Shown here piece after piece: positions 1 through 64,000 of a DNA stretch of 64,000 nucleotides. Position numbers and translations under genes: made by a program. Source of the stretch: Methyloprofundus sedimenti (lineage in GTDB: Bacteria > Pseudomonadota > Gammaproteobacteria > Methylococcales > Methylomonadaceae); assembly GCF_002072955.1 (NCBI RefSeq), contig NZ_LPUF01000001.1, forward strand, positions 2,192,896 through 2,256,895. Direction: 5' to 3'. Every line of letters begins with the position of its first letter. Positions within the stretch are counted from its first letter, which is position 1. The notes under the pieces were generated by a model, which saw only the letters and a list, made by a program, of their open reading frames with translations, made no database searches and had not been told where the DNA came from.

Positions 1-60
1 ACTGAGATAATCGAAGACAATCTGGAATCGATTCAAGAGAATGTCGAGAATAATCCTTGA
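1..60 (+). CDS. 3' end of an unidentified gene (partial)
   Basis: An open frame runs from the first base of the window to a TGA at 58-60 and encodes an acidic 19-residue tail (TEIIEDNLESIQENVENNP). The gene begins outside the window. The tail is too short to name a family. It could also be a chance open frame, since only 57 coding bases are visible. Confidence 0.3.
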   Translation, partial: TEIIEDNLESIQENVENNP

Positions 61-150
61 GACCATTCTGATAGACAACTGTTGATATCCTGATCTACTT
101 GAGCATGAATTGCTAACAGGCATGTATTGAAATAATTATTAACATCATTA

Positions 151-180
151 GTCTCGTTCCCACGCTCTGCGCGGGAATGA
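151..180. repeat. Palindromic REP-like repeat, copy 1
   Basis: A short inverted repeat, TTCCCACGC ... GCGCGGGAA, forms a hairpin just downstream of the minus-strand hvf operon. Its core (tctcgttcccacgctctgcg, 152-171) recurs on the opposite strand at 27165-27184 with two mismatches, so it is a dispersed family. Its position past the last operon gene could let it act as a transcription terminator or 3' stabiliser (inference). Confidence 0.5.
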
Positions 181-218
181 ATGGAGCGATGCTCAGCGTC
201 GCGGAATTCAGAGCCTGT

Positions 219-791
219 TTAGTTCTTTCTATATTGAGTTAAGACATAATCTAAACTCCATTTCCCCGGTCCATTAAACAGTAATGGCATAAACATGATC
301 AGGTAAAGCAGTGGCAATTTAAAATTTCCATGGCCTTTATTGCTAATCGCGTAGCCTTGCCATAGTTCCGCCAGTGTGCTCCATTCGGCAGGCCAATGGA
401 CGGTATTAATCGCAACGATGGTTAGTATGATTAACGATAATGAAAAAAAGCGTGTCCCTAAACCCAGTAGTAAAGCAATAGCACCGATAATTTCGATCCA
501 GGTTCCCATAGTCCAAAGCATATCGTTGGACAACAGACTAAAGGGTAGAGGGAAGGTGATATGACTAAACCAGTTCTCGCCTGTATATTTCATCATGCCA
601 GCCTCCCAGAATTCATAAGCCAGTATCAAACGAAATAAGAAAGGTGGTAGTGGAGCTGCACAGTCGTTAAGTAACGCTATGATTTTGTCATAGGCCGCGA
701 AGAGAGATGAATGCTTGAGGTTTTGGCTGATGGCAGGCTCGGCATTGTTTGCTTCTGTGTTGATTATTGATTGCGAGATTTTAATGTTCAT
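219..791 (-). CDS. DoxX-family membrane protein of the copper-RiPP operon
   Basis: Last gene of the minus-strand hvf operon, about 190 residues with roughly four hydrophobic segments. The DoxX-like N-terminal helix region carries LFRLILAYEFWEAGMMKYTG, and GNFKLPLLYLIMFMPLLFNG lies near the C-terminus. DoxX proteins regularly accompany DUF692/DUF2063 genes in bufferin/Hvf operons, where they are proposed to act in the membrane; their reaction is unknown. The ATG at 791 overlaps the 3' end of hvfC by about 11 bases, indicating translational coupling. A TTG at 803 would add four residues, but the ATG is preferred. Confidence 0.85.
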   Translation of the reverse strand: MNIKISQSIINTEANNAEPAISQNLKHSSLFAAYDKIIALLNDCAAPLPPFLFRLILAYEFWEAGMMKYTGENWFSHITFPLPFSLLSNDMLWTMGTWIEIIGAIALLLGLGTRFFSLSLIILTIVAINTVHWPAEWSTLAELWQGYAISNKGHGNFKLPLLYLIMFMPLLFNGPGKWSLDYVLTQYRKN

Positions 792-1599
792 GCTGGGCTC
801 CAATAATAATATGTTGTGTTTTTAGTTGCTGCAATATGTCAGAGCCGAAAGGTAAAATGGTTTCATAGACGTCATAACGCAGTTCAGCCGCTAACTGAAG
901 TAATGCCTGTTCACCTGTGCTAAATCCTTCTTGCATTAATTCAATTAGCCTTGCTGTTACGGCATTCAGTTCAATAAAATAAATTTTAAAGTCTGCATCT
1001 CTGATGCCAGCTAAAATAACTGGTTCCTGTGCGTAGGGAGTAGGACGGTTTTTCCAGTTTTTCCAGTGTTCCTCCGCAGGGCTAATTGATTGCACTGGAA
1101 AGCGGTACTGTAGCAAATGCAAAACGGGATTGAGTGCTGGTGTGATTGCTAATAAGTCATCGTTAATGGCAAATATAGGATTAACTTTAGCTGGTTTTTC
1201 AGTTTCCAGAACTAATTCCATCCATTCATAATGCGCAAGGTCATTCATGAATTCCGGCAATTCTATTTGAGAATTTTCATTTATCAGGTAATCGATAAAT
1301 TCATCGGGTATTTCACGGTACAAGGGCGATTGACAGCGATGCCCCCGGATGAATTCCTGCACTAATTCCTGCCAGAGCGCAGCCCCTAATAATTCACGAG
1401 TAATGGGGAAACAGGTATGCAGACTAGCATCTATTTTACTGTGCAAGAGTTTTGCATAGATGTTAACTCTCGTTGGTAATGATGCTGGTAAACTTTCATC
1501 ATTCTGCGGATTGCGCAAATAATCAACAAACTGGTGCTGGTAGTTTAGAAATGAAGGAAGCTTGGTTTTATCAGGTTGAGTGTTCATAGGTGGTGGCAT
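781..1599 (-). CDS. hvfC: HvfC/BufC-like DUF2063 partner of the MNIO enzyme
   Basis: A 272-residue protein of the DUF2063 type: an N-terminal region (residues about 15-110, with NYQHQFVDYLRNP and RVNIYAKLLHSKIDASL) followed by a C-terminal winged-helix-like part ending near LPFGSDILQQLKTQ. In characterised RiPP systems this partner binds the precursor leader and forms a complex with the DUF692 oxidase. The start at 1599 follows a good AGGAG seven bases upstream; a second ATG lies four codons in. It sits 9 bases after hvfB and overlaps the DoxX gene. The function is from family knowledge; the fold is not shown here. Confidence 0.85.
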   Translation of the reverse strand: MPPPMNTQPDKTKLPSFLNYQHQFVDYLRNPQNDESLPASLPTRVNIYAKLLHSKIDASLHTCFPITRELLGAALWQELVQEFIRGHRCQSPLYREIPDEFIDYLINENSQIELPEFMNDLAHYEWMELVLETEKPAKVNPIFAINDDLLAITPALNPVLHLLQYRFPVQSISPAEEHWKNWKNRPTPYAQEPVILAGIRDADFKIYFIELNAVTARLIELMQEGFSTGEQALLQLAAELRYDVYETILPFGSDILQQLKTQHIIIGAQHEH

Positions 1600-1608
1600 G
1601 AGATACTC

Positions 1609-2457
1609 CTAAGCACTTTTTCTAAGTGTCTGAAGCAACGACTGGTTTTGTATTGAAGCAATCTTTTCAACTTCACTCACCAGATCGGCTAAAGGGGGAA
1701 TATTGCAATCCCTTTCTAGCAATGTCGGGAATACTCCAAATTGTTCATAGGCAATTTCCAGCAAGCGCCATACGGGGTCAATCACAGCTTGTCCATGGCT
1801 GTCGATAATTAAATCAGGGCTATCATGATCATGGCCGGCAACATGACCATACACAATCCGTTCTCCAGGTAAGCCTAATAAAAATTGTTCCGGGTCATAG
1901 CCATGATTTACACTGTTGACGTAGATATTATTAACGTCTAGATGCAACCAGCAGTCAGCTTCTTCAATAACGGCACGGATAAAGTTTAACTCATCCATAT
2001 CAGAGATAGGTGATGCCGCATAATAGGAGGCATTTTCAATCGCTATCGGTTGTTCCAGAATGTCCTGTGCACGCCGAATACGGGCTGCAACATAATGCAC
2101 CGCTTCTTCGGTAAAAGGAATCGGCAAAAGATCATATAAATGACCCTGATTAGCGCAATAACTTAAATGTTCCGTATACAGTCGGATTTTATGTTCTGCC
2201 AAAAAATCCTTAATGCGATGCAAAAATGCCTCGTCTAAAGGGTCAGGTCCACCGATGGAAAGTGATAATCCGTGAGCGACAAAGAGATATCGCTCGGTAA
2301 ACCAGCGAAAATCCTGGGCTCTTTTGCCACCCAGATCGAGATAGTTTTCTGGTGAGATTTCAAAAAAATCAATAGAGCTCGGAACGCCGGTCATCAACGG
2401 AAGCATATGCTCCCGCCGAAGACCCAGTCCGGCTCCGTCTAAATGCAGACTATTCAT
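1609..2457 (-). CDS. hvfB: DUF692/MNIO oxidative RiPP-maturation enzyme
   Basis: A 282-residue DUF692 (multinuclear non-haem iron oxidative enzyme) protein with a TIM-barrel type sequence. Conserved metal-ligand motifs are all visible: EISPENYL near residue 33, YTEHLSYC near 94, IENASYYA near 140, HLDVNNIYVN near 172, YGHVAGHD near 203 and LLERDCNIPP near 247. Relatives convert precursor cysteines to oxazolone/thioamide groups that bind copper. The direct neighbour is a Cys-repeat precursor gene 18 bases upstream, which strongly supports that role. Substrate and chemistry in this organism are inferred from the family. Nothing looks truncated; the length is normal. Confidence 0.92.
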   Translation of the reverse strand: MNSLHLDGAGLGLRREHMLPLMTGVPSSIDFFEISPENYLDLGGKRAQDFRWFTERYLFVAHGLSLSIGGPDPLDEAFLHRIKDFLAEHKIRLYTEHLSYCANQGHLYDLLPIPFTEEAVHYVAARIRRAQDILEQPIAIENASYYAASPISDMDELNFIRAVIEEADCWLHLDVNNIYVNSVNHGYDPEQFLLGLPGERIVYGHVAGHDHDSPDLIIDSHGQAVIDPVWRLLEIAYEQFGVFPTLLERDCNIPPLADLVSEVEKIASIQNQSLLQTLRKSA

Positions 2458-2475
2458 GACGGGAGCCTCTTCTTT

Positions 2476-2841
2476 TTATTGAGCGGTATCAGGTTTATCC
2501 ATGGTTCCGTTACAACCACCTTCTTTCATCTTATCGCCACATTTGCCTTCTTGCGCTTTTTCCATGGTGCCATTACAGTCACCTTCTTTCCTTTTATCGC
2601 CGCTTTTTCCTTCTTTCGCTTTTCCCATCTCTCCGTTACAACCGCCTTCTTTCATTTTCATATCGCCACATTTACCTTCACCGCATTTACCATCAAGGCC
2701 TTTTTCCATTTCGGCTAAGTGTGTTGCAGTAGTAATGTTTTGTAGGGCAAAAGGGCTTTCTCCCGCTTGAGCTAAAGGTGTGGCTAACAAAGAGGCTGCG
2801 AATGCACCGCCTAAGGAAGTAATGAGTTTAATTTTGTTCAT
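2476..2841 (-). CDS. hvfA: HvfA/bufferin-like secreted Cys-repeat precursor peptide
   Basis: A 121-residue precursor. Residues 1-26 are a Sec-type signal peptide ending AQA, followed by a leader-like region to about residue 50 and a low-complexity core. The core holds DGKCG, EGKCG and EGKCG motifs alternating with KEGGCNG/KEGDCNG in roughly 21-residue repeats, six cysteines in all. One unit has EGKSG, so a Cys is replaced by Ser. The EGKCG core plus an adjacent DUF692/DUF2063 pair is the hallmark of copper-binding bufferins/HvfA. It has a clear aggaga Shine-Dalgarno and is the first gene of the operon, so the promoter should lie in 2842-3000. A role in copper sequestration in the periplasm is inferred. 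Confidence 0.9.
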   Translation of the reverse strand: MNKIKLITSLGGAFAASLLATPLAQAGESPFALQNITTATHLAEMEKGLDGKCGEGKCGDMKMKEGGCNGEMGKAKEGKSGDKRKEGDCNGTMEKAQEGKCGDKMKEGGCNGTMDKPDTAQ

Positions 2842-3216
2842 GAGGGTAATCTCCTGAAATAGTGTAATGATTGTTTAGTTGTATCAGCAGCGTTAATTGC
2901 TAACGGTGATTAGTCGTTGATAGTTTGATAAGCTTACAAAATATAATAAAAAAAATATATTTGATAAAACAAAGCACAGCTTAGATAGAATGACAGATAA
3001 AAGTGCTGACTAGTTGATGTAGCAAAGCAATCAGAGCAAGGACAGTAGACTGTGAAAAAAATTCTGATCAGGCAATGTATCAGGCGCAACAATCTGGAAA
3101 AGGCCAATGGGCTGTCCGCAAGAAAATTTCTGAATAAGATGTGATTGATTCAGAGATTCAATTAAGTTCTTGAAAAAATGATATTTACATACCAATACGC
3201 TTGCACTTTCATTAAA
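2842..3216. other. Intergenic region upstream of hvfA
   Basis: AT-rich stretch between the hvf operon and a MITE-like element. It must contain the hvfA promoter reading leftward, but I cannot place -35/-10 boxes with confidence. A 65-codon open frame on the minus strand (3031-3228) has no recognisable domain, starts inside the MITE end and is probably not a gene. Confidence 0.4.
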
Positions 3217-3457
3217 CCTAGAAACCACAGTTGACCGCTATAAAATATTATAAGTGACTGAATATGAAATATAATGATCGTAAATGTTTGCCACCTGTTG
3301 GGTGACTATACTCTGCTTCACGGTTTTGTGGATAAATCTGAGCACGAAATACTGCGTTACAGCTCTTGCCAAGGGCGACGGCCATTGCCTGCAAGCTGTG
3401 CCTTGTCTTTCACACTCAGATTTTCCACAAAATTCGTACTCAACTGCGGTTTCTAGG
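3217..3457. mobile_element. 241-bp MITE-like element with ~19-bp terminal inverted repeats
   Basis: The left end cctagaaaccacagttgac (3217) is matched by the inverted right end ctgcggtttctagg (to 3457); the match extends over about 19 bases with one or two mismatches. The inside is also partly self-complementary: ccacaaaatt and cggttttgtgg, with aatctgag on both arms, form a second nested inverted repeat. It encodes no convincing protein. This organisation is that of a non-autonomous transposable element. The cognate transposase family is not identifiable here. Confidence 0.65.
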
Positions 3458-3573
3458 TTAGATCAGACAAGTTAACTTCTAAACACTGTTTACCAAATGA
3501 AAACAATCTATATACTATTAAGATCATTTTTATATAATATTATACGTATATAATACCTTTTGCTTACTATATC

Positions 3574-3583
3574 AGGTATACCT
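3574..3583. promoter_or_regulatory. Palindrome AGGTATACCT before the marR start (candidate operator)
   Basis: A perfect 10-bp palindrome ends four bases before the ATG of the MarR-family gene. A second AT-only palindrome (tatacgtata, 3541-3550) lies upstream inside a very AT-rich, promoter-like tract. MarR proteins commonly bind such dyads in their own promoters, so autoregulation is plausible but unproven. Confidence 0.35.
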
Positions 3584-3587
3584 ATTT

Positions 3588-4007
3588 ATGCAGTCAAAGT
3601 TTGGTTTTCTCAGTTATGAGATTAGTCATGTTATTAGACAGCGCTTTAATAAAGAAGCTGAAAACTTAGGGTTTACTCATGCTCAGTGGCGAGCATTAGT
3701 ATACCTTTCGGAAAATCAAAATTGTCGTCAAGTAGATTTAGCTGAAATTTTAGAAGTTAAACCCATAACTTTGGCAAGGCAAGTCGACTTACTTGAAGAA
3801 TCAGGACTGGTTCGACGCAACAAGGACAGAGAAGATAGACGTGCCTATCGATTGGAGATTTTACCAAAAGCATTACCTATTATGAAAGAACTTTGGGAAA
3901 TTGCTGATGCAATCGAAGAAGATGTATTGAATGTATTAACCACTCTAGAAAAAGAGTCTTTGTCTAAGATGCTGGTTAAGATAAAAGAAAAGCTTTTGGA
4001 AAAATAA
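3588..4007 (+). CDS. MarR-family transcriptional regulator
   Basis: A 139-residue single-domain winged-helix regulator. The DNA-binding part spans about residues 28-95: GFTHAQWRALVYLSEN, then RQVDLAEILEVKPITLARQV (recognition helix) and the wing RRNKDREDRRAYRLEI, which contains the conserved DxRxxxL-like wing motif. The flanking helices form the dimer interface. Such proteins repress genes for efflux, stress or aromatic catabolism and respond to small ligands. The next plus-strand genes are a small membrane protein and a SulP transporter, which are possible targets. A palindrome immediately upstream suggests autoregulation. Confidence 0.9.
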   Translation: MQSKFGFLSYEISHVIRQRFNKEAENLGFTHAQWRALVYLSENQNCRQVDLAEILEVKPITLARQVDLLEESGLVRRNKDREDRRAYRLEILPKALPIMKELWEIADAIEEDVLNVLTTLEKESLSKMLVKIKEKLLEK

Positions 4008-4141
4008 ATCGTAAATCATAAGTCATTCCTTAATCCTGAAAGGCATAGCTTTTATGTTAGAGTTATTTCTTTCATATTTATATTAACCCTTTTAGATACT
4101 CGGTATTTTTGGCTATGTTATATACAATGACAACGAGCTTT

Positions 4142-4666
4142 ATGAAATTCAAAAAAGTGAGCTTAATAGAAAAAGTTAAACGCTATCTTCAGAAAACTCC
4201 CTATGAAAGGCGTAATCAAAAGAGGTATGAGTCAGATCGAGAAATGTTGATAAGAGTCGCTAAAAAATTTGCTATTCTATTTTTGGTTATTTTAATATTC
4301 GATACATTACTGGATTGGTTTTTAGGGTTAATAGATGCTTTGTTACATCTGATTCATCTGGGAATTGAGGCGATTGAGTATTCAATTGAAATTTTTCTTG
4401 AGCATATCTTTCACGCCAATCACCACCAAAGTGAGATCATTATTATAAACGGTGCAATAATGATTGCTTTGTATCTTGCCCATCGTTTATACCTAGTATT
4501 TCCTCAGCTGATTACTCGTTTTAAAAGAAATTTTCTTGCTCTCTGGTTGAAGCATAAACGCCGTGAAACATTTTACTGGCGATCAATGCCCATACTTTAC
4601 AAAATCAAATGGGTTTGTGCCTATAGTTTCGGCACAACGTTGCTTTTGTTTTTTATGCTGCTTTAA
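4142..4666 (+). CDS. Small membrane protein of unknown function
   Basis: About 174 residues from the ATG at 4142 (an in-frame ATG at 4109 would add 11). The N-terminus is basic and soluble (KVKRYLQKTPYERRNQKRYE). Hydrophobic segments follow at about residues 42-65, 100-125 and at the C-terminus (TTLLLFFMLL). A His-rich loop (HIFHANHHQ) sits between two of them. No family was recognised. It lies between marR and the SulP gene on the same strand, 200 bases before the latter, so cotranscription is possible but not evident. Confidence 0.7.
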   Translation: MKFKKVSLIEKVKRYLQKTPYERRNQKRYESDREMLIRVAKKFAILFLVILIFDTLLDWFLGLIDALLHLIHLGIEAIEYSIEIFLEHIFHANHHQSEIIIINGAIMIALYLAHRLYLVFPQLITRFKRNFLALWLKHKRRETFYWRSMPILYKIKWVCAYSFGTTLLLFFMLL

Positions 4667-4868
4667 TAAAACGATAATCATCCAAACATCCAATACGAAT
4701 CCCTTAATAAAATAATGGAAAATCTACAATTTACGCCAGTCTAACAAATTTTTCCCTATTGGAAAATACCGCTTCCACGGTTTTTCTAATATTACATGCC
4801 CTATCATATTACTAACCTCTGATGATAATTAAGCTTGCATCAAAATACTTTATATTAACAGGATAACT

Positions 4869-6362
4869 ATGCTCTTACTTTCTAACAAACAAGACTGGTT
4901 TGGAAACATTCGCGGGGATGTTTTAGCTGGACTTGTTGTTGCACTTGCACTCATTCCAGAAGCCATTGCTTTTTCTATTATTGCTGGGGTAGATCCAAAA
5001 GTCGGTCTTTATGCTTCATTTTGTATTGCAGTGATCACCGCCATCGTGGGTGGACGATCAGGCATGATTAGTGCGGCAACAGGGGCAATGGCCTTGTTAA
5101 TGGTCACCTTGGTCAAAGATCATGGGCTGCAATACTTATTGGCCGCCACCTTATTAACCGGTGTTTTACAAATTATTGCGGGTTATTTAAAACTTGGCAG
5201 TTTTATGAGTTTTGTTTCTCGCTCAGTGGTTACAGGGTTTGTCAATGCGCTGGCGATACTTATTTTTATGGCGCAATTACCTGAATTAACTGATGTAACA
5301 TGGCATGTTTATGCGATGACCGCAGGAGGGTTAGCAATTATTTATTTATTTCCATATCTTCCTTTTATCGGCAAGTCAATTCCATCGCCATTGGTGTGTA
5401 TTGTGGGTTTAACTGGCTTAGCCATTTATCTAAATTTAGATATTCGTACTGTGGGTGACATGGGGGAATTACCTGATACCTTACCCATTTTTCTTTGGCC
5501 CCAAGTCCCCTTAACCTTGGAAACACTACAAATTATTTTGCCTTATTCAGTGCCTTTAGCAGTTGTCGGTTTACTGGAATCTCTGATGACAGCGACGATT
5601 GTTGATGATTTAACGGATACAGAGAGTAATAAAAACCGTGAATGTAAAGGTCAGGGTATCGCCAATATAGGTGCCGGTTTATTAGGCGGTATGGCAGGTT
5701 GTGCGATGATTGGGCAATCTATTATCAATATTAAATCAGGTGGACGTGGACGTTTATCAACCTTGTGTGCAGGTGTTTTTTTACTGCTCATGGTGGTTTT
5801 TATGGATGAGTGGTTAAAGAAAATTCCTATGGCTGCACTGGTTGCTGTAATGATTATGGTGTCCATTGGTACTTTTAGCTGGAGTTCAATTATTGATATT
5901 AAAAAGCACCCGCTATCTGCTAATATCATTATGCTGGCAACGGTCGCTGTAGTGGTCTGGACTCATAATCTGGCCATTGGTGTTTTTGTCGGTGTATTAC
6001 TTGCCTCGCTCTTCTTTGCAAATAAAATCAGTCATTTTATGTACGTTGAATCAACGTTGGATGAAGAAAGTGATACACGTACCTATCATGTACATGGGCA
6101 AATATTCTTTAATTCAGCAGACCCTTTTGTTGCTTATTTTAATTTTAAAGAAGTTGTCGAAAAAGTGGTTATTAATTTAACTGATGCACATTTCTGGGAT
6201 CTTTCAGCTGTATCAGCCTTAGATAAAGTAGTTATTAAATTTCGTAGAGAAGGTGCGGATGTTAAATTAATAGGGTTAAATAAAGCCAGTACCACCATAA
6301 TAGACCGTTTTGGTGTACATGATAATCCTGAAGAAATTGAAAAAGTAATGGGGGGCCACTAA
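4869..6362 (+). CDS. SulP-family inorganic anion transporter with STAS domain
   Basis: A 497-residue SulP/SLC26 protein. The N-terminal half carries the signature [20 protein letters not shown] followed by [12 protein letters not shown], and about 11-12 hydrophobic segments reach to residue ~385. The C-terminal STAS domain runs from about residue 395 ([15 protein letters not shown] ... [12 protein letters not shown]). Family members move sulfate, bicarbonate or other anions; the substrate here cannot be told. The stop codon shares a base with the start of the downstream universal-stress gene, a common SulP-Usp pairing that suggests regulation of transport by the Usp protein. Confidence 0.92.
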
Positions 6363-7228
6363 TGAAAAACCAACAACCTAACGTTCTCGCCTGCATTGAC
6401 GGGGCTATGCTCACTGAAGCCGTTTGCGACTATGCCGTCTGGATTGCTCAACGTGTAAATGTGCCGTTAGAATTATTACATACGATAAACCATCATCATG
6501 AAACAGCTACCACTACTAATTTGTCGGGTAATATCGGTTTAGGCAGTCAGGAGCATTTGCTGGAAGAAATCAGCGAGCTGGAGCAACAACAAAGTAAGCT
6601 CAAATTGAAAAGAGGTAAATTATTGTTGCAAGCGGCAAAAAATCATGTGATAGCAGCAGGTATCTCTGATCCAATCTGTAGCAAGCTGCATGGCGGGCTC
6701 ATAGAATCCTTAATTGAACTGGAAGAAAACATACGTGTATTGGTGCTTGGTGTTCGTGGTCAAGTGCATGATAACCAGGCGAATAAAATAGGTGCCAAGC
6801 TGGAGTCCGTGATCCGTTCCTTGCATCGCCCCATTTTGATTGTCAATGACAAATTTAAAGCACCCGAACGTATTATGATTGCCTATGATGGCAGTAAAGC
6901 CGCTGATAAAGCCGTAGATATGGTCGCTGTCAGCCCTTTATATAAAGGATTGAGTTGTCATTTAGTCTGTGTTAATAATGCAGATACAGCAGCCAAACTT
7001 CTCGAGCAAGCAACACATAAATTGCAAGCAACAGGTCATCTTGAAATCACCTCCGTTAAACTTACAGGCAAGGCTGATCAAGCATTATGTGACTATCAAC
7101 AACAGCATGATATTGACCTGACAGTCATGGGCGCATTCAGTCATAACCGATTGCATGACATGGTACTTGGCAGCTTTACTCATAAAATGCTGGTTAATAC
7201 TAATAAGCCGTTGCTTTTACTTAGATAA
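6362..7228 (+). CDS. Tandem-domain universal stress protein
   Basis: A 288-residue protein with two Usp domains: residues 1-~155 (start NVLACIDGAMLTEAVCDYAV, end RPILIVND) and ~160-288 (RIMIAYDGSKAADKAVDMV ... GSFTHKMLVNTNKPLLLL). The C-terminal domain ends in the GSFTHKML-type motif of ATP-binding Usp proteins (GxxxxxxL, then the terminal strand). It is translationally coupled to the SulP gene (TAATG), so it most likely acts with that transporter at the inner face of the membrane. Confidence 0.9.
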   Translation: MKNQQPNVLACIDGAMLTEAVCDYAVWIAQRVNVPLELLHTINHHHETATTTNLSGNIGLGSQEHLLEEISELEQQQSKLKLKRGKLLLQAAKNHVIAAGISDPICSKLHGGLIESLIELEENIRVLVLGVRGQVHDNQANKIGAKLESVIRSLHRPILIVNDKFKAPERIMIAYDGSKAADKAVDMVAVSPLYKGLSCHLVCVNNADTAAKLLEQATHKLQATGHLEITSVKLTGKADQALCDYQQQHDIDLTVMGAFSHNRLHDMVLGSFTHKMLVNTNKPLLLLR

Positions 7229-7858
7229 CTATCGCTTTATATTAGGGTATTTGTCTTCGATGAGTACCCTGATATAACTGGTAAGTACTATTTCATGAAA
7301 TTCATCCAAATTGATATACTTACGCAGTCACGTTTGCGGATTTTGAAAATACCTGAAATTTTGGGTTCAAAAGTGTTTTTGTGTGTATCTTGAATGTTCT
7401 TTTTACATTATTAAGACAGTCTTTTATCGTTTCTTTAAAATGAAAAAATACATAATCTTTTCCAGTTTTTTCTTCGTCTAATAAAGGCTTGGATTCATTT
7501 CCTAAAAAAATCTCTGGTTTCTCTGGGTCTGCTTTTTATGGAATAGCAGTCATTTTTCGACACTTCATTTCAGGGTGATTATGTCTGAACCCATGATAAG
7601 TCTCATCGATTTCATCTTCTGTAAATTTTATTTTGAGCATGAATAAGTGGTCCAATAAAATTTATAAATGATAGCAATATTTTTACGCATCCCTGATCGC
7701 GCGAAGTATATATGATTTCATCCGACAGATTCATAGAATGCCTGCATATTAATTTAATATAAGTAAGTCCATAGATACTGGACATTGCTAAACAAAGTAT
7801 ATTCTCAGTAAAATGTAAAGCTTATGTTGCTGCTGTATATTAATTTAAGGTAATTGAC
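7229..7858. other. 630-bp gap with hairpin and decayed coding remnants
   Basis: An inverted repeat, tagggta ... taccctg (about 7241-7273), follows the usp gene. It has no clear T-run, so it is at best a weak terminator. The middle of the gap reads on the minus strand as a degraded open frame broken by stops, starting near 7641 (LKIKFTEDEIDETYHGFRHN). It resembles the helix-turn-helix start of a transposase-type protein but is too eroded to name. A solo copy of the gcgcgaagtata repeat end lies at 7697-7710. Confidence 0.4.
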
Positions 7859-8293
7859 GTGAATAAATTTAACTTTCTAAGTTTTATACTCCGCCTGGCG
7901 GGAGCAATAGCACTGGTACTATTAACGTTTAATCCGGCGGGTTATTCATATTTTCATTGGGTTCAGAATGCGCTTGCAAGTGAGGGAACGGGATTTGAGG
8001 CTGAGCATGCATTTTGCGGTGTTGTTATCTTGATTGGCTGGACTATTCTGATAAGATCAACTTTTCGGGCTTTGGGCGCGCTAGGCTTAATTTTGGCAAT
8101 TGCATTTATAGGCACTCTGGTTTGGCTTATGACCAGTTATGGAGTGGTTGAAGTGGGATCCTCCACTGCAATTACCTGGGCTGCTTTAATCAGTCTTGCC
8201 GCATTATTAGCAATAGGCTTGTCATGGTCACATATTCGTAGACGCTTGACGGGGCAGGTTGATGTTGATGATGTAGATGATCTTCGAGATTAA
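7859..8293 (+). CDS. DUF6524-like four-helix membrane protein
   Basis: A 144-residue integral membrane protein starting with GTG. Four hydrophobic segments are visible (about residues 8-25, 50-68, 72-92 and 105-125), and the tail is acidic (DVDDVDDLRD). The opening FILRLAGAIALVLLTFNPAG and YSYFHWV match the DUF6524 pattern as I remember it. No function is known for the family. It stands alone, with decayed sequence on both sides. Confidence 0.75.
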   Translation: MNKFNFLSFILRLAGAIALVLLTFNPAGYSYFHWVQNALASEGTGFEAEHAFCGVVILIGWTILIRSTFRALGALGLILAIAFIGTLVWLMTSYGVVEVGSSTAITWAALISLAALLAIGLSWSHIRRRLTGQVDVDDVDDLRD

Positions 8294-8345
8294 GTCTTTA
8301 TTGGTTCAGAAACAAGGGACAGAAGGTACCCAGATATAGTCAGAA

Positions 8346-8591
8346 TCAGGTTAGCCAAATATTTATCCTTGATGCTGTATCGCATATGTAACCGCGCGAA
8401 GTATATAAGCAAATAATAGAATCCAGGGCATCTTCATTACTTTTTAGAGCCTGCTCCTGTAATGATTCAGTATGAGAATCATTCATTATTTGACGGGTTA
8501 GCTCCTTTATCTCTAGCTTCAGAATCCTGCTGGCTTTAAGGTTGCCTAGTAACGCTGCCAGCTTTATTTGTCTCGCTCTTCTTTCTGTCAC
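8346..8591 (-). pseudogene. Possible C-terminal remnant of a DUF429-like protein
   Basis: An 81-codon frame ending in NEDALDSIICLY and then sequence supplied by a repeat end. The motif EDALDxxxCxY resembles the C-terminus of DUF429 (RNase-H-like) proteins. The last 15-20 codons coincide with the dispersed gcgcgaagtatata repeat (8381-8407), so the frame appears to have been truncated and re-terminated by that insertion. The assignment rests on one motif. Confidence 0.3.
8381..8407. repeat. Solo end of the gcgcgaagtata repeat family
   Basis: This stretch (cgcatatgtaaccgcgcgaa, then gtatata) is nearly identical, in reverse orientation, to the left end of the 159-bp element at 24412-24570, and shares its core with 7697-7710. 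It is probably a remnant of the same non-autonomous element. Confidence 0.55.
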
Positions 8592-8786
8592 TTTTCCTTT
8601 TTATATTTTAGTCGTTTAATTAGGGAAAAGATTTCAATCAGAACAGGGTTCGGGTAGCATTCAATCTGCCATTGATTGCCCTTTAAATGGTTAAACCCAG
8701 CCTTTATTTGTATTATCCGGCTATTAATAACAGTAAATGTTTTATAATAGTTTAATCTCATTTCACATTAAATCTTGTTAGTTTAA

Positions 8787-11291
8787 ATGAAGAAACAAGC
8801 CTCCATTCCAGGGATAGCGGAACATGACTTAGAATCCCAGGCCCTGTCCCTGCAACAAAAAGCTAAATATAAAGACGCGATAAAGCTGTATAAGAAAATA
8901 TTACAGGTTTCTGATAACGTGTCATGCAAGCAGAATCTTGCTTATTGTTATATACAGCGAGCAAAAGATTTTGCTGTAAAAGGCATGTATAAGGAAGCGC
9001 TAGTGTTGTGGGAGAATCATCGTGTATATGCCCACAGTCCATACGCTGCTTATGATCAATATATTATCTGGTTGATACAAACAAATAACCTGACTAAAAT
9101 CGAGGCTAGCCTGGGGGAATTAACAGCTCAACAACTGGATACGCAATATCCAGCATTGGCAAACGTTCTGGGTTTATTGATGCTTTCCGGGCACCCGGAA
9201 TTTGCACATAGTTTGCCACAAGACTCTTTACTTATCGCACATTTTAATCTTGTTCAGACTGCACTACAGGCATATCAGGATAATAATACTGAAAAGCTCA
9301 ACGAGGCTTTACGGCAGTTACCTTACCGCTCTGCTTTTAGAGATTTTCGGACCTTATTTAACGCTATCCTTGTTATGCCTGACTCACCCGCACAGGCGCA
9401 GATAGTATTGGCTAAAATCCGTGTTAGTTCGCCTTATGCGCAGGCAGCAAAAATATTGCTTGCTTGTACCAGAGAAGGTGCTGAACTTGCCGGGAAACTT
9501 GTGCAACTAAATTATCAACAACGTAGTTTTGTTAGTGAAATTAAAGGCTTGAGTAAAAATCAACTGGATTTTATTGAACACTTTTGCCGCCAGCATAAAA
9601 GCTTGTCAGACAAGGTACAATTTAACCTGGCAATTCAATATCAGTCATTAATAGGCGCTGAGCTGGCACAGCATTTTTGTCAGACATTACTGGCTAGCTA
9701 TCCTGCTGGAAACAAAGAGTTTAACAAGCACTTTAGCGAGGCGAGTGAGCTTGAAGAAAATCGGGTTAAGGCATTATTCTGTGAACAGGATAATAATCTT
9801 TATGATGCAGAATATTATTGGAAACAGTGTATAGACATTCTGGATAATGAAGCGGCTGATAATAGTTTGAAAATTGCCCTGATTTTACAGCGCATGGCCG
9901 CCACTGAACCGGAAGGAGAAAAACGAACCGGTTTATTGATCGATAGTGTGGCGTATGATCCGGACAATCGTAATACTTATTTGCAAATTATTCATTATTT
10001 TAGTCAGCAGCAGAAGACATTAAAGGAGCATAAGCAATGGTTAGTAAAAACCCTGGAAAAGTTTCCGCAGGATGTCGAGGTTTTAACTCAGGCAGTTAAA
10101 GCCGCAACACGGAATAAGACCCATAAAAAAGCCAGTCAATATGCCAGTAAAATATTAAAAATTGATCCGCTCAATACTTTTGCCAAACAAACGCTATTTT
10201 CCAGTTATCTGGCACATGCACGGCGTTTGATGCGCGAAAAAAACTATCATTTGGTGGAAAAAGAGATTAGTAAAGCTGAACAGCTCAATATAGGCAAAGC
10301 GTATCTTAAGCAAGTGCAGTTAATGCGCGCGCTATTGTGTTTTGCCAATATCAATAAACAACAAGGGTTGCAGGACATTAGTTCTGCACTCGATAATTTG
10401 TATGCCGATCCAGTCAATATTCAATTTCAGGCGACTGTGTCAGCCTTGCTCAATGGTTTACCTGTGGCTACTCTTTTGCGTGAACTGCCGGACACAAAAG
10501 AGCATATATTATCTGCACAGGAATTGACTGTGCTTATACAGCAATTAAATCAGTATGCTAATGACCATGAAGACAGGGACTATTTATCTAAAGCACTGGA
10601 TAAAATTAAACCCCCGTTGAAAAAATCGCTTACAGAGCATGAATATGATGAAAAGCTGTTATTAAATTTATGTCAGGCATTAGATACGGTTGAGCATTTC
10701 GAATTATTACGCCATTGTGCAAAACTGGCCCAGCGTAAATGGGCAACGCCAATCTGGATGTATTACCGGGTGTATGCAGATAATAATGGTGATGCAACAG
10801 AGTGTTCTGATCTGGATGTGTATCGTTTGCAATATGCTAATCATCAAGCTGCCGAGGATAAAGACTTTCCGACAGCCATATTGATCGATAAATTTCTGGA
10901 TAGTTATTTTGATGCTCATCCACAGCAAGCAGCCGGATTTCTTGAAGGACTGTTCGGTGATTTTATGGACGGCGATGCTAAGGAGTTCGATGATCCCTTA
11001 GCAGAGTTATTTGACCATCTTTCTGATCGTGTGATGATTGATCTTAATGCCAGGGCGGAATCATTATTAAAAACAATGACACCGGAAAAATTGACTCAGG
11101 AGTTAGCTCAACAAGTTGGAGAGGAACAATCGTTGTTCCTCGCGATGATGGTAAACCCTGAGATATTTTCTGCGCTAATACTACTTAAAGCCGCTGATGA
11201 ATTACACATTGATATCGATGCGAATATTTATGATGTTATTGAAGTTTTTGGTATTTCTGACAAAAAAAACTCATTTCCACTCCCTTTTTAA
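8787..11291 (+). CDS. Large TPR-like protein of the Hsp70 cluster
   Basis: An 834-residue soluble protein, first gene of a five-gene chaperone operon. Residues ~10-70 form a clear TPR pair (ALSLQQKAKYKDAIKLYKKI ... NLAYCYIQRAKDFAVKGMY). More TPR-like helices recur around residues 330-480 (YDAEYYWKQCIDIL, ASQYASKILKIDPLNTFAKQ). The acidic C-terminus ends in DPLAELFDHLSDR and an amphipathic tail. There is no signal peptide. It lies 14 bases before the J-protein gene. TPR proteins often present clients or dock to Hsp70, so a scaffold or substrate-recognition role is inferred. No characterised homologue was recognised. Confidence 0.85.
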   Translation: MKKQASIPGIAEHDLESQALSLQQKAKYKDAIKLYKKILQVSDNVSCKQNLAYCYIQRAKDFAVKGMYKEALVLWENHRVYAHSPYAAYDQYIIWLIQTNNLTKIEASLGELTAQQLDTQYPALANVLGLLMLSGHPEFAHSLPQDSLLIAHFNLVQTALQAYQDNNTEKLNEALRQLPYRSAFRDFRTLFNAILVMPDSPAQAQIVLAKIRVSSPYAQAAKILLACTREGAELAGKLVQLNYQQRSFVSEIKGLSKNQLDFIEHFCRQHKSLSDKVQFNLAIQYQSLIGAELAQHFCQTLLASYPAGNKEFNKHFSEASELEENRVKALFCEQDNNLYDAEYYWKQCIDILDNEAADNSLKIALILQRMAATEPEGEKRTGLLIDSVAYDPDNRNTYLQIIHYFSQQQKTLKEHKQWLVKTLEKFPQDVEVLTQAVKAATRNKTHKKASQYASKILKIDPLNTFAKQTLFSSYLAHARRLMREKNYHLVEKEISKAEQLNIGKAYLKQVQLMRALLCFANINKQQGLQDISSALDNLYADPVNIQFQATVSALLNGLPVATLLRELPDTKEHILSAQELTVLIQQLNQYANDHEDRDYLSKALDKIKPPLKKSLTEHEYDEKLLLNLCQALDTVEHFELLRHCAKLAQRKWATPIWMYYRVYADNNGDATECSDLDVYRLQYANHQAAEDKDFPTAILIDKFLDSYFDAHPQQAAGFLEGLFGDFMDGDAKEFDDPLAELFDHLSDRVMIDLNARAESLLKTMTPEKLTQELAQQVGEEQSLFLAMMVNPEIFSALILLKAADELHIDIDANIYDVIEVFGISDKKNSFPLPF

Positions 11292-11305
11292 GTGACTATT
11301 TTACT

Positions 11306-11632
11306 ATGCAGACTCCTTATCAAATACTCGGTGTAGACATTGATGCCACTGATGATGAAATTAAACAGGCTTATTTACATCAAGTTAAACAAAGTCCACC
11401 TGATCGCGATCAGCAACAGTTTCAGTTAATACACGATGCTTACACTGCCATTAAAGATCATAAAAGCAGAGTCAGTTATGATTTGTTTACTCTTCCGGTA
11501 GCTGATTTCACTACCATACTAGACAAAGCATTACAGACTGGGCTGTCGGGTGCCATGAACGCTGAGTCTGTAAAAAAATTATTAACTATCAGCATTGATA
11601 ATGCCAGTTTATTAGCCAGCCTTGAGAAATAA
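11306..11632 (+). CDS. Short J-domain protein with altered HPD motif
   Basis: 108 residues. The N-terminal J-domain is recognisable (YQILGVDIDATDDEIKQAYL, then FQLIHDAYTAIKDHKSRVSYD), but the loop that should read HPD reads PPD (residues 31-33). The loop is also shorter than in DnaJ. There is no G/F, zinc-finger or C-terminal DnaJ domain; a helical tail of about 45 residues follows. J-proteins stimulate Hsp70 ATPase, and the His of HPD is normally essential. Position between the TPR and GrpE-like genes, with its stop overlapping the next ATG, ties it to the Hsp70 below. Confidence 0.85.
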   Translation: MQTPYQILGVDIDATDDEIKQAYLHQVKQSPPDRDQQQFQLIHDAYTAIKDHKSRVSYDLFTLPVADFTTILDKALQTGLSGAMNAESVKKLLTISIDNASLLASLEK

Positions 11633-12291
11633 TGACTACAGAAGCACAAAAGACTGAATTACTGGAAGATTTCCAGAGGTATTTACAGCAGAACGTCCCT
11701 GAATCATTTGCCTCTCAGGAACAGCCTGACCTGCATACCTTGCTCGGAGAATTAACCGGTTTAAAAACTGAAGTCAAAGCGGAATCCAGACAGTTTAAAA
11801 ATACGCTGGATACCCTGAGCTCGGCACTGGAAACAGTACAAAATGATAATAAAGTCTTATCTGCCGAGCTTGCTGCAAGTACGGATCGCTTGGTGCGACA
11901 GCAAGCTGAAATGATGCGCAGCATGCTGCTGGACATGGTAGATTTGTATGATCGTTTAAGTACAGGCCTGGATGTGTTGCAAAATTATCGACCAGTGAAT
12001 GCTTTGTTTAAACATTCCAGGCAAAAAGACGTACGTTTTATTGAACGTTTTAAGCAAGGGCAGGAAATGACCCTTAAACGTTTTGAACAATTATTGCAAG
12101 GCTATCAGGTCAGGACTGTAAACTGTAAAGGTCAGACTTTGGATCCTTTGACCATGAAGGCCATTGCAACAGAAGAGAATTCTAAATTTGCTAATGGCAT
12201 TGTGCTGGAAGAATTGCGTAAAGGCTTTTTGTATCAAGATCAGGTGCTGCGTTTAGCAGAAGTTAAAGTAAATAAAATCAAGGTTGGATAA
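11632..12291 (+). CDS. GrpE-like nucleotide-exchange factor
   Basis: 219 residues: a long coiled-coil N-terminal half (about 35-110) followed by a GrpE-type beta domain (CKGQTLDPLTMKAIATEENS ... GIVLEELRKGFLYQDQVLRL, AEVKVNK). The end resembles E. coli GrpE's VVxELRKGYLLxGRxLRPAxVxV pattern. It should exchange ADP for ATP on the Hsp70 encoded four bases downstream. It overlaps the J-protein stop codon (TAATG), which implies coupled translation. It is divergent, so probably a dedicated second copy rather than the housekeeping grpE. Confidence 0.85.
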   Translation: MTTEAQKTELLEDFQRYLQQNVPESFASQEQPDLHTLLGELTGLKTEVKAESRQFKNTLDTLSSALETVQNDNKVLSAELAASTDRLVRQQAEMMRSMLLDMVDLYDRLSTGLDVLQNYRPVNALFKHSRQKDVRFIERFKQGQEMTLKRFEQLLQGYQVRTVNCKGQTLDPLTMKAIATEENSKFANGIVLEELRKGFLYQDQVLRLAEVKVNKIKVG

Positions 12292-12294
12292 CGC

Positions 12295-14055
12295 ATGAAC
12301 GATATTATTATTGGCATAGATTTAGGTACCACCAACTCAGAAGTTTCTATCGTCGAAAACGGTAAAGTGATTGTCATTGCTGATGGCGACAAGAAAATGC
12401 TGCCTTCTTTTGTTGGTATGGATGATAACGGACAGATTATCGTAGGCGAAACTGCGCGCAACCAGTATCTGGTTTATCCGGAAAGAACCATTAAATCGAT
12501 CAAACGTTTGATGGGCCAGGATATTCATGTTGAATTAGCCGGGCAGGCCTACACACCGCAGGAAATTTCAGCCATCATTCTTAAACGCCTGAAAGCTATT
12601 GCTGAAAACCATCTAGGACAAGTAGTGAGCAAAGCGGTAATTACCGTGCCGGCTTATTTTTCCGATGCACAACGGCAAGCAACTCGCGAAGCTGGAGAAA
12701 TTGCTGGCTTAGAAGTTGTGCGCATGATTAACGAACCGACCGCTGCCGCGCTTGCGTATGATGCGAAGCAATCTGAATCCAGGAAAGTATTAGTGTATGA
12801 CCTGGGGGGGGGAACTTTTGACGTATCGGTAGTCAATATAGAATCAGGTGTGGTTGAGGTATTATCTAGTCATGGTGATAATCAGCTGGGGGGTGATGAT
12901 TTTGATCAGCAGATCGTTGAATATCTGTTGCAGCATATACTGGACACGCAGCACGTGGATGTACGTCAACACAGTAAAGCCATGGCACGAATTACCCGTG
13001 CTGCAGAAGAAGCAAAATTTTTACTTTCCGATCAGCCTTATGCACAGATTGATGAAGAATATTTACTAGAGCATGAGGGCGTTGCCATTCATTTATCGCA
13101 TGAGCTTTCCAGAATAGCTTATGAAGAGATGATAGAAGATTATATTAATGTCACCCTGGATGCCGTACATATTGCTTTGAAAGGGGCAAAATTTACGACT
13201 ATGGATATTGATGAAATTATACTGGTGGGTGGTTCTACACGTACGCCATGTATACGCGAGCGCCTGCTGAATGAATTTGGCTTCGAGCCGCATAGTGAAG
13301 TCGATCCGGATTTATGTGTCGCCATGGGCGCGGCCATTCAGGCAGCGATGATTGCAGGACAGGAAGTGGATACGGTATTGGTTGATGTTACACCTTATAC
13401 CTATGGAACCAGTGCAATTGGTTCACTGGATGGAGCACCGTATCCTTTTATGTACGTGCCTATTATTCATAAAAATACAGTCTTGCCGAATCGTAAATCA
13501 GATGCATTTGCAACCAGTTATGATGGTCAGGAAGCGGTTGAAATTACGATATATCAGGGAGAAGACCCTGATGCATTAAATAATGTCAAAATCGGTGAGT
13601 TTCGGGTTGAGGGTTTGCTGGATGTTGCTGCTGGAAATATTATTACTCTTACTCTGGCACTGGATCTGAATGGCATTTTGCAGGTTTCTGCGCAAGAAAA
13701 AGATACTGGCCTGGAGAAATCTATTACCATTAAAAATGCTTTATCTCAGTTTGAAGGCTCGTCTCTGGATACCGCAAAACAACGTATCAACTCTTTGTTA
13801 GGGCACATGGATCCTCGTGTCATTGAACATGAGTCGTCGACAGAAAGGGAACAGGCGGTAGCAGCGGAAATTTTAGCTGCACGAGAGCTGATTGCTAAAG
13901 CCGAGGGCTTATTTGAGCAAGTATCAAATGAAGACAAGGAAGACATGATTGATTTAATTGAAACGCTAACCAGCTGTATCGCCGCAAATGATATTCAGGG
14001 TCTGGATGATCCAACCACACAATTACGGGATATTATTTATTATCTGGAATCCTGA
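12295..14055 (+). CDS. Second Hsp70 (DnaK-like) chaperone
   Basis: 586 residues, shorter than DnaK (about 640). The ATPase domain shows IGIDLGTTNSEVSIV (residue ~6), VITVPAYFSDAQRQATREAG (~115), RMINEPTAAALAYD (~143), DLGGGTFDVSVV (~169) and LVGGSTRTP (~309). The substrate-binding beta domain follows (GEFRVEGL ... ILQVSAQEKDTGLEKSITI). The helical lid is reduced to about 90 residues and the C-terminus (DIIYYLES) lacks the DnaK tail. The gene is embedded with its own J-, GrpE- and TPR-protein genes. This looks like an HscC-like or otherwise specialised Hsp70 rather than the housekeeping dnaK-dnaJ locus (inference). Confidence 0.93.
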   Translation: MNDIIIGIDLGTTNSEVSIVENGKVIVIADGDKKMLPSFVGMDDNGQIIVGETARNQYLVYPERTIKSIKRLMGQDIHVELAGQAYTPQEISAIILKRLKAIAENHLGQVVSKAVITVPAYFSDAQRQATREAGEIAGLEVVRMINEPTAAALAYDAKQSESRKVLVYDLGGGTFDVSVVNIESGVVEVLSSHGDNQLGGDDFDQQIVEYLLQHILDTQHVDVRQHSKAMARITRAAEEAKFLLSDQPYAQIDEEYLLEHEGVAIHLSHELSRIAYEEMIEDYINVTLDAVHIALKGAKFTTMDIDEIILVGGSTRTPCIRERLLNEFGFEPHSEVDPDLCVAMGAAIQAAMIAGQEVDTVLVDVTPYTYGTSAIGSLDGAPYPFMYVPIIHKNTVLPNRKSDAFATSYDGQEAVEITIYQGEDPDALNNVKIGEFRVEGLLDVAAGNIITLTLALDLNGILQVSAQEKDTGLEKSITIKNALSQFEGSSLDTAKQRINSLLGHMDPRVIEHESSTEREQAVAAEILAARELIAKAEGLFEQVSNEDKEDMIDLIETLTSCIAANDIQGLDDPTTQLRDIIYYLES

Positions 14056-14450
14056 TGCTGCGTTGTCCCAGCTGTAATGCACGCTTAAATGAGCGAGTGA
14101 TATGCTCCAGATGCCGGGCTGATCTGACTGCGCTGATTAGCGCAGAACAAGCTGCGCAACAGTGGTTTACTAAAGCAGTCGAGTATTATTTAGCAGCTAA
14201 TGTTGAACAAAGTATTACTGCATTATCGATTTCCCTAGGCTTAAACACGACCCGCTTGGCTATTGTGTTTCGTGAATTTATAATCGAGCGGCAGTGCTAC
14301 GAGATTCTCGATTTACTGGCACAAAAACGTGTATTGGCTGCAAAGCGCAGTTTGTATAAAGTTCATTTTTTATTCCCCTATAGCAAACAGTTGCTCCATT
14401 TAAACTTATTTAGCGATTATTTATTAGTAAACAGAACGGGTGGTGCGTAG
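14055..14450 (+). CDS. Zinc-ribbon helical protein closing the Hsp70 operon
   Basis: 131 residues. A four-cysteine zinc ribbon opens the protein (CPSC at 4-7 and CSRC at 17-20), followed by all-helical sequence containing TPR/SEL1-like stretches (WFTKAVEYYLAANVEQSITA). Its ATG overlaps the Hsp70 stop codon (TGATG), so it is translationally coupled and very likely part of the same machine. No named family was recognised. Its conserved order after the Hsp70 would be worth checking in other genomes. Confidence 0.8.
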   Translation: MLRCPSCNARLNERVICSRCRADLTALISAEQAAQQWFTKAVEYYLAANVEQSITALSISLGLNTTRLAIVFREFIIERQCYEILDLLAQKRVLAAKRSLYKVHFLFPYSKQLLHLNLFSDYLLVNRTGGA

Positions 14451-14506
14451 ATAATTCGATCAGTTTGGTAATCACTGTATAGTCTATTATTTTTTCCAGG
14501 AACGCC

Positions 14507-17500
14507 ATGAAAATTAGCATAAACTCTAGCATTATCAGTCATTGTGGAAGGCTATTCCTGTTTATTTTTTTTGTATGTAATAGCGCTTATGCGGCTAATT
14601 CACTGATTGATATCTATGCAACACAGGCCCCCGTTTCATTAAAGACGCTTGCTGCAAAAATCAAAGATGCTGAAGCAAATGTTGAACTGAGTGAAACAAC
14701 AAAAATACAATTACTGGAGCTTTACCGAAAAACCAGTAATTATCTGGAGCAAGTTCATACCAATAATGCCATGATCGAAGCATTGGTTTTATTTAGAAAC
14801 CAGGCTCCGGAACAAGTTAAACTGCTCAGAAAAAAAATAGAGATAAATCAAGCCAAAGCATCTCGTACAACTGTCATGAGTATTAATGCGGATACTCCCT
14901 TTGTTATTATCGAACAGCAACTGTTCAATGAACAAGCGAATCTTGCAGCTGTTAAGGCTAAACTCTCTGACCTGGAGCAGCAGTTAATGCTTGCGGCCGC
15001 TAAGCCAAATGAAAATAGACAACGTTTAATTGAAACAAGGCGCAGCCAGGAAACAATCACAGCGCAATTATTATTGCTTGCAACAGCTAATGAAATTTCT
15101 ATACTAACGGAAGCATCACGCTGGAAATTGGAGGCTCAGCGCCTGGCATTACGCTCGGAGATTGGCGTACTGGATCAGGAATTACTTAGCCTGCCAGTAC
15201 GCATTGATCTGCTTGAAGCTGAGCGAGACATAAATGCTTTTAAGGTTGAGCAATTAAGCAAGCAAGTCACTGCTATTCAGAAAGTTGTTAATATTCAACG
15301 TCAAATTGAAGCTGAGAAGAATAAATTATCCGCTGAAAAAACTCAACATGAACTCGAAGGTAAACATGTAATAGTACAGAAATTGGCTGAAAAAAATGCT
15401 GATTTGACTAGAATTTTAAGTCAGTTAACGCAACAGATAGACAATATTGTTATTGAAAGTAATGCAGTCAAAAAGGAAACTGAGAGCATTTCCGATCAAT
15501 TTAAGAATGTGCGTAAAAGACTTGACGTTGGAGGCTTTGGTCAGGCATTGGGACGTGTGCTATATGAGCAACAAAGGCAACTACCGCGTCCCGCTGTGCT
15601 GCAGAATAGATCAGAAAATCGAGCCATTAGCTTGGCAGAAGTGGGTTTACTGGAACTGCAATATACTGAAGAAAATAAAGTACTGAATGATATTGATACG
15701 TATATAAATCAACTCACTGCATCAATCGGTGACCTAGAGCAGGAAAAAATAAAAGCTAATCTGGAAGCACTGGCTAAAAGCAGGCAACAAATGCTCAAGC
15801 AATTGATTAATCTTAGTCGATCTTACTTACGGTCAATGAATGATTATGAATTCAATGATCAGGCTTTGCTTGCTATCATACAAGAGTATAAAGCTTTTCT
15901 TGCTCAACGTCTGTTATGGATACGCAGTGGCCCCATGCCTAACCTGGCGACAATCCAGGAAATTCCAGTGCAGCTAGTACAGATGATAAGAACAGAACGT
16001 TGGCAGGAATTAGTTATGGTGCTAGATGGAGATGAATCGCTTTCAGCGGTGACTTTCTTTGGAATAATCATAACAATAGTGCTTTTCTGGAAAACTAAAA
16101 CGATGCACCGTATGCTGGCTTTGACAGGGATGAAAGTAGGCCGGCTTTCAAGTGATAGTATAGTCTATACTTTTTATGCGCTGGGTCTAAGCTTTCTTTT
16201 AGCAGCATCCTGGCCCTCATTGTTATTACTGATTGCCTGGATGCTTAGCGTGTCAGAACACACAACACTGTTTACCGAAAGCATTTCATCCGCATTCATC
16301 TGGGTTGCTGTACACTTATTCGGATTCCGTATATTCCGAGCTATTTACGCACCTAAAGGTGTTGCTATCCAGCATTTCCATATTCCAATATTAGACGCCC
16401 AGTTACTGTACCGTGAACTGGGCTATCTGATGCGTATTTTTCTCCCCTCGGGTTTTATTTTTTCTATTTTATTCAATTCGGATTTAGCACTATCAACAGG
16501 TGAACTGGGACGTTTGTTGATCGTGGTGAGCTTAATCGCATTAACTGTATTTTTTCAGCGAATCACGACTACTCAAAAGTATAAACGAAGTAAAAGCCGG
16601 GTAGATTTTTTGCGTCTATTGCTTATTGCAGTACCCTTGATACTGATTGTGCTTGCTATCATCGGTTATGTCTATACAGCGGCACTGATTACTATGATGC
16701 TGGTTAAGACCTTATGGTTTATTCTAGGGTTGATTGTTGTTCAACGACTTGCAGTGAGATGGATCGTACTGGCTGAGCGCCGTCTTGCATTCAAGGCAGC
16801 CCTAACTGAACGTGCTGCAATTGTGGCAAAGCGTGAAGAATTAGTATCTAACCATAGACAAGAACCTGAAAGTGAAGAGGGTGAAATAGAAGAACCTGAA
16901 GTTGATTTACCTAGCTTAAGTGAACAAGGGCAGCATTTGCTTAAGATTGCTTTGATAGTAATAGGTGTATTGGGTTTATTAATGATCTGGTCTGATGTAT
17001 TGCCAGCATTCACATTATTAGAAGAAATTAAACTCTGGAATCATGCGACTATCATTGCTGGTGAACAACAAATAATGCCTGTCACTTTACTTGATCTTAG
17101 TATGGCCTGCCTGATATTGTTTGTGACTATCGTCGCTTCCAGAAACCTGCCGTCACTTCTGGAAATTATCATGTTACAAGCCAGCACGATGACAGCAGGA
17201 AGCCGCTATACTGTCACGACCATAACTAACTATATAATTTTCGCACTTGGCTTAATTCTATTCTTTAATAGACTCGGAGTAGACTGGTCGAAACTTCAAT
17301 GGCTAGTAGCCGCATTAGGTGTTGGTATCGGCTTTGGTTTACAAGAGATTGTCGCTAATTTTATCAGTGGAATTATTATTCTTTTTGAACGCCCTATTCG
17401 AGTCGGGGATATGGTTTCTATTGGTAATAATGATGGATTGGTTGTGCGTATCCGTATTCGTGCGACAACGATTAGAAATTTTGATAGAAAAGAATTACTG

Positions 17501-17908
17501 GTGCCTAATAAGGAGTTTATTACTGGTCAGTTGATTAACTGGACATTATCTGATCAGACAACACGAATAGTTATTCCAGTTGGCCTAGCCTACGGGGGGG
17601 ATGTGGAGGCAGCATTCAAACTGATGCTGGAGTCAGCACAACAACATCCATACGTGTTATCAGACCCGCCGCCTTCTGTGGTTTTTGATGCATTTGGGGA
17701 TAATGCCTTATCTTTAAAACTGCGCTGTTTTGTGGCCGATATAGATTACCGGGTACCGACGATCACTGAGTTACATAAAACCATCAATCAAAAATTTAAT
17801 GACGCAGGTCTTGTGATTGCTTTTCCGCAGCGGGATATTCATCTGGATTTCAAAACACCACTGGATGTTCGTATGCAGAGTAAGCAGCTCAATCCAGAAT
17901 CAGACTAA
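14507..17908 (+). CDS. MscK/KefA-like mechanosensitive channel
   Basis: 1133 residues. An N-terminal signal sequence ends around AYAAN (residue ~30). A long periplasmic coiled-coil region covers about 40-450, followed by roughly ten hydrophobic segments from ~510. A cytoplasmic acidic patch (EPESEEGEIEEPEVD) sits near 785. The C-terminal MscS domain contains ALGVGIGFGLQEIVANFISG (~934), ERPIRVGDMVSIG and TTIRNFDRKELLVPNKEFIT. The gate-helix glycines and NF are present. It should open under membrane tension to release osmolytes. It lies 56 bases after the Hsp70 operon and could be read through from it. Confidence 0.93.
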   Translation: MKISINSSIISHCGRLFLFIFFVCNSAYAANSLIDIYATQAPVSLKTLAAKIKDAEANVELSETTKIQLLELYRKTSNYLEQVHTNNAMIEALVLFRNQAPEQVKLLRKKIEINQAKASRTTVMSINADTPFVIIEQQLFNEQANLAAVKAKLSDLEQQLMLAAAKPNENRQRLIETRRSQETITAQLLLLATANEISILTEASRWKLEAQRLALRSEIGVLDQELLSLPVRIDLLEAERDINAFKVEQLSKQVTAIQKVVNIQRQIEAEKNKLSAEKTQHELEGKHVIVQKLAEKNADLTRILSQLTQQIDNIVIESNAVKKETESISDQFKNVRKRLDVGGFGQALGRVLYEQQRQLPRPAVLQNRSENRAISLAEVGLLELQYTEENKVLNDIDTYINQLTASIGDLEQEKIKANLEALAKSRQQMLKQLINLSRSYLRSMNDYEFNDQALLAIIQEYKAFLAQRLLWIRSGPMPNLATIQEIPVQLVQMIRTERWQELVMVLDGDESLSAVTFFGIIITIVLFWKTKTMHRMLALTGMKVGRLSSDSIVYTFYALGLSFLLAASWPSLLLLIAWMLSVSEHTTLFTESISSAFIWVAVHLFGFRIFRAIYAPKGVAIQHFHIPILDAQLLYRELGYLMRIFLPSGFIFSILFNSDLALSTGELGRLLIVVSLIALTVFFQRITTTQKYKRSKSRVDFLRLLLIAVPLILIVLAIIGYVYTAALITMMLVKTLWFILGLIVVQRLAVRWIVLAERRLAFKAALTERAAIVAKREELVSNHRQEPESEEGEIEEPEVDLPSLSEQGQHLLKIALIVIGVLGLLMIWSDVLPAFTLLEEIKLWNHATIIAGEQQIMPVTLLDLSMACLILFVTIVASRNLPSLLEIIMLQASTMTAGSRYTVTTITNYIIFALGLILFFNRLGVDWSKLQWLVAALGVGIGFGLQEIVANFISGIIILFERPIRVGDMVSIGNNDGLVVRIRIRATTIRNFDRKELLVPNKEFITGQLINWTLSDQTTRIVIPVGLAYGGDVEAAFKLMLESAQQHPYVLSDPPPSVVFDAFGDNALSLKLRCFVADIDYRVPTITELHKTINQKFNDAGLVIAFPQRDIHLDFKTPLDVRMQSKQLNPESD

Positions 17909-18298
17909 ATGTTGAAGGCTCTATGTGAATCGTAATGGGTTAACTTATATCGACAAAACCAGAGACTAGGGCTTCAATGTCGATAATATGGGGTATCATT
18001 GCTTATTGTTTTTATGTGATTGAGTATTGACGGGATCTGTTACCCTATTAAGACACGGATAGCGATGCTTTCTATAGTCAGGGAAGATTAATTATTAAAT
18101 TGACTGTATTGTCTTTCTATGGAATAAAATTTGCTTAATATTAATAGTATTATGTAATTATATATTTCTTGCATTGAAAAACTCCGTTAAAATATCATAT
18201 CTTAGTTGTGTATGTTTAACGCCTTTGAGCTAAAAATAAATAATTAAGACAGCTTACTTTAATTGGCTTGTATGGCCTGAAATGTAAAAACATATAAT
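17909..18298. other. Intergenic region carrying the tol-pal promoter
   Basis: 390 AT-rich bases without a credible gene. The tol-pal transcript must start here, because ybgC has no upstream partner on this strand within reach. A tataat hexamer occurs just before the ybgC start (18292-18297), too near the ATG to be a normal -10. No hairpin terminator for the channel gene was obvious. Confidence 0.4.
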
Positions 18299-18703
18299 AT
18301 GAGCAATATTTTTATTTGGCCTGTGCGTGTCTACTACGAAGATACTGATGCGGGTGGTGTGGTTTTTTATGCTAATTATTTAAAATTTTATGAACGTGCA
18401 CGAACGGAAATGTTGCGTGCAATGGGCTTTGAGCAAGACGAGTTGATTACACATGAAGCGGTGATATTTGTCGTTCGCTCAGTACAGGTTGAGTATTTAA
18501 AGCCTGCCAGATTTAATGAAATGTTAAATGTAAGCGCTGCTTTATGTAAAGTTAAAAGTGCTAGTTTGACTTTTGAGCAAACAATTACCCGTAATGATGA
18601 GATTTTAAATACTGCCAGTATTCGTATTGGCTGCCTGGATTCAGACACGCTAAGGCCTAAACTTATTCCTGACGCACTAAAGCAAGCAATAAACTATGCA
18701 TAA
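18299..18703 (+). CDS. ybgC: YbgC acyl-CoA thioesterase
   Basis: A 134-residue hotdog-fold thioesterase. The catalytic loop YYEDTDAGGVVFYANYLKFY (residues ~10-29) has the Asp of the 4-hydroxybenzoyl-CoA thioesterase subfamily, followed by ERARTEMLRAMG. YbgC hydrolyses acyl-CoA or acyl-ACP thioesters and is linked to phospholipid metabolism. First gene of the Tol-Pal operon, it overlaps tolQ by eight bases. Length and motif are ordinary. Confidence 0.95.
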   Translation: MSNIFIWPVRVYYEDTDAGGVVFYANYLKFYERARTEMLRAMGFEQDELITHEAVIFVVRSVQVEYLKPARFNEMLNVSAALCKVKSASLTFEQTITRNDEILNTASIRIGCLDSDTLRPKLIPDALKQAINYA

Positions 18704-19370
18704 CGATTTATCTATTTTTTATTTAATTACTCAAGCCAGTTTAGTTGTTCAACTGGTGATGCTTATTTTATTATTCGCTTCGTTGATTTCATGGACCTTT
18801 ATTATTTCGAAACATAAAGAACTAAAACGAGCAGTTAGGGTAACTGAAGAATTTGAATCTCATTTCTGGTCTGGCGGAGATTTAAGCCGCTTGTACACAC
18901 AGCTTAGCGCACAAGGAATGCAAGCAGAAGGACTGGAAAAAATCTTTATTGCGGGTTATAAAGAATTTTCGCGGATGCATAAAATCAGTGGCATACCGTC
19001 TGCTGAAAAAGTAGCAAATGCACAACGAGCTATGCGTATAGAATTAGCGCGAGAAATGGATAGACTGGATGAAAGTTTACCGTTTTTAGCGACAGTCGGG
19101 TCAACTAGCCCTTATGTGGGATTATTTGGAACTGTATGGGGTATTATGAATTCCTTCCGCTCACTTTCGATGGCAAAGCAGGCGACTTTGGCGCAAGTTG
19201 CTCCTGGCATTGCTGAAGCACTGGTGGCAACTGCGATTGGTCTATTTGCCGCAATTCCTGCCGTCGTTGCCTATAATAGTTTTGCCACGCGAATATATCG
19301 TTTAACGGGGCGTTACGAATTATTTATAGATGAGTTTGTTGTCCTGTTGCAGCGGCAGGCGCATTCATAA
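18696..19370 (+). CDS. tolQ: TolQ proton-channel subunit of the Tol-Pal motor
   Basis: 224 residues with three transmembrane helices (about 14-36, 130-155 and 165-195). The MotA/TolQ/ExbB signature is clear: FLATVGSTSPYVGLFGTVWG followed by APGIAEALVATAIGLFAAIP. Together with TolR it converts proton-motive force into movement of TolA during outer-membrane constriction at division. The start overlaps ybgC, and its stop shares one base with the tolR start. Confidence 0.97.
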   Translation: MHNDLSIFYLITQASLVVQLVMLILLFASLISWTFIISKHKELKRAVRVTEEFESHFWSGGDLSRLYTQLSAQGMQAEGLEKIFIAGYKEFSRMHKISGIPSAEKVANAQRAMRIELAREMDRLDESLPFLATVGSTSPYVGLFGTVWGIMNSFRSLSMAKQATLAQVAPGIAEALVATAIGLFAAIPAVVAYNSFATRIYRLTGRYELFIDEFVVLLQRQAHS

Positions 19371-19792
19371 TGAGAGAACGTAAGCCTAGAAAGCCGATGG
19401 CAGAAATCAATGTCGTTCCCTATATCGATGTGACACTGGTATTATTGATTATTTTCATGATTACCGCGCCTTTGATTCAATCAGGAGTCGATGTTGATTT
19501 ACCTCAGGCAGATGCGCAAGATATCAGCCTTGAAGATTTGCCGAATCCGGTGATTATTACTATCACCAAAGCAGGTCAGTTTTTTATTGATTTAGGTAAT
19601 GGTGAAGATGATGAACCTGTGACTGCGAATGAAGTTTTACTATTAACCCAGGCCGTACGTAAAAATAAACCGGCAACACAAGTTTATATTCGCGGAGATA
19701 AAGAAGTGGAATATGGAAAAGTCGTTACCGTGATGGCAGCTTTGAAAAATGCAGGCGTACCGAATGTCGGATTAATGACGGAAAATTTTTAA
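19370..19792 (+). CDS. tolR: TolR subunit of the Tol-Pal motor
   Basis: 140 residues: a short basic N-terminus (RKPRKPMAEINVVPYIDVTL), one transmembrane helix (about 20-40) carrying the essential Asp of YIDVTLVLLIIFMITAP, and a periplasmic ExbD/TolR domain ending in KNAGVPNVGLMTE. It forms the TolQ-TolR ion channel. Translationally coupled to tolQ. Confidence 0.97.
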   Translation: MRERKPRKPMAEINVVPYIDVTLVLLIIFMITAPLIQSGVDVDLPQADAQDISLEDLPNPVIITITKAGQFFIDLGNGEDDEPVTANEVLLLTQAVRKNKPATQVYIRGDKEVEYGKVVTVMAALKNAGVPNVGLMTENF

Positions 19793-19816
19793 ACTGTATT
19801 CTGGAAAAAAGTGACT

Positions 19817-20749
19817 ATGGGTAAATATTTCCTTTCATTTCTAATGTCATTAACTTTGCATTTGAGTATTATTGCCTTGTTCGTGTTTAGTTTCCCTATG
19901 GATACCCCGGTCTCTGAGATAAAAAAAGAGACCCCGGTTATTATTGAAGCCACCATATTAGATGAGAGTGTTGTTACAGCGAAAGCTAATGAACTAAAAC
20001 AGCAGCAGGAGAATAAAAAGCGTCTGCAGCAAAAACAACAAGATGATGTTGTAAAAAAATTAGAGCAAGAAAAACAAGATTTACAGCGATTAAAAGCTAA
20101 GCGTCAACAAGAAGAACAAGAAGCAAAAAAGCAAGCTGAACAGCTTAAAGTTGCGGCTCAAGAAGAGCAGAAAAAACTGCAGGACATCAAACAAAAGCTT
20201 GCTTTGGAAAAGAAAAAACAACAAGAAATTGATGGGCAGCGCCGGGCTGAAGAAAAAAAAAGGGAAATAGAAAAACAACGTAAAGCAAAAGCTGAGCGTA
20301 TTGCAGAAGAACAACGCCAATTAGAAGCGGCAAAGATTGAAGCAGAAAAGCAGAAGAAAATAGCTGAAGTTAAAAAACAAAAAGCTCTGGAAGAAAAATT
20401 ACGTCTTGATGCTGTCAGAGAGGAAGAAGAAAATAGGCAACGAGCAGAAAATGCTAGAATTGCTGAAAAAGAAACAGCAGATGCAACAGCTTTAATAAAG
20501 CGTAAAATAACGCAAAGCTGGAATAGACCAGTTTCCGTGCACAGTAATTTGAAATGTAAGATTAGAATTGGACTGATTGCTAGCGGAGATGTCATGTCAG
20601 TTGTTATAGTTGAGAGCAGTGGAAATTCTGTATTTGATGATTCAGCTGAACGAGCTGTAAGAAAAGCGTCACCATTACCAGTACCTAAAGATCCAAATAT
20701 TTTTCAAAAGTTTAGAAGTTTTAATCTGGAGTTTGCACCGGATAAATAA
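19817..20749 (+). CDS. tolA: TolA energy-transducing protein
   Basis: About 310 residues. One N-terminal transmembrane helix (YFLSFLMSLTLHLSIIALFV), then a very long Lys/Glu/Gln-rich helical domain (~60-220, poly-KQQEE type), and a C-terminal TonB/TolA-like domain (ITQSWNRPVSVHSNLKCKIR ... FDDSAERAVRKASPLPVP). It spans the periplasm to contact Pal and TolB. A GTG two codons upstream (19811) is an alternative start; the ATG at 19817 is preferred. Confidence 0.95.
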   Translation: MGKYFLSFLMSLTLHLSIIALFVFSFPMDTPVSEIKKETPVIIEATILDESVVTAKANELKQQQENKKRLQQKQQDDVVKKLEQEKQDLQRLKAKRQQEEQEAKKQAEQLKVAAQEEQKKLQDIKQKLALEKKKQQEIDGQRRAEEKKREIEKQRKAKAERIAEEQRQLEAAKIEAEKQKKIAEVKKQKALEEKLRLDAVREEEENRQRAENARIAEKETADATALIKRKITQSWNRPVSVHSNLKCKIRIGLIASGDVMSVVIVESSGNSVFDDSAERAVRKASPLPVPKDPNIFQKFRSFNLEFAPDK

Positions 20750-20801
20750 TGATTCTAGTGGTTGTTGCCTTTCGGGGTATAAATTAAATTAATGAGTAAA
20801 C

Positions 20802-22109
20802 GTGATTAAATTAAGCAAAAATATAGCTGTTTTTTTAATAACCATGACTGCCTTGATATATAGTCATGTCTTACAAGCAGAATTAACGATAGAAATTACC
20901 GAAGGTGTGCAAAGTGCTTATAAAATAGCAGTTGTGCCTTTTGCTGCACCTGAGGGAGGGGCGCTAAATACCGATGTTGTGCAAATAATTTCTCAGGATT
21001 TAGCCGGAAGTGGCTATTTTAAGGTGCTCCCCAGAGGAGAAATGCTGACTTACCCTACGCAGCCAGCCCAGGTTAAATTTCGTAATTGGACTGCAATAGG
21101 CCAGGACTATCTGGTAATAGGTGCTATCACTAAAGATAATAACCTTTACCATATAGAAATGAGTTTGTTTGATATTTATAAAAAAGAGCAATTAAAAGGT
21201 TTACGAATTACTGTTGGAGCTTCGTCCTTAAATATGGCGGCACATCATTTAAGCGATGTAATCTATCAGCAAATTACGGGAATTGCTGGTGTTTTTAGCA
21301 CGCGCATTGCTTACATCACCAACCAATTCGATGCGCAAAATAAGCCGCAATATAAATTACAAGTTGCTGATTATGATGGTAAAAATGCGATATCAATTGC
21401 CCAGTCAAAAGAGCCTATTATGTCGCCGGCCTGGTCGCCTGACGGACAAAAAATCGCCTATGTGTCTTTTGAAAATAAAGTCTCTGAAATTTTTGTTCAG
21501 ACACTGAAAACTGGAGAACGAAAAAGCGTTGCCAAGTACAAAGGCATTAATGGATCACCAGCCTGGTCACCTGATGGAAAAAAATTGGCTATTACTTTAT
21601 CCAAAGACGGTAATTCGGATATTTATATATTAACGTTGGCTGACTTATCTTTAATAAAATTAACCCGGTCCTTGGCGATAGATACCGAAGCTTCCTGGTC
21701 TCCTGATGGTAAACAAATCCTTTTTACTTCGGATCGTGGCGGATTGCCGCAAATATATGTTATGCCGAGTAATGGACAGGGAAGTGCAAAGCGGATAACC
21801 TTCGATGGCAATTATAATGCTCGTGGTGCATTTTCAGCAGATGGAAAAAAGATAGTCATGGTGCAGGGTACACAAGGTAAATACCGAATAGCCTTATTAA
21901 ATTTGACAACAGGCGCAAACACAGTATTGACGGAGGGTCCCTTTGATGAATCACCTAGTTTCGCACCGAATGGCCAGATGATTATTTATGCCCGTAGAAA
22001 GGGTAATAAGGAAATTTTATCGACCATTACCCTGGATGGGCTGGCCCGAAAGGATATACAAGCTGCATATGGTAAAGTTCGGGAGCCTGCGTGGGCTCCA
22101 CGTAAGTAA
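20802..22109 (+). CDS. tolB: TolB periplasmic beta-propeller
   Basis: 435 residues starting with GTG. A signal peptide ends at VLQAELTIEI (about residue 26). The N-terminal alpha/beta domain reaches to about 160, then a six-bladed propeller with repeated WSPDGQKIAY, WSPDGKKLAI, WSPDGKQILF, FSADGKKIVM and FAPNGQMIIY motifs. TolB shuttles between Pal and OmpF-like partners in the Tol system. It follows tolA by 52 bases on the same strand. Confidence 0.97.
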   Translation: MIKLSKNIAVFLITMTALIYSHVLQAELTIEITEGVQSAYKIAVVPFAAPEGGALNTDVVQIISQDLAGSGYFKVLPRGEMLTYPTQPAQVKFRNWTAIGQDYLVIGAITKDNNLYHIEMSLFDIYKKEQLKGLRITVGASSLNMAAHHLSDVIYQQITGIAGVFSTRIAYITNQFDAQNKPQYKLQVADYDGKNAISIAQSKEPIMSPAWSPDGQKIAYVSFENKVSEIFVQTLKTGERKSVAKYKGINGSPAWSPDGKKLAITLSKDGNSDIYILTLADLSLIKLTRSLAIDTEASWSPDGKQILFTSDRGGLPQIYVMPSNGQGSAKRITFDGNYNARGAFSADGKKIVMVQGTQGKYRIALLNLTTGANTVLTEGPFDESPSFAPNGQMIIYARRKGNKEILSTITLDGLARKDIQAAYGKVREPAWAPRK

Positions 22110-22222
22110 TGCAATAAAACGTAACAACGCTGAATAAATTACCTGGATTTTAACAGTCCATGATTTTTGTATTTGTTACAAAAGGATTCAGTACATTAAC
22201 TTTTTTCAAAAGGCTTAGAAAT

Positions 22223-22807
22223 ATGAAATTTAATAAAACAGTAGTTAGCCTCTTTATCTTTATTATGGCGACTTTATTATCCGGATGCAGTACTGATGCA
22301 ATTAAAGGCGGCTTATCAGATAGCTCAAACCCTGATGATGCTAGCTCAGACAGCCAGAGTTATGTTTATAATGCCGATGGTGCGCAAGTAACTGAACTTA
22401 AACTGGATAAAAATCAAAATCTCAGTGCAGCTGAACAGTTAATGCTTAGCCCTGAATTTTCTGATCCCTCTAGCCCTTTATCTAAGCGGACGATCTATTT
22501 TAAATATGATAGTAGCCAGGTATTAAATGAGTTTATTCCTGTGATTAACGCGCATGCGCAATATTTAATGAACCACCCCAACCAAAGAATTACCCTTGAA
22601 GGTCATTCAGATGAACGTGGGACACGTGAGTACAATATTGCTCTTGCTGAACAACGTGCAAAATCAGTATTTAAAATGTTGCAATTGATAGGTGTTATGA
22701 GCAATCAAGTTGATATTGTGAGTTATGGCGAAGAAAAGCCGGTTGCACTGGAACATAATGATGATTCATTTGCCCTTAATCGCCGGGTAGAAGTGGTATA
22801 TAAATAA
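22223..22807 (+). CDS. pal: Pal peptidoglycan-associated lipoprotein
   Basis: About 194 residues from the ATG at 22223, chosen because it gives a lipoprotein signal with lipobox LLSGC near residue 20; an upstream in-frame ATG at 22160 would bury the signal. The OmpA-like domain has TIYFKYDSSQVLNEF, LEGHSDERGTREYNIALAEQ RA and SYGEEKPV, including the peptidoglycan-binding Asp and Arg. It anchors the outer membrane to the wall. Its stop shares bases with the cpoB start (TAATG). Confidence 0.96.
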   Translation: MKFNKTVVSLFIFIMATLLSGCSTDAIKGGLSDSSNPDDASSDSQSYVYNADGAQVTELKLDKNQNLSAAEQLMLSPEFSDPSSPLSKRTIYFKYDSSQVLNEFIPVINAHAQYLMNHPNQRITLEGHSDERGTREYNIALAEQRAKSVFKMLQLIGVMSNQVDIVSYGEEKPVALEHNDDSFALNRRVEVVYK

Positions 22808-23691
22808 TGAGCAAGTTTTATCTATTAATAGTCTTTTGTATTTCCGGTTTAGCCCATGCTGAATCCAGAAAACTGCCGCCTATTATTAATAACTCAAGTT
22901 ATGCAAATGGTGCTGCCTATATTGATCAGGCCTCTGCTAATCAATCTATGCTGGAGATGCTAGGCCGGGTAGAATCCTTACAAACCGAGATACAACAACT
23001 TCGTGGCCTGATTGAGCAGCAGAGTCATGAAATAAATATTTTAAAACAGCGCGAGCAAAATATTTATGCAGATATAAATATACGCCTGCAGCAATTAGAG
23101 AGCGCAAGCGGCATTCCTGTAAGCGCTGCTGTTGTTGCAAAGCCTGAGACATTAAATATTCCGGTTAAGCAAAGTAAAGTAATTGCGCCTAGCGCTGTTG
23201 TTGCAAAGCCTGAGACATTAAATATCCCGATTAAGCAAAGTAAAGTAACTGCGCCTGTTACTGTTAAACAAGCTCAGGTTCTGCCAGAAAAAAAGGTAAT
23301 ACCTAAATCAAAAAGCGATGAGAAAGCTGCTTTTGACAAGGCCTTTGCCAGTGTGAAAAATAGTCATTATCAGGAGGCGATTACCGAACTTGAGCAATTT
23401 TTGCTAGATTATCCAGATGGAGTGTACACAGATAATGCTCACTTCTGGCTAGGTTCTGTATATAAAGTAGTAAATGATATTCCGGCAGCAAAAACAAATT
23501 TTCAAGCCGTTTATACTCAATATCCAAAAAGTGAGAAGGCGGGAATGGCGATGCTTAAGCTAGCGGATATATACAGCGAAGAAAACAATATCACAAAAGC
23601 GCAACAATTGTACGTCCGCATTATCAGCCAGTATGCTGATAGCACAGCTGCAAATATGGCAGAAAAAAATTTACAGAGTCCAGGTCAGTAA
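22807..23691 (+). CDS. cpoB: CpoB/YbgF TPR periplasmic coordinator
   Basis: 294 residues: signal peptide (cleavage near SGLAHA), N-terminal trimerising coiled coil (about 40-100), Pro/Ala/Lys linker, then a C-terminal TPR domain (AFDKAFASVKNSHYQEAITE ... AGMAMLKLADIYSEENN). The linker contains a near-perfect tandem duplication of 22 residues (VVAKPETLNIPVKQSKV...) encoded by a ~66-bp direct repeat at about 23126-23257. CpoB couples Tol activity to PBP1B-driven wall synthesis. Confidence 0.93.
   Translation: MSKFYLLIVFCISGLAHAESRKLPPIINNSSYANGAAYIDQASANQSMLEMLGRVESLQTEIQQLRGLIEQQSHEINILKQREQNIYADINIRLQQLESASGIPVSAAVVAKPETLNIPVKQSKVIAPSAVVAKPETLNIPIKQSKVTAPVTVKQAQVLPEKKVIPKSKSDEKAAFDKAFASVKNSHYQEAITELEQFLLDYPDGVYTDNAHFWLGSVYKVVNDIPAAKTNFQAVYTQYPKSEKAGMAMLKLADIYSEENNITKAQQLYVRIISQYADSTAANMAEKNLQSPGQ
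23126..23257 (+). repeat. 66-bp tandem duplication inside cpoB
   Basis: Two consecutive copies of a 66-base in-frame unit beginning gcgctgttgttgcaaagcct, differing at only a few positions. It doubles a KPETLNIP-containing segment of the linker between coiled coil and TPR domain. The near identity suggests a recent slippage or recombination event. Confidence 0.85.
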
Positions 23692-23696
23692 GTCTA

Positions 23697-24344
23697 GTGA
23701 AAAGTGATGATTTACGTATCAGTGAAATTTTTTATTCACTACAGGGAGAATCCAGGTCAGTCGGCATACCCACTGTTTTTATTCGTTTAACAGGATGCCC
23801 TTTACGTTGCCAGTATTGTGATACGAGCTATGCTTTTTCAGGTGGTGAAATGCGAAGTCTAGCCAGTATTATTGATCAAGTGGCCCAATATAATACCCGC
23901 TATATTACCGTGACAGGTGGTGAGCCATTAGCACAGCGGGGGTGCCTGGAATTACTTAAGCAATTAGCAGACAAAAATTATAGTGTTTCTCTGGAAACCA
24001 GTGGAGCCATTGATGTATCAAGTGTTGATGTACGCATAGATAAAGTAATGGATCTGAAAACTCCGGCATCGGCTGAAGAGCATCGTAACCGGTATAATAA
24101 TCTACAATATCTGAATAGCAAAGACCAGATTAAATTTGTTATTTGCAATGCAGAAGATTATGCATGGTCTAAAGCAAAAATGGCAGAACATGAATTAACA
24201 CAAAAATGTGAAATTTTATTTTCTCCATCTTTGGGACAACAAGATCCGACTGAATTAGCTGAATGGATTTTAGCCGATCAATTACCTGTCCGCTTTCAAG
24301 TTCAGTTACACAAATTTCTTTGGGGTGATGTAGCAGGTAAGTAA
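23697..24344 (+). CDS. queE: QueE 7-carboxy-7-deazaguanine synthase
   Basis: A 215-residue radical-SAM enzyme starting with GTG. The cluster-binding motif is CPLRCQYC in TGCPLRCQYCDTSYAFSGG (Cys residues at about 33, 37 and 40; CxxxCxxC), with the SAM-binding TVTGGEPL near 80. The N-terminus ISEIFYSLQGESRSVGIPTV is typical. It makes the deazaguanine ring of queuosine precursors from carboxy-tetrahydropterin. Placement directly after cpoB is a frequent gammaproteobacterial arrangement. Confidence 0.95.
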   Translation: MKSDDLRISEIFYSLQGESRSVGIPTVFIRLTGCPLRCQYCDTSYAFSGGEMRSLASIIDQVAQYNTRYITVTGGEPLAQRGCLELLKQLADKNYSVSLETSGAIDVSSVDVRIDKVMDLKTPASAEEHRNRYNNLQYLNSKDQIKFVICNAEDYAWSKAKMAEHELTQKCEILFSPSLGQQDPTELAEWILADQLPVRFQVQLHKFLWGDVAGK

Positions 24345-24944
24345 GTTAACACTTTTTGCGTGAAGATTAATGTGTCTGGAAAATAACATGAACTAAATTT
24401 ATCAGTGTTTATACTTCGCGCGGTTACATATACGGTTTTATAGCGGCCTATTTTAGCGAATAGCTGCGTTGTTGAAACAGGTGTGTAGCTTGATATGCGC
24501 CTATTTCAGCGCCTTGCTCTCAACTAAAATCAACTTGATAAAAATTCCGTATCCGTGACTGCGCGAAGTACATTAAGTTACTTATCAGTATTACACAAAA
24601 AAACTGTCTGCTGGCCCCCGCAACTCTTTCAGAATCTATTTATAATATATTTCGCTGTTTACAGCGACACCATGCACTCGGTCTTAAATGGTTCGGTTCG
24701 GATTGGCAAGATTTTAATCCCAGAATGGTCATATTAAAAAAATCAATGAAACGTGATACCAGTACCCAGTATCATGAGTAAAAGAGTTGCTATAAATCAG
24801 GTTATCATTAAATTTAAATAATGGAAAATTGGCAGAGTAGTTGTGCCTGCTAAATTATCCAAAAAATCAATTCTTAGATGGTGTATCATTTTCATTTGAA
24901 ACTATCTAAAATCAAACAATTATCTCCTAAGCAAAAAATAAATC
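24345..24944. other. 600-bp gap with a MITE-like element and no gene
   Basis: Apart from the 159-bp inverted-repeat element at 24412-24570, I see only AT-rich sequence. A 60-codon frame at 24555-24737 starts inside the element and has no recognisable motif. The promoter of the downstream pseudouridine synthase should lie in 24750-24940. Confidence 0.4.
24412..24570. mobile_element. 159-bp MITE-like element, gcgcgaagta family
   Basis: Terminal inverted repeats of 24 bp: left tacttcgcgcggttacatat (24412 onward) and right, inverted, atccgtgactgcgcgaagta (to 24570), with about four mismatches. No coding capacity. Solo ends occur at 7697-7710 and 8381-8407, showing that it is a dispersed family in this genome. 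Confidence 0.65.
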
Positions 24945-25952
24945 GTGAAAACTCAAGCCCCTGTTATCAATATAAAACCTTATGCAGCTGATAAGGATAC
25001 TGCAGATGTTACTAACCAGACAGCTAAGACTCCCAAAAGTGAAAATAAACTTGAGGGTGAGCGTATTCAAAAAGTATTGGCAAGAGGCGGGGTAGGCTCA
25101 CGTCGGGAGGTTGAACGCTGGATAACTGAAGGGCTTGTACAGCTTAATGGCCAGCCCGCTACTTTAGGGGATCGTTTAAAAGCAGGCGATGATTTAGTTT
25201 TAAAGGGGCGCCCTTTAAAATGGGAAAAATTTACTGTACAACCGACTCGGGTATTGATTTATCACAAACCAACAGGCGAAGTGGTTACTCGCAATGACCC
25301 TGAAGATCGTCCTGTCGTGTTCAAAAAACTACCTAAGTTATTAACGGGGCGCTGGATCGCAGTTGGGCGTTTGGATATCAATACTCAGGGGCTATTATTA
25401 TTTACCAACAATGGCGAGTTAGCCAATCGTTTGATGCATCCTTCATCGGAAATTGATCGTGAATATGCTGTGCGTATTTTAGGTGAAGTGTCTGATGATA
25501 ACCTTGCGCAATTAAAAAAAGGCGTGCAATTAGAAGATGGTCTGGCGAAATTTGATGACATACAGTTTAATGGCGGTGAGGGCGCTAATCGCTGGTATCA
25601 TGTTACTGTAAAAGAAGGAAGAAACCGCCTTGTTCGTCGTTTGTGGGAAGCTTTGGAGTTCCAGGTTAGCCGCTTAATGCGAGTACGTTATGGCCCTGTT
25701 TTTTTACCGGATGGTCTCGGTGCGAGGCAGACATATGAACTAACATCCAAAGAACTGGATGATTTGTTAACCTTTGTAGGTTTGCCCACTGAAAGGTTTG
25801 AACATACTGTTAAACCAAGAGCGCCAGGTAAAACTAAGTCGCAAGTAAAAGTCAGTGATAAGCCCAATGCCAGGCAATCTAAACCGTCAGATGAGCGCAG
25901 CCGGACAGAAAAAAAGTCATCTTATGATAAAAATAGACGTCCTAGACGATAG
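24945..25952 (+). CDS. rluB: RluB/RsuA-family pseudouridine synthase
   Basis: 335 residues starting with GTG. An S4 RNA-binding domain opens after a ~35-residue basic leader (RIQKVLARGGVGSRREVERW, then LVQLNGQPATLGDRL). The catalytic domain has VGRLDINTQGLLLFTNNGEL with the nucleophilic Asp in GRLD (near residue 143) and EGRNRLVRRLWEAL. The C-terminal tail (~290-335) is a basic, disordered Lys/Arg/Ser stretch. Fits RluB, which modifies U2605 of 23S rRNA; other RsuA-family specificities cannot be excluded. Confidence 0.9.
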   Translation: MKTQAPVINIKPYAADKDTADVTNQTAKTPKSENKLEGERIQKVLARGGVGSRREVERWITEGLVQLNGQPATLGDRLKAGDDLVLKGRPLKWEKFTVQPTRVLIYHKPTGEVVTRNDPEDRPVVFKKLPKLLTGRWIAVGRLDINTQGLLLFTNNGELANRLMHPSSEIDREYAVRILGEVSDDNLAQLKKGVQLEDGLAKFDDIQFNGGEGANRWYHVTVKEGRNRLVRRLWEALEFQVSRLMRVRYGPVFLPDGLGARQTYELTSKELDDLLTFVGLPTERFEHTVKPRAPGKTKSQVKVSDKPNARQSKPSDERSRTEKKSSYDKNRRPRR

Positions 25953-26110
25953 GCAATATTTTGTTATGCTCTGCAGCACTCACTGAACGTAGAATTTAAA
26001 AAGTATTGGTTGGCGCTTTTATCTTCGCCGTCATTAAGTTAATAAATCCTGTGATTTTTGCTTCAACAAATGGCAATAGCGTAGATTCTCAAACACTTAA
26101 AAATAGATAT

Positions 26111-27094
26111 ATGGACTTTAAAATGATCAAATTAACACTGGGTGAAGAAAGTTATACTTGCTTGCCTGAAGAATCGGTACTGGATACCTTGATAAGAGCA
26201 GAAGTAGATATTTCGTATGCTTGTAAAAAAGGCACTTGCCATAGTTGTATTGCACGTAGTGTTAATCATGCGCCTCCAGAAGTTGCTCAAAAGGGCCTTA
26301 AAGCGACTCAGAAACAACAAAATTACTTTCTTGCCTGCCAATGCTATCCTGAGCGGGATATGCAGATTAAGCTCCCGGATCAATCCGAGATTTTTAGCCA
26401 GGGAAAAGTTATTCTTAATGAAATGTTGAATCACAACACCCTATTATTAAAAATTGAGTGTCAGGATATACAGGAATATTTTGCTGGACAGTTTGTGAAT
26501 TTACAACGTGATGATGGTTTGATTCGCAGTTATTCAATCGCTAATGTGCCGCAGCAAGATGGTATTTTAGAATTTCATATACGTCGTTTACCAGATGGTA
26601 AATTTAGTGAATGGTTACATGATGAGATAAGAATTGGGGATAATATTGCGGTTTCAGAACCACATGGACATTGCTTTTATATTCCTGAACGTGCCGAGCA
26701 AGGGCTTTTATTGGTAGGCACAGGAACTGGTTTGGCACCTTTGGCGGGTATTCTGGAAGATGCACTAAAACAGGGACATACAGGGCCTGTAAAGTTATTT
26801 CATGGCTCTAGTACGGTTGAAGATCTATATCGGGTCGATGAATTACGTGAGTTTGCCAGGAAATACACTAATTTTTCTTATTTCCCCTGTGTCTCTAGTG
26901 AGCATGTTCCCGAAGGATATGTCGCCGGGCGTGCCGATAAAGTGGCTTTAGCGCATATGGATGACTGGAAAGGCTGGCGAGTTTTTTTATGTGGGCATCC
27001 TGATATGGTAAGCTCAATGAAAATTGAAGCGTTTATGAAAGGTGTCTCTATGGGGGATATTTTTACTGATGCTTTTGTGACAGCAGCTAGTTGA
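26111..27094 (+). CDS. Ferredoxin-flavin oxidoreductase (oxygenase-reductase type)
   Basis: About 327 residues from the ATG at 26111 (an ATG at 26123 is equally possible; the open frame extends to 26006 but the extra N-terminus is not conserved-looking). An N-terminal plant-type 2Fe-2S domain has ACKKGTCHSC and a fourth Cys in FLACQC. Then an FAD domain (IRSYSIANVP) and an NAD domain (GTGTGLAPLAGI, FLCGHPDMV). This layout is that of MmoC, phenol-hydroxylase P5 and glucoseen-reductase-type electron donors. There is no oxygenase next to it, so the partner is unknown. Confidence 0.88.
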   Translation: MDFKMIKLTLGEESYTCLPEESVLDTLIRAEVDISYACKKGTCHSCIARSVNHAPPEVAQKGLKATQKQQNYFLACQCYPERDMQIKLPDQSEIFSQGKVILNEMLNHNTLLLKIECQDIQEYFAGQFVNLQRDDGLIRSYSIANVPQQDGILEFHIRRLPDGKFSEWLHDEIRIGDNIAVSEPHGHCFYIPERAEQGLLLVGTGTGLAPLAGILEDALKQGHTGPVKLFHGSSTVEDLYRVDELREFARKYTNFSYFPCVSSEHVPEGYVAGRADKVALAHMDDWKGWRVFLCGHPDMVSSMKIEAFMKGVSMGDIFTDAFVTAAS

Positions 27095-27164
27095 ATTTAT
27101 TATTTTCTTAAATATCGTTTAGCTACTCTGTGTTTCTTGACTCAGGGCGTCTATCCATGTATTG

Positions 27165-27205
27165 CGCAGAGCGTAGGGACGAGATAGCCGAGGCTTTAGC
27201 TCGGC
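27165..27205. repeat. Palindromic repeat, copy 2, with GCCGAG hairpin
   Basis: cgcagagcgtagggacgaga (27165-27184) is the reverse complement, with two mismatches, of the repeat at 152-171. Directly beside it gccgaggctttagctcggc (27187-27205) forms a perfect 6-bp stem. It lies between the reductase and hrpA and may end transcription of the former, though no T-run follows. Confidence 0.5.
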
Positions 27206-27324
27206 TAGTGGGTAGCCCAATCCATACCGTTTTAGACCCGTTATTATCATCCTTCCCAAGCCCTGCGCGAGAATTTGTGTAAAGGTATTTGCTGTAACCA
27301 TCATTCTCTTGTGTTTTTATCTAT

Positions 27325-30300
27325 ATGCCATCGCAACAACTTATTAAACAAATTTCTAAAAATCTATCCAAAACGCTTAATAAAGACCGGCAGCCGATCA
27401 AGCGACAACTTGATCGCTTACGCAATGAATTAAGAAAAGGACAGCAAGTTGAAGAAAAGTTACGCCAGCTGGAACTCAAACTTAAGCAATCGATACAAAA
27501 GCGTCATACCCGTTTAGCCAGTTTCCCTGTTCTGGATTTCCCCGATTTACCTATTTCCGCTAAAAAAGACGAAATCGCTGAACTTATCAAAAATAATCAG
27601 GTGATGATACTCTGTGGTGAAACCGGTTCAGGTAAAACCACGCAATTACCTAAAATATGCTTATCTATCGGGCGTGGTGCAGCAGGCTTAATTGGACATA
27701 CTCAGCCCAGGCGTATTGCCGCCCGAACAGTTGCCGACCGTATTGCTGAGGAACTCAAACAGCCTCTAGGTCAGGCAGTCGGATATAAAGTCCGGTTTCA
27801 TGACCAGACGCGGGAAACGTCACTCATTAAATTAATGACCGACGGGATTTTGCTTGCAGAATCCCAGAATGATCCGTATTTAAGTGAATATGACACGATC
27901 ATTATTGATGAAGCTCATGAGCGCAGTTTAAATATTGATTTTCTGTTGGGTTATATGCGTTGGTTATTACCGCGCAGGCCTGATCTCAAATTAATTATTA
28001 CTTCCGCAACTATTGATCCTGAACGTTTTTCCGAACATTTTTTTAATGCGCCAATTATTAACGTATCAGGGCGTACTTTTCCTGTCGAAATGCGCTACCG
28101 ACCGATTGAACAGGATGAGGAAGAAGATGAAACGACCAGTGATGTGCAGCAAGCTATTTTAGATGCGGTCGATGAATTGCAGCATGATATTAGCGGTGAT
28201 ATTCTGATTTTTCTTAGTGGTGAACGCGATATACGTGAAACCCATGAATCCTTGAGTAAGCATAATCAGGGACGTTTTGAAATTTTACCCCTGTATTCAA
28301 AACTCAGTGTCAGCGAACAGGAACGAGTGTTTAAAACCAGGGCAGGTAAACGACGCATAGTCCTGTCAACCAATGTTGCAGAAACATCACTGACTGTACC
28401 AGGGATACGTAGTGTTATCGATGTTGGTCATGCACGGATTAGTCGCTATAGTCATCGTAGTAAAATTCAGCGCCTGCCGATTGAAAAAGTTTCGCAAGCC
28501 AGCGCCAACCAAAGAGCAGGGCGTTGTGGTCGTGTTGCTGAAGGGATTTGTATCCGTTTATATTCACATGATGATTATTTAAGCCGTCCTGAATTTACCG
28601 AGCCAGAAATTAAACGCACCAGTTTATCAGCGGTTATTTTACAAATGGCATCGCTTAAATTAGGTGATATACGCGACTTCCCTTTTGTAGAGCCACCCGA
28701 AGATAAAATGATTCGTGATGGTTTAAATACCTTGCAGGAAGTCAACGCGCTGGATAATTCAGGCAAACTAACGCCTATAGGTCAGAAATTAGCCAAACTC
28801 CCTGTAGACCCAAAATTAGCTCGTATGTTAATTGCTGCTGATGCAATGTCCTGTCTTAGTGAAGTGGCTATTATAGTTTCAGGTCTCAGTATTCAAGATC
28901 CGCGTGAAAAGCCAGCTGACAAAATGCAGCAAGCGGACAGCAAACATGCAGAATTTATTGCAGAAGGCTCAGATTTCCTCAGTTTTATTAATATATGGAA
29001 TACTTTTGAAGAGCGTAAAAAACATTTATCCAATAATCAGCTTCGTAAATGGTGTAAGCAGAATTTCCTCTCTTATGTACGGTTAAAAGAATGGCAGGAT
29101 GTACATACCCAGATTTTACAAGTGATTAGGGGGGAATTAAAGCTCAAGCTGAACAGCACAGAAGCCTCGTATGAAGCGGTGCATCAGGCGCTATTACCGG
29201 GCCTGTTATCCAATATCGGATTTAAACATGAGCAGAATGAATATTTAGGCGCACGAAATTTAAAATTTTTTATTTTCCCGGGTTCAGGGCAATATAAGTT
29301 ACGCCCAAAATGGATTATGGCCGCCGAGCAAGTGGAAACCAGTAAAGTGTATGGGCGCTGCGTGGCAAGGATTGAGCCACAATGGATAGAGCGTTCTGCA
29401 CAGCATCTCATTAAGAAAAATCATTTTGATCCGCATTGGGAGAAAAAAGCGGCGCGTGGCGCTATTTTTGAACGCACTTTATTATTTGGCATCACGCTAC
29501 AATCACGACGTAAAATTCCCTACGAACATGTGGATGCAAAAGCGGCACGACAAATGTTTATTCGCCAGGCATTAGTGGAGCATGATTATCAAACCAATGC
29601 GCCATTTTTTAAAGCAAATGAGAAATTATTAGAAGAAGTCGGTTATATTCAGCATAAAGGCAGACGCGTAGATTTAATTGAAGATGAAGAATGGCTATAT
29701 GATTTTTATGAGCAGAAATTACCTGAAACGGTGGTTAATGGCATCACTTTTGATCAATGGCGTAAAACAGTCGAGCGAGAACACCCGCGCTTATTATTCC
29801 TGACCAAGGAAAACTTAACGCGTCATGATGAAGGACATATTAGCTCTTGGGAATATCCGGACGAGAAACAAATTGGCCGTTTAACATTGCCACTACAGTA
29901 TCGGTTTGAGATCGGTCATGCGGAAGATGGTGTCACTGCTGTTATTCCCGTCCATCAACTCAATCAATTGACCGAGCAAGCCTTTGAATGGCTGGTCCCT
30001 GGTTTATTAAAAGAAAAATTAATAGCATTAATCAAAGGCTTACCTAAGCAATTACGTAAACATTTTGTTCCTGTACCCTCGATGGTAGACTGCTGCCTTG
30101 AAGTTGAGCCGGACGGTAAAGGCTCTTTGTATGAATGGCTATCCATGCGATTACGTAAACTCACAGGTGAATCTATTCCTTTAACCGCCTGGAATACAGA
30201 ACTGATAACTGATCATTTACGCATGAATTTTAGGGTGATAGACGAACAAGGTATACAACTTGATAACAGTCGTGATTTAAAAGCCCTGCAGCGTAAATAC

Positions 30301-31227
30301 AATGAAACAGCCGGGGATAGTTTTAATCAACTGGCAGAAGACGAGCTAAATTATACAGGTTGTATTAAATGGGTATTCGGTGAATTACCTGAAGTTTATC
30401 AATTTGAACAAAATGGCCAAAATTTTATTGGCTATCCTGCCATTATTGATGAAGGCGATGCGGTCGGCGTGCGTATTCTGGATACCCAGGAAAAAGCTGA
30501 TTTACATAATGAGGCAGGCCTTTCCCGTTTATTCCAGTTGCATTTAAAAAAAGATACCAAGTATATCCTTAAAAACCTGCCATTTTCACCTGAGTCCGAA
30601 CTGGCTTATAACCGCTTGAGCATGCATGGCGATTTAACTCGGGATATCAGGAGTTCTGGTTATAAAGAAGATATGCTCGGTTTGGTTATTCGATCGGTAT
30701 TTGTATCTGGACGTATGCTGCGAACAGAAGAACAATTTGAGCAATGTTTGAAAGATAACAAACCGGAACTTATTAACACAGCAAATAAAATTGGTGAGCA
30801 TGTTGTTAAAGCATTAACACTGTATACGCAGATTAAAATACTCGTAGATCGTTTGCCTCAGGATGACAAATCTGTAATCGATGTACAGCAGCAATTAGCA
30901 CGTTTATTTTATCAGGGCTTTCTGACAACAACGTCAAATGAGCATTTAAAGCACTATCCGCGTTATTTAAAAGCAATAGAAACTCGTTTGCAAAGTATGT
31001 TGCAACAGCCTGATAAAGATCAGCAAAAAATGCAAGAAATGGCAAAATTTCAGCAATGGTTCTGGCAAAGTATTGCAAAACGCCAGAAAGATGAAATTGT
31101 TAATCCGGAACGCGAGGTATTTCGGTGGATGCTGGAAGAATTTAGAGTGTCCTTATTTGCTCAGCAACTAAAAACGCCTATCCCTGTGTCGGCAAAACGT
31201 CTGGAAAAAGCATGGAATAGTCTATAG
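27325..31227 (+). CDS. hrpA: HrpA-type DEAH-box RNA helicase
   Basis: 1300 residues, the normal HrpA length. Helicase motifs: I GETGSGKTTQLPK (~96), Ia TQPRRIAAR, II DEAH in IIIDEAHERSLN (~194), III TSATIDPERFS, V STNVAETSLTVPGI and VI QRAGRCGRVAEG. The helicase-associated and OB-fold domains follow, then the long C-terminal DUF3418 region. HrpA acts in mRNA processing and rescue of stalled ribosomes. It appears monocistronic; a terminator-like hairpin lies about 230 bases downstream. Confidence 0.96.
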   Translation: MPSQQLIKQISKNLSKTLNKDRQPIKRQLDRLRNELRKGQQVEEKLRQLELKLKQSIQKRHTRLASFPVLDFPDLPISAKKDEIAELIKNNQVMILCGETGSGKTTQLPKICLSIGRGAAGLIGHTQPRRIAARTVADRIAEELKQPLGQAVGYKVRFHDQTRETSLIKLMTDGILLAESQNDPYLSEYDTIIIDEAHERSLNIDFLLGYMRWLLPRRPDLKLIITSATIDPERFSEHFFNAPIINVSGRTFPVEMRYRPIEQDEEEDETTSDVQQAILDAVDELQHDISGDILIFLSGERDIRETHESLSKHNQGRFEILPLYSKLSVSEQERVFKTRAGKRRIVLSTNVAETSLTVPGIRSVIDVGHARISRYSHRSKIQRLPIEKVSQASANQRAGRCGRVAEGICIRLYSHDDYLSRPEFTEPEIKRTSLSAVILQMASLKLGDIRDFPFVEPPEDKMIRDGLNTLQEVNALDNSGKLTPIGQKLAKLPVDPKLARMLIAADAMSCLSEVAIIVSGLSIQDPREKPADKMQQADSKHAEFIAEGSDFLSFINIWNTFEERKKHLSNNQLRKWCKQNFLSYVRLKEWQDVHTQILQVIRGELKLKLNSTEASYEAVHQALLPGLLSNIGFKHEQNEYLGARNLKFFIFPGSGQYKLRPKWIMAAEQVETSKVYGRCVARIEPQWIERSAQHLIKKNHFDPHWEKKAARGAIFERTLLFGITLQSRRKIPYEHVDAKAARQMFIRQALVEHDYQTNAPFFKANEKLLEEVGYIQHKGRRVDLIEDEEWLYDFYEQKLPETVVNGITFDQWRKTVEREHPRLLFLTKENLTRHDEGHISSWEYPDEKQIGRLTLPLQYRFEIGHAEDGVTAVIPVHQLNQLTEQAFEWLVPGLLKEKLIALIKGLPKQLRKHFVPVPSMVDCCLEVEPDGKGSLYEWLSMRLRKLTGESIPLTAWNTELITDHLRMNFRVIDEQGIQLDNSRDLKALQRKYNETAGDSFNQLAEDELNYTGCIKWVFGELPEVYQFEQNGQNFIGYPAIIDEGDAVGVRILDTQEKADLHNEAGLSRLFQLHLKKDTKYILKNLPFSPESELAYNRLSMHGDLTRDIRSSGYKEDMLGLVIRSVFVSGRMLRTEEQFEQCLKDNKPELINTANKIGEHVVKALTLYTQIKILVDRLPQDDKSVIDVQQQLARLFYQGFLTTTSNEHLKHYPRYLKAIETRLQSMLQQPDKDQQKMQEMAKFQQWFWQSIAKRQKDEIVNPEREVFRWMLEEFRVSLFAQQLKTPIPVSAKRLEKAWNSL

Positions 31228-31481
31228 AGCGCGGACTGAAGCTTGTTACTATAGTCCGTTGACAAAAACTTACTCCCCCCCTGATAAGCCGGTTTATTGA
31301 CAGTTGTTTCTGTTAATAACAACTCATTTGCCAGCTGCTGATATTAAATGGCTTCAGTTATAAAGTTCAGTACTGATTCTCTTATTGCATTTTCGGTCTC
31401 TGTAATCAATATCTAATGGTTATTAAGTTCCGCATTAATGAATGGATATCAGGAGCCCCAATGGCAAGATTGGGGTTCTTT
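31228..31481. other. Gap between hrpA and the IS66 element
   Basis: 254 bases without a gene. Its only feature is the hairpin at its end (31455-31481). Confidence 0.4.
31455..31481 (+). terminator. Rho-independent terminator-like hairpin
   Basis: gccccaa (31455-31461) pairs with ttggggt (31470-31476), separated by an 8-base loop and followed by TCTTT. It abuts the IS66 left end, so it could equally be part of older inserted DNA. It would stop transcripts coming from hrpA. Confidence 0.45.
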
Positions 31482-31562
31482 GTAAGCGTCAATTCAACCA
31501 CACATTCTAAACCTCTATAAAAAAGGGCACACTAATACCTCCATTTAACTTCAGAGGTCTTT

Positions 31563-31904
31563 ATGAGCCCATCTCAAAATAAAGCGGCTATGCAAGAGCA
31601 TATACCGCAATGGCAAGCCAGTCGTTTAACTCAGACCGAGTATTGCAAGACCCATGCTATCAAGCCGCATATCTTCAGTTATTACAAAAAGAAATTCAGT
31701 TCGGCCAGCTCGTCAGGGCAACAAACCAGCCGACTGGTTCCGGTAAAACTTGTTGCCGAAGACAATTTAATTGACCCAAGGCTATCTTTTCATCCATCGG
31801 TTATTAAAGTCACTCATATTAATGGCTTTATCCTGGAAATACAGGCCGATACGAAGCTCAGCGTTTTAAAACCGTTATTGGAATTGGTGAGATCTTTATC
31901 ATGA
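31563..31904 (+). CDS. tnpA: IS66 TnpA accessory protein
   Basis: 113 residues of the IS66 Orf1/TnpA type: MQEHIPQWQASRLTQTEYCK at the start is a helix-turn-helix, and the C-terminus FILEIQADTKLSVLKPLLEL is characteristic. It appears intact. Its stop overlaps the tnpB start (ATGA), the usual IS66 coupling. It is probably non-functional in effect because tnpB and tnpC are broken. Confidence 0.88.
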   Translation: MSPSQNKAAMQEHIPQWQASRLTQTEYCKTHAIKPHIFSYYKKKFSSASSSGQQTSRLVPVKLVAEDNLIDPRLSFHPSVIKVTHINGFILEIQADTKLSVLKPLLELVRSLS

Positions 31905-32204
31905 TAAACGGTCTTGTTGTTAATCAGGTGTATCTGGCAACAGGTTTTACCGAAGTCCATTAATGGCTTGTCCCTGATTGTGTCAGAGCAGTTGGGTCAT
32001 GATCCCTTTACCGGGAGTGTTTTTGTCTTTTGTAATCGCTCTCGCGATAAACTGAAAATACTCTATTGGGAATGTAATGGATTCTGGCTTTATTATCGTC
32101 GCCTGGATAAGGGAAAGTTTCAATGGCCAACCGAGTCGAACGAACAGACTCTGACACTCAACTTACGTGAATTACACTGGTTACTGGATGGTTTATGCTA
32201 TTGA
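31901..32204 (+). pseudogene. tnpB: IS66 TnpB, frameshifted
   Basis: The frame from ATG 31901 gives INGLVVNQVYLATGFTEVH and stops. The remaining family sequence, KSINGLSLIVSEQLGHDPFT ... KILYWECNGFW, continues in another frame to 32204. A frameshift with loss of a few bases around 31955-31965 therefore separates the two parts. TnpB (Orf2) is needed for IS66 transposition. Confidence 0.85.
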
Positions 32205-32341
32205 TCAAGCGACTCTATTTTGCATAAAAAGAATCCATAAGAAAGCAAGTTAAACCTTATTTACCAGCCTTTTAGTGGTATAATATTCACCATAAAACAC
32301 TTCCTGAGACACTGCCAGATGAAACGAATGCACTGCAAAAA

Positions 32342-33183
32342 ATGGTGCTGGATTATCAGTCGACAGTGTATCAATTACAGGAAAAACTGACATGGTATGA
32401 GGAGCAGTTTCGTCTGTTTCAACACCAGCGCTTTGGAGCATCCAGTGAAAAGTGTCCTGATCAAATGGCGTTGTTTAATGAAGCGGAATCGATTCTTGAC
32501 GCCTTAAAGCAAGAGGAGACTGATCTTGAAGAAACGGTTAGCTATCAGCGTAAAAAGCCAGGTCGTAAACCGCTCTCCAGACATCTCCCACGAGAAGTGG
32601 TGCGCTATGAATTACCTGAAGTAGAACGTATGTGTGTGACTGTGGCCATGCCTTGCATGAGGCTGGCGAAGACACGTCAGAGCAGTTAGAAATCATACCT
32701 GCTCAAATCAAACTGATTCAACATGTGCAGGTAAAGTATGCCTGTCGTGCCTGTGAAAATGGCATGATCAGTGCGCCTAAACCGGCACAACCTATTCCAC
32801 GCAGTTTTGCTTCGGCCAGCTTACTAGCCTACATTATTGTGGCCAAGTTTATGGTGGATAGCTTGCCACTCTATTGGGGTAACCTGAGCTGCTATATTGA
32901 TGACGGAAATATACACATTGATAATAATGCAGCTGAACGTCGTATCAAACCGTTTGTGATTGGGCGTAAAAACTGGCTGTTTAATCAAACACCTCGTGGA
33001 GAAAATGCCAGTGCACTGCTATACAGCCTGGTGCAAACAGCGGTTGCCAATAATCTGGAGCCTTTTGATTATCTGAAGTATTTGCTTACTGAGCTACCCA
33101 AGCTTGGCAGGCATTATGAACCAGAAGCACTGGATCAGTTTCTACCCTGGAACTTGATTGAAAAAGTTAAGCCTTTAATGTAA
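32342..33183 (+). pseudogene. tnpC: IS66 TnpC transposase, frameshifted and internally deleted
   Basis: The N-terminal part has the IS66 helix QLQEKLTWYEEQFRLFQHQR and FGASSEKCPDQMALFNEAE. A TG dinucleotide gained near 32629 (gtatgtgtgtgac) shifts the frame before the zinc-finger CDCGHALHEAGE. After KFMVDSLPLY the sequence jumps directly to WGNLSCYIDDGNIHIDNNAA, so roughly 200 residues holding the first catalytic Asps are missing. The C-terminal RRIKPFVIGRKNWLF block is intact. It cannot encode an active transposase. Confidence 0.88.
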
Positions 33184-33222
33184 GTGGAGTAGCTTGTCTA
33201 GGTGGGAAGAATCGACGGTTAC

Positions 33223-33389
33223 TTTAATTCAATGACTTCACACCCCGCTCTCTCTGTATGAGCATAAATACTCTGGTAAACAAATTTTCCAATATCCCCT
33301 TTTAAAATTCGATAACGATACTTTGGCACAAAAACAATATGGTACTGTCAAAACCATATGACATGTGATAATTTTTGAAATCTGCTCAT
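33223..33389 (-). pseudogene. IS200/IS605 TnpA remnant cut by IS66
   Basis: Reading leftward from 33389, the frame gives SRFQKLSHVIWF, then an in-frame TGA, then QYHIVFVPKYRYRILKGDIG and AHTERAGCEVIEL. This is the N-terminus of an IS200-type Y1 transposase, and it stops exactly at the IS66 right end. The catalytic HUH and Tyr parts are absent. IS66 evidently landed in, or recombined with, an IS200 copy that was already damaged. Confidence 0.8.
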
Positions 33390-33676
33390 TTGTCTCTCTT
33401 AGTTAAATTGCGGGAACAACTTAACTTGTTGATACTCTTGAGCAGACTTTTACGCAAAGCTTTTTTTGCCCCCGCCCACAGGGCGCGGTTATCTAAGTTG
33501 TAATATAGTTAGCGTATAGAAATGTGTTGTTTGTACAGGTAGAGGAATCTATGAAAATTGCCTATTTTTCTAATTAATTTATATGGAGGATAAAAATCTC
33601 TCAACTTAATGCTATTTTGCTTATTTTTTGCAGGAAGGTTACAAACCTGTATGTCAATTATTAAAAGGTATATTTG
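33390..33676. other. IS200 left flank and leader of small membrane genes
   Basis: Contains GC-rich partial hairpins (cccgcccacagggcgcgg, near 33472) of the kind that form IS200 ends, then AT-rich sequence likely to hold the promoter of the two small membrane-protein genes. No gene was seen. Confidence 0.35.
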
Positions 33677-33826
33677 ATGAAGACAAGAGTTTTGACGTTT
33701 TTGGTTTTGATTCTAGTGCTGGTTACTGACCTTGGGCCGGTACCGACGATTAGTCTTATTTTCCTTTATGTTGTTAATTTTAGACCGTTATGGTTTAAAC
33801 GGCTTGTAGATGAGATTTATCGATGA
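33677..33826 (+). CDS. 49-residue membrane peptide, first of a paralogous pair
   Basis: A tiny protein with one strongly hydrophobic segment (VLTFLVLILVLVTD), then GPVPTISLIFLYVVNFRPLW and a basic/acidic tail FKRLVDEIYR. AAAAGG lies nine bases before the ATG. It is paralogous to the next gene, sharing the pattern GP(V/I)PT-SL---YVV-FRP-WFK-LVD-IY. Conservation between the two copies supports real coding. No function was recognised. Confidence 0.7.
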   Translation: MKTRVLTFLVLILVLVTDLGPVPTISLIFLYVVNFRPLWFKRLVDEIYR

Positions 33827-33978
33827 TAACAAGAATAATAACCTCTCTGGTACTGGTAATTTTAGCAATTATAGGTATTGGTCCTATCCCGACAAGCAGT
33901 CTGATTGCTATTTATGTTGTGCTTTTCAGGCCAAAGTGGTTTAAGCATTTGGTTGATAGCATTTACCAAAATGATTAG
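33823..33978 (+). CDS. 51-residue membrane peptide, second of a paralogous pair
   Basis: Overlaps the preceding gene by ATGA, so translation is coupled. Sequence: hydrophobic SLVLVILAIIGIGPIPTSSL, then IYVVLFRPKWFKHLVDSIYQ. The central FRPxWFKxLVD block matches its neighbour, indicating tandem duplication followed by divergence. A short helix-loop-helix in the inner membrane with a basic cytoplasmic end is likely. Role unknown. Confidence 0.7.
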   Translation: MITRIITSLVLVILAIIGIGPIPTSSLIAIYVVLFRPKWFKHLVDSIYQND

Positions 33979-34109
33979 TATGCATGCACACGATCGGGAA
34001 CCTCGAGAAACCTGAAATGGCTATTTAGACTATTTCAGACACACTTAGCCTGTTAAAAGGAAAAAGCAGGCTTAACATTGCACTTTTTAGGCTACATAAA
34101 CGCGTCAAA

Positions 34110-34325
34110 TTGCAGGCGGGAGTCAATAATGTAGCAGATTGGAGTGCTGGATATCTAGATGCGCCGGGTAGAAAAACAGCAAAAAATATAGGTTTTCGTC
34201 ACGAAGGGATAAAAACAGGTATAGATAACCAACATAAAAATTTCATGGCTAGTTATCTAGTGATGACCGTTATAGCAATAATCCTGATTACATATTCAGT
34301 CATCGTTTTGGCATCAAGGATATAA
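34110..34325 (+). CDS. Possible small single-pass membrane protein
   Basis: 71 residues if it starts at TTG 34110. A polar N-terminal half (NNVADWSAGYLDAPGRKTAK) precedes one C-terminal transmembrane segment (MASYLVMTVIAIILITYSVI). No ATG or good ribosome site is visible, and the frame is open further upstream, so the start is uncertain. A palindrome, agcctg ... caggct, lies at about 34047-34072. No family was recognised. Confidence 0.35.
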   Translation: MQAGVNNVADWSAGYLDAPGRKTAKNIGFRHEGIKTGIDNQHKNFMASYLVMTVIAIILITYSVIVLASRI

Positions 34326-34405
34326 ATACAGGCATCTCAAAGGTCTCAAAGTCAACAAACTCTTGTGCAAGTGCTTGGTTGAAAAGTTGTGCTGCAGATC
34401 GGTAT

Positions 34406-34687
34406 TTAAGGTGTATTCTTTTTAAAAATTTTGAACCATACCCATACAGAACAAGTTGTACCAAGTGCAACGTAGGCATAGTTTGCAGTCAATTTGAGTA
34501 AGGTATTGCCCGGGTCATGCTGTAAAGTATCTTTTAAATCCGGAGTAATAAAGTAGGTCCAGAGCAGGGCAGGGATAAAAAAGGCCAGGAATCCTGTTAA
34601 AGCCATAGGAACGGGGTTTTTACCTGCATCTAATGCGGATTTAAAAAACAGGACGGTGATAATAATTGCTGCGAGAGTACCAGGCAT
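34406..34687 (-). CDS. Three-helix membrane protein of unknown function
   Basis: 93 residues from the ATG at 34687, which has a good GGAGG upstream; the open frame extends 11 codons further but that start is poorer. Three hydrophobic segments: PGTLAAIIITVLFFKSAL, PMALTGFLAFFIPALLWTYF and ANYAYVALGTTCSVWVWFKI. It is divergent from the LysR gene, which could regulate it from the ~300-bp intergenic region. Confidence 0.7.
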   Translation of the reverse strand: MPGTLAAIIITVLFFKSALDAGKNPVPMALTGFLAFFIPALLWTYFITPDLKDTLQHDPGNTLLKLTANYAYVALGTTCSVWVWFKIFKKNTP

Positions 34688-34991
34688 CGAGACCTCCTTA
34701 AGTTTAGTCGCATGTATCATAGCCTGAACAACTATGGCTGTCTATTTCGAAGGAGATATGTGGTATTTTCTAATGATCAAAAAAAACGCCTAATTATAAA
34801 AGCTTGAGCTAGTTTTCATTTCTTACTTAAAAGTATAAATTCAAAAGAATTAAGAAACTGTGCTGCAAACTAAGCATATAATTAAGCGTTTCGTTATCTC
34901 CGAGACATATTCTATAGGTACACCAGAAATTTATATAGATAGCATAAAGTTTATATTATATAAACCCCTGGTTTATAAAAACGAGTGAATA

Positions 34992-35927
34992 ATGGATAAG
35001 CTAAAAAACATGCAGGTATTTTGCCGTATCGTCGAGCTGGGAACGTTTGCAGCGGTTGCGCGGGAAATGGACGTGTCCGCCATGATGATCAGCAAATATA
35101 TGCGTAGTTTAGAGAATTCTTTAGGTATTTCATTAATTAACCGTAAGACACGGCAGTTATATGTGACTGAATTAGGCCAAGCATACTATCGTCAGTGCAA
35201 ACAAATTTTAGAGGATTTAACGGATTTAGAAAGCTCGATTGTTGAATCCGGGAAGCTGGTAAAGGGGGTGCTAAAGATTAATGCGCCAATTGATTTCGGT
35301 GGAATCTATATGTTGCCGGTCATTAATGCGTATCAACAGAAATATCCTGAAGTGGATGTATTAATGTCACTGGATAACACCTTTGTTAATTTACGCTCCG
35401 GAAAATATGATATTTCGATAGTTGTTACCGATAGGCTGGACCAGGGCGTGGTCGCACGAAAAATTGCGCAGACGTCTTTATGTACCTATGCGTCTCCTGA
35501 TTATCTGCAGCGATTTGGAACACCTGAAACTATAGAGGATTTAGCTGCGCATAAATGCTTACACTATTTAGATACACCGCATGCCGACGCCTGGGTCTTT
35601 AATAAAGGTCAGGAGCGTATCGAAATTCGACCAAAATGGATTTTTGCATCAAATAATGGCGGTGCCCTGTGCCAGGCTGCTTCATTAGGCATGGGAATTG
35701 TGCGCTCGCCAGCGCTGTCAGTAAGACGTTACGTGCAGTCAGGTGAATTAGTTGAAATACTGGAGGATTTTAAACTGCCTACTTTATCTGTTTATGCAAC
35801 TTATCTACAGCGTAATTATTACCCGGCCAAAATAAGTACTTTTATTGATTTTCTGGTGGATTCTTTTCTTGATAAAGGCCACACAAAGAATAAAGAGACT
35901 GGTAAACACACTGGGCAGTCAAAATAA
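34992..35927 (+). CDS. LysR-family transcriptional regulator
   Basis: 311 residues. Winged helix-turn-helix at residues 1-60 (KLKNMQVFCRIVELGTFAAV, AREMDVSAMMISKYMRSLEN, LGISLINRKTR), then a periplasmic-binding-protein-like effector domain (APIDFGGIYMLPVINAYQQK ... GALCQAASLGMGIVRSPALS). This arrangement is close to the AaeR/DmlR-type subgroup. It is divergent from a small membrane gene; the 3' neighbour, CoA-disulfide reductase, is convergent. Confidence 0.92.
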   Translation: MDKLKNMQVFCRIVELGTFAAVAREMDVSAMMISKYMRSLENSLGISLINRKTRQLYVTELGQAYYRQCKQILEDLTDLESSIVESGKLVKGVLKINAPIDFGGIYMLPVINAYQQKYPEVDVLMSLDNTFVNLRSGKYDISIVVTDRLDQGVVARKIAQTSLCTYASPDYLQRFGTPETIEDLAAHKCLHYLDTPHADAWVFNKGQERIEIRPKWIFASNNGGALCQAASLGMGIVRSPALSVRRYVQSGELVEILEDFKLPTLSVYATYLQRNYYPAKISTFIDFLVDSFLDKGHTKNKETGKHTGQSK

Positions 35928-36048
35928 AGTCAGTCAGTTATTGTATTTTCACCGGGCAATTCTCAGCTTTTGTTAACCAGATATTTATTTGTTTAAGAGC
36001 TGTCATATAGGCAGTGGCAGATATTTACAGTGTTCAAATGTGCCACTA

Positions 36049-37743
36049 TCATTTCAGACCGTAGGACGTGACAATAGGCTCTCTACCCAGTGTAACATCA
36101 TTGAAGTATTCATAGGTACAAACGCCTAAAAACCCGCCAGAAATATTAATGACCTGTGTGTAACCTTTCTGTTGCAGTGCGAGCACAGCATTATAAGAGC
36201 GTTGTCCTGAACGACAATGGACATAAACAGGAACATCTTTAGGGATTTCCGTATATCTTTCACGCAATTGTGAGAGAGGAATAATTTTGGCATTTTTAAT
36301 ATGTGCCTGGTCATATTCATGCATTTCGCGTACATCAAGAATATACGCATCCTGCTCGACTAATTCACGAACTTTGCTCATGGAAACTTGATTAAAAGCG
36401 CCATGCAAAATATTAGATGCCACATAACCAGCAAAATTGACCGCATCCTTACCGGTGCCAAAAGGGGGGGCATAACACAATTCAAGATCACGCAAGTTAT
36501 CAACGGTTGCACCAAATTTAATTGCTGTTGCGATAACATCTATTCGTTTATCGACATTGCCATGCCCAATTGCCTGAGCACCCAGTACACGGCCGGTAGG
36601 TTTTTCAAAAATAACCTTGAAGTCGAGTGTTTCCGAATGTGGCATGATACCGACTCTGTCAAAAGGGATAATCTCTACCCAGCCATACTCAATATTGAGG
36701 TTCGCTAAAATATTTTCGTTGAGCCCCGTTGCAGCAGCATTATAGTTAAAAACTTTAACCACCGAAGAACCGATATAACCTGTATTTCTAATCGGTTTGC
36801 CATGTATATGATCAGCTACTGCACGCGCTTGTTTTAGCGCAGGGCCCGCTAAAGCGAGTTTAAAATTATCCTGTGCCAGAATGTTATACACTTCAATAGC
36901 GTCACCCACAGCATAGATATCAGGATCGTTAGTCAGGAAATTAGAATCGACTTTTATCGCCCCGGTTTTACCCAGTTCAAGCCCTGCCTGTTTAGCCAGA
37001 CCTGTTTCCGGCACAATGCCTATCGACATCACAATGACTTCTGAGGTGATTTCTTTGCCTGACTGCAAAATCACTTTATTCGTATCAAAAGCAGTGACTT
37101 TATCGCCGAGCACCAGCTCAACGCCATTGTCTATGATTTCTTTATGCAGAATTTGCACCATATCATCATCAAACTGATTTAACACTTGAGGAAGTGCTTC
37201 CACCAGCGACACCTTATGACCCGCTTCAACCAGGTTTTCCATCACTTCGATACCAATAAAGCCGCCACCGATTACCGTAATTCTTGAAGGCTTAACCTGG
37301 TGAATGAATTTGTTGAGCTTATCAATATCCACCACATTTCTTACCGTAAAAATATTGGCTTTTTCGATACCTGGAATCGAAGGAACAATCGCTCTTGCAC
37401 CCGGTGAAAGTATGAGTTTATCGTAAGGCTCTTTATAGCTTTCACGGCTGACCAGGTTTTTAACTTCAACCTGTTTATTGGCTCGGTCTATGGATAGAAC
37501 TTCGCTATTCGTTCTTGCTTCAATATTATACTGGCTCTTGAATAGCCCAGGATTCATCAATATAAGATTTTCCGCCTTTTTAATTTGACCGCTTAAATGA
37601 TAAGGCAGACAACAATTTGAAAATGATACATCGCGGCCTTTTTCAAACATAATAATTTCATCATCTTCACCCAATCTTCTTAGCCTTGCAGCGGCAGATG
37701 CGCCACCCGCGACACCACCTACGATTAAATATTTTTTGCTCAT
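36049..37743 (-). CDS. CoA-disulfide reductase/NADH oxidase fused to rhodanese
   Basis: 564 residues. N-terminal FAD site (VGGVAGGASAAARLRRLGED), the redox-Cys region SFSNCCLPYHLSG (family usually NCGLPYH), NAD site (VIGGGFIGIEVMENLVEAGH), FAD site (NDPDIYAVGDAIEV), dimer domain, then a C-terminal rhodanese (~465-564) with the persulfide loop VHCRSGQRSYNA. Such fusions reduce CoA-disulfides or CoA-persulfides and take part in sulfur metabolism. The double Cys in NCC is unusual. No ribosome-site problem; it looks monocistronic. Confidence 0.92.
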   Translation of the reverse strand: MSKKYLIVGGVAGGASAAARLRRLGEDDEIIMFEKGRDVSFSNCCLPYHLSGQIKKAENLILMNPGLFKSQYNIEARTNSEVLSIDRANKQVEVKNLVSRESYKEPYDKLILSPGARAIVPSIPGIEKANIFTVRNVVDIDKLNKFIHQVKPSRITVIGGGFIGIEVMENLVEAGHKVSLVEALPQVLNQFDDDMVQILHKEIIDNGVELVLGDKVTAFDTNKVILQSGKEITSEVIVMSIGIVPETGLAKQAGLELGKTGAIKVDSNFLTNDPDIYAVGDAIEVYNILAQDNFKLALAGPALKQARAVADHIHGKPIRNTGYIGSSVVKVFNYNAAATGLNENILANLNIEYGWVEIIPFDRVGIMPHSETLDFKVIFEKPTGRVLGAQAIGHGNVDKRIDVIATAIKFGATVDNLRDLELCYAPPFGTGKDAVNFAGYVASNILHGAFNQVSMSKVRELVEQDAYILDVREMHEYDQAHIKNAKIIPLSQLRERYTEIPKDVPVYVHCRSGQRSYNAVLALQQKGYTQVINISGGFLGVCTYEYFNDVTLGREPIVTSYGLK

Positions 37744-38177
37744 AATATTAAGTTCTTAAGTTGATAAATTATAATTTTCATGTTCTACATGAACGCAGTT
37801 GTATTGATATATGTTTATTGTGTCGGACACAGTCAGTTCTGGCAAATTACTTCTATGTAAAATTGGAGCATAAAAAAAATCTCAAGGGATATTTTCTCAC
37901 ACTCTCGCGTATAAAATACAATAGTGAACCCCATTCCACCCAAAACAACCGCCACTCTGTCGGCACAAAAAGATGTCAGATCCATACCAACAAGTTCATA
38001 ATGAAAAAGAGACAACGTATCCATACGTCTGCGTTACTCACTGTTTTAACGCGAATGCAATTGATAGGGTAGCCAATTTACCTTGCCCAAACTTTCCTTC
38101 GATGGGAATGCGTTATCGCTAGTCATTGAGTCATTGCTGCTGTTCTTGCTTCATTTTTAGTTAATTATTCTAAACTA
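37744..38177. other. 434-bp gap without a credible gene
   Basis: Between the CoA-disulfide reductase and the response regulator. Overlapping open frames on both strands (37761-38072 plus, 37833-38024 minus) are rich in Arg/His/Cys and show no domain. The reductase promoter should lie near 37745-37850. The segment around 37920-38070 looks like decayed coding sequence. Confidence 0.4.
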
Positions 38178-38885
38178 TCAGTGAGTTATTTTGTGAGTAG
38201 GCTCTAATAATTCCGTTTCTGATCCCGATAGCTCAGAAAAATTAATCACTTTCATTCTGATCGCCAGATAAATCAGCTCAATGTCACTGCTGACGTTTAA
38301 CTTACTTTTAATCAGGTAATGACAATTGGATACAGTTTTCTGGCTAAGATTAAGGGCTCTAGCAATCTCTTCTTTGGAACGCGACTCAGCCAGCATGCGA
38401 AAGATTTCAAATTCACGAGTCGATAAAGATTTTAATGCTGTATGTTGGTAACCAGATTTTTCCAAAGCTAATGCCTGAGCCATATCGGGGCTTAAGTAGT
38501 GGCGGCCGGCATACACTTCATAAATCGCCTGTAACAATATTTCCGGTGCGCTATTTTTAGTGACATAGCCTAGCGTACCGGCATTCAGTGCCTGTAGCGC
38601 AAAGATCGGATTTTGATGCATACTGAAAACCAGAATTTTGGCCAGTGGCTCGCGTTGTTTAATGCGCGTGATGGTTTCAATCCCGCCTTGTTTAGGCAAG
38701 GAAAGATCCATAATCACGACATCAGGATGCATATCTTTAAAGCGTTGATAGGCTTCTGCGCCATCAGAGGCTTCAGTGATGACTTCCAATCTCGCTTGTT
38801 TTTTTAGCAATGAGCGATAGCCTTCGCGAATCATGGCATGGTCATCGACCAGCAGTAGCGTAATTTTGGGTTCAGACGTCATCAT
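38178..38885 (-). CDS. NarL/UhpA-type response regulator
   Basis: About 235 residues from the ATG at 38885 (the longer frame to 38930 would overlap the kinase by 44 bases; the internal start leaves a 1-base gap). Receiver: LLLVDDHAMIREGY, phosphoacceptor Asp in DVVIMDLSLPKQGG, Lys in YVTKNSAPE. C-terminal LuxR-type HTH: LSTREFEIFRMLAESRSKEE and LNLSQKTVSNCHYLIKSKL. It receives phosphate from the adjacent kinase. Targets unknown. Confidence 0.93.
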   Translation of the reverse strand: MMTSEPKITLLLVDDHAMIREGYRSLLKKQARLEVITEASDGAEAYQRFKDMHPDVVIMDLSLPKQGGIETITRIKQREPLAKILVFSMHQNPIFALQALNAGTLGYVTKNSAPEILLQAIYEVYAGRHYLSPDMAQALALEKSGYQHTALKSLSTREFEIFRMLAESRSKEEIARALNLSQKTVSNCHYLIKSKLNVSSDIELIYLAIRMKVINFSELSGSETELLEPTHKITH

Positions 38886-38886
38886 G

Positions 38887-40230
38887 TCAGTTTTTCTGTA
38901 AGGGAATTGTGATATGTACGCGCAATCCACCGGATTTATTATTTTCCAGATTCAATTGTCCGCCTAATGCGCTGACCCGCTCACGCATACCTAATAATCC
39001 CATGCCTGAATTTGGCTTAAACGGTAGCTCTGCACTGCCATTATCGCTTATCGTCAGTGTTACTCGATCACTGTTAATCGTCAGCTCAATCGTCGCGCTG
39101 GACGCATGGGCATGTTTAGCAATATTAGTGATGCCTTCCTGGATAAGCCGGAACAGCGTCATCGGCAAAGGCTCTGCGAGCTGCGCGCAATCTCCTTTGA
39201 TCATGAGGCAATAATGAATTTTACGACCAGCGCGAGTATTCCATTCGCTAAGCAAACTGTTTAAACTGGCTTCAAGCCCTAATTCATCAACTTCAGCGGG
39301 TCTTAGTTTCACCAATAGCTCGCGTACCGTTTGCATAATATGGTCATTAATGCGGCTGATATTTTTAGCTTCATCCACTAATACCGGGCATTCCTGTTCT
39401 GCAGTTTGGGTAATAGAGGCTGCCAGGGCATTAATCGCCGCTAAGCACTGACCCAATTCATCGTGCAACTCTCTGGCTAAATAACGTCGTTCTTGGTCCT
39501 GCAAGGTAATCAGTTTATAGGTTAATTGTTTGCGCTCATTTAAGAGCTGCTGCTGACTGCTGGCTAAGTCATTAATCGCTGTTGCTGTTTGTTGCCATTC
39601 CAAAAGCTTAAAATCAGGCAGGCGCACAGTTAAATCACCGCTCTGCATTTTCTTTAATCCAGTCACGATCACTTGAGCAGGGCGTAAAGCCTGACGGATG
39701 GATAAATAAACCAATAAACAAACTGCCACAATAGTAAAAGCAGATAGCGTTAATAAGACCCGCAGATTTTCCCATGCCCGCGCTAATTCTTTTTCTGCGC
39801 TAGGTGTCAGGCTAAGTGCACCATGTTTCCGACCTTTAAAGGTAATTTCCCGTTTTATTTCAAGACCGGGATTAAACAGCCATTGGTACGCGATTGCAAA
39901 GGCACGTGGCCATTGTGTTGCAGGCCATTCAGCTCCTCGACAAAGACCGCGTGTAAAACCATTATTGGCAGTAATAAAACGGAGACAAACGCCAGAAACA
40001 TGACTGGTTTCCTGCCATAAGCTTAAATCAGGAAATTTATTAGCCTGGCCAAAACCGGCATCAATACGCAGTAATTGCATGTGCAATTGTTGAGTTACTG
40101 AATCGAGTAAGGCTTGCGCTTCCTGCTTTGCTTGCCGATCCGCCTGATAGAGCACATAAGATGCTGTGCCCAACAAACAAAATAGTGCCACCAGAGTGAT
40201 GCGTAGCAGCAAATGGAATTTCAAATTCAT
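38887..40230 (-). CDS. UhpB/NarX-type sensor histidine kinase
   Basis: 447 residues. Transmembrane helices at about 8-28 and 155-178 flank a periplasmic domain of ~125 residues, then HAMP (ALRPAQVIVTGLKKMQSGDL). The HisKA_3 dimerisation box is YLARELHDELGQCLAAINAL, with the phosphorylated His in ELHDE. The ATPase domain has IAKHAHASSATIEL, LTISDNGSAE and GMGLLGMRERVSALGGQL. It precedes its regulator on the same strand. The signal sensed cannot be inferred. Confidence 0.93.
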   Translation of the reverse strand: MNLKFHLLLRITLVALFCLLGTASYVLYQADRQAKQEAQALLDSVTQQLHMQLLRIDAGFGQANKFPDLSLWQETSHVSGVCLRFITANNGFTRGLCRGAEWPATQWPRAFAIAYQWLFNPGLEIKREITFKGRKHGALSLTPSAEKELARAWENLRVLLTLSAFTIVAVCLLVYLSIRQALRPAQVIVTGLKKMQSGDLTVRLPDFKLLEWQQTATAINDLASSQQQLLNERKQLTYKLITLQDQERRYLARELHDELGQCLAAINALAASITQTAEQECPVLVDEAKNISRINDHIMQTVRELLVKLRPAEVDELGLEASLNSLLSEWNTRAGRKIHYCLMIKGDCAQLAEPLPMTLFRLIQEGITNIAKHAHASSATIELTINSDRVTLTISDNGSAELPFKPNSGMGLLGMRERVSALGGQLNLENNKSGGLRVHITIPLQKN

Positions 40231-40457
40231 ACAAACATACTCGAAGCGATTAACAGCATAAACGGAAATAAAATACCCTGTTTGTCATTCTATGCGTCAA
40301 AGAAAATGATTGAAAGCGATCTTAACAGTGCGGGCAAATTGCCCGGTCATCGTGGGCAATTATCTGCATCCTTAATGACTCTAAATGATTATGCTACCAA
40401 TAACGGCAAAATTAGTCGTGTCGTGTCGTTACATTAACTTACCCAGAGGATAAACCC

Positions 40458-40895
40458 ATGACCCCTTACACGTTTGATGATCGAAATATTCATTGGCATA
40501 AACTTGGCGATTTTGAGCACATTGTTTATTCCATTTTAGATATTGATACAGATAATAAAATTGTCGATGTACTGTTTAAATTGGAGCCACATAAACAAAT
40601 CGTTCTGCATAGGCATAAAGCGCTTAATAAAACCCTGGTTATACAAGGCGAACATCACTTATATAAAGCAAATGGCGACATCAAGGAAGTCCGTGCTGTC
40701 GGTAGCTATACGTCAAGCCCTGCCAGTGAGGAACCGCACAGAGAGTGCGGCGGAGATGAAGGCGCGGTGGTTTTTTTTAGTATCCGAGGCGAGGAGGGGA
40801 TTTTATACGAAATACTTGATGATCAAGAAAGTATAATCGGCACACTCAGTTTTCAGGACTTTAGCGACTTATTTGCCGCGCATAAAAATCATTAA
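40458..40895 (+). CDS. Cupin-fold protein
   Basis: 145 residues with a single cupin barrel: KLEPHKQIVLHRHKALNKTL and a second motif in SSPASEEPHRECGGDEGAVV. The His/Glu set (HRH, E of GEHH, H of PHREC) could bind a metal. Similar proteins resemble ChrR-type anti-sigma cupins or small dioxygenase-like proteins; activity is not assignable. It is divergent from the sensor kinase across 227 bases. Confidence 0.75.
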   Translation: MTPYTFDDRNIHWHKLGDFEHIVYSILDIDTDNKIVDVLFKLEPHKQIVLHRHKALNKTLVIQGEHHLYKANGDIKEVRAVGSYTSSPASEEPHRECGGDEGAVVFFSIRGEEGILYEILDDQESIIGTLSFQDFSDLFAAHKNH

Positions 40896-40917
40896 CGATG
40901 ATAAAAATGAGGATAAG

Positions 40918-41439
40918 ATGAACATAATAAAAGGCATCGTTGCCCCAGGTCTCTTGCTGTTTATGCTGCTTATTTTCGGAACAGCGAATGCCGCAGAGAG
41001 AATCGCTATCTTGTCTTTTGAACTGAATGACATCACCTCTTTACCCAATACGCTGGCAGAGCAAATTAGAACCGCTTCAATAAAGCCCTTACTAGAACAA
41101 GCCATGATTCAGACAGGTGAGTATGAAATTATCCAGATTAGCCCCGAGCAACAAAAAGCCAGCAATGCAGGCTTCGGTTATTTATTCAGCTTTCATGATA
41201 TTGCCGCTAAGCTGGGTAAAGGCGTTAATGCAGACTGGATCATAGTTGGCCAACACAGCAAGCCCAGTTTTCTGTTTTCGTATTTGATTGCACATGTTAT
41301 CAATGCCCATACAGGGAAGTCGGTAGCACGCTATGATATAGAGCTAAAAGGTAATCATGAAAAAGTGATGCAGCGAGGGGTGAGGAAACTGGCCAGGGAG
41401 ATTGATCGGGTGATTGTTGGGTTGGGGAAAGGTGACTAA
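40918..41439 (+). CDS. DUF2380-type secreted protein
   Basis: 173 residues from the ATG at 40918, preceded by GAGG. It begins with a signal peptide (GIVAPGLLLFMLLIFGTANA). The mature part starts AERIAILSFELNDITSLPNT and contains GVNADWIIVGQHSKPSFLFS and GKSVARYDIELKGNHEKVMQ. This matches the DUF2380 pattern as I know it, a TolB-like alpha/beta domain of unknown role. It lies 22 bases after the cupin gene, so the two are probably cotranscribed. Confidence 0.75.
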   Translation: MNIIKGIVAPGLLLFMLLIFGTANAAERIAILSFELNDITSLPNTLAEQIRTASIKPLLEQAMIQTGEYEIIQISPEQQKASNAGFGYLFSFHDIAAKLGKGVNADWIIVGQHSKPSFLFSYLIAHVINAHTGKSVARYDIELKGNHEKVMQRGVRKLAREIDRVIVGLGKGD

Positions 41440-41446
41440 GCGTTAA

Positions 41447-42103
41447 GCACGGTAGGTCCTATGAGCGTAGCGTAATCGGACGCATGATTGCCCGTGTGAC
41501 CATTGTCCTTTTCAAAAAGGATAAAGATTATGCCCAACTATCGAAGAGCATTAATTCCAGGAGGAACGTATTTTTTTACGGTTAATCTTCTCCAACGGCG
41601 TGATAATAATTTGTTGATTCGGGTGATAAACCTGCGTCGAGAAACGGTACGAAAAGTACGTAAAAGTCACCCTTTCTATATCGATGCGTGGGTTGTATTA
41701 CCTGATCATTTGCATTGCGCGTGGACATTGCCGCCTGATGATAGTAATTTTAGCCTGCGTTGGGGTTTAATAAAAAGTGGATTTTCACGATCCTTACCTA
41801 AAAACGGAAAGACGCACCACAAGGTAAGAAAGGCAGCAGGAGAACGAGGAATATGGCAACGACATTTTTGTGAGTATGTCATTCGTGATGACTTGGACTA
41901 CCAGCGTCATGTGGATTATATTCATGTAAACCCATTGAAGCATGGTTATGTAAAACGAATTATAGATTGGCCTTATTTAACTTTTCATCATTATGTAGCC
42001 CGTGGAATTTATTTGCCGAATTGGTGTTGTGATATAAATAACTCGGTTGATGGTGATGAATAACATGCGTCCGATTACGCTATGCTAATCGGACCTACCG
42101 TGC
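41447..42103. mobile_element. REP-associated tyrosine transposase unit with 40-bp inverted repeats
   Basis: Left repeat starting gcacggtaggtcctatgagc (41447-41486) and right repeat ending ctaatcggacctaccgtgc (42064-42103) are inverted and nearly identical over 40 bp. The right one contains a perfect REP-type hairpin, gtccgatta ... taatcggac. They bracket a Y1/RAYT gene. The right edge lies exactly where the integron integrase gene breaks off. Confidence 0.8.
41530..42063 (+). CDS. RAYT (REP-associated tyrosine transposase)
   Basis: About 177 residues from the ATG at 41530 (PNYRRALIPGGTYFFTVNLL is the canonical RAYT start). The HUH-type motif is HLHCAWTLPP, and the catalytic-Tyr helix region is LDYQRHVDYIHVNPLKHGYV. 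These enzymes nick single-stranded REP/BIME DNA. It sits between its own inverted REP sequences, so it looks complete. Confidence 0.9.
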   Translation: MPNYRRALIPGGTYFFTVNLLQRRDNNLLIRVINLRRETVRKVRKSHPFYIDAWVVLPDHLHCAWTLPPDDSNFSLRWGLIKSGFSRSLPKNGKTHHKVRKAAGERGIWQRHFCEYVIRDDLDYQRHVDYIHVNPLKHGYVKRIIDWPYLTFHHYVARGIYLPNWCCDINNSVDGDE

Positions 42104-42569
42104 TGCCCGGTTTGTTGATAAGAAGGAGCATTATTTTTTCTGTTGTCAGTATGGTTATGATGAGGCGGTTCAGCAATAGGGTACGCAACAGGCGAATGTT
42201 TCCTGATTGAAGTGGAGGAGTGATTAGAATCACTCCGGGGAAGAGGGTAGGCAGTTTTTGTATCAGTATGATCAGAATTTTGAGGTGTTTCGGTACGGAT
42301 ATTGGCATGATTAACGAACTTCATCCGATAAAAGAGCTGGATAGCTTGTTGAGCTGGTTGACATTGCTGTTCAGACTGCCGTTTTTGCCTTAATTTTTGC
42401 AAAAAAAGGGTAAGCTGTTTTTATTATCAGGGCTATGCTCATATTTATGACAAAAATCCCAATAATAGCGTAGCCATTTTTTATAGTAACCTTGTTCCGG
42501 TTTTGGTACAGCTTCTTGAATTAATAAATCACAGAAATAGTGGTTAATATGTTTTGGAATAGTGAACAT
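42104..42569 (-). pseudogene. intI: Truncated integron integrase
   Basis: Reading leftward from ATG 42569: FTIPKHINHYFCDLLIQEAV, then YYKKWLRYYWDFCHKY, typical of the N-terminal SAM-like domain of the long IntI/XerC-like integrases of environmental integrons. A run of seven A (plus strand, 42401-42407) puts the frame out by one; after it the family sequence resumes as QKLRQKRQSEQQCQPAQQAI. The frame ends about 150 codons in at the RAYT right repeat, so the whole catalytic domain is gone. Confirmed as integron by the attC cassettes that follow on the other side. Confidence 0.75.
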
Positions 42570-42596
42570 GGGAAGATATACTGAAACTGTTTTTTG

Positions 42597-42683
42597 ATAG
42601 AAAAAGATGGATATACTGCCTAGAGATAGTAGCTTTCAGTAAAGTGCTTGTCAAATAAGTAAAGTCTAGTGTATAAGTTATGC
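42597..42683. promoter_or_regulatory. Integron leader / candidate attI region
   Basis: Lies between the integrase start and the first cassette and ends in GTTATGC (42677-42683), a candidate recombination core (GTTRRRY-like). The first 25 bases (42597-42621) recur exactly at 47014-47038, in front of the second set of cassettes. The integrase and cassette promoters normally lie in this region, but I cannot place them. Confidence 0.45.
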
Positions 42684-42724
42684 AGAAACTAGATAATAAC
42701 TTGTTACATGGAGAAACTAGTCTT

Positions 42725-43189
42725 ATGATTTCGGTGAAACTGAGAGATCTTCATTACCAAGATAAAGAAGCTGTCACTGCCATGCTTCGAGATCCTCAGG
42801 TAATGAGGTTTCTAGGGCCTCGTCGCGCCCTAGCAGAAGATGAGGCGGATTCGTGGTTCGAGACAGCGCTCGCTAACCCGACCCGCTTCGCTATTGTCGA
42901 GGCTAAAACTGACGAGTTCATCGGGTTTTGCGGCGTTAAACAGATAAATGGTGTTCCGGATTTTGGCTATTTCATCAGGTCGGAGTTTTGGGGCAAGGGC
43001 ATAGCTGCCAAGGCGTGTGAGTTGGCAGTTGAAAGGCTATCCTCCGAAATCGATTTGGAGATCGTTCAGGTTTTCATCGCGGATGACAATTTGGCTAGCC
43101 AAAGAGTAGCTCAAAAGCTGGGCTGGCAGGCCACGCACAATGCTTCTAAGGATGGTGAATATGGCCATTACTACCGAATCACCATGTAA
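42725..43189 (+). CDS. Cassette-borne GNAT acetyltransferase
   Basis: About 154 residues from the ATG at 42725 (an in-frame ATG at 42680 would add 15). Acetyl-CoA-binding motif A is visible (YFIRSEFWGKGIAAKACELA), with VFIADDNLASQRVAQKLGWQ further on. It resembles RimJ/RimL-type N-acetyltransferases acting on proteins or small amines. Base composition is higher in GC than the surroundings, fitting a captured gene cassette, and an attC site begins at its stop codon. Confidence 0.85.
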   Translation: MISVKLRDLHYQDKEAVTAMLRDPQVMRFLGPRRALAEDEADSWFETALANPTRFAIVEAKTDEFIGFCGVKQINGVPDFGYFIRSEFWGKGIAAKACELAVERLSSEIDLEIVQVFIADDNLASQRVAQKLGWQATHNASKDGEYGHYYRITM

Positions 43190-43272
43190 CCAGGCGGTCA
43201 ACCGGACGCCAAAAGCGTGCCGCTTTTGGTTTCCTCCGCTGGCGCTCCGGCGCCGGTTACCTCAGCGTTATG
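43186..43272 (+). other. attC recombination site 1
   Basis: Starts with gtaaccaggcg at the GNAT stop codon and ends with agcgttatg. Arms pair (aaccggacgcc with ggcgccggtt; aaaagcg with cgctttt) around a central palindrome: the folded structure expected of an integron attC. Confidence 0.8.
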
Positions 43273-43308
43273 TTTTATGCGGTTTCGAGAATAAATTAGG
43301 AGAGAAAA

Positions 43309-43737
43309 ATGAAAAAAGAATATTTTGAGCCTACACAAGAATCTGGTGCGGCACTTTTTAAAAGGAATATAGGTGGTGAAGTGGTAATGCTGAATCTGCT
43401 TCGCCTTAGAGATGTAGCCGACTACTCAAACAATCCTGAGCTATCCCCGGAATCGCCCATTTCAGGTAAAGAAGCTTTCAAAAACTACATTGACCATACA
43501 CTTCCTTTTTTGCAACGTTCTGGTGGTGAATTGCTCCTGTTAGGTGAAGGGGGCAAATATTTTATTGGGCCAAGTGATGAAAAATGGGATCTTGTCATGC
43601 TAGTTAAGCAGAGTTCAGTCCAAAACTTTTTCTCATTTGCTAGCGATCCTGAGTGTATGGCGGGCATTGGTCATAGAACTGCAGCAATAGCAGATTCTAG
43701 ACTGCTGCCAATAGTTGAGAATGCAGCGGCAACATAA
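43309..43737 (+). CDS. Cassette-borne DUF1330-like protein
   Basis: 142 residues with a strong aggaga ribosome site. EVVMLNLLRLRDVADYSNNP followed by GKEAFKNYIDHTLPFLQRSG, and WDLVMLVKQSSVQNFFSFAS near the end, fit the DUF1330 dimeric alpha/beta-barrel (ferredoxin-like) family. Function is unknown. It is a single-gene cassette between attC 1 and attC 2. Confidence 0.78.
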   Translation: MKKEYFEPTQESGAALFKRNIGGEVVMLNLLRLRDVADYSNNPELSPESPISGKEAFKNYIDHTLPFLQRSGGELLLLGEGGKYFIGPSDEKWDLVMLVKQSSVQNFFSFASDPECMAGIGHRTAAIADSRLLPIVENAAAT

Positions 43738-43989
43738 CAAAACGTTCAAGTACGTTCCGGCGCTGCGCGCCTCCACCGGTCCCAAAATGGCTGCGCCCTT
43801 TTGGGCCGCTTAGGAGCGAGGGTTTAATAATACCCGAAAGTATGACGTAGGATTTTGGCATCACAGGCGTGCTAGGAAAACAGGCGCATAGCAGGCTACG
43901 CAACTGGTTTTCTAGCGTGACTGTGAAGTCAAAAGACAAGTCAGACTCGGGTATTATTGAATTCTCGCTCCTTAACTCAAACGTTATAG
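43734..43989 (+). other. attC recombination site 2, with a 161-bp hairpin
   Basis: Begins ataacaaaacgttcaag at the stop codon of the DUF1330 gene and ends aacgttatagg. The usual GC-rich arm cgttccggcgctgcgcgcc is followed by an unusually long palindromic stretch, 43812-43972. Its arms start aggagcgag and end ctcgctcct, and they pair over 26 bp with three mismatches; the interior pairs as well. It is either an oversized attC or an attC carrying a palindromic insertion. Confidence 0.65.
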
Positions 43990-44635
43990 GCTTAGCTTGA
44001 ATTCGTGCGGTTTGGCCTCATAACTATTGAGCGGTAATTTCGCCGTGTCAAAGCTGGAGAACAGTCATGTTCGAAGAAGCAAAAGAAGCTGCTGAGGCAC
44101 GAAGCGCAGCATCTTTAAGTTGCAAAGATACACCTCCTTCCCTATAAACTGATCATTCATAGGTGCTACATCATCCTTAAGCACTTCATCCATGCGCGTT
44201 TGCCAGTGACAAAAACCACGTTAAAAACTTTCCAACGGCCAGCGCCCAAAAGTGTGTACCAAGATCAATTCGCCTTCCCATACTTTTCTACTTCATCATA
44301 TTGTCCAGAAGCATCATAACTATAAAACCTGCTATCACAGCGAATGTTGCATAACGGGCTTTGCATTTTGCCTGGGTTTCCGGGATGATCTCCTCACTAA
44401 TTACAAACAACATGGCACCAGCTGCAAACCCCATGGCGACAGGTAAAATAGGTTGAAAAAGAGATACTGCAACCAGGCCAAATAATGCACCTACCGGTTC
44501 TACCAGGCCCGTCAGTGTTGCAATGATGACTGCTTTTTTAGGGTTGTATCCCAATGCAACCAGAGGCAATGAAACATCCATTCCTTCAGGTATATTCTGT
44601 AAACCAATAGCAATAGCCAGTGCGATACCATTTTG
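43982..44635. repeat. Duplicated integron-end/ZIP segment, copy A
   Basis: 654 bases closely matching 52081-52744, starting cgttataggcttagcttgaa and ending gtgcgataccattttg. It comprises the junction after the last attC, the 58-codon gene remnant and the 3' part of the ZIP transporter gene. Small indels and substitutions show that copy A is the decaying one. It stops abruptly at the inverted repeat of the next transposon. Confidence 0.88.
44288..44635 (-). pseudogene. 3' fragment of ZIP metal transporter gene
   Basis: Encodes only the last ~115 residues of the transporter that is complete at 52397-53362 (GIALAIAIGLQNIPEGMDVS ... VIAGFIVMMLLDNMMK). It differs from the intact copy by, for example, Asp for Ala in PEGMDVS and Cys for Gly in QAKCKA. 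The 5' part has been replaced by a transposon at 44636. No start signals; non-functional. Confidence 0.9.
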
Positions 44636-44704
44636 AATAACTGGGGTCAGATACAAATTAAATGTTATACTGATCATTAAATAATTTATATTCGGTATCA
44701 TATC

Positions 44705-45412
44705 ATGGCGCGCCTCCCAAGAATATCACCCGCTGGAGTTCCGGTTCACATAATTCAGCGAGGTAATAATAGGCATACCTGTTTTGCTGCAATGGAAGAT
44801 TATAGTGCTTACATAAGTTGGCTAAAAGAGTATTCAATAAAGTATGCAGTGGATATTCACGCCTGGGTATTGATGACAAATCATGTCCATCTGCTTTGTA
44901 CACCACAACGAGATGGGGCGGTGAGCTCAATGATGCAATCAGTTGGTCGTCGGTATGTGCAATATTTCAATTATCAGTATCAGCGAAGCGGTACGCTCTG
45001 GGAAGGGCGCTATAAATCGTGTTTGGTTCAAGCAGAGAAGTATTTGATAGAGGTATATCGGTATATCGAAATGAATCCAGTAAGGGCAAAGATGGTGGAA
45101 GATCCAAGTGAGTATGTTTGGTCAAGCTATCAGGTTAATGCATTGGCTAAGAAATCCGATTTATGTACACCTCATCCCGAATATTTAAGGTTAGGGAGTA
45201 CAAAGAGTGAGCGCATGGAAAATTACCGTGCTTTGTTTGCTTATCATGTGGATGGCGATTTATTGGGTGAAATCAGGTTGGGTCTCAACAAGGGCATGGC
45301 TATTGGGCATGATCGTTTCAAGGAGGAGATTGAGAAGTTGACTGGTAGAAGACTGAAGCCCCAAAAAGTAGGGCGACCTATCGGGTGGCGTAAGAAAATG
45401 AAGGGTATTTAA
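44705..45412 (+). CDS. Y1 (REP-associated) transposase
   Basis: 235 residues: ARLPRISPAGVPVHIIQRGN at the start, HUH motif TNHVHLLCTP, and Tyr helix EKYLIEVYRYIEMNPVRAKM. The C-terminal domain (FKEEIEKLTGRRLKPQKVGR) is the extension seen in the larger RAYT-like subgroup. It is complete. Its insertion removed the 5' part of the duplicated ZIP gene. Confidence 0.92.
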   Translation: MARLPRISPAGVPVHIIQRGNNRHTCFAAMEDYSAYISWLKEYSIKYAVDIHAWVLMTNHVHLLCTPQRDGAVSSMMQSVGRRYVQYFNYQYQRSGTLWEGRYKSCLVQAEKYLIEVYRYIEMNPVRAKMVEDPSEYVWSSYQVNALAKKSDLCTPHPEYLRLGSTKSERMENYRALFAYHVDGDLLGEIRLGLNKGMAIGHDRFKEEIEKLTGRRLKPQKVGRPIGWRKKMKGI

Positions 45413-45426
45413 TTTGTATCTGACCC

Positions 45427-46967
45427 GAATGGCACTTACTTAAGAATACAACACATACATCACAGTGAGTTACTTTATTTTTTTCGGGTGTCCATTCTTT
45501 CTAATCTCTGCTCTTGCTTCTTCTCTAGGTTTCATTAACAAGGAAAAAGGCTTTGGTCTTCTTTTTACTGCACGAGGCTCTATTCGACCAGGACGATTTC
45601 CAACCCGCTGCTGAGCAATCAATACAAATAATGATTCTTCAATGACTCCTGTACCAGTAAGAGCAGTCTGTTGAGTCCATGCCAACCACAATTGTAGTGT
45701 ATGCTTAAAGCTAAGCTGGCGTGGTAATATATCGGCTAATAAAGCCGCTTGAGCCATTAATAATCGAATCAGATTATAGGCCAGAAAATAGACCCATATC
45801 TCCTTTTCACTCATTTCGGGTGTTTTACAGCTTAGCGTTTCCATTCCCATCGTCGTTTTTATGTTCCGGAAATCAACTTCAATCTGCCAGCGTTTTTTAT
45901 ACAAAACCTTGAGTTCTGGTTTCGATGCTTCTTTAGGGCATAGCAATGTTGTTATGAGTATTTTGCCATGGGTGCTTAACTCACGGATAAGTAACGTTTT
46001 CGGTGCAACATCATAGTACGCTTGTGCCATCCAGTCTGGTTTGATCTTTGGTTTGGTTAGTTCGATTAGGTGATCTCTGGTACCTATTCGTTTGCCTTTC
46101 CTAAAGTCAGTTACCCGTTTACGCGCGCCCATTTGCTCAAAGACGGCATCAATGCCTTTTTCACGCAGTGAAGCTAACAAAAAATAGGTACCATAAAAAG
46201 CATCGCCAAGAACAAGGTCTCCCGTATTAAAGGTGTCTATAATATTACGAAGCAAACTTTGCTCATCTGAGCCTTTTCCATTGAACCGTCCTATCGACGC
46301 ATTTAAAACGGCCCCACTTGAAAGGCAGATAACGCCAACCAACCGACAAATTGGAAAACCAAGTCCTGGTTTTTGACCACTCTGCTGAGGATATACTGCC
46401 TGATTTTCAACGGTGTCGGGCATTGTTACAGTGGTTCCATCAATTAAATGTACACGCCTTCCATGCCAGCGCCATTGCTCAGGGATTTGACAGTTAATGA
46501 GCTCACCTGTCTGGCAAACTAGGTCAGAAACCATTGCTAATGGCAAACGCTGTCTTGCTCGACAATACCCCCCCGTAGAGGTACTAACAGGTGCAAGACC
46601 ACCAATGATACGTTTTATTGCTGCATCATTGACCGCTTTTTGACAGGAGCGGTCTTCACTCAATGCTTGTGCTAAAAATATTGAAAGTGTTTCTGTTGGG
46701 GGATAAAGTCGCTCTCGGTGTTCAGGTAATAAGGTGTCAACTCTTGATAGCAGTTCAGGACAGGTGAGCAGGTTAAAAAATTGATACGAATCTGTCTTTT
46801 CTGCACATTTTTTTATTCTTTGTTGCTGGCAGCGTAAAAATTTGTTATTAATAAACATTAAGGCAGGTTTCTCGGTGATGGCTAAGTTTTTTTGTCGCAA
46901 TCAGTTTATCATCTAACCTGCCTTTTTTAATATTTTCAATAGGTTATATCTTAAGTAAGTGCCATTC
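45427..46967. mobile_element. Complete IS4-family insertion sequence with 11-bp target duplication
   Basis: 1541 bp. Perfect 19-bp terminal inverted repeats gaatggcacttacttaaga (45427-45445 and, inverted, 46949-46967). It is flanked by identical 11-bp direct repeats gtatctgaccc (45416-45426 and 46968-46978), the size expected for IS4-type elements. It inserted into the terminal repeat of the REP-type unit. The undamaged ends suggest a fairly recent event. Confidence 0.93.
45470..46900 (-). CDS. IS4-family DDE transposase
   Basis: 476 residues, intact. First Asp in VHLIDGTTVTMPD, second in DLVLGDAFYGTYFLL, and the IS4 signature Y-(2)-R-(3)-E-(6)-K in LYKKRWQIEVDFRNIKTTMG. The C-terminus is basic (RRPKPFSLLMKPREEARAE). 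It is the only gene of the element and could be active. Confidence 0.93.
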   Translation of the reverse strand: MRQKNLAITEKPALMFINNKFLRCQQQRIKKCAEKTDSYQFFNLLTCPELLSRVDTLLPEHRERLYPPTETLSIFLAQALSEDRSCQKAVNDAAIKRIIGGLAPVSTSTGGYCRARQRLPLAMVSDLVCQTGELINCQIPEQWRWHGRRVHLIDGTTVTMPDTVENQAVYPQQSGQKPGLGFPICRLVGVICLSSGAVLNASIGRFNGKGSDEQSLLRNIIDTFNTGDLVLGDAFYGTYFLLASLREKGIDAVFEQMGARKRVTDFRKGKRIGTRDHLIELTKPKIKPDWMAQAYYDVAPKTLLIRELSTHGKILITTLLCPKEASKPELKVLYKKRWQIEVDFRNIKTTMGMETLSCKTPEMSEKEIWVYFLAYNLIRLLMAQAALLADILPRQLSFKHTLQLWLAWTQQTALTGTGVIEESLFVLIAQQRVGNRPGRIEPRAVKRRPKPFSLLMKPREEARAEIRKNGHPKKIK

Positions 46968-47023
46968 GTATCTGACCCCAGTTATTCCAGTTATTATGAC
47001 CCCAGTTATTATCATAGAAAAAG

Positions 47024-47479
47024 ATGGATATACTGCCTATCAGCATATCAAGGCTCTCTCGTCTGCTGATAAGACTCGACCAGAGGCAATGCGAAGCGCT
47101 TTGGGCACAGGAGCCATTCTCAATAGATTCGAAGTATGAATATCTAGTCTTGGGCGTATTGAAAGAACAACCCGGTGATACTGAGCTTCAGAAAGAAGGT
47201 GACGTTATTAAGCTATCGCAATCCCAAGTATCTACAATATTATCTTTCGCTGTTAACTATCTTAATTTACTCGAGGTAATATTCGCTTCCTGGAAATACT
47301 ATACTGCTGACCGTAACATGATTGAAGCGGAGTTTTATTCTAATATTTCTCCAAAGCGAGATTTTTTCCCACTTAACAACTTTAGGATTGCAACGGGAAT
47401 CTATCCTTCTATAGCAGAGTTCACGTTGCACATGAAGAACAAATACAATAAAGCGGATTTAAAAAACAAAATTGCCTAA
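47024..47479 (+). CDS. Cassette-borne protein of unknown function
   Basis: 151 residues, soluble, with no recognised family. The first six codons come from the duplicated leader (shared with 42597-42621), so the true start may be further in. The middle is helical (SQSQVSTILSFAVNYLNLLE) and the end polar (AEFTLHMKNKYNKADLKNKI). An attC half-site begins at its stop codon, so it is an integron cassette gene. Confidence 0.55.
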   Translation: MDILPISISRLSRLLIRLDQRQCEALWAQEPFSIDSKYEYLVLGVLKEQPGDTELQKEGDVIKLSQSQVSTILSFAVNYLNLLEVIFASWKYYTADRNMIEAEFYSNISPKRDFFPLNNFRIATGIYPSIAEFTLHMKNKYNKADLKNKIA

Positions 47480-47520
47480 CAAATCCATAAACTCGGACCG
47501 TAAAAAGCGCCGCTACGCTC
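47476..47520 (+). other. attC site 3, left half only
   Basis: cctaacaaatccataaactc followed by ggaccg and the GC-rich arm aaaagcgccgctacgctc is the left part of an attC. It is interrupted at 47520 by a group II intron 5' end, and no matching right half is found. Confidence 0.6.
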
Positions 47521-47843
47521 GTGTGTCATGAAGAAAGGCGAAAGTCTTTCATGCTGTATTAAAGATGAGGGTAGGCCCCTCGATTTCGACAGTCAGTTGT
47601 TGAAATCAAACCACCCGATGCGGCTACTGTAAAGAGCAGTGGTCGTGAGCGATTTGGGAAAAGGCCGCCTTGAGCGGTCAGGTACGTATTATGGAGATGA
47701 ACGAAAGTGAACCCCCGATGCAGTGTCGAAATGGAAAACGTTGCTGTCAAAACCAGACTATGAGCGTAAGTCTGGGATAAGTCTTGATGTGAACTGGAAT
47801 ACAGGCAAGGCGGCAGTCGGCATAGAGGGGGCATGAACATAAT
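47521..47843 (+). ncRNA. Truncated group II (IIC-attC-like) intron, 5' part
   Basis: Starts GTGTG, matching the group II 5' consensus GUGYG, directly inside an attC stem, the known target of IIC-attC introns. The first hairpin is catgaagaaagg-cgaaag-tctttcatg. Further on come domain-I-like blocks such as gaacgaaagtgaaccc and ggaatacaggcaaggcgg. No reverse-transcriptase ORF and no domain V/VI is present before the MITE at 47844, so the intron is 3'-truncated. Confidence 0.6.
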
Positions 47844-47976
47844 AGATAAAAGGGTCAGTACCCTTTTTAAGTAATATAAACATAACTATTTGTTTATATT
47901 TATTAAATTCCTTTAGCCCTTAAAAAAGGGCTACGACCCCTTTTACCCCCTTAAAAAGGGCTACGACCCCTTTTAC
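47844..47976. mobile_element. ~103-bp MITE, copy 1 (with duplicated right end)
   Basis: Starts agataaaagggtcagtaccc and ends gctacgaccccttttac; the ends are ~28-bp imperfect inverted repeats. An internal palindrome, ataaacataactatttgttt, sits in the centre. The last ~30 bases are repeated once more, giving 133 bp. It truncates the group II intron. Confidence 0.85.
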
Positions 47977-48080
47977 TACCCGATGTATCAAGCGAAAAAA
48001 GGAAATGGTAGATGTTAGCCATAAAGTTGGGCATAATGTTGAGAATTAAAAAATGATTGATAGGTTTGGTTGAACTTCCC

Positions 48081-49169
48081 GAATTCATATAATAACTGCA
48101 ACACCTCTTTAAAGGGTTAGATGGTATAGTTTCCGTCGACTAAAACCTGAAACTAAAAAGAGGTGCTCAATGAACACGTTTAACCATCTAACCCAAGAGG
48201 AAAGATTTTACATTTATACGCAACTAAAACAAGGCGTTTCTAAGAATCAAATAGCCATCACATTGGGGCGTCATAAATCGACTATTGGACGTGAAATTAC
48301 GCGTAATACAGGTCAGTGTGGTTATCGTTACAAGCAAGCTGAGAGAATAGCTAAACAACGCCATATTGATAAGCCCAAAAACATCAAGATGACGGCTGAG
48401 TTACAACAGATAATAACGCCTTTAATCAAAGAGAAATGGAGTCCTGACTGTATTTCAGGACGCTTAAAACAACAAGGTAAGGACTCCGTCAGTCATGAGA
48501 CTATTTACCGTTATATTTTAGCTAACAAAGCAGCCGGTGGCGATTTGTATACTTATTTGAGGCATCAAGCCAAACCTTATCGTAAGCGATATGGAAAAAA
48601 TGATTATCGCGGAACGATACCCAGCCGTGTTGATATTGATGAGCGACCAAAAGTGGTTGATGATAAAACGCGTTTAGGTGATTGGGAAACAGATACTGTT
48701 ATCGGTAAAGGACATAAAGGCGTATTGGTGACGCTGACTGAACGGGTCTCAAGGCTCAACTTCGCCATCTCAATTGAGCGTAAAGAATCTGAATTAACGA
48801 AAGAGGCGATTATCAATGCTCTTGAGCCTTTTAAACGTTGGGTTCACACGATTACCTTTGATAATGGACGTGAGTTTTGTGGGCATGAAGCCATTGCAAA
48901 AACACTCGACTGCGGCACTTATTTTGCCAAACCGTATCATTCGTGGCAACGAGGTTTAAATGAAAACCACAATGGCTTATTAAGGCAATACTTCCCTAAA
49001 AAAGAACCTTTGGATAAGGTAACTCAAGATGAGGTTGATAGTGCAATTACAGCACTTAATCATCGTCCAAGAAAAGGGTTAAATTACAGAACTCCATGGG
49101 AAGTATTTTGCCAAATAACGGGGGTTGATATAAATAAATCACAGGGTGTTGCATTAATTGCTTGAATTC
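48081..49169 (+). mobile_element. IS30-family insertion sequence
   Basis: Inverted ends gaattcatataataactgca (48081) and, reading inward from 49169, gaattcaagcaattaatgca match at about 18 of 25 positions and both continue acacc. Inside is one transposase gene. Length 1089 bp is normal for the family. A short (2-3 bp) target duplication could not be confirmed. Confidence 0.85.
48170..49165 (+). CDS. IS30-family transposase
   Basis: 331 residues, intact. N-terminal HTH (HLTQEERFYIYTQLKQGVSK, IAITLGRHKSTIGREITRNT), then the DDE core: DWETDTVIGKGHKG, TFDNGREFCGHE and the Glu in FAKPYHSWQRGLNENHNGLL. The C-terminus ends with LNHRPRKGLNYRTPWEVF. It is complete and could be active. Confidence 0.95.
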   Translation: MNTFNHLTQEERFYIYTQLKQGVSKNQIAITLGRHKSTIGREITRNTGQCGYRYKQAERIAKQRHIDKPKNIKMTAELQQIITPLIKEKWSPDCISGRLKQQGKDSVSHETIYRYILANKAAGGDLYTYLRHQAKPYRKRYGKNDYRGTIPSRVDIDERPKVVDDKTRLGDWETDTVIGKGHKGVLVTLTERVSRLNFAISIERKESELTKEAIINALEPFKRWVHTITFDNGREFCGHEAIAKTLDCGTYFAKPYHSWQRGLNENHNGLLRQYFPKKEPLDKVTQDEVDSAITALNHRPRKGLNYRTPWEVFCQITGVDINKSQGVALIA

Positions 49170-49240
49170 GCGCTTCTATTTATGGGTTTTTCTACAACCT
49201 CGTTATGCATTGTTAATATTTCGAATATGGAGGGTTGTGA

Positions 49241-49558
49241 ATGTCAGTGTTTAATAATCTTCTAACCTGCCAACTACAAGGCGTCAAAGGCACTGAGGTG
49301 GTTGTAAGCCATGTTACTGTACCTCCGAATACAACGTTACCTAAGCATTGGCATCCCGGAGAAGAATTCGCATACATACTTGATGGATCACTTGTTTTAT
49401 GCCAGGAAAATGAACCTGAAATGGTGTTTAAAAAAGGAGATGCGTGTGTCGTTCCCTGGAAAAAAATTCATACTGTGATGACAAGGGATGAAAATGTAAC
49501 GATATTAGTTTTTCGCGTACACGAACAAGGCCAGCCAGAAAGAGTCCTAGTGGAATAG
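49241..49558 (+). CDS. Cassette-borne cupin protein
   Basis: 105 residues of one cupin domain: HVTVPPNTTLPKHWHPGEEF, then YILDGSLVLCQENEPEMVFK and the second motif CVVPWKKIHTVMTRDENVTI. The HWHPGEE...H set is the standard metal-binding pattern. It has a good ggaggg ribosome site. An attC half follows the gene. Function is unknown; small cupins include isomerases, dioxygenases and sensor proteins. Confidence 0.82.
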   Translation: MSVFNNLLTCQLQGVKGTEVVVSHVTVPPNTTLPKHWHPGEEFAYILDGSLVLCQENEPEMVFKKGDACVVPWKKIHTVMTRDENVTILVFRVHEQGQPERVLVE

Positions 49559-49559
49559 A

Positions 49560-49633
49560 TGCTTGTTAGCTAATGCATACAAAGCGCGTTAAAGTCCGTT
49601 CCGGCGCTGCGCGCCACCACCGGACGCAGCTGC
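49560..49633 (+). other. attC site 4, left half only
   Basis: gttagctaatgcatacaaag followed by the palindromic cgttccggcgctgcgcgcc arm seen in attC 2. The right half is missing because a MITE copy begins at 49634. Confidence 0.55.
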
Positions 49634-49754
49634 AGATAAAAGGGTCAGTACCCTTTTTAAGTAATATAAACATAACTATTTGTTTATATTACTTAAATTC
49701 CTTTAACCCTTAAAAAAGGGCTACGACCCCTTTTACTACGCGACCCCTTTTACT
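49634..49754. mobile_element. ~103-bp MITE, copy 2 (with partial right-end repeat)
   Basis: Same ends as copy 1 (agataaaagggtcagtaccc ... ctacgaccccttttact); after its end a further cgaccccttttact is repeated. It separates an attC half from a 5'-truncated higB, so sequence was lost at this insertion. Confidence 0.85.
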
Positions 49755-49756
49755 AT

Positions 49757-49882
49757 ATGTTGGAATCGTTGTCTGGTAATCGTCGAGGCCAGTACAGCAT
49801 TCGAATCAACAAACAGTTTCGAGTGTGCTTCTGCTGGACCAAGGCGGGTGCGGAAGACGTCGAAATTGTTGATTATCACTAG
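49757..49882 (+). pseudogene. higB: 5'-truncated HigB toxin
   Basis: Only the last ~41 codons remain: LESLSGNRRGQYSIRINKQF, then RVCFCWTKAGAEDVEIVDYH. This is the C-terminal half of a HigB/RelE-fold ribosome-dependent endoribonuclease of about 92 residues. The ATG at 49757 is an internal Met immediately after the MITE, with no ribosome site. The toxin is presumably inactive. Confidence 0.8.
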
Positions 49883-49892
49883 GAGTTAACTT

Positions 49893-50207
49893 ATGCGAAA
49901 CATTGATGCCGTAACGCCAGGCGAGTTATTGAAGGAGGAGTTTCTTGAGCCGATGGGTATTTCTCAATATCGCCTTGCTAAAGAAATCGGGGTGCCTGCT
50001 CAGAGAATCGGCCAGATTATTGCTGGAAAGCGTTCGATAACCGCAGACACTGACTTGCGGCTCTGCCGGTTCTTTGGTTTGTCTAAGGGTTATTGGTTGC
50101 GGGCTTAGGTTGTCTATGACACTGAGATTGCGGAAGATGCCCTTGAGGACCAGTTAAAGAATATTCGTCCCTGGAATTCTGTTTCAGGGTTTGAGCATAG
50201 GGCATAA
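49893..50207 (+). pseudogene. higA: HigA antitoxin gene with in-frame amber stop
   Basis: Preceded by AGGAG. It encodes an Xre-type HTH antitoxin (TPGELLKEEFLEPMGISQYR, QRIGQIIAGKRSITADTDLR, FFGLSKGYWLRA) interrupted by TAG at 50106-50108. The same frame continues with family-like sequence (VVYDTEIAEDALEDQLKNIR ... FEHRA) to TAA at 50205-50207. A single C-to-T change (CAG to TAG) explains it. The 71-residue product keeps the DNA-binding part. It lies downstream of a truncated toxin, so loss is tolerated. Confidence 0.8.
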
Positions 50208-50270
50208 CCAGATGCTTCACCCGACCAAAAACAGCGATGCGGTTTTTGGTCGGGTGAGCTTATCGTTAGC
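50204..50270 (+). other. attC recombination site 5
   Basis: Complete and compact: cataaccagatgcttcaccc, then gaccaaaaacagcgatgc, ggtttttggtcgggtgagc and tatcgttagc. Arms pair over cacccgaccaaaaac / gtttttggtcgggtg, a near-perfect stem with the R'' and R' cores at the ends. Confidence 0.85.
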
Positions 50271-50339
50271 TGTAAAAAATAATCTTGCCGTTACGTACGT
50301 TTAGGCGTACGATATTGTTTTCTGTTTAGGAGAATATAT

Positions 50340-50582
50340 ATGAATACTCTTACGGCAAGTGAAGCTAGGGCAAATTTGTACAGGCTATTAGATCAAACTT
50401 CAGAAACTCATCAGCCAATAACTATTTCAGGAAAAAGAAACAGTGCTGTATTAGTTTCTAGTGAGGACTGGGAATCAATTCAAGAAACGCTTTATCTGCT
50501 AACTGTTCCGGGTATGAGAGAGAGTATCAAGCAAGGAATGGAAGAACCTATTGAAAATTGTTCTAAGGAGCTTGATTGGTGA
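50340..50582 (+). CDS. yefM: YefM/Phd-family antitoxin
   Basis: 80 residues with an AGGAG site 8 bases upstream. The N-terminal Phd/YefM fold is clear: MNTLTASEARANLYRLLDQT, then HQPITISGKRNSAVLVSSED. The C-terminal toxin-binding arm is acidic (EEPIENCSKELDW). It binds DNA to repress the operon and neutralises the overlapping toxin. Complete cassette between attC 5 and attC 6. Confidence 0.93.
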   Translation: MNTLTASEARANLYRLLDQTSETHQPITISGKRNSAVLVSSEDWESIQETLYLLTVPGMRESIKQGMEEPIENCSKELDW

Positions 50583-50842
50583 GTTGGGTACTCGTATATA
50601 CCAAGCATGCTCAAAAAGATGCAAAGAAACTTGTTTCCTCAGGTCTAAAAAGTAAAGCAAAATATTTGCTACAAGTTATCGAAGAGAATCCTTTTCAAAA
50701 CCCACCGCCATTTGAAAGATTGGTTGGTGATTTATCTGGTGCAATTTCTCGACGTATTAATATCCAGCATCGGATTGTGTACCAAGTTTATGAAGAGAAA
50801 AAAGTCATAAAAGTTCTGCGTATGTGGACACATTATGAGTAA
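50579..50842 (+). CDS. Txe/YoeB-family toxin
   Basis: 87 residues, chosen start GTG 50579, which has AAGGAG at 50565-50570 and overlaps the antitoxin stop by four bases. VYTKHAQKDAKKLVSSGLKS, then FERLVGDLSGAISRRINIQH RIVYQV and the catalytic end VLRMWTHYE. YoeB/Txe toxins cleave mRNA at the ribosomal A site; the Arg, His and terminal Tyr residues used for catalysis are present. It appears intact. Confidence 0.93.
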   Translation: MSWVLVYTKHAQKDAKKLVSSGLKSKAKYLLQVIEENPFQNPPPFERLVGDLSGAISRRINIQHRIVYQVYEEKKVIKVLRMWTHYE

Positions 50843-50858
50843 TATCAAAATTTGTTCA

Positions 50859-50962
50859 GCTAACAAAGCGTTCAAATCGGACACCGTAATGCTGTCACCT
50901 GTTTTGCAAAAACACGCAAAACAGTCGCCATCATCACTTCGCCGGTTAACGCGGCGTTAGGC
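50859..50962 (+). other. attC recombination site 6
   Basis: Begins gctaacaaagcgttcaaatc and ends cgccggttaacgcggcgttaggc. The R'' (gctaac) and R' (gttaggc) cores and the imperfect palindrome between them (caaaaacacgcaaaacag region) make a classic 104-bp attC. Confidence 0.88.
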
Positions 50963-51183
50963 TTAGAAACTCGACTCTCAGAAAGATCGATCTCCAAATT
51001 AGCATCTATATTGCCTCAAATGCCTTATTGATACATGTGAAATATCCCATGTACGTTACAACTATTAATAATTTTCTTACTTTATCCTCCTCAATTAATC
51101 AGTTAAGCAATGGTTCAATTATTGCTGATAAGTTTAATACATATCTTTAACAAACCAACACTGCATTGTAGGAGAAACGCTAT
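50963..51183. other. Non-coding cassette segment
   Basis: 221 bases after attC 6 without a reading frame of any credibility. It is the 5' part of the next cassette, cut by MITE copy 3. Confidence 0.4.
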
Positions 51184-51286
51184 AGATAAAAGGGTCAGTA
51201 CCCTTTTTAAGTAATATAAAAATAACTATTTGTTTATATTGATTAAATTCCTTTAACCCTTAAAAAAGGCTACGACCCCTTTTACT
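51184..51286. mobile_element. ~103-bp MITE, copy 3
   Basis: Same inverted-repeat ends as copies 1 and 2 (agataaaagggtcagtaccc to ctacgaccccttttact), 103 bp, with no end duplication. It stops three bases before the ATG of a toxin gene, so it supplies that gene's whole upstream region. Confidence 0.87.
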
Positions 51287-51289
51287 GAA

Positions 51290-51658
51290 ATGGCTGGAAT
51301 TATCGGGTGTTTTTACAATATCAACGGATGCTGTAGAAGAAAATTTAAAACCTTTATAAAATGGGCTAAAAAGCAGGGAATTAGTGATGATGACTTGAAA
51401 AAAGCTATAGCTGAAATACAAATAGGTCTAATAGATGTAAATTTAGGCGGAGATGTATATAAAAAAAGGATAGGGATACATGGCAGAGGTAAACGGAGTT
51501 CACATCGAACTATAGTTTTAATGAAAGTAGGCGATAAAGCAATATTTGCCCATGGGTTTGCAAAGGGAGAGAAGGATAATATTGCAAAAAATGAACTTGA
51601 AGGCTTTAAGGGAATGGCAGAAGCTTTTCTTGGTTTGAATGATGAAATTGCAGTCTAA
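51290..51658 (+). CDS. RelE/HigB-2-family toxin
   Basis: 122 residues. The family core begins around residue 17: KFKTFIKWAKKQGISDDDLK, then GLIDVNLGGDVYKKRIGIHG, RTIVLMKVGDKAIFAHGFAK and EKDNI. This is the RelE/HigB-2 (PF06296-like) toxin fold. The first ~15 residues (AGIIGCFYNINGCCRR) look non-family, and the ATG is three bases from a MITE, so the natural 5' end may have been lost or the true start is internal. The next gene is its antitoxin. Confidence 0.82.
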   Translation: MAGIIGCFYNINGCCRRKFKTFIKWAKKQGISDDDLKKAIAEIQIGLIDVNLGGDVYKKRIGIHGRGKRSSHRTIVLMKVGDKAIFAHGFAKGEKDNIAKNELEGFKGMAEAFLGLNDEIAV

Positions 51659-51692
51659 ATTGATAAACAGAGTTTAGTAGAGGTATTTTTAA

Positions 51693-51995
51693 ATGAATAA
51701 TGTCCAAGAAACAATAAGCGAAATGGCTGCAGATCTCTATGAAGTTGGTGCAATAGATAAAGTAACATTAAGAAAATTCAATATTAAATCATTGTCTCCC
51801 GTACCAAATTATACTGCGAAACAGATTAGTTTAATTAGGAAGAAAGTAGGCCTTAGCCAGGCAGTGTTTGCTGCTTATTTAAATGTGTCTGACAGGGCTG
51901 TAAAAAAGTGGGAGCAAGGAGAAAGTAAGCCTAGCGGAGCAACTCTTAAACTACTTTCTATAGTAGATAAAAAAGGGATTGAAATAATTGCATAG
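51693..51995 (+). CDS. Xre-family antitoxin paired with RelE/HigB-2 toxin
   Basis: 100 residues. A C-terminal HTH_3 domain (TAKQISLIRKKVGLSQAVFA, then LNVSDRAVKKWEQGESKPSG) follows a helical N-terminus. The toxin-first order and 34-base spacing are typical of HigBA/NadS-type loci. It should bind the operon promoter, although the MITE has displaced sequence upstream of the toxin. Last cassette of the array; attC 7 follows. Confidence 0.9.
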   Translation: MNNVQETISEMAADLYEVGAIDKVTLRKFNIKSLSPVPNYTAKQISLIRKKVGLSQAVFAAYLNVSDRAVKKWEQGESKPSGATLKLLSIVDKKGIEIIA

Positions 51996-52042
51996 TATTT
52001 GGGGTTTGATAGGAAAGCCAATTCTGATGTTTACCCAAATTT

Positions 52043-52089
52043 TATAACGCAAAATCAACCAGACGAGCTGGTTATTTTTGCGTTATAGG
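52043..52089 (+). other. attC recombination site 7 (end of the array)
   Basis: A short 47-bp site: tataacgcaaaatcaaccag, then acgagctggttatttttgcg and ttatagg. Outer arms ataacgcaaaa / ttttgcgttat pair perfectly around aaccag-acgag-ctggtt. Its last bases begin the duplicated segment B, so it marks the array/chromosome junction. Confidence 0.85.
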
Positions 52090-52744
52090 CTTAGCTTGAA
52101 TTCGTGCGGTTTGCACCCATAACTATTGAGCGGTAATTTCGCCGTGTCAAAGCTGGAGAACAGTCATGTTCGAAGAAGCAAAAGAAGCTGCTGAGGCACG
52201 AAGCGCACCATCTTTAAGTTGCAAATGATGCGCCTCCTTCGTCGGCACATCCTATAAACTGGTCATTCAGATGAGCTACATAATCCTTAAGCACTTCATC
52301 CATGCGCGTTTGCCAGTGACAAAACTGCGTTAAAAACTTTCCAACGGCCAGCGCCCAAAAGTGTGTACCAAGATCAATTCGCCTTCCCATACTTTTCTAC
52401 TTCATCATATTGTCCAGAAGCATCATAACTATAAAACCTGCTATCACAGCGAATGTTGCATAACGGGCTTTGCCTTTTGCCTGGGTTTCCGGGATGATCT
52501 CCTCACTAATCACAAACAGCATGGCACCGGCTGCAAACCCCATGGCGACAGGTAAAATAGGTTGAAAAAGAGATACTGCAACCAGGCCAAATAATGCACC
52601 TACCGGTTCTACCAGGCCAGTCAGTGTTGCAATGATGACTGCTTTTTTAGGGTTGTATCCCAATGCAACCAGAGGCAATGAAACAGCCATTCCTTCAGGT
52701 ATATTCTGTAAACCAATAGCAATAGCCAGTGCGATACCATTTTG
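52081..52744. repeat. Duplicated integron-end/ZIP segment, copy B
   Basis: 664 bases matching 43982-44635. This copy continues without a break into the complete ZIP transporter gene, so it is the original or intact one. Confidence 0.88.
52214..52390 (-). CDS. Small protein of unknown function after the ZIP gene
   Basis: 58 residues from the ATG at 52390, six bases after the ZIP stop codon on the same strand: GRRIDLGTHFWALAVGKFLT, then QFCHWQTRMDEVLKDYVAHL. One mildly hydrophobic helix, His/Trp-rich. The matching stretch in copy A (around 44115-44280) carries indels, so it is kept open only beside the intact ZIP gene. No family recognised. Confidence 0.45.
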   Translation of the reverse strand: MGRRIDLGTHFWALAVGKFLTQFCHWQTRMDEVLKDYVAHLNDQFIGCADEGGASFAT

Positions 52745-53362
52745 CATGTTATCAACACCGAAGCTAACGCCTACCGATAGGCCCTCGGGAAAATTGTGAA
52801 TGGTAATGGCGAAAATGAACAGCCATATTTTTCTGAATGACAGGTCTGATGCTTCATTTGAACCAACAAAATGGATATGGGGCAGCTTTCTATCGGCTAA
52901 ATCGAGGAATAAAACGCCCATTACCATACCTACCGCAACGACATAAATACCCCAGCCGGGCCATAGCAGATTGCCGAACTCCATGCCAGGAACAATTAAC
53001 GAAAATGCAGTCGCTGCTAGCATGACACCACCCGCAGCACCTAGCATCGCATTATAAACTTTCACTGGAACTTGCTTGAATAATAGCGCTATGGAACCGC
53101 CAACACCAGTCGCCAGGCCGGCAAGAATACTCGCTATAAAGCCCACCGCGACTGCATAGCCGAATATAAGATAAAGTGTCCCTATTACCAATACCAGTAT
53201 CGTACCCGCCATTGCAGCCAGCACTTGTTTTTGATTTCTGTTAGAAAGCGCAAGAAACTGAGTTTGTTTGTTCTTGAGTCCCAGAAAAGAAACGATTTGG
53301 TTAAAAATGGCTAATGCTTTCGCTTGAAGCGTATCGGTATTATCGCTACTTGTAATATTCAT
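52397..53362 (-). CDS. ZIP-family metal transporter
   Basis: 321 residues from the ATG at 53362 (the open frame to 53497 overlaps the upstream gene and is not used). About eight hydrophobic segments. The metal-site helices are visible: ITIHNFPEGLSVGVSFG (HNFPEG, TM4) and IGLQNIPEGMAVSLPLV (QNIPEG, TM5). This pair is characteristic of the GufA/ZIP11 subfamily, which imports zinc or related divalent metals. A soluble N-terminal ~45 residues precede TM1. Last but one gene of the minus-strand metal cluster; its 3' half is duplicated at 44288. Confidence 0.93.
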   Translation of the reverse strand: MNITSSDNTDTLQAKALAIFNQIVSFLGLKNKQTQFLALSNRNQKQVLAAMAGTILVLVIGTLYLIFGYAVAVGFIASILAGLATGVGGSIALLFKQVPVKVYNAMLGAAGGVMLAATAFSLIVPGMEFGNLLWPGWGIYVVAVGMVMGVLFLDLADRKLPHIHFVGSNEASDLSFRKIWLFIFAITIHNFPEGLSVGVSFGVDNMQNGIALAIAIGLQNIPEGMAVSLPLVALGYNPKKAVIIATLTGLVEPVGALFGLVAVSLFQPILPVAMGFAAGAMLFVISEEIIPETQAKGKARYATFAVIAGFIVMMLLDNMMK

Positions 53363-53433
53363 AAGATAGTTGTTTTTTAGTTGAAAATATAATCCTGGCT
53401 GTGTTTTGTTCTTACGGGCAGTTAGTTTGCTTT

Positions 53434-54183
53434 TTATCCCACAGCACCAAACAGCATGCCAACACCTGCTGTAACAATCATCGCCAGCACTCCCCAAAAG
53501 GTAATACGTGTAATAGCGATTACTATCGATGAGCCACCTGTGTAAGCAGATAGTCCGCCTAATAGCACCAGAGATATGATCGACATTGTGCCTACTGTAG
53601 AGATCAAAGGTGCCGCCTCTAATGTCGTCAGGTTACTCATAAATAAGGAAAACTGTTCCATTTGCAAAAATGGATAAACAATAACCATTAACAATGGCAG
53701 GGCGGCACCTATTGAAAAGGTAAAGGCTGATGTAAATGCTGCCTGAATCGGGCGGGCGCTAAAAATATCAGAAATGCCCAATTCATCACGAGCATGAGCA
53801 CCTAAAGCATCGTGTGCCATTAACTGTTCGGCAACTTGTTGCGCTAAATTCGGGTCTAGTCCTCTATCCATATAAATGCTCTTCAATTCATGTACTTCAT
53901 GAAGGTGATTATTCTCCAGTTCTCTACGTTCCCGTTCCAGATCTGCATTTTCGGTATCTGCCTGGGAACTGACCGATACATATTCACCAGCGGCCATAGA
54001 CATGGCTCCCGCAACCAGGCCGGCAGTTCCGGTGACTAGAATAGTATGATTATCCACATTGGTTGCGGCAATGCCGATGATCAGGCTAGCAGTTGAAACG
54101 ATGCCATCGTTAGCACCTAAGACAGCTGCACGTAACCAGCCTGTATGTTGAGATCGATGTTTTTCATGATGTGTCTTGGGCAT
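53434..54183 (-). CDS. VIT1/CCC1-family iron/manganese transporter
   Basis: 249 residues. LRAAVLGANDGIVSTASLII is the VIT1 signature in TM1; TAGLVAGAMSMAAGEYVSVS is TM2 and its conserved end. A cytosolic acidic helical metal-binding domain follows (DLERERRELENNHLHEVHEL ... MAHDALGAHARDELG), then three more TM segments (ARPIQAAFTSAFTFSIGAAL onward). The family exports Fe2+ or Mn2+ from the cytosol. It is 71 bases before the ZIP gene, so opposing transporters are made together. Confidence 0.95.
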   Translation of the reverse strand: MPKTHHEKHRSQHTGWLRAAVLGANDGIVSTASLIIGIAATNVDNHTILVTGTAGLVAGAMSMAAGEYVSVSSQADTENADLERERRELENNHLHEVHELKSIYMDRGLDPNLAQQVAEQLMAHDALGAHARDELGISDIFSARPIQAAFTSAFTFSIGAALPLLMVIVYPFLQMEQFSLFMSNLTTLEAAPLISTVGTMSIISLVLLGGLSAYTGGSSIVIAITRITFWGVLAMIVTAGVGMLFGAVG

Positions 54184-54201
54184 ATTATTATCCTTGTGAT
54201 C

Positions 54202-55548
54202 TTAAATTGTTTCTGAGGGTAGAATGACCAGTGGTAACTGAACCACTACACGAAATCCCCCTAATTTAGAAGAGCGACCAAATGTAAGTTCTCCCCCGTT
54301 TTGATTGACTATACATTGTGCAATCGATAAGCCCAGTCCATGTCCTGGCGTTGACTCATCCAGCCGGGTTCCACGAAGATTTAATTTTGATAGATCCGCT
54401 GTGGAAACGCCCGGGCCGTCATCTTCAATGATCAATTGAAAGTTAGAATCCAGGAAAATACTGATTTGAACGGAAGAATGAGCCCATTTACAGGCGTTAT
54501 CAACAAGATTACCCGCGAGCTCTAACATATCTTCACGATCAAATAAGACACTGATTTTTTCTGGAACATTCAGCGCAATGGATAATTTTTTATCTTGATA
54601 GATGCGCTGCATGGCATTAATCAGATCGCTTAGTTCCTGATGTATTTCAATTTTTGTGGTTGCCGGCCCGCCACCAGCTAAGCGACTACGCTTTAACACC
54701 CGATTCATCAACCTTTGCATATGAATTGTTTGGGAATTTAGTGTATTGCAGATGTCAGGTTGAGCCTGTAACGCTTCTTCATTAACTAATTGTTGCACGA
54801 CTGTCAAAGGTGTTTTCAGCGCATGGGCTAAATCACCTAGACTATTGCGTGAATCTTGCAGGCGTTGCTGCAAAACACTGAGTAATCGATTAACTTCAGA
54901 AACCAGTAATGCAACTTCTTCCGGGACATCGGTATCAAGCTGTGTTCTTTCTCCACGCTCCAGACTATCAATTTGTATCTGGATGCGTTTTAACGGTCGA
55001 AAGCTTAAGCGTAAAATAATAATTTGGATGCCTAACAGCAATGCCAGTAACAGCAACGCAATCATTGAATAGCGATGCTGAAAGTTATCCATAATAACCA
55101 GGGAAGGGGATAAATTCTCGGCAACAGCAATAGTGATCGTCTGCCCTTGTATTTTATAGGCGGACACCAGCATAATTAAAGGCTGCTGTTGAGGACCTGT
55201 CCGGTACAATTGCTGTGTTTCACCTGCAGCTAAAAGTGGCATGGCGAAATCCTGATCCCAGAGCGATCGTGAACGGAGCACATTATTATTCAGGACAATA
55301 CGAAAATATTGTCCCGAAAAAGGACGTAAGTAAACTGGCTCAATTTGTTTGGAGTCCAGACTCAGTTGTCCCTGTTGATCAATATTGATTGCCTGCAACA
55401 GGCTTTCACCATCGTGCTGTAAGTGCATCGCAATGTATTGTTCGGATAAATCTGCTATCGAGTGTGTTGTCACCTGCCATAACAGCAAAAAAACCAGCAT
55501 CAGGCTGATGGACAATCCCAGGCTTAGTCGTAGCTGTAGCGACTTCAT
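54202..55548 (-). CDS. QseC/PhoQ-type sensor histidine kinase
   Basis: 448 residues. TM helices at about 7-27 and 160-180 flank a periplasmic sensor domain, then HAMP (SFRPLKRIQIQIDSLERGER). His box DLAHALKTPLTVVQQL, N box LAGNLVDNACKWAHS, G boxes IEDDGPGVS and GHGLGLSIAQCIVNQNGGEL. Its start overlaps the response-regulator stop by four bases. It is linked to metal-transport and cytochrome b561/PepSY genes, so sensing of metal or redox stress is likely (inference). Confidence 0.94.
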   Translation of the reverse strand: MKSLQLRLSLGLSISLMLVFLLLWQVTTHSIADLSEQYIAMHLQHDGESLLQAINIDQQGQLSLDSKQIEPVYLRPFSGQYFRIVLNNNVLRSRSLWDQDFAMPLLAAGETQQLYRTGPQQQPLIMLVSAYKIQGQTITIAVAENLSPSLVIMDNFQHRYSMIALLLLALLLGIQIIILRLSFRPLKRIQIQIDSLERGERTQLDTDVPEEVALLVSEVNRLLSVLQQRLQDSRNSLGDLAHALKTPLTVVQQLVNEEALQAQPDICNTLNSQTIHMQRLMNRVLKRSRLAGGGPATTKIEIHQELSDLINAMQRIYQDKKLSIALNVPEKISVLFDREDMLELAGNLVDNACKWAHSSVQISIFLDSNFQLIIEDDGPGVSTADLSKLNLRGTRLDESTPGHGLGLSIAQCIVNQNGGELTFGRSSKLGGFRVVVQLPLVILPSETI

Positions 55549-56213
55549 CTGGCATGCTCATTAAAAACATAACCTTGCCCCCGACGAGTTTCAAAATAAT
55601 CTTTACCCAGTTTTTTGCGTAAATGATTAACATAAACTTCAATCACATTGCTGTCCTTATCTGAATTTAGATCATAGACCTGGTCTGTCAATTTTGATTT
55701 ACTCAATATTTTCCCGGGATGTAACATAAAATAACGTAATAATTTGAATTCAATACCGGTTAATTCAATAGCGGTATTGTCTGATAACGTTACTTGTTGT
55801 CGCTCTTCATCCATCAGCCAGTCCCCCACCTTTAAAATTCCGCCAGGCTGGTGATTCACACGTAGTATCAACGCATTGATACGGGCTAGTAATTCTTCAA
55901 TATGAAAAGGCTTGGCCAGGTAATCATCAGCGCCGGCTTTAAAGCCATCGACTTTTTCATGCCAGGCATCTCTTGCCGTAAGGATAATAACTGGAAGAGA
56001 ATTGCCCCTGGCACGCCAATTTTGCAAAACTGTTAAGCCATTCCGTTGTGGTAAGCCAAGGTCCAGTATGGCCAAAGCATAAATGTCTTCCTGACCCAAA
56101 TATTCAGCTTCAATGCCGTCTTGGGCTACATCAACAGAATAGCCTGCCTTTTCCAGTGACTTCTTTAGCGTCTTGATCAGATTTGTATCATCTTCAACCA
56201 ATAGTAAGCGCAT
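55545..56213 (-). CDS. OmpR/QseB-type response regulator
   Basis: 222 residues. Receiver with acidic pair EDD (residues 7-9), phosphoacceptor in LAILDLGLPQRNGL, and Lys in DDYLAKPFHIEELLARI. C-terminal winged helix: VTLSDNTAIELTGIEFKLLR, ... YVNHLRKKLG ... ETRRGQGYVF. It should control this metal cluster. PepSY gene ends 2 bases upstream. Confidence 0.95.
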   Translation of the reverse strand: MRLLLVEDDTNLIKTLKKSLEKAGYSVDVAQDGIEAEYLGQEDIYALAILDLGLPQRNGLTVLQNWRARGNSLPVIILTARDAWHEKVDGFKAGADDYLAKPFHIEELLARINALILRVNHQPGGILKVGDWLMDEERQQVTLSDNTAIELTGIEFKLLRYFMLHPGKILSKSKLTDQVYDLNSDKDSNVIEVYVNHLRKKLGKDYFETRRGQGYVFNEHAR

Positions 56214-56215
56214 AT

Positions 56216-56524
56216 TTAATGATCTTTTTGTTTCATTAGTAACTCCCCGGTAGTGGCATCCACTCTCAATTTCCAGATGATCCCCTGTCGATCAAGTAAC
56301 TCGATTTGATAAATATATTGCTCATGCTCTGTTTCCAGTTCGACTTCTATTACCTGGCCGGGATATTGTTCTGAGTACTGTCTAAGAATAACCTCCAGAG
56401 GTTTTATTTTGTCAGAATCACGCAGTCGTTTTGCGATATCATGATCCGTTTGTCCCAGGCTTGCTGAACAAAAGACAAACACAAACAAAGTACTTGCAAG
56501 CATTTTGATAGCCACTTTTTTCAT
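56216..56524 (-). CDS. PepSY-domain periplasmic protein
   Basis: 102 residues from the ATG at 56524, giving a signal peptide (KKVAIKMLASTLFVFVFCSA ending near SLGQ); the frame continues upstream to 56656 but without a signal. Mature part: PLEVILRQYSEQYPGQVIEV, then YIYQIELLDRQGIIWKLRVD and TTGELL, the PepSY fold. Such proteins often accompany cytochrome b561 and two-component genes and may deliver signal to the kinase. Stop is 2 bases before the regulator start. Confidence 0.85.
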   Translation of the reverse strand: MKKVAIKMLASTLFVFVFCSASLGQTDHDIAKRLRDSDKIKPLEVILRQYSEQYPGQVIEVELETEHEQYIYQIELLDRQGIIWKLRVDATTGELLMKQKDH

Positions 56525-56612
56525 ATTCAATAACAGATAAATGTAGTTTAAATAAGATTTATTATTGCTAAGCCTTAAAAAAAGTAACCCGACAAAGCAG
56601 GTTACTGATAAG

Positions 56613-57194
56613 TTATTCCAGGTTATCTGGTTTTTCCGCAGACTTTTTATATCCATTCCACATCGATTTAACTAGATTTTCTTTGTGTATATAGCTTTCA
56701 AAGCCCACACCAAGAATATGCACAAACACTAAAAATAGCGTGAAATTTGCAAAAAATTCATGCGATTCTTCCCAAAGTTCTTCATAGTCAGAGCCGACAA
56801 TACCTGCCAAAGGTCCTGCCGCTTGATCAGCAGCATAAACCGCAAAACCGGTAACGCAAGTCACTAGTAAACTAACCAATAATAAAACAATCATTGCCGC
56901 ACCTGCCGGATTATGACCTATGTAACGTTTGGCTTTTAAGGCGAAAGCATCCTTAATGTAGTTTACAGATTGAATGGGATTACATAAAAAATTACCAAAA
57001 CGGGCATACTGATTGCCAGCGACTCCCCAAATAAGTCTGAATATCAATAGGCCTGTAATCAGATAGCCCGCCCAGACATGCACAGTTAATAAATCATCTT
57101 CGGTAAAATAAGCAACAAAAAAACCTGCGACCAACAGCCAGTGAAAAATTCTAAGCGGAAGATCCCATACTCTAACAATATTATTTGCATTCAT
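56613..57194 (-). CDS. Cytochrome b561-family membrane protein
   Basis: 193 residues. VWDLPLRIFHWLLVAGFFVA, then VHVWAGYLITGLLIFRLIWG and GNQYARF, GHNPAGAAMIVLLLVSLLVT, HEFFANFTLFLVFVHILGVG. Four TM helices with haem-ligand histidines (IFHW, VHVWAG, HEFF, VHILG). It belongs to the Ni/Fe-hydrogenase-b-type/cytochrome b561 group and carries electrons across the inner membrane. First gene of the minus-strand cluster; promoter expected in 57195-57510. Confidence 0.93.
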   Translation of the reverse strand: MNANNIVRVWDLPLRIFHWLLVAGFFVAYFTEDDLLTVHVWAGYLITGLLIFRLIWGVAGNQYARFGNFLCNPIQSVNYIKDAFALKAKRYIGHNPAGAAMIVLLLVSLLVTCVTGFAVYAADQAAGPLAGIVGSDYEELWEESHEFFANFTLFLVFVHILGVGFESYIHKENLVKSMWNGYKKSAEKPDNLE

Positions 57195-57511
57195 TTTTAA
57201 TACTCCTTTGTAAAATTAGTCTCTACTATATTCATGTAAGCTTAAATAAAGCTGAAAATTTATGGGTATAAAACAGCATTTGTATGCACTTATTGCAAAG
57301 TAAACGAGAATGGCTGGATTTAATTCCTTTTGCATCTGCGCTACGGTTTGGTTATTTGCCCTTTTTTAAATTATCTACCGAAATTTGTAGTATGCTTAAT
57401 TTATAGATGATCACATTGATAGGGCCTTATACTCCCATAGTCCCTGGATTTCCATTTCTGCTCCGTTGACTCTAGTTTTTCCAATATAACTAGCACGAAC
57501 ATATAACTATT
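57195..57511. other. Divergent promoter region, b561 cluster / P-type ATPase
   Basis: 317 bases between divergent genes. A short 40-codon frame (57283-57405) is not convincing. Both the b561 and ATPase promoters must lie here, which would allow joint control by the OmpR-type regulator. No operator could be picked out by eye. Confidence 0.4.
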
Positions 57512-59458
57512 ATGACAAAACCTCCGCAATCGACAAGCAAGTCAAAATCAGAAAATATCATTGCTGTGTTAAGCCTGCTGGGTATCAGCGTTTTCCTTTT
57601 GATACATTATGTTTTTGATAGTGGGCATGAAATATATACGCTATCCTTACATACTTCTTTAGCTTCTGCGCTTGCCAACGTCTACGAAGGTCAATTTATT
57701 TACCAGATTTCTTTGGGTGAGTTGCCCTTGATGAGCGTTTTGATATTAGGGGGAGTTCCTTTACTTTACCAGCTCAGCGTAAAACTATTTGAGGGTAATT
57801 TCGGTGCTGATCTGCTGGCAGGAATATCCATCGTTACCGCGGTATTACTGGACGAATATTTGGCAGGTAGTCTGGTCGTGTTAATGCTATCCGGTGGTGC
57901 GGTACTCGAATCCTACGCAGTAAAAAAAGCATCTTCTGTCCTTGAAGCCCTGGCTAATCGGATGCCTTCAATTGCGCATAGAAAATCGAATGATAAGCTT
58001 ATTGATATAGGAACCGAGCAAGTTATTATTGGTGACACCCTATTGATTCTCCCGCATGAAATCTGTCCGGTTGACGGCACAGTTCTGGAGGGTTCCAGTG
58101 CCATGGATGAATCCTATTTAACGGGTGAACCGTACATGATGTCGAAAATATGCGGGTCGCAAGTACTGTCAGGGGCGATCAACGGGGATTCTGCACTGAC
58201 CATTCGAGCAGATAAATTAGCTGTCGATTCGCGTTATGCCAAAATCATGGAAGTCATGCATTCGTCAGAACAACATAGACCTAAACTCAGACGCCTGGGT
58301 GATCAACTGGGCGCACTTTACACGCCGCTAGCCGTTGCCATTGCTGTACTGGCCTGGATGGCCAGCGGCGATGTCATACGTTTTCTGGCGGTACTGGTCA
58401 TTGCTACTCCTTGCCCATTATTAATCGGTATACCGGTGACTATTATCAGTTCAATTTCACTGGCCGCGCGTCGTGAAATCATTATCAAGAACCCCGCTAT
58501 TCTGGAAACCATCGGCACTTGCCGTACTGCTATTTTTGATAAAACAGGTACGCTGACTTATGGCCGTCCATCCCTGACTGCAATAAAAACCAGCGGTGCC
58601 TATACAGAACAGCAGGTACTGAGCTTAATCGCCAGTCTGGAGGTCTATTCCAAACATCCCTTATCCAGTGCGATTGTTAAAGCCGCAAAAAAATCGGCTT
58701 TAACATTATTAAGTGTCGTCAATATTAAAGAGTTACCAGGTGAAGGTCTTAAAGGCACTGTTGAGGGAAAATTAATCCAGATTACCAGCCGCAAAAACTT
58801 TCTGGCCAAACAGCCTGAAGCATTAGCAGCGTTACCTTCGCTCAGTGGCGGTCTTGAATGCATCGTTTTAATTAATGATACTTATGCGGCGACGCTGCAA
58901 TTTCGAGATGAAGTACGCTCCGATAGCTCATCATTTATCAGTCACTTACAGCCTAATCATTTGTTTGAAAAAGTCATGCTGGTATCTGGTGATCGGGAAT
59001 CAGAAGTTCATTTTCTGGCTGAACAAGTCGGCATTAAGCATGTTTACTTTAGCCAGGGTCCTGAACAAAAACTTGAATTGGTGCGTGCTGAAACCAAAAA
59101 TGCAAAAACTGTATTTCTAGGTGATGGCATTAATGACGCGCCTGCATTAACTGCAGCTACCATCGGTATAGCCTTTGGTCAAAACAGTGATATCACCGGT
59201 GAATCCGCGGATGCGGTGATCATGAACAGTTCGCTACTAAAAGTCGATGAACTATTTCACATTGGCGCACGTATGCGCTCTATTGCCTTACAAAGCGCGG
59301 TAGGCGGTATGGCTTTGAGTGTTATCGGTATGGTCTTTGCCGGCCTTGGTTATCTGTCGCCAGTCGCTGGAGCTGTTACCCAGGAGGTTATTGATGTCTT
59401 TGCGGTTTTAAATGCATTGCGGGCGGCTATTCCTCCGAAATCACTTTCGGATTTTTAA
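57512..59458 (+). CDS. P1B-type (heavy-metal) ATPase without N-terminal HMA domain
   Basis: 648 residues. Actuator motif [10 protein letters not shown] (~205), the TM metal motif [11 protein letters not shown] (~299, a TPCPL rather than CPC/CPH), phosphorylation site [11 protein letters not shown] (~341), Lys-site-type SKHPLSS and hinge [10 protein letters not shown] (~537). It starts directly with TM helices: no HMA or His-rich N-terminus. It exports a transition metal from the cytosol; substrate is uncertain because the TPCPL class is diverse. It is divergent from the VIT/ZIP cluster, which supports a metal role. Confidence 0.9.
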
Positions 59459-59501
59459 TACAGATGTAATCATACCTTTATTGCCCGTTACATGGCAGCA
59501 T

Positions 59502-59600
59502 ATGAGTTTTATTGAAAAATATGAACTTTATAATGGAGAAGAGCTTATCAAAAGTTTTATTGACTCTTCTGAACGCGATATTTTGTCTACAGGACACTAA
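59502..59600 (+). CDS. Possible 32-residue ORF after the ATPase gene
   Basis: A short frame, SFIEKYELYNGEELIKSFID, then SSERDILSTGH, begins 44 bases after the ATPase stop. It is acidic, with no visible strong ribosome site. It may be a fragment. No family was recognised. Confidence 0.2.
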   Translation: MSFIEKYELYNGEELIKSFIDSSERDILSTGH

Positions 59601-59677
59601 TACAAATGGATATAGAGATTTATGCATACAAGCCGTTCTTTTAGTTAATTAAACACTAATGGATTTGAGAAATTAAA

Positions 59678-61642
59678 ATGCAACAAACTACAACTTTGAT
59701 TCTTATGTTTATCGTAAGCGCATTCATGCTCTCAGGATGTTCGACACCGATTAACGTAAAGCATGTAAATATTCAGGATGCTTATCGTATTAACACGACT
59801 AACGCGCTGTCAACTAATACGCCGTCGGATGCCTCACGCATCGTGCTCAGACGGCAAGGATTGCTGGATAGATTCGAAACTGAGCCTACTGTGGTGCTGG
59901 CCGAACTGCATAATAGTCTTGAACCCGTGGGCGATGAGGATCGGTTATTTGCGCTGGCCGAACTTTCTATGCTGCATGCCAGGAATACCAAAGACCGCGC
60001 CTATTTTTTGGCATCAGCCGTGTATGCCTGGTCACTGCTGTTTCCAGGAAATGGATTGGAGATACAGATACTACCATCTGATCCAAGACTCCGACTTAGC
60101 TATGATATTTACAATCAAGCCGTTGCTCAAGGTTTGGCTGCAGACGATGATGCAGAAGAAAACGAAGTGCGTCTGCAAGCCGGGAATTACAAACTTCCAT
60201 TCGGCACACTACAGCTAAGCCTGGATGAATCTGGGATGGTGTGGGGTGGATATCCCCTAGACCAATTTATTTCAACAAATGCTCTGGAAATTGATGGTCT
60301 CAGAAATCGTTACCTTAACTCTGGAATCGGTGTTCCATTAGCAGCAAGTCTTGCAAAAAAACAGGTGTCAGAAAACAAGGTTGCTGGTTCAGATCGCCTT
60401 GGACCCTTCATAAAAGTTCCCGTTACTGCATTGTTGCGTTTTGAAAACGCGCGCACCAATCTGCATAATGGCAATATTCAAGGGGAAATTGAGGTGTATG
60501 CAGCAGATCAAACCTCAACCGTAATGATTGATGGACAAAAGCAATTTCTCGAATCCGATTCAACAGCTGCACTTGCCTATCAACTTAATGATAGCCCGAT
60601 CTATTCATTGGAGCTCACTGCATTTTTACGTGGAGGGATCTTTACTAGTGGTCTGATTCCAAAAAACCGGGTAAAGGATGGAATTTTTTTTATGCGACCT
60701 TATCGCCCCGGAAAAATTCCATTGGTATTAGTACATGGAACCGCATCAAGTCCCGCACGTTGGTCTGAACTCGCTAACGAACTTAATGGCGACCCAAAAA
60801 TACGCGAGCATTTTCAAATATGGCTCTTTGTTTACGACAGCGGCAATTATATTGGCTATTCAGCAGGCAGATTACGCAAAGCACTGGAGAATACTGTGCA
60901 TGAGCTTGACCCAGAAGGCAAAGACTCAGCATTGCAGCAGATGGTTGTCATAGGCCACAGTCAAGGAGGGCTATTGACTAAGCTCACTGCAATTGACAGC
61001 GGGACACGCTTTTGGGAGCAAATCAGTAGCAAGCCATTCGAGCAGATCAAGGTTGATGCTGAAACCCGCGAACTCCTACAGGAATCAATGTTCTTCACTC
61101 CTTTGCCTTTTGTCAAACGGGTGATATTTATTGCGACACCACACAACGGGGCCATGTTAGCAGGATATCAAGTGGTAACAGGACTTGCTTCCAGAGTTCT
61201 GAGCTTCCCTATGACCATACTTACTAAGGCTACTCAGCTTGCTACAGTGACTGGCGATGAAAAATTAACTGCATTTCTACGCCGACCGCCAACGTCGATT
61301 GATAATATGAATCCGCACAGCCCGGCTGTGCAAACTCTGGCATCTATACCTGTTTCATCAGGCATTCATGCACACTCGATTATCGCAGTCGACGGTTACG
61401 GACCAATAGAGGAAGGTGATGATGGCGTGGTTGCCTATAAAAGTGCTCATATTGATGAAGCCGTTTCGGAGTTGGTGGTTCATTGGGGGCACTCGTGTCA
61501 AGGTCAGCCGGAAGTTATTGAAGAAGTCAGACGCATTCTGTTTGAGCACTTAAAGACATCAGAACCAACACTACCCGTTTACCAAGAGACGGCAGACTTG
61601 CCAAACTCATTTCCAGGCGGAACGCGTGAGAATGAGAAATAA
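59678..61642 (+). CDS. Large lipoprotein alpha/beta hydrolase
   Basis: 654 residues. The signal peptide ends in a lipobox (FMLSGC, Cys at about 21), so it is membrane-anchored. An N-terminal ~330-residue part has no recognised domain. The C-terminal alpha/beta-hydrolase starts at IPLVLVHGTASSPARWSELA (~347). The nucleophile elbow is VVIGHSQGGLLTK (~428). A downstream VDGYGPIEEGDDGVVAYKSA may hold the acid, and VHWGHSCQ the His. Lipase or esterase activity at the cell envelope is likely. Confidence 0.88.
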   Translation: MQQTTTLILMFIVSAFMLSGCSTPINVKHVNIQDAYRINTTNALSTNTPSDASRIVLRRQGLLDRFETEPTVVLAELHNSLEPVGDEDRLFALAELSMLHARNTKDRAYFLASAVYAWSLLFPGNGLEIQILPSDPRLRLSYDIYNQAVAQGLAADDDAEENEVRLQAGNYKLPFGTLQLSLDESGMVWGGYPLDQFISTNALEIDGLRNRYLNSGIGVPLAASLAKKQVSENKVAGSDRLGPFIKVPVTALLRFENARTNLHNGNIQGEIEVYAADQTSTVMIDGQKQFLESDSTAALAYQLNDSPIYSLELTAFLRGGIFTSGLIPKNRVKDGIFFMRPYRPGKIPLVLVHGTASSPARWSELANELNGDPKIREHFQIWLFVYDSGNYIGYSAGRLRKALENTVHELDPEGKDSALQQMVVIGHSQGGLLTKLTAIDSGTRFWEQISSKPFEQIKVDAETRELLQESMFFTPLPFVKRVIFIATPHNGAMLAGYQVVTGLASRVLSFPMTILTKATQLATVTGDEKLTAFLRRPPTSIDNMNPHSPAVQTLASIPVSSGIHAHSIIAVDGYGPIEEGDDGVVAYKSAHIDEAVSELVVHWGHSCQGQPEVIEEVRRILFEHLKTSEPTLPVYQETADLPNSFPGGTRENEK

Positions 61643-61949
61643 AGAAACAAGTGGTTTCAAGAAAAACAGGCAAATTTAGTTTTATATATTTTTACCTTAA
61701 TATTGATGCAATTTTGTTGCTGAAAATAGGGTGGTTTTGCATATTTCCTGAATCCTGCAAGCCATATGGCAGGTTATTTTATGGATCTGAATTCAAGGAT
61801 GTCTCTTATATTAAGCGTATGCTGTATTTCTCTTAAGGCCCAAAGCAGAAAATTTTCTCGATCGACGAAAAAACAAAACAGTTTTGCTGACAGTCATTTT
61901 AATCATTTAAAAATAATTTCTGTTCTGTTTAACTCTGTATTCGCCGGAT
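61643..61949. other. Convergent intergenic region without a gene
   Basis: 307 AT-rich bases between the lipoprotein gene and the RND gene. Short frames here have no motifs. No clear terminator hairpin for either side was noticed. Confidence 0.4.
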
Positions 61950-64000
61950 TCAGGTATTAAACTTTCCATATCTTAGTAACATCAGTGGTAAGAGTAATAA
62001 GTTCAATAATGTCGATGAAGCTAATCCGCCAATAATAATTGCTGCCATAGGCCCCATAATTTCTAATCCCGGGTTATTACTGTTAAATGCAATAGGGGCC
62101 ATAGCCAGCGCAGTCACTAATGCCGTCATTAATATAGAGGGTAAACGCTCTTGTGCGCCTTTTAACGCGGTTGTTAAATTCCACGGCAAACCATCCTGTT
62201 CAACCAGGTGCTGGTAATGCGATAGCAGCATAATGCTGTTGCGTACAGTAATACCAAATAAGGTAATAAAACCAATAATAGAGCCTATGGATAAAGTACT
62301 ATCCATCAAAATAACAGCAATCATTCCGCCTATGAGCGAGAAGGGAATATTGAGCATGGTAATCCAGACATGACGCAGGTTCTGGATAGCAATATAAATA
62401 AAAATAAGCACACCTATACCTGCGAGCAGGGCATGTAATATCAGGTCTTTTTTGGCTTGCGCCTGTTCAACGGCTGCTCCGGTAAATTCTACATAGATAT
62501 TATTTTCGAAGGCAATATTTTCGTTGACTCGGGTTCTGAGTTCTTGCATAAATGCGGCCATATCATGTCCAGTCACATTACAGGTAATGCTTTGTCGCCT
62601 TTGAGCATTTTGATGCAAAATATTGTAACGTCCTTCATTATGTTTAATATCGACTAATTGATTTAAATTTATCAGTTTTCCGGATAATGTTCTTATAGGC
62701 AGTTCGCCTATTAATTCAGGTTGATGGCGTAACTGCGGGTCTAAAGTGACGCTAATATTGTAACTGCGATTACCTTGCAGGTGTTTGCCAACCACATATC
62801 CAGCATAAGCGGCCTGGACTGTCTGCAACACTTGTGTTGTCTGTACACCCCAGAATTTGAGTTTTTCCTGATTTAACTGAATTTGTATAAACGGTGTGCC
62901 AGGAGGTGAGCGCAGTTGTATTTCAGTTGCTCCTGGGATTTCCTGCATCAGGCTTGCTATTTGCTGTGCTTTTATATCCAGCAGGTTTAAATCATTACCA
63001 TAAATATTCACCACGACAGGTGATGTATAGCCAGAAATGGTTTCATCAACACGCTCGATTAAAAAAGTATTGGCCTCATATAACAGGCCAGGAAATTCAG
63101 CCAGAATATCACGTAGTTGTTGTAAAACTGCCTCTTGCTCAGCGCCGGAGAGTGGTTTAAGACGTACTTCATATTCGCTGTAATGGCTGCCGTAGGTATC
63201 AGCGCCTCGTTCTGCACGTCCTGCCCATTGTGAAACAGATTCAATCTGGGGGATTTTGTTGAATTGCCCGGTTATTTGTATGCCCTGACGTATTGATTCC
63301 TGTAGTGACGTTCCCGGTATACTGGTGGTATGAACTATGTAATGACCTTCGCGTAACTCAGGCAGGAATTTATGTCCTAGTGTCGTAAAGCGCATAACTG
63401 TTAATAATGAAATTATCAGACAGACAATGATAATCAGTTTGAAATGTGTAGATATTGTTTTTAACAAACGGCTATAAATCGGGTTTAGATAGGCAATCAC
63501 AGGCGGAATGGCAGTGAGTCGAAGATCTTTGCTTAATAAAACATAACACAGCGCAGGCGTTAATGTTAAAGCAACCAGTAGTGACATTAAGATTGCCAGA
63601 ATATAGGAGTATCCCAGAGGAGCAAATAATCGACCGGCAACACCGTCTAAAGTTAATAGCGGGACAAACACCAGAGCAACAATAAAACTGGCATAAACCA
63701 CAGAACTGCGCACTTCCATCGATGCATCATAAACTATTTTATGGCTAGGCTTTGGGCTTGCTGATAAGCGATTTTCACGTAAACGGCGGAAAATATTTTC
63801 GGTATCAATAATCGCATCATCAACGACTTCTCCTAGCGCAATCGCCAGGCCGCCAAGGACCATAATATTTAGATTTATTTCCAGTTCGAGCAAGACTAGT
63901 ACCGCACTGATTAACGACAAAGGAATGGCAATAGCGGAAATAAAGGCGGTGCGTAAATTATATAAAAACAGATATAAAATGATGACTACAAACAACCCCC
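61950..64000 (-). CDS. CzcA/CusA-type RND efflux permease, C-terminal part (partial)
   Basis: The window holds about 680 residues; the gene starts beyond base 64000. GEVVDDAIIDTENIFRRLRE is the TM4 region with the Asp pair of heavy-metal RND pumps, followed by SLLVALTLTPALCYVLL. A large periplasmic loop follows (GTSLQESIRQGIQITGQFNK ... GYVVGKHLQGNRSYNISVTL), then the second membrane half ending GLASSTLLNLLLLPLMLLRY. It pumps metal ions (Cu/Ag or Co/Zn/Cd) with an adaptor and an outer-membrane channel, presumably encoded outside the window. Confidence 0.92.
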   Translation of the reverse strand, partial: GLFVVIILYLFLYNLRTAFISAIAIPLSLISAVLVLLELEINLNIMVLGGLAIALGEVVDDAIIDTENIFRRLRENRLSASPKPSHKIVYDASMEVRSSVVYASFIVALVFVPLLTLDGVAGRLFAPLGYSYILAILMSLLVALTLTPALCYVLLSKDLRLTAIPPVIAYLNPIYSRLLKTISTHFKLIIIVCLIISLLTVMRFTTLGHKFLPELREGHYIVHTTSIPGTSLQESIRQGIQITGQFNKIPQIESVSQWAGRAERGADTYGSHYSEYEVRLKPLSGAEQEAVLQQLRDILAEFPGLLYEANTFLIERVDETISGYTSPVVVNIYGNDLNLLDIKAQQIASLMQEIPGATEIQLRSPPGTPFIQIQLNQEKLKFWGVQTTQVLQTVQAAYAGYVVGKHLQGNRSYNISVTLDPQLRHQPELIGELPIRTLSGKLINLNQLVDIKHNEGRYNILHQNAQRRQSITCNVTGHDMAAFMQELRTRVNENIAFENNIYVEFTGAAVEQAQAKKDLILHALLAGIGVLIFIYIAIQNLRHVWITMLNIPFSLIGGMIAVILMDSTLSIGSIIGFITLFGITVRNSIMLLSHYQHLVEQDGLPWNLTTALKGAQERLPSILMTALVTALAMAPIAFNSNNPGLEIMGPMAAIIIGGLASSTLLNLLLLPLMLLRYGKFNT

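Follow-up and report, generated by a model that had tools for sequence, protein, structure and literature searches.

A conserved second Hsp70 locus in Methyloprofundus sedimenti with a J-domain protein that lacks the HPD histidine

Gene content and distinction from the housekeeping set

The window analysed here, a 64,000-nucleotide stretch of the Methyloprofundus sedimenti genome, contains five co-directional genes in the order TPR, J, GrpE, Hsp70 and zinc ribbon, found at 8787-14450 in the list of open reading frames (Table 1). The gaps between successive genes are +14, -1, +3 and -1 nt, which bears out the view of the initial annotation that three of the four junctions overlap or lie within 4 bases. 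That annotation had also named the products as a TPR protein, a J-protein, a GrpE-like factor, an Hsp70 and a Cys4 zinc-ribbon protein; the reading frames, Pfam profiles, predicted folds and invariant cysteines confirm these identities and their coordinates.

Table 1. Features of the five-gene locus, numbered from the first nucleotide of the window.
Feature	Position	Strand	Basis
TATAAT, likely -10 element of a sigma-70-type promoter, 44 nt 5' of gene 1	8743..8748	+	recurrence in upstream regions
Gene 1, TPR-type helical-repeat protein, 834 aa, putative client/scaffold subunit	8787..11291	+	ORF, predicted structure
Gene 2, J-domain protein, 108 aa, PPD replacing HPD (QSPPDRD)	11306..11632	+	ORF, Pfam DnaJ
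Gene 3, GrpE-family nucleotide exchange factor, 219 aa	11632..12291	+	ORF, Pfam GrpE
Gene 4, Hsp70 of a separate lineage, 586 aa, C-terminal end YYLES	12295..14055	+	ORF, Pfam HSP70, tree
Gene 5, Cys4 zinc ribbon then TPR-like helices, 131 aa	14055..14450	+	ORF, invariant cysteines, predicted structure

The TATAAT hexamer occurs no more than 90 nt from the start of gene 1 in 10 of 12 upstream regions (those of the window and of 11 of the 20 fetched relatives), where 1.5 would be expected from base shuffles. The copy in the window is absent from the listing of one simple scan. No good match to a heat-shock (sigma-32) promoter was found, the best having 4 mismatches of 13 in the window and 3 in locus L036.

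A housekeeping grpE-dnaK-dnaJ set lies at C1:1635900-1638887, separate from the five-gene locus, which is therefore a second machine; gene 3 is the second GrpE of the genome. The proposal of a self-contained second Hsp70 machine, made in the initial annotation, hinged on the presence of another dnaK and grpE in the genome and on a gene order shared with relatives. Both were found, the latter in relatives, in other classes of Pseudomonadota, in Desulfobacterota-type loci and on a Nostoc plasmid, and the proposal is upheld. The J-protein without HPD, the separate lineage and HscC-like features of the Hsp70, and the occurrence in other phyla go beyond that annotation.

Conservation and distribution

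Gene 1 has a match in 24 relatives; the 20 of these that were fetched first keep the gene order, with one locus ending at a contig end before gene 5; the partial or weak matches in genomes G013, G026, G033 and G040 were left out. A scan of named loci kept 80 of 90 relatives, with Hsp70 matches below 200 bits set aside and split matches counted once. All five genes stand in order in 65 of these 80, including three (L075, L108 and L111) in which gene 1 is cut at a contig edge, and 10 of the other 15 end at contig ends. The two samples overlap, many of L027-L043 being the same records as some of L065-L120; further, L166, L170 and L172 duplicate L137, L143 and L122. Locus L122 belongs to the methanotroph Methylotuvimicrobium buryatense 5G. 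In other classes of Pseudomonadota the same order was present in 13 of 13 genomes (gene 1 being cut in one), and it was also seen in all three readable Desulfobacterota-type loci and on the Nostoc plasmid. This conservation of order is far beyond chance, and the five-gene machine is probably ancient.

Searching plasmids with the Hsp70 led to the Nostoc and Acaryochloris plasmid operons. The GrpE of the window had no match among plasmids, and the Nostoc GrpE and J each retrieved four records, the same four, with no further plasmids. No relative of the system Hsp70 was found on viral contigs.

Five of the 80 loci depart from the order without a contig end. L077 and L133 have neither TPR nor J gene (L133 with Hsp70 remnants), L128 and L130 hold GrpE alone of the five genes, and L134 has no Hsp70 and no zinc ribbon. 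Locus L163 has TPR-J-Hsp70 without GrpE. Further, gene 1 has no match in G017, a congeneric genome that is 99% complete; the system is therefore dispensable.

The flanks, surveyed as clustered open reading frames of at least 80 aa around the 80 loci, vary: no family flanks more than 11 loci, and the largest resembles receiver/kinase proteins, at various distances. Competibacter-type loci have a large reading frame (747-1006 aa) just upstream in 8 cases and one of 255-269 aa downstream in 7. No client is named by the flanking genes of the 80 loci; the dedicated client suggested in the initial annotation is putative. An anti-phage defence system was considered and rejected, PADLOC giving only weak partial matches (best E 0.0014, to a Csm2 model) with no stretch passing alone. 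We found no description of the five-gene system in the open-licence PMC literature, which does not imply its absence from print; a 2020 survey of bacterial J-proteins by Barriot et al. is cited in PMC8215388.

The protein components

Gene 2 encodes a J-domain (Pfam DnaJ, E 1.4e-12, 48 bits against a cut-off of 27.8), with no second domain above the Pfam cut-off in its 108 residues. The histidine of the HPD motif is regarded as necessary for the activation of Hsp70. None of 98 distinct system J copies (102 rows with identical ones counted once, L027-L046 unused) has the HPD that marks J-domain proteins of classes A to C. The motif is instead PPD in 59, PPE in 27, SPE in 4, PAH in 3, SPD in 2, and PPA, PAE and PPS in one each; by position, Pro33 is found in 92, Pro34 in 94 and Asp/Glu35 in 93. 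By comparison, HPD is present in each of the 18 other J-domains that Pfam DnaJ detects at E 0.001 in six genomes, a search that may miss more divergent ones. The HPP(D/E) of the Competibacter-type copies could be taken for a shifted HPD; this was rejected, because the distances to helices II and III are those of DjlC, with no insertion, and position 33 is therefore Pro. Gene 2 also has a short loop to helix III and an altered helix II with Leu at position 26.

Gene 4 is a member of the Hsp70 superfamily by profile (Pfam HSP70, 2.9e-147) and by its catalytic site, the residues equivalent to DnaK D8, G10, T11, K70, P143, D148, R151, E171, D194, T199 and D201 being invariant in 73 of 73 system Hsp70s. 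The loop that bears the GrpE signature (about DnaK 290-295), deleted in HscA and HscC, is kept. At the level of sequence, then, the system Hsp70 has an intact ATPase site and a retained GrpE-signature loop, and gene 3, with its clear GrpE profile (2.9e-23, 82.8 bits against a cut-off of 25.8), is the candidate private exchange factor of this Hsp70. The J-docking residues Q378, L391, P419 and E217, as well as D393 and K414, are likewise present in 73 of 73, and Arg167, the partner of the J Asp/Glu, is found in 72, with Lys in one; the L164 Hsp70 is broken, with a gap at 167. Conservation does not extend to the DnaK J-contacts D477, D208, E206 and D211. In the cyanobacterial copies the J motif PAH stands beside Gln167 of the Hsp70, so that neither the acid at 35 nor Arg167 is present; these copies represent one lineage. 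The PPA copy (L086) and the PPS copy (L163) have no acid, yet their cognate Hsp70s keep Arg167, and the pairing is therefore not strict.

Several traits of the system Hsp70s recall HscC, namely the deletion of DnaK 76-101, loss of the D211 position, an insertion in SBD L1,2 after DnaK 407 and a short lid. From DnaK-505 on, gene 4 has 104 residues, compared with 134 in E. coli DnaK and 86 in HscC; the reduced lid and missing DnaK tail of the initial annotation thus reflect a real shortening. A C-terminal [YF]Y[LM][EDQ], 0-3 residues before the stop, is found in 94 of 98 distinct system Hsp70s, although it may merely end the last lid helix; the Nostoc Hsp70, which is outside the 98, does not end in this way.

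In the phylogeny, 24 system Hsp70s form one clade (100/98), apart from nine DnaKs and HscA (100/99), and five HscCs form a clade of their own (100/100). The tree is unrooted, and in it the split between system plus HscC and DnaK plus HscA is supported at 100/99. These values come from the second of two trees, which took over 20 of the 32 system rows used in the first, added Nostoc and three new sequences, and left out L177_HscC, which has a long branch and odd composition, and a Cupriavidus match. Gene 4 is not of the DnaK type, the NCBIfam DnaK models scoring below cut-off (535 of 648 and 528 of 823 bits), nor is it an HscA (414 of 709 bits, with DUF6524 and MscK-type neighbours). Its deletions and SBD insertion fit HscC, and its length of 586 aa is slightly above the HscC range of 550-580 aa (PMC8215388). 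The GrpE-signature loop, missing from HscC, is present; the system Hsp70s also fall outside the HscC clade, and we therefore call them HscC-like and do not file them as HscC.

The products of genes 1 and 5 both appear to be TPR-like. For gene 1, Pfam TPR models match below cut-off alone, and AlphaFold predicts an all-helical repeat (mean pLDDT 86.7, pTM 0.52). Its best Foldseek matches are TPR superhelices (Ctr9, Ski3, APC/C and IFT) with TM of at most 0.27 among the 50 listed; these are generic, and no function is read from the fold. The gene is present in 73 of the 80 named loci. Its one hydrophobic stretch, near residue 782, has a hydropathy peak of 1.84, close to the 1.99 of tail-anchored DjlC, and membrane contact is therefore possible. 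For gene 5, zinc-ribbon models match below cut-off alone; C4, C7, C17 and C20 are invariant in 20 of 20 aligned copies. Its AlphaFold structure (mean pLDDT 91.0) has five helices after the ribbon. The folds most similar to it are TPR domains, with no match reaching E<0.001, and Pfam recognises the Nostoc copy as TPR.

Relation to known Hsp70 systems and possible mechanism

On balance, these sequences point to a dedicated second Hsp70 machine as the probable, though far from certain, identity of the system: the J-protein would engage its cognate Hsp70 without the histidine, and the TPR and zinc-ribbon/TPR proteins would replace the client-binding part of DnaJ. The gene 4 Hsp70 would run a normal ATP cycle with gene 3 as its own exchange factor. 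Gene 2 would recruit, and probably activate, this Hsp70 alone, through Asp/Glu35 against Arg167 and the altered helix II (Leu26), with no contact between His33 and the linker. Since no client-binding part can be recognised in the J-protein, the tasks of selecting the client, holding it and delivering it to the Hsp70 would fall to the gene 1 superhelix and gene 5.

It is also possible, although we doubt it, that gene 2 is a pseudo-J (type IV, Pam16-like) regulator that binds and positions the Hsp70 without stimulating it, stimulation coming from a canonical DnaJ or CbpA-like protein encoded elsewhere in the genome or from the TPR protein. Changes of H to Q or of D to N abolish stimulation, per work cited in PMC8215388 and PMC13254874, and gene 2 could therefore be inactive. 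The loss of His33 in all 98 distinct copies, the disappearance of the whole motif in cyanobacteria and the existence of HPD J-proteins in the same genomes are in keeping with this idea, for which Pam16 is a precedent; like gene 2, both Pam16 and DnaJB13 have a recognisable J-domain without HPD (PMC13254874). However, the Hsp70 keeps its J-docking residues R167 (72/73), Q378, L391, P419 and E217, and a pure placeholder would not need the Asp/Glu35 that 93 of 98 copies retain. Unlike Pam16 and DnaJB13, gene 2 belongs to a conserved bacterial operon that also encodes its Hsp70 and GrpE, and P-D/E is retained in most copies.

Among the closest likenesses is that to E. coli HscC/DjlB/DjlC, likewise a second Hsp70 beside DnaK that works with a private J-protein. 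HscC has the same 76-101 deletion, loss of D211, SBD insertion and short lid, and groups with the system in the unrooted split; the J-domains share the short loop, the loss of Lys26 and a non-HPD motif (HPE in DjlB/DjlC), and the J-proteins beside four of five HscC genes have HPE, RPD, RPD and KPE. An HscC-type system in which GrpE was kept or regained is nevertheless unlikely in our estimation. The two groups of Hsp70s form separate clades, the GrpE signature is missing from HscC, for which GrpE binding is not anticipated, and the five scanned HscC loci had no match to GrpE, TPR or zinc-ribbon models. The neighbours of E. coli HscC are Sel1 and DUF1266 proteins, unlike the TPR and zinc-ribbon pair of the system. 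Further, DjlB and DjlC are long and tail-anchored (PMC8215388), whereas gene 2 has no hydrophobic stretch (hydropathy peak 0.9).

The DnaK-DnaJ-GrpE machine resembles the system in its combination of Hsp70, J-domain and GrpE and in its intact ATPase site, Arg167 and GrpE loop. Second sets of DnaK and GrpE have been described, and plasmids were found to carry the pair as well. In Myxococcus xanthus a private GrpE (MXAN_6672) lies 5' of MxDnaK2 (MXAN_6671) in a bicistron; no five-gene unit is described in the available text of PMC11019930, and the likeness is one of gene arrangement. That the system is just a duplicated DnaK machine of the ordinary kind, lacking any special client or chemistry, is highly improbable all the same. 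The single Hsp70 clade across phyla argues against a recent duplication; unlike DnaJ, the system J has neither HPD nor a recognised client domain; unlike DnaK, the Hsp70 lacks NBD 76-101 and the long tail and stands in a separate clade; and the locus encodes two further conserved subunits and is without a good match to a sigma-32 promoter. HscA-HscB is likewise a dedicated Hsp70/J pair, but no iron-sulfur genes were recognised at the system locus, and HscA, on a long branch, lacks the GrpE loop and groups with DnaK.

A dedicated second machine of the kind we favour bears directly on the indispensability of HPD. According to a 2026 review, HPE is seemingly the sole tolerated replacement for HPD, and whether deviations reflect accident or selection is enigmatic (PMC13254874). 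Here, a histidine-less J-domain has been kept next to the genes of its own Hsp70 and GrpE, within one operon, in Pseudomonadota, in Desulfobacterota-type genomes and on cyanobacterial plasmids, and this natural cognate pair allows the question to be tested. The system also extends by one lineage the set of bacterial Hsp70 types that have been compared, DnaK, HscA and HscC (PMC8215388), and represents a bacterial machine in which TPR and zinc-ribbon partners appear to have taken over client choice from the J-protein.

A bolder extension, which we hold to be rather unlikely as a whole, is that this fourth bacterial Hsp70 lineage would have an HPD-independent ATPase cycle and a conserved C-terminal Y-L-E-S tail that recruits the TPR proteins of the operon, a bacterial counterpart of the eukaryotic EEVD-TPR wiring. 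As regards the cycle, the J histidine is lost in all proteobacterial and Desulfobacterota-type copies read, and the whole motif is lost together with Arg167 in cyanobacteria.

A second Hsp70 machine in the genome

The five open reading frames described in the initial annotation, encoding a TPR protein, a J-protein, GrpE, Hsp70 and a zinc-ribbon protein (genes 1-5, here "the system"), lie where they had been placed, all in the same orientation, with gaps of +14, -1, +3 and -1 nt. The suggestion that they form a second Hsp70 machine is borne out by the 4.29-Mb genome (6 contigs): because GrpE, DnaK and DnaJ also adjoin each other on contig C1, the window set is an additional copy. Two adjacent large Hsp70-like frames on C1 are another, different Hsp70 locus, and a partial Hsp70 match lies inside a further frame.

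Coordinates of features in the window, in contig C1 of the same genome and in a locus of a relative (L044)
Feature	Sequence	Position	Strand	Size
Five-gene unit	window	8787-14450	+	
MscK/MscM-type mechanosensitive channel gene, starting 56 bases downstream of the unit	window	14507-17908		1133 aa
Separate grpE-dnaK-dnaJ	C1	1635900-1638887		
Two adjacent large Hsp70-like frames	C1	2540968-2543390		675 + 933 aa
Partial Hsp70 match inside a frame	C1	854381		362 aa
Longer zinc-ribbon protein	L044	9142-10098		318 aa

Profiles recognise genes 2, 3 and 4 at 48 (J-domain), 82.8 (GrpE) and 491.9 bits (Hsp70), and genes 1 and 5 weakly. The predicted structure of gene 1 is an all-helical superhelix (mean pLDDT 86.7), and that of gene 5 shows a Cys4 ribbon and, after it, five helices (91.0); the cyanobacterial counterpart of the latter is a TPR protein by Pfam score. 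Because the one hydrophobic stretch of gene 1, at about residue 782, peaks at 1.84, compared with 1.99 for DjlC (a J-protein of E. coli HscC), its product may contact the membrane. A TATAAT lies at a distance of 31-52 nt in 10 of the 12 upstream regions (1.5 expected), no good match to a sigma-32 promoter was found upstream of the system, and the promoter looks sigma-70-like.

Conservation and distribution of the gene order

A gene 1 match was present in 25 of 41 genomes (our own and 40 relatives) and in 19 of the 28 good ones; G017, a 99% complete genome of the same genus, had none. Of the 24 matching relatives, 20 supplied loci; the expectation that the order would recur held in all 20, one of which is cut off ahead of gene 5. 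The window's flanking genes are represented there by a weak MscK match (L035), a short match of an 81-aa ORF (L028) and nothing else. A GrpE alignment search yielded 90 relatives, from which 80 named loci were kept, their hosts being by label mostly Methylococcales, next Thiotrichales-type sulfur bacteria and Competibacter relatives. All five genes stand in order in 65; ten others run off the end of their contigs, and the last five are true departures. L077 and L133 are without TPR and J genes (L133 retaining Hsp70 remnants), L134 is without Hsp70 and zinc ribbon, and L128 and L130 carry GrpE alone. Extra DNA separates GrpE from Hsp70 in L086 (1.6 kb) and L135 (4.5 kb), with the five genes otherwise all present.

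Draws of 370 and 232 genomes from the class yielded the zinc-ribbon protein in 12 and the Hsp70 in 9 (E 1e-200), respectively; a phylum-wide draw gave the Hsp70 in 14 of 299 (1e-180), our own genome being counted each time. The 13 others in the phylum-wide draw all lie outside the class, and every one has the five-gene order, gene 1 of L200 being cut by a contig end. We found no description of the system in a full-text literature search, nor in the parts consulted of PMC8215388, PMC11019930, PMC13254874 and PMC13012618; the J-protein survey of Barriot et al. 2020 may tabulate it.

Copies also occur in records labelled Desulfobulbaceae (L141) and Phycisphaerales (L126), possibly misbinned contigs. 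Since L141 pairs with a gammaproteobacterial row in the Hsp70 tree (98/94), it may be misplaced. With its phylum taken from the label as Desulfobacterota, 5 of 247 genomes of that phylum, L141's included, have the Hsp70; the three loci long enough to read (L222-L224) carry all five genes, and the fourth is a 4-kb contig. A Nostoc plasmid has all five genes, and each of three plasmids of one Acaryochloris strain (L205, L214, L215) bears an operon copy with TPR, J, GrpE and Hsp70, the four genes looked for; at least two of the three have a broken Hsp70 frame.

Among side observations, weak Hsp70-like genes were seen close to the operon in L065, L089, L093, L097 and L106. The zinc-ribbon protein is longer in L044, with a tail resembling a GxxExxY-type domain, and in L046 (218 aa). 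L163 (genome G105) reads TPR-J-Hsp70 with the J motif PPS, its zinc-ribbon side cut by the contig start; no GrpE was found in the usual place or elsewhere within 9 kb.

The Hsp70 and its J-protein

In a 39-row unrooted tree, the system Hsp70s form one clade (100/98) and the HscCs another (100/100), and DnaK plus HscA, the latter a long branch, are split from system plus HscC (100/99). An earlier 41-row tree with flagged long branches supported the system clade less well (93/98). The system Hsp70s share with HscC the deletions of D211 and of NBD 76-101 (E. coli DnaK numbering), but they keep the GrpE-signature loop that HscA and HscC lack. Because they fall outside HscC on two defining tests, the GrpE signature and the clade, the system Hsp70 is, judged from sequence, a separate lineage that is HscC-like in several features.

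All 73 system Hsp70s share the same residues at the 11 ATPase-site positions that were checked. Among the DnaK residues that contact the J-domain, taken from the DnaK-DnaJ structure in the available parts of PMC8215388, 72 of 73 proteins retain R167 and all retain Q378, L391 and P419; D477 is not conserved, and D208 and E206 differ too. The VLLL linker has become mostly T/A-V-L-V. The C-terminal motif [YF]Y[LM][EDQ] ends 94 of 98 distinct Hsp70s; the Nostoc protein, outside this count, is without it.

The J motif (DnaJ positions 33-35, canonically HPD) is replaced throughout the 98 distinct J rows (102 in all): PPD in 59, PPE in 27, SPE in 4, PAH in 3, SPD in 2, and PPA, PAE and PPS in one each. 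When all Pfam DnaJ-detected J-domains of six genomes (our own and five relatives) served as a control, system copies read PPD (6/6) and the other J-domains HPD (18/18). Among the other J-contact positions, Tyr25 is conserved in every one of the 98 rows, and DnaJ Lys26 is replaced by Leu in 94.

Because the Asp/Glu of the J motif and Arg167 of the Hsp70 are retained, we argue that J-Hsp70 docking would be maintained. Gene 2 may also activate the Hsp70; in a rival, pseudo-J reading it would bind or position the Hsp70 without stimulating it, stimulation coming from another J-protein or from the TPR protein. Changes such as QPD or HPN are described as abolishing stimulation, HPE seeming the sole tolerated replacement (PMC13254874, in part), and a simulated H33A kept binding and not activation (PMC13012618, in part). 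In some systems activation by a triple HPD/AAA variant is not fully abolished (PMC13012618, in part), and Hsc70 is reportedly stimulated by a designed J analogue that lacks HPD (PMC13254874, also in part). We consider a non-stimulating gene 2 rather unlikely.

Gln occupies position 167 in Nostoc and in 3 of 3 Acaryochloris Hsp70s, where the J motif is PAH, an apparent co-change, in one lineage, that fits the published D35-R167 pairing (PMC13012618, in part). The pairing of position 35 with Arg167 is not strict, since the PPA (L086) and PPS (L163) copies come with Arg167 partners.

Because HscC-associated J-proteins also deviate from HPD, motif drift, as read from these alignments, is wider than the five-gene system. 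In E. coli, both DjlB and DjlC carry HPE, with Leu at position 26, and the J-proteins adjoining four of five other HscC genes read HPE (L173), RPD (L175 and L176) or KPE (L177). HscC-type J partners also share with the system J-protein a short loop to helix III.
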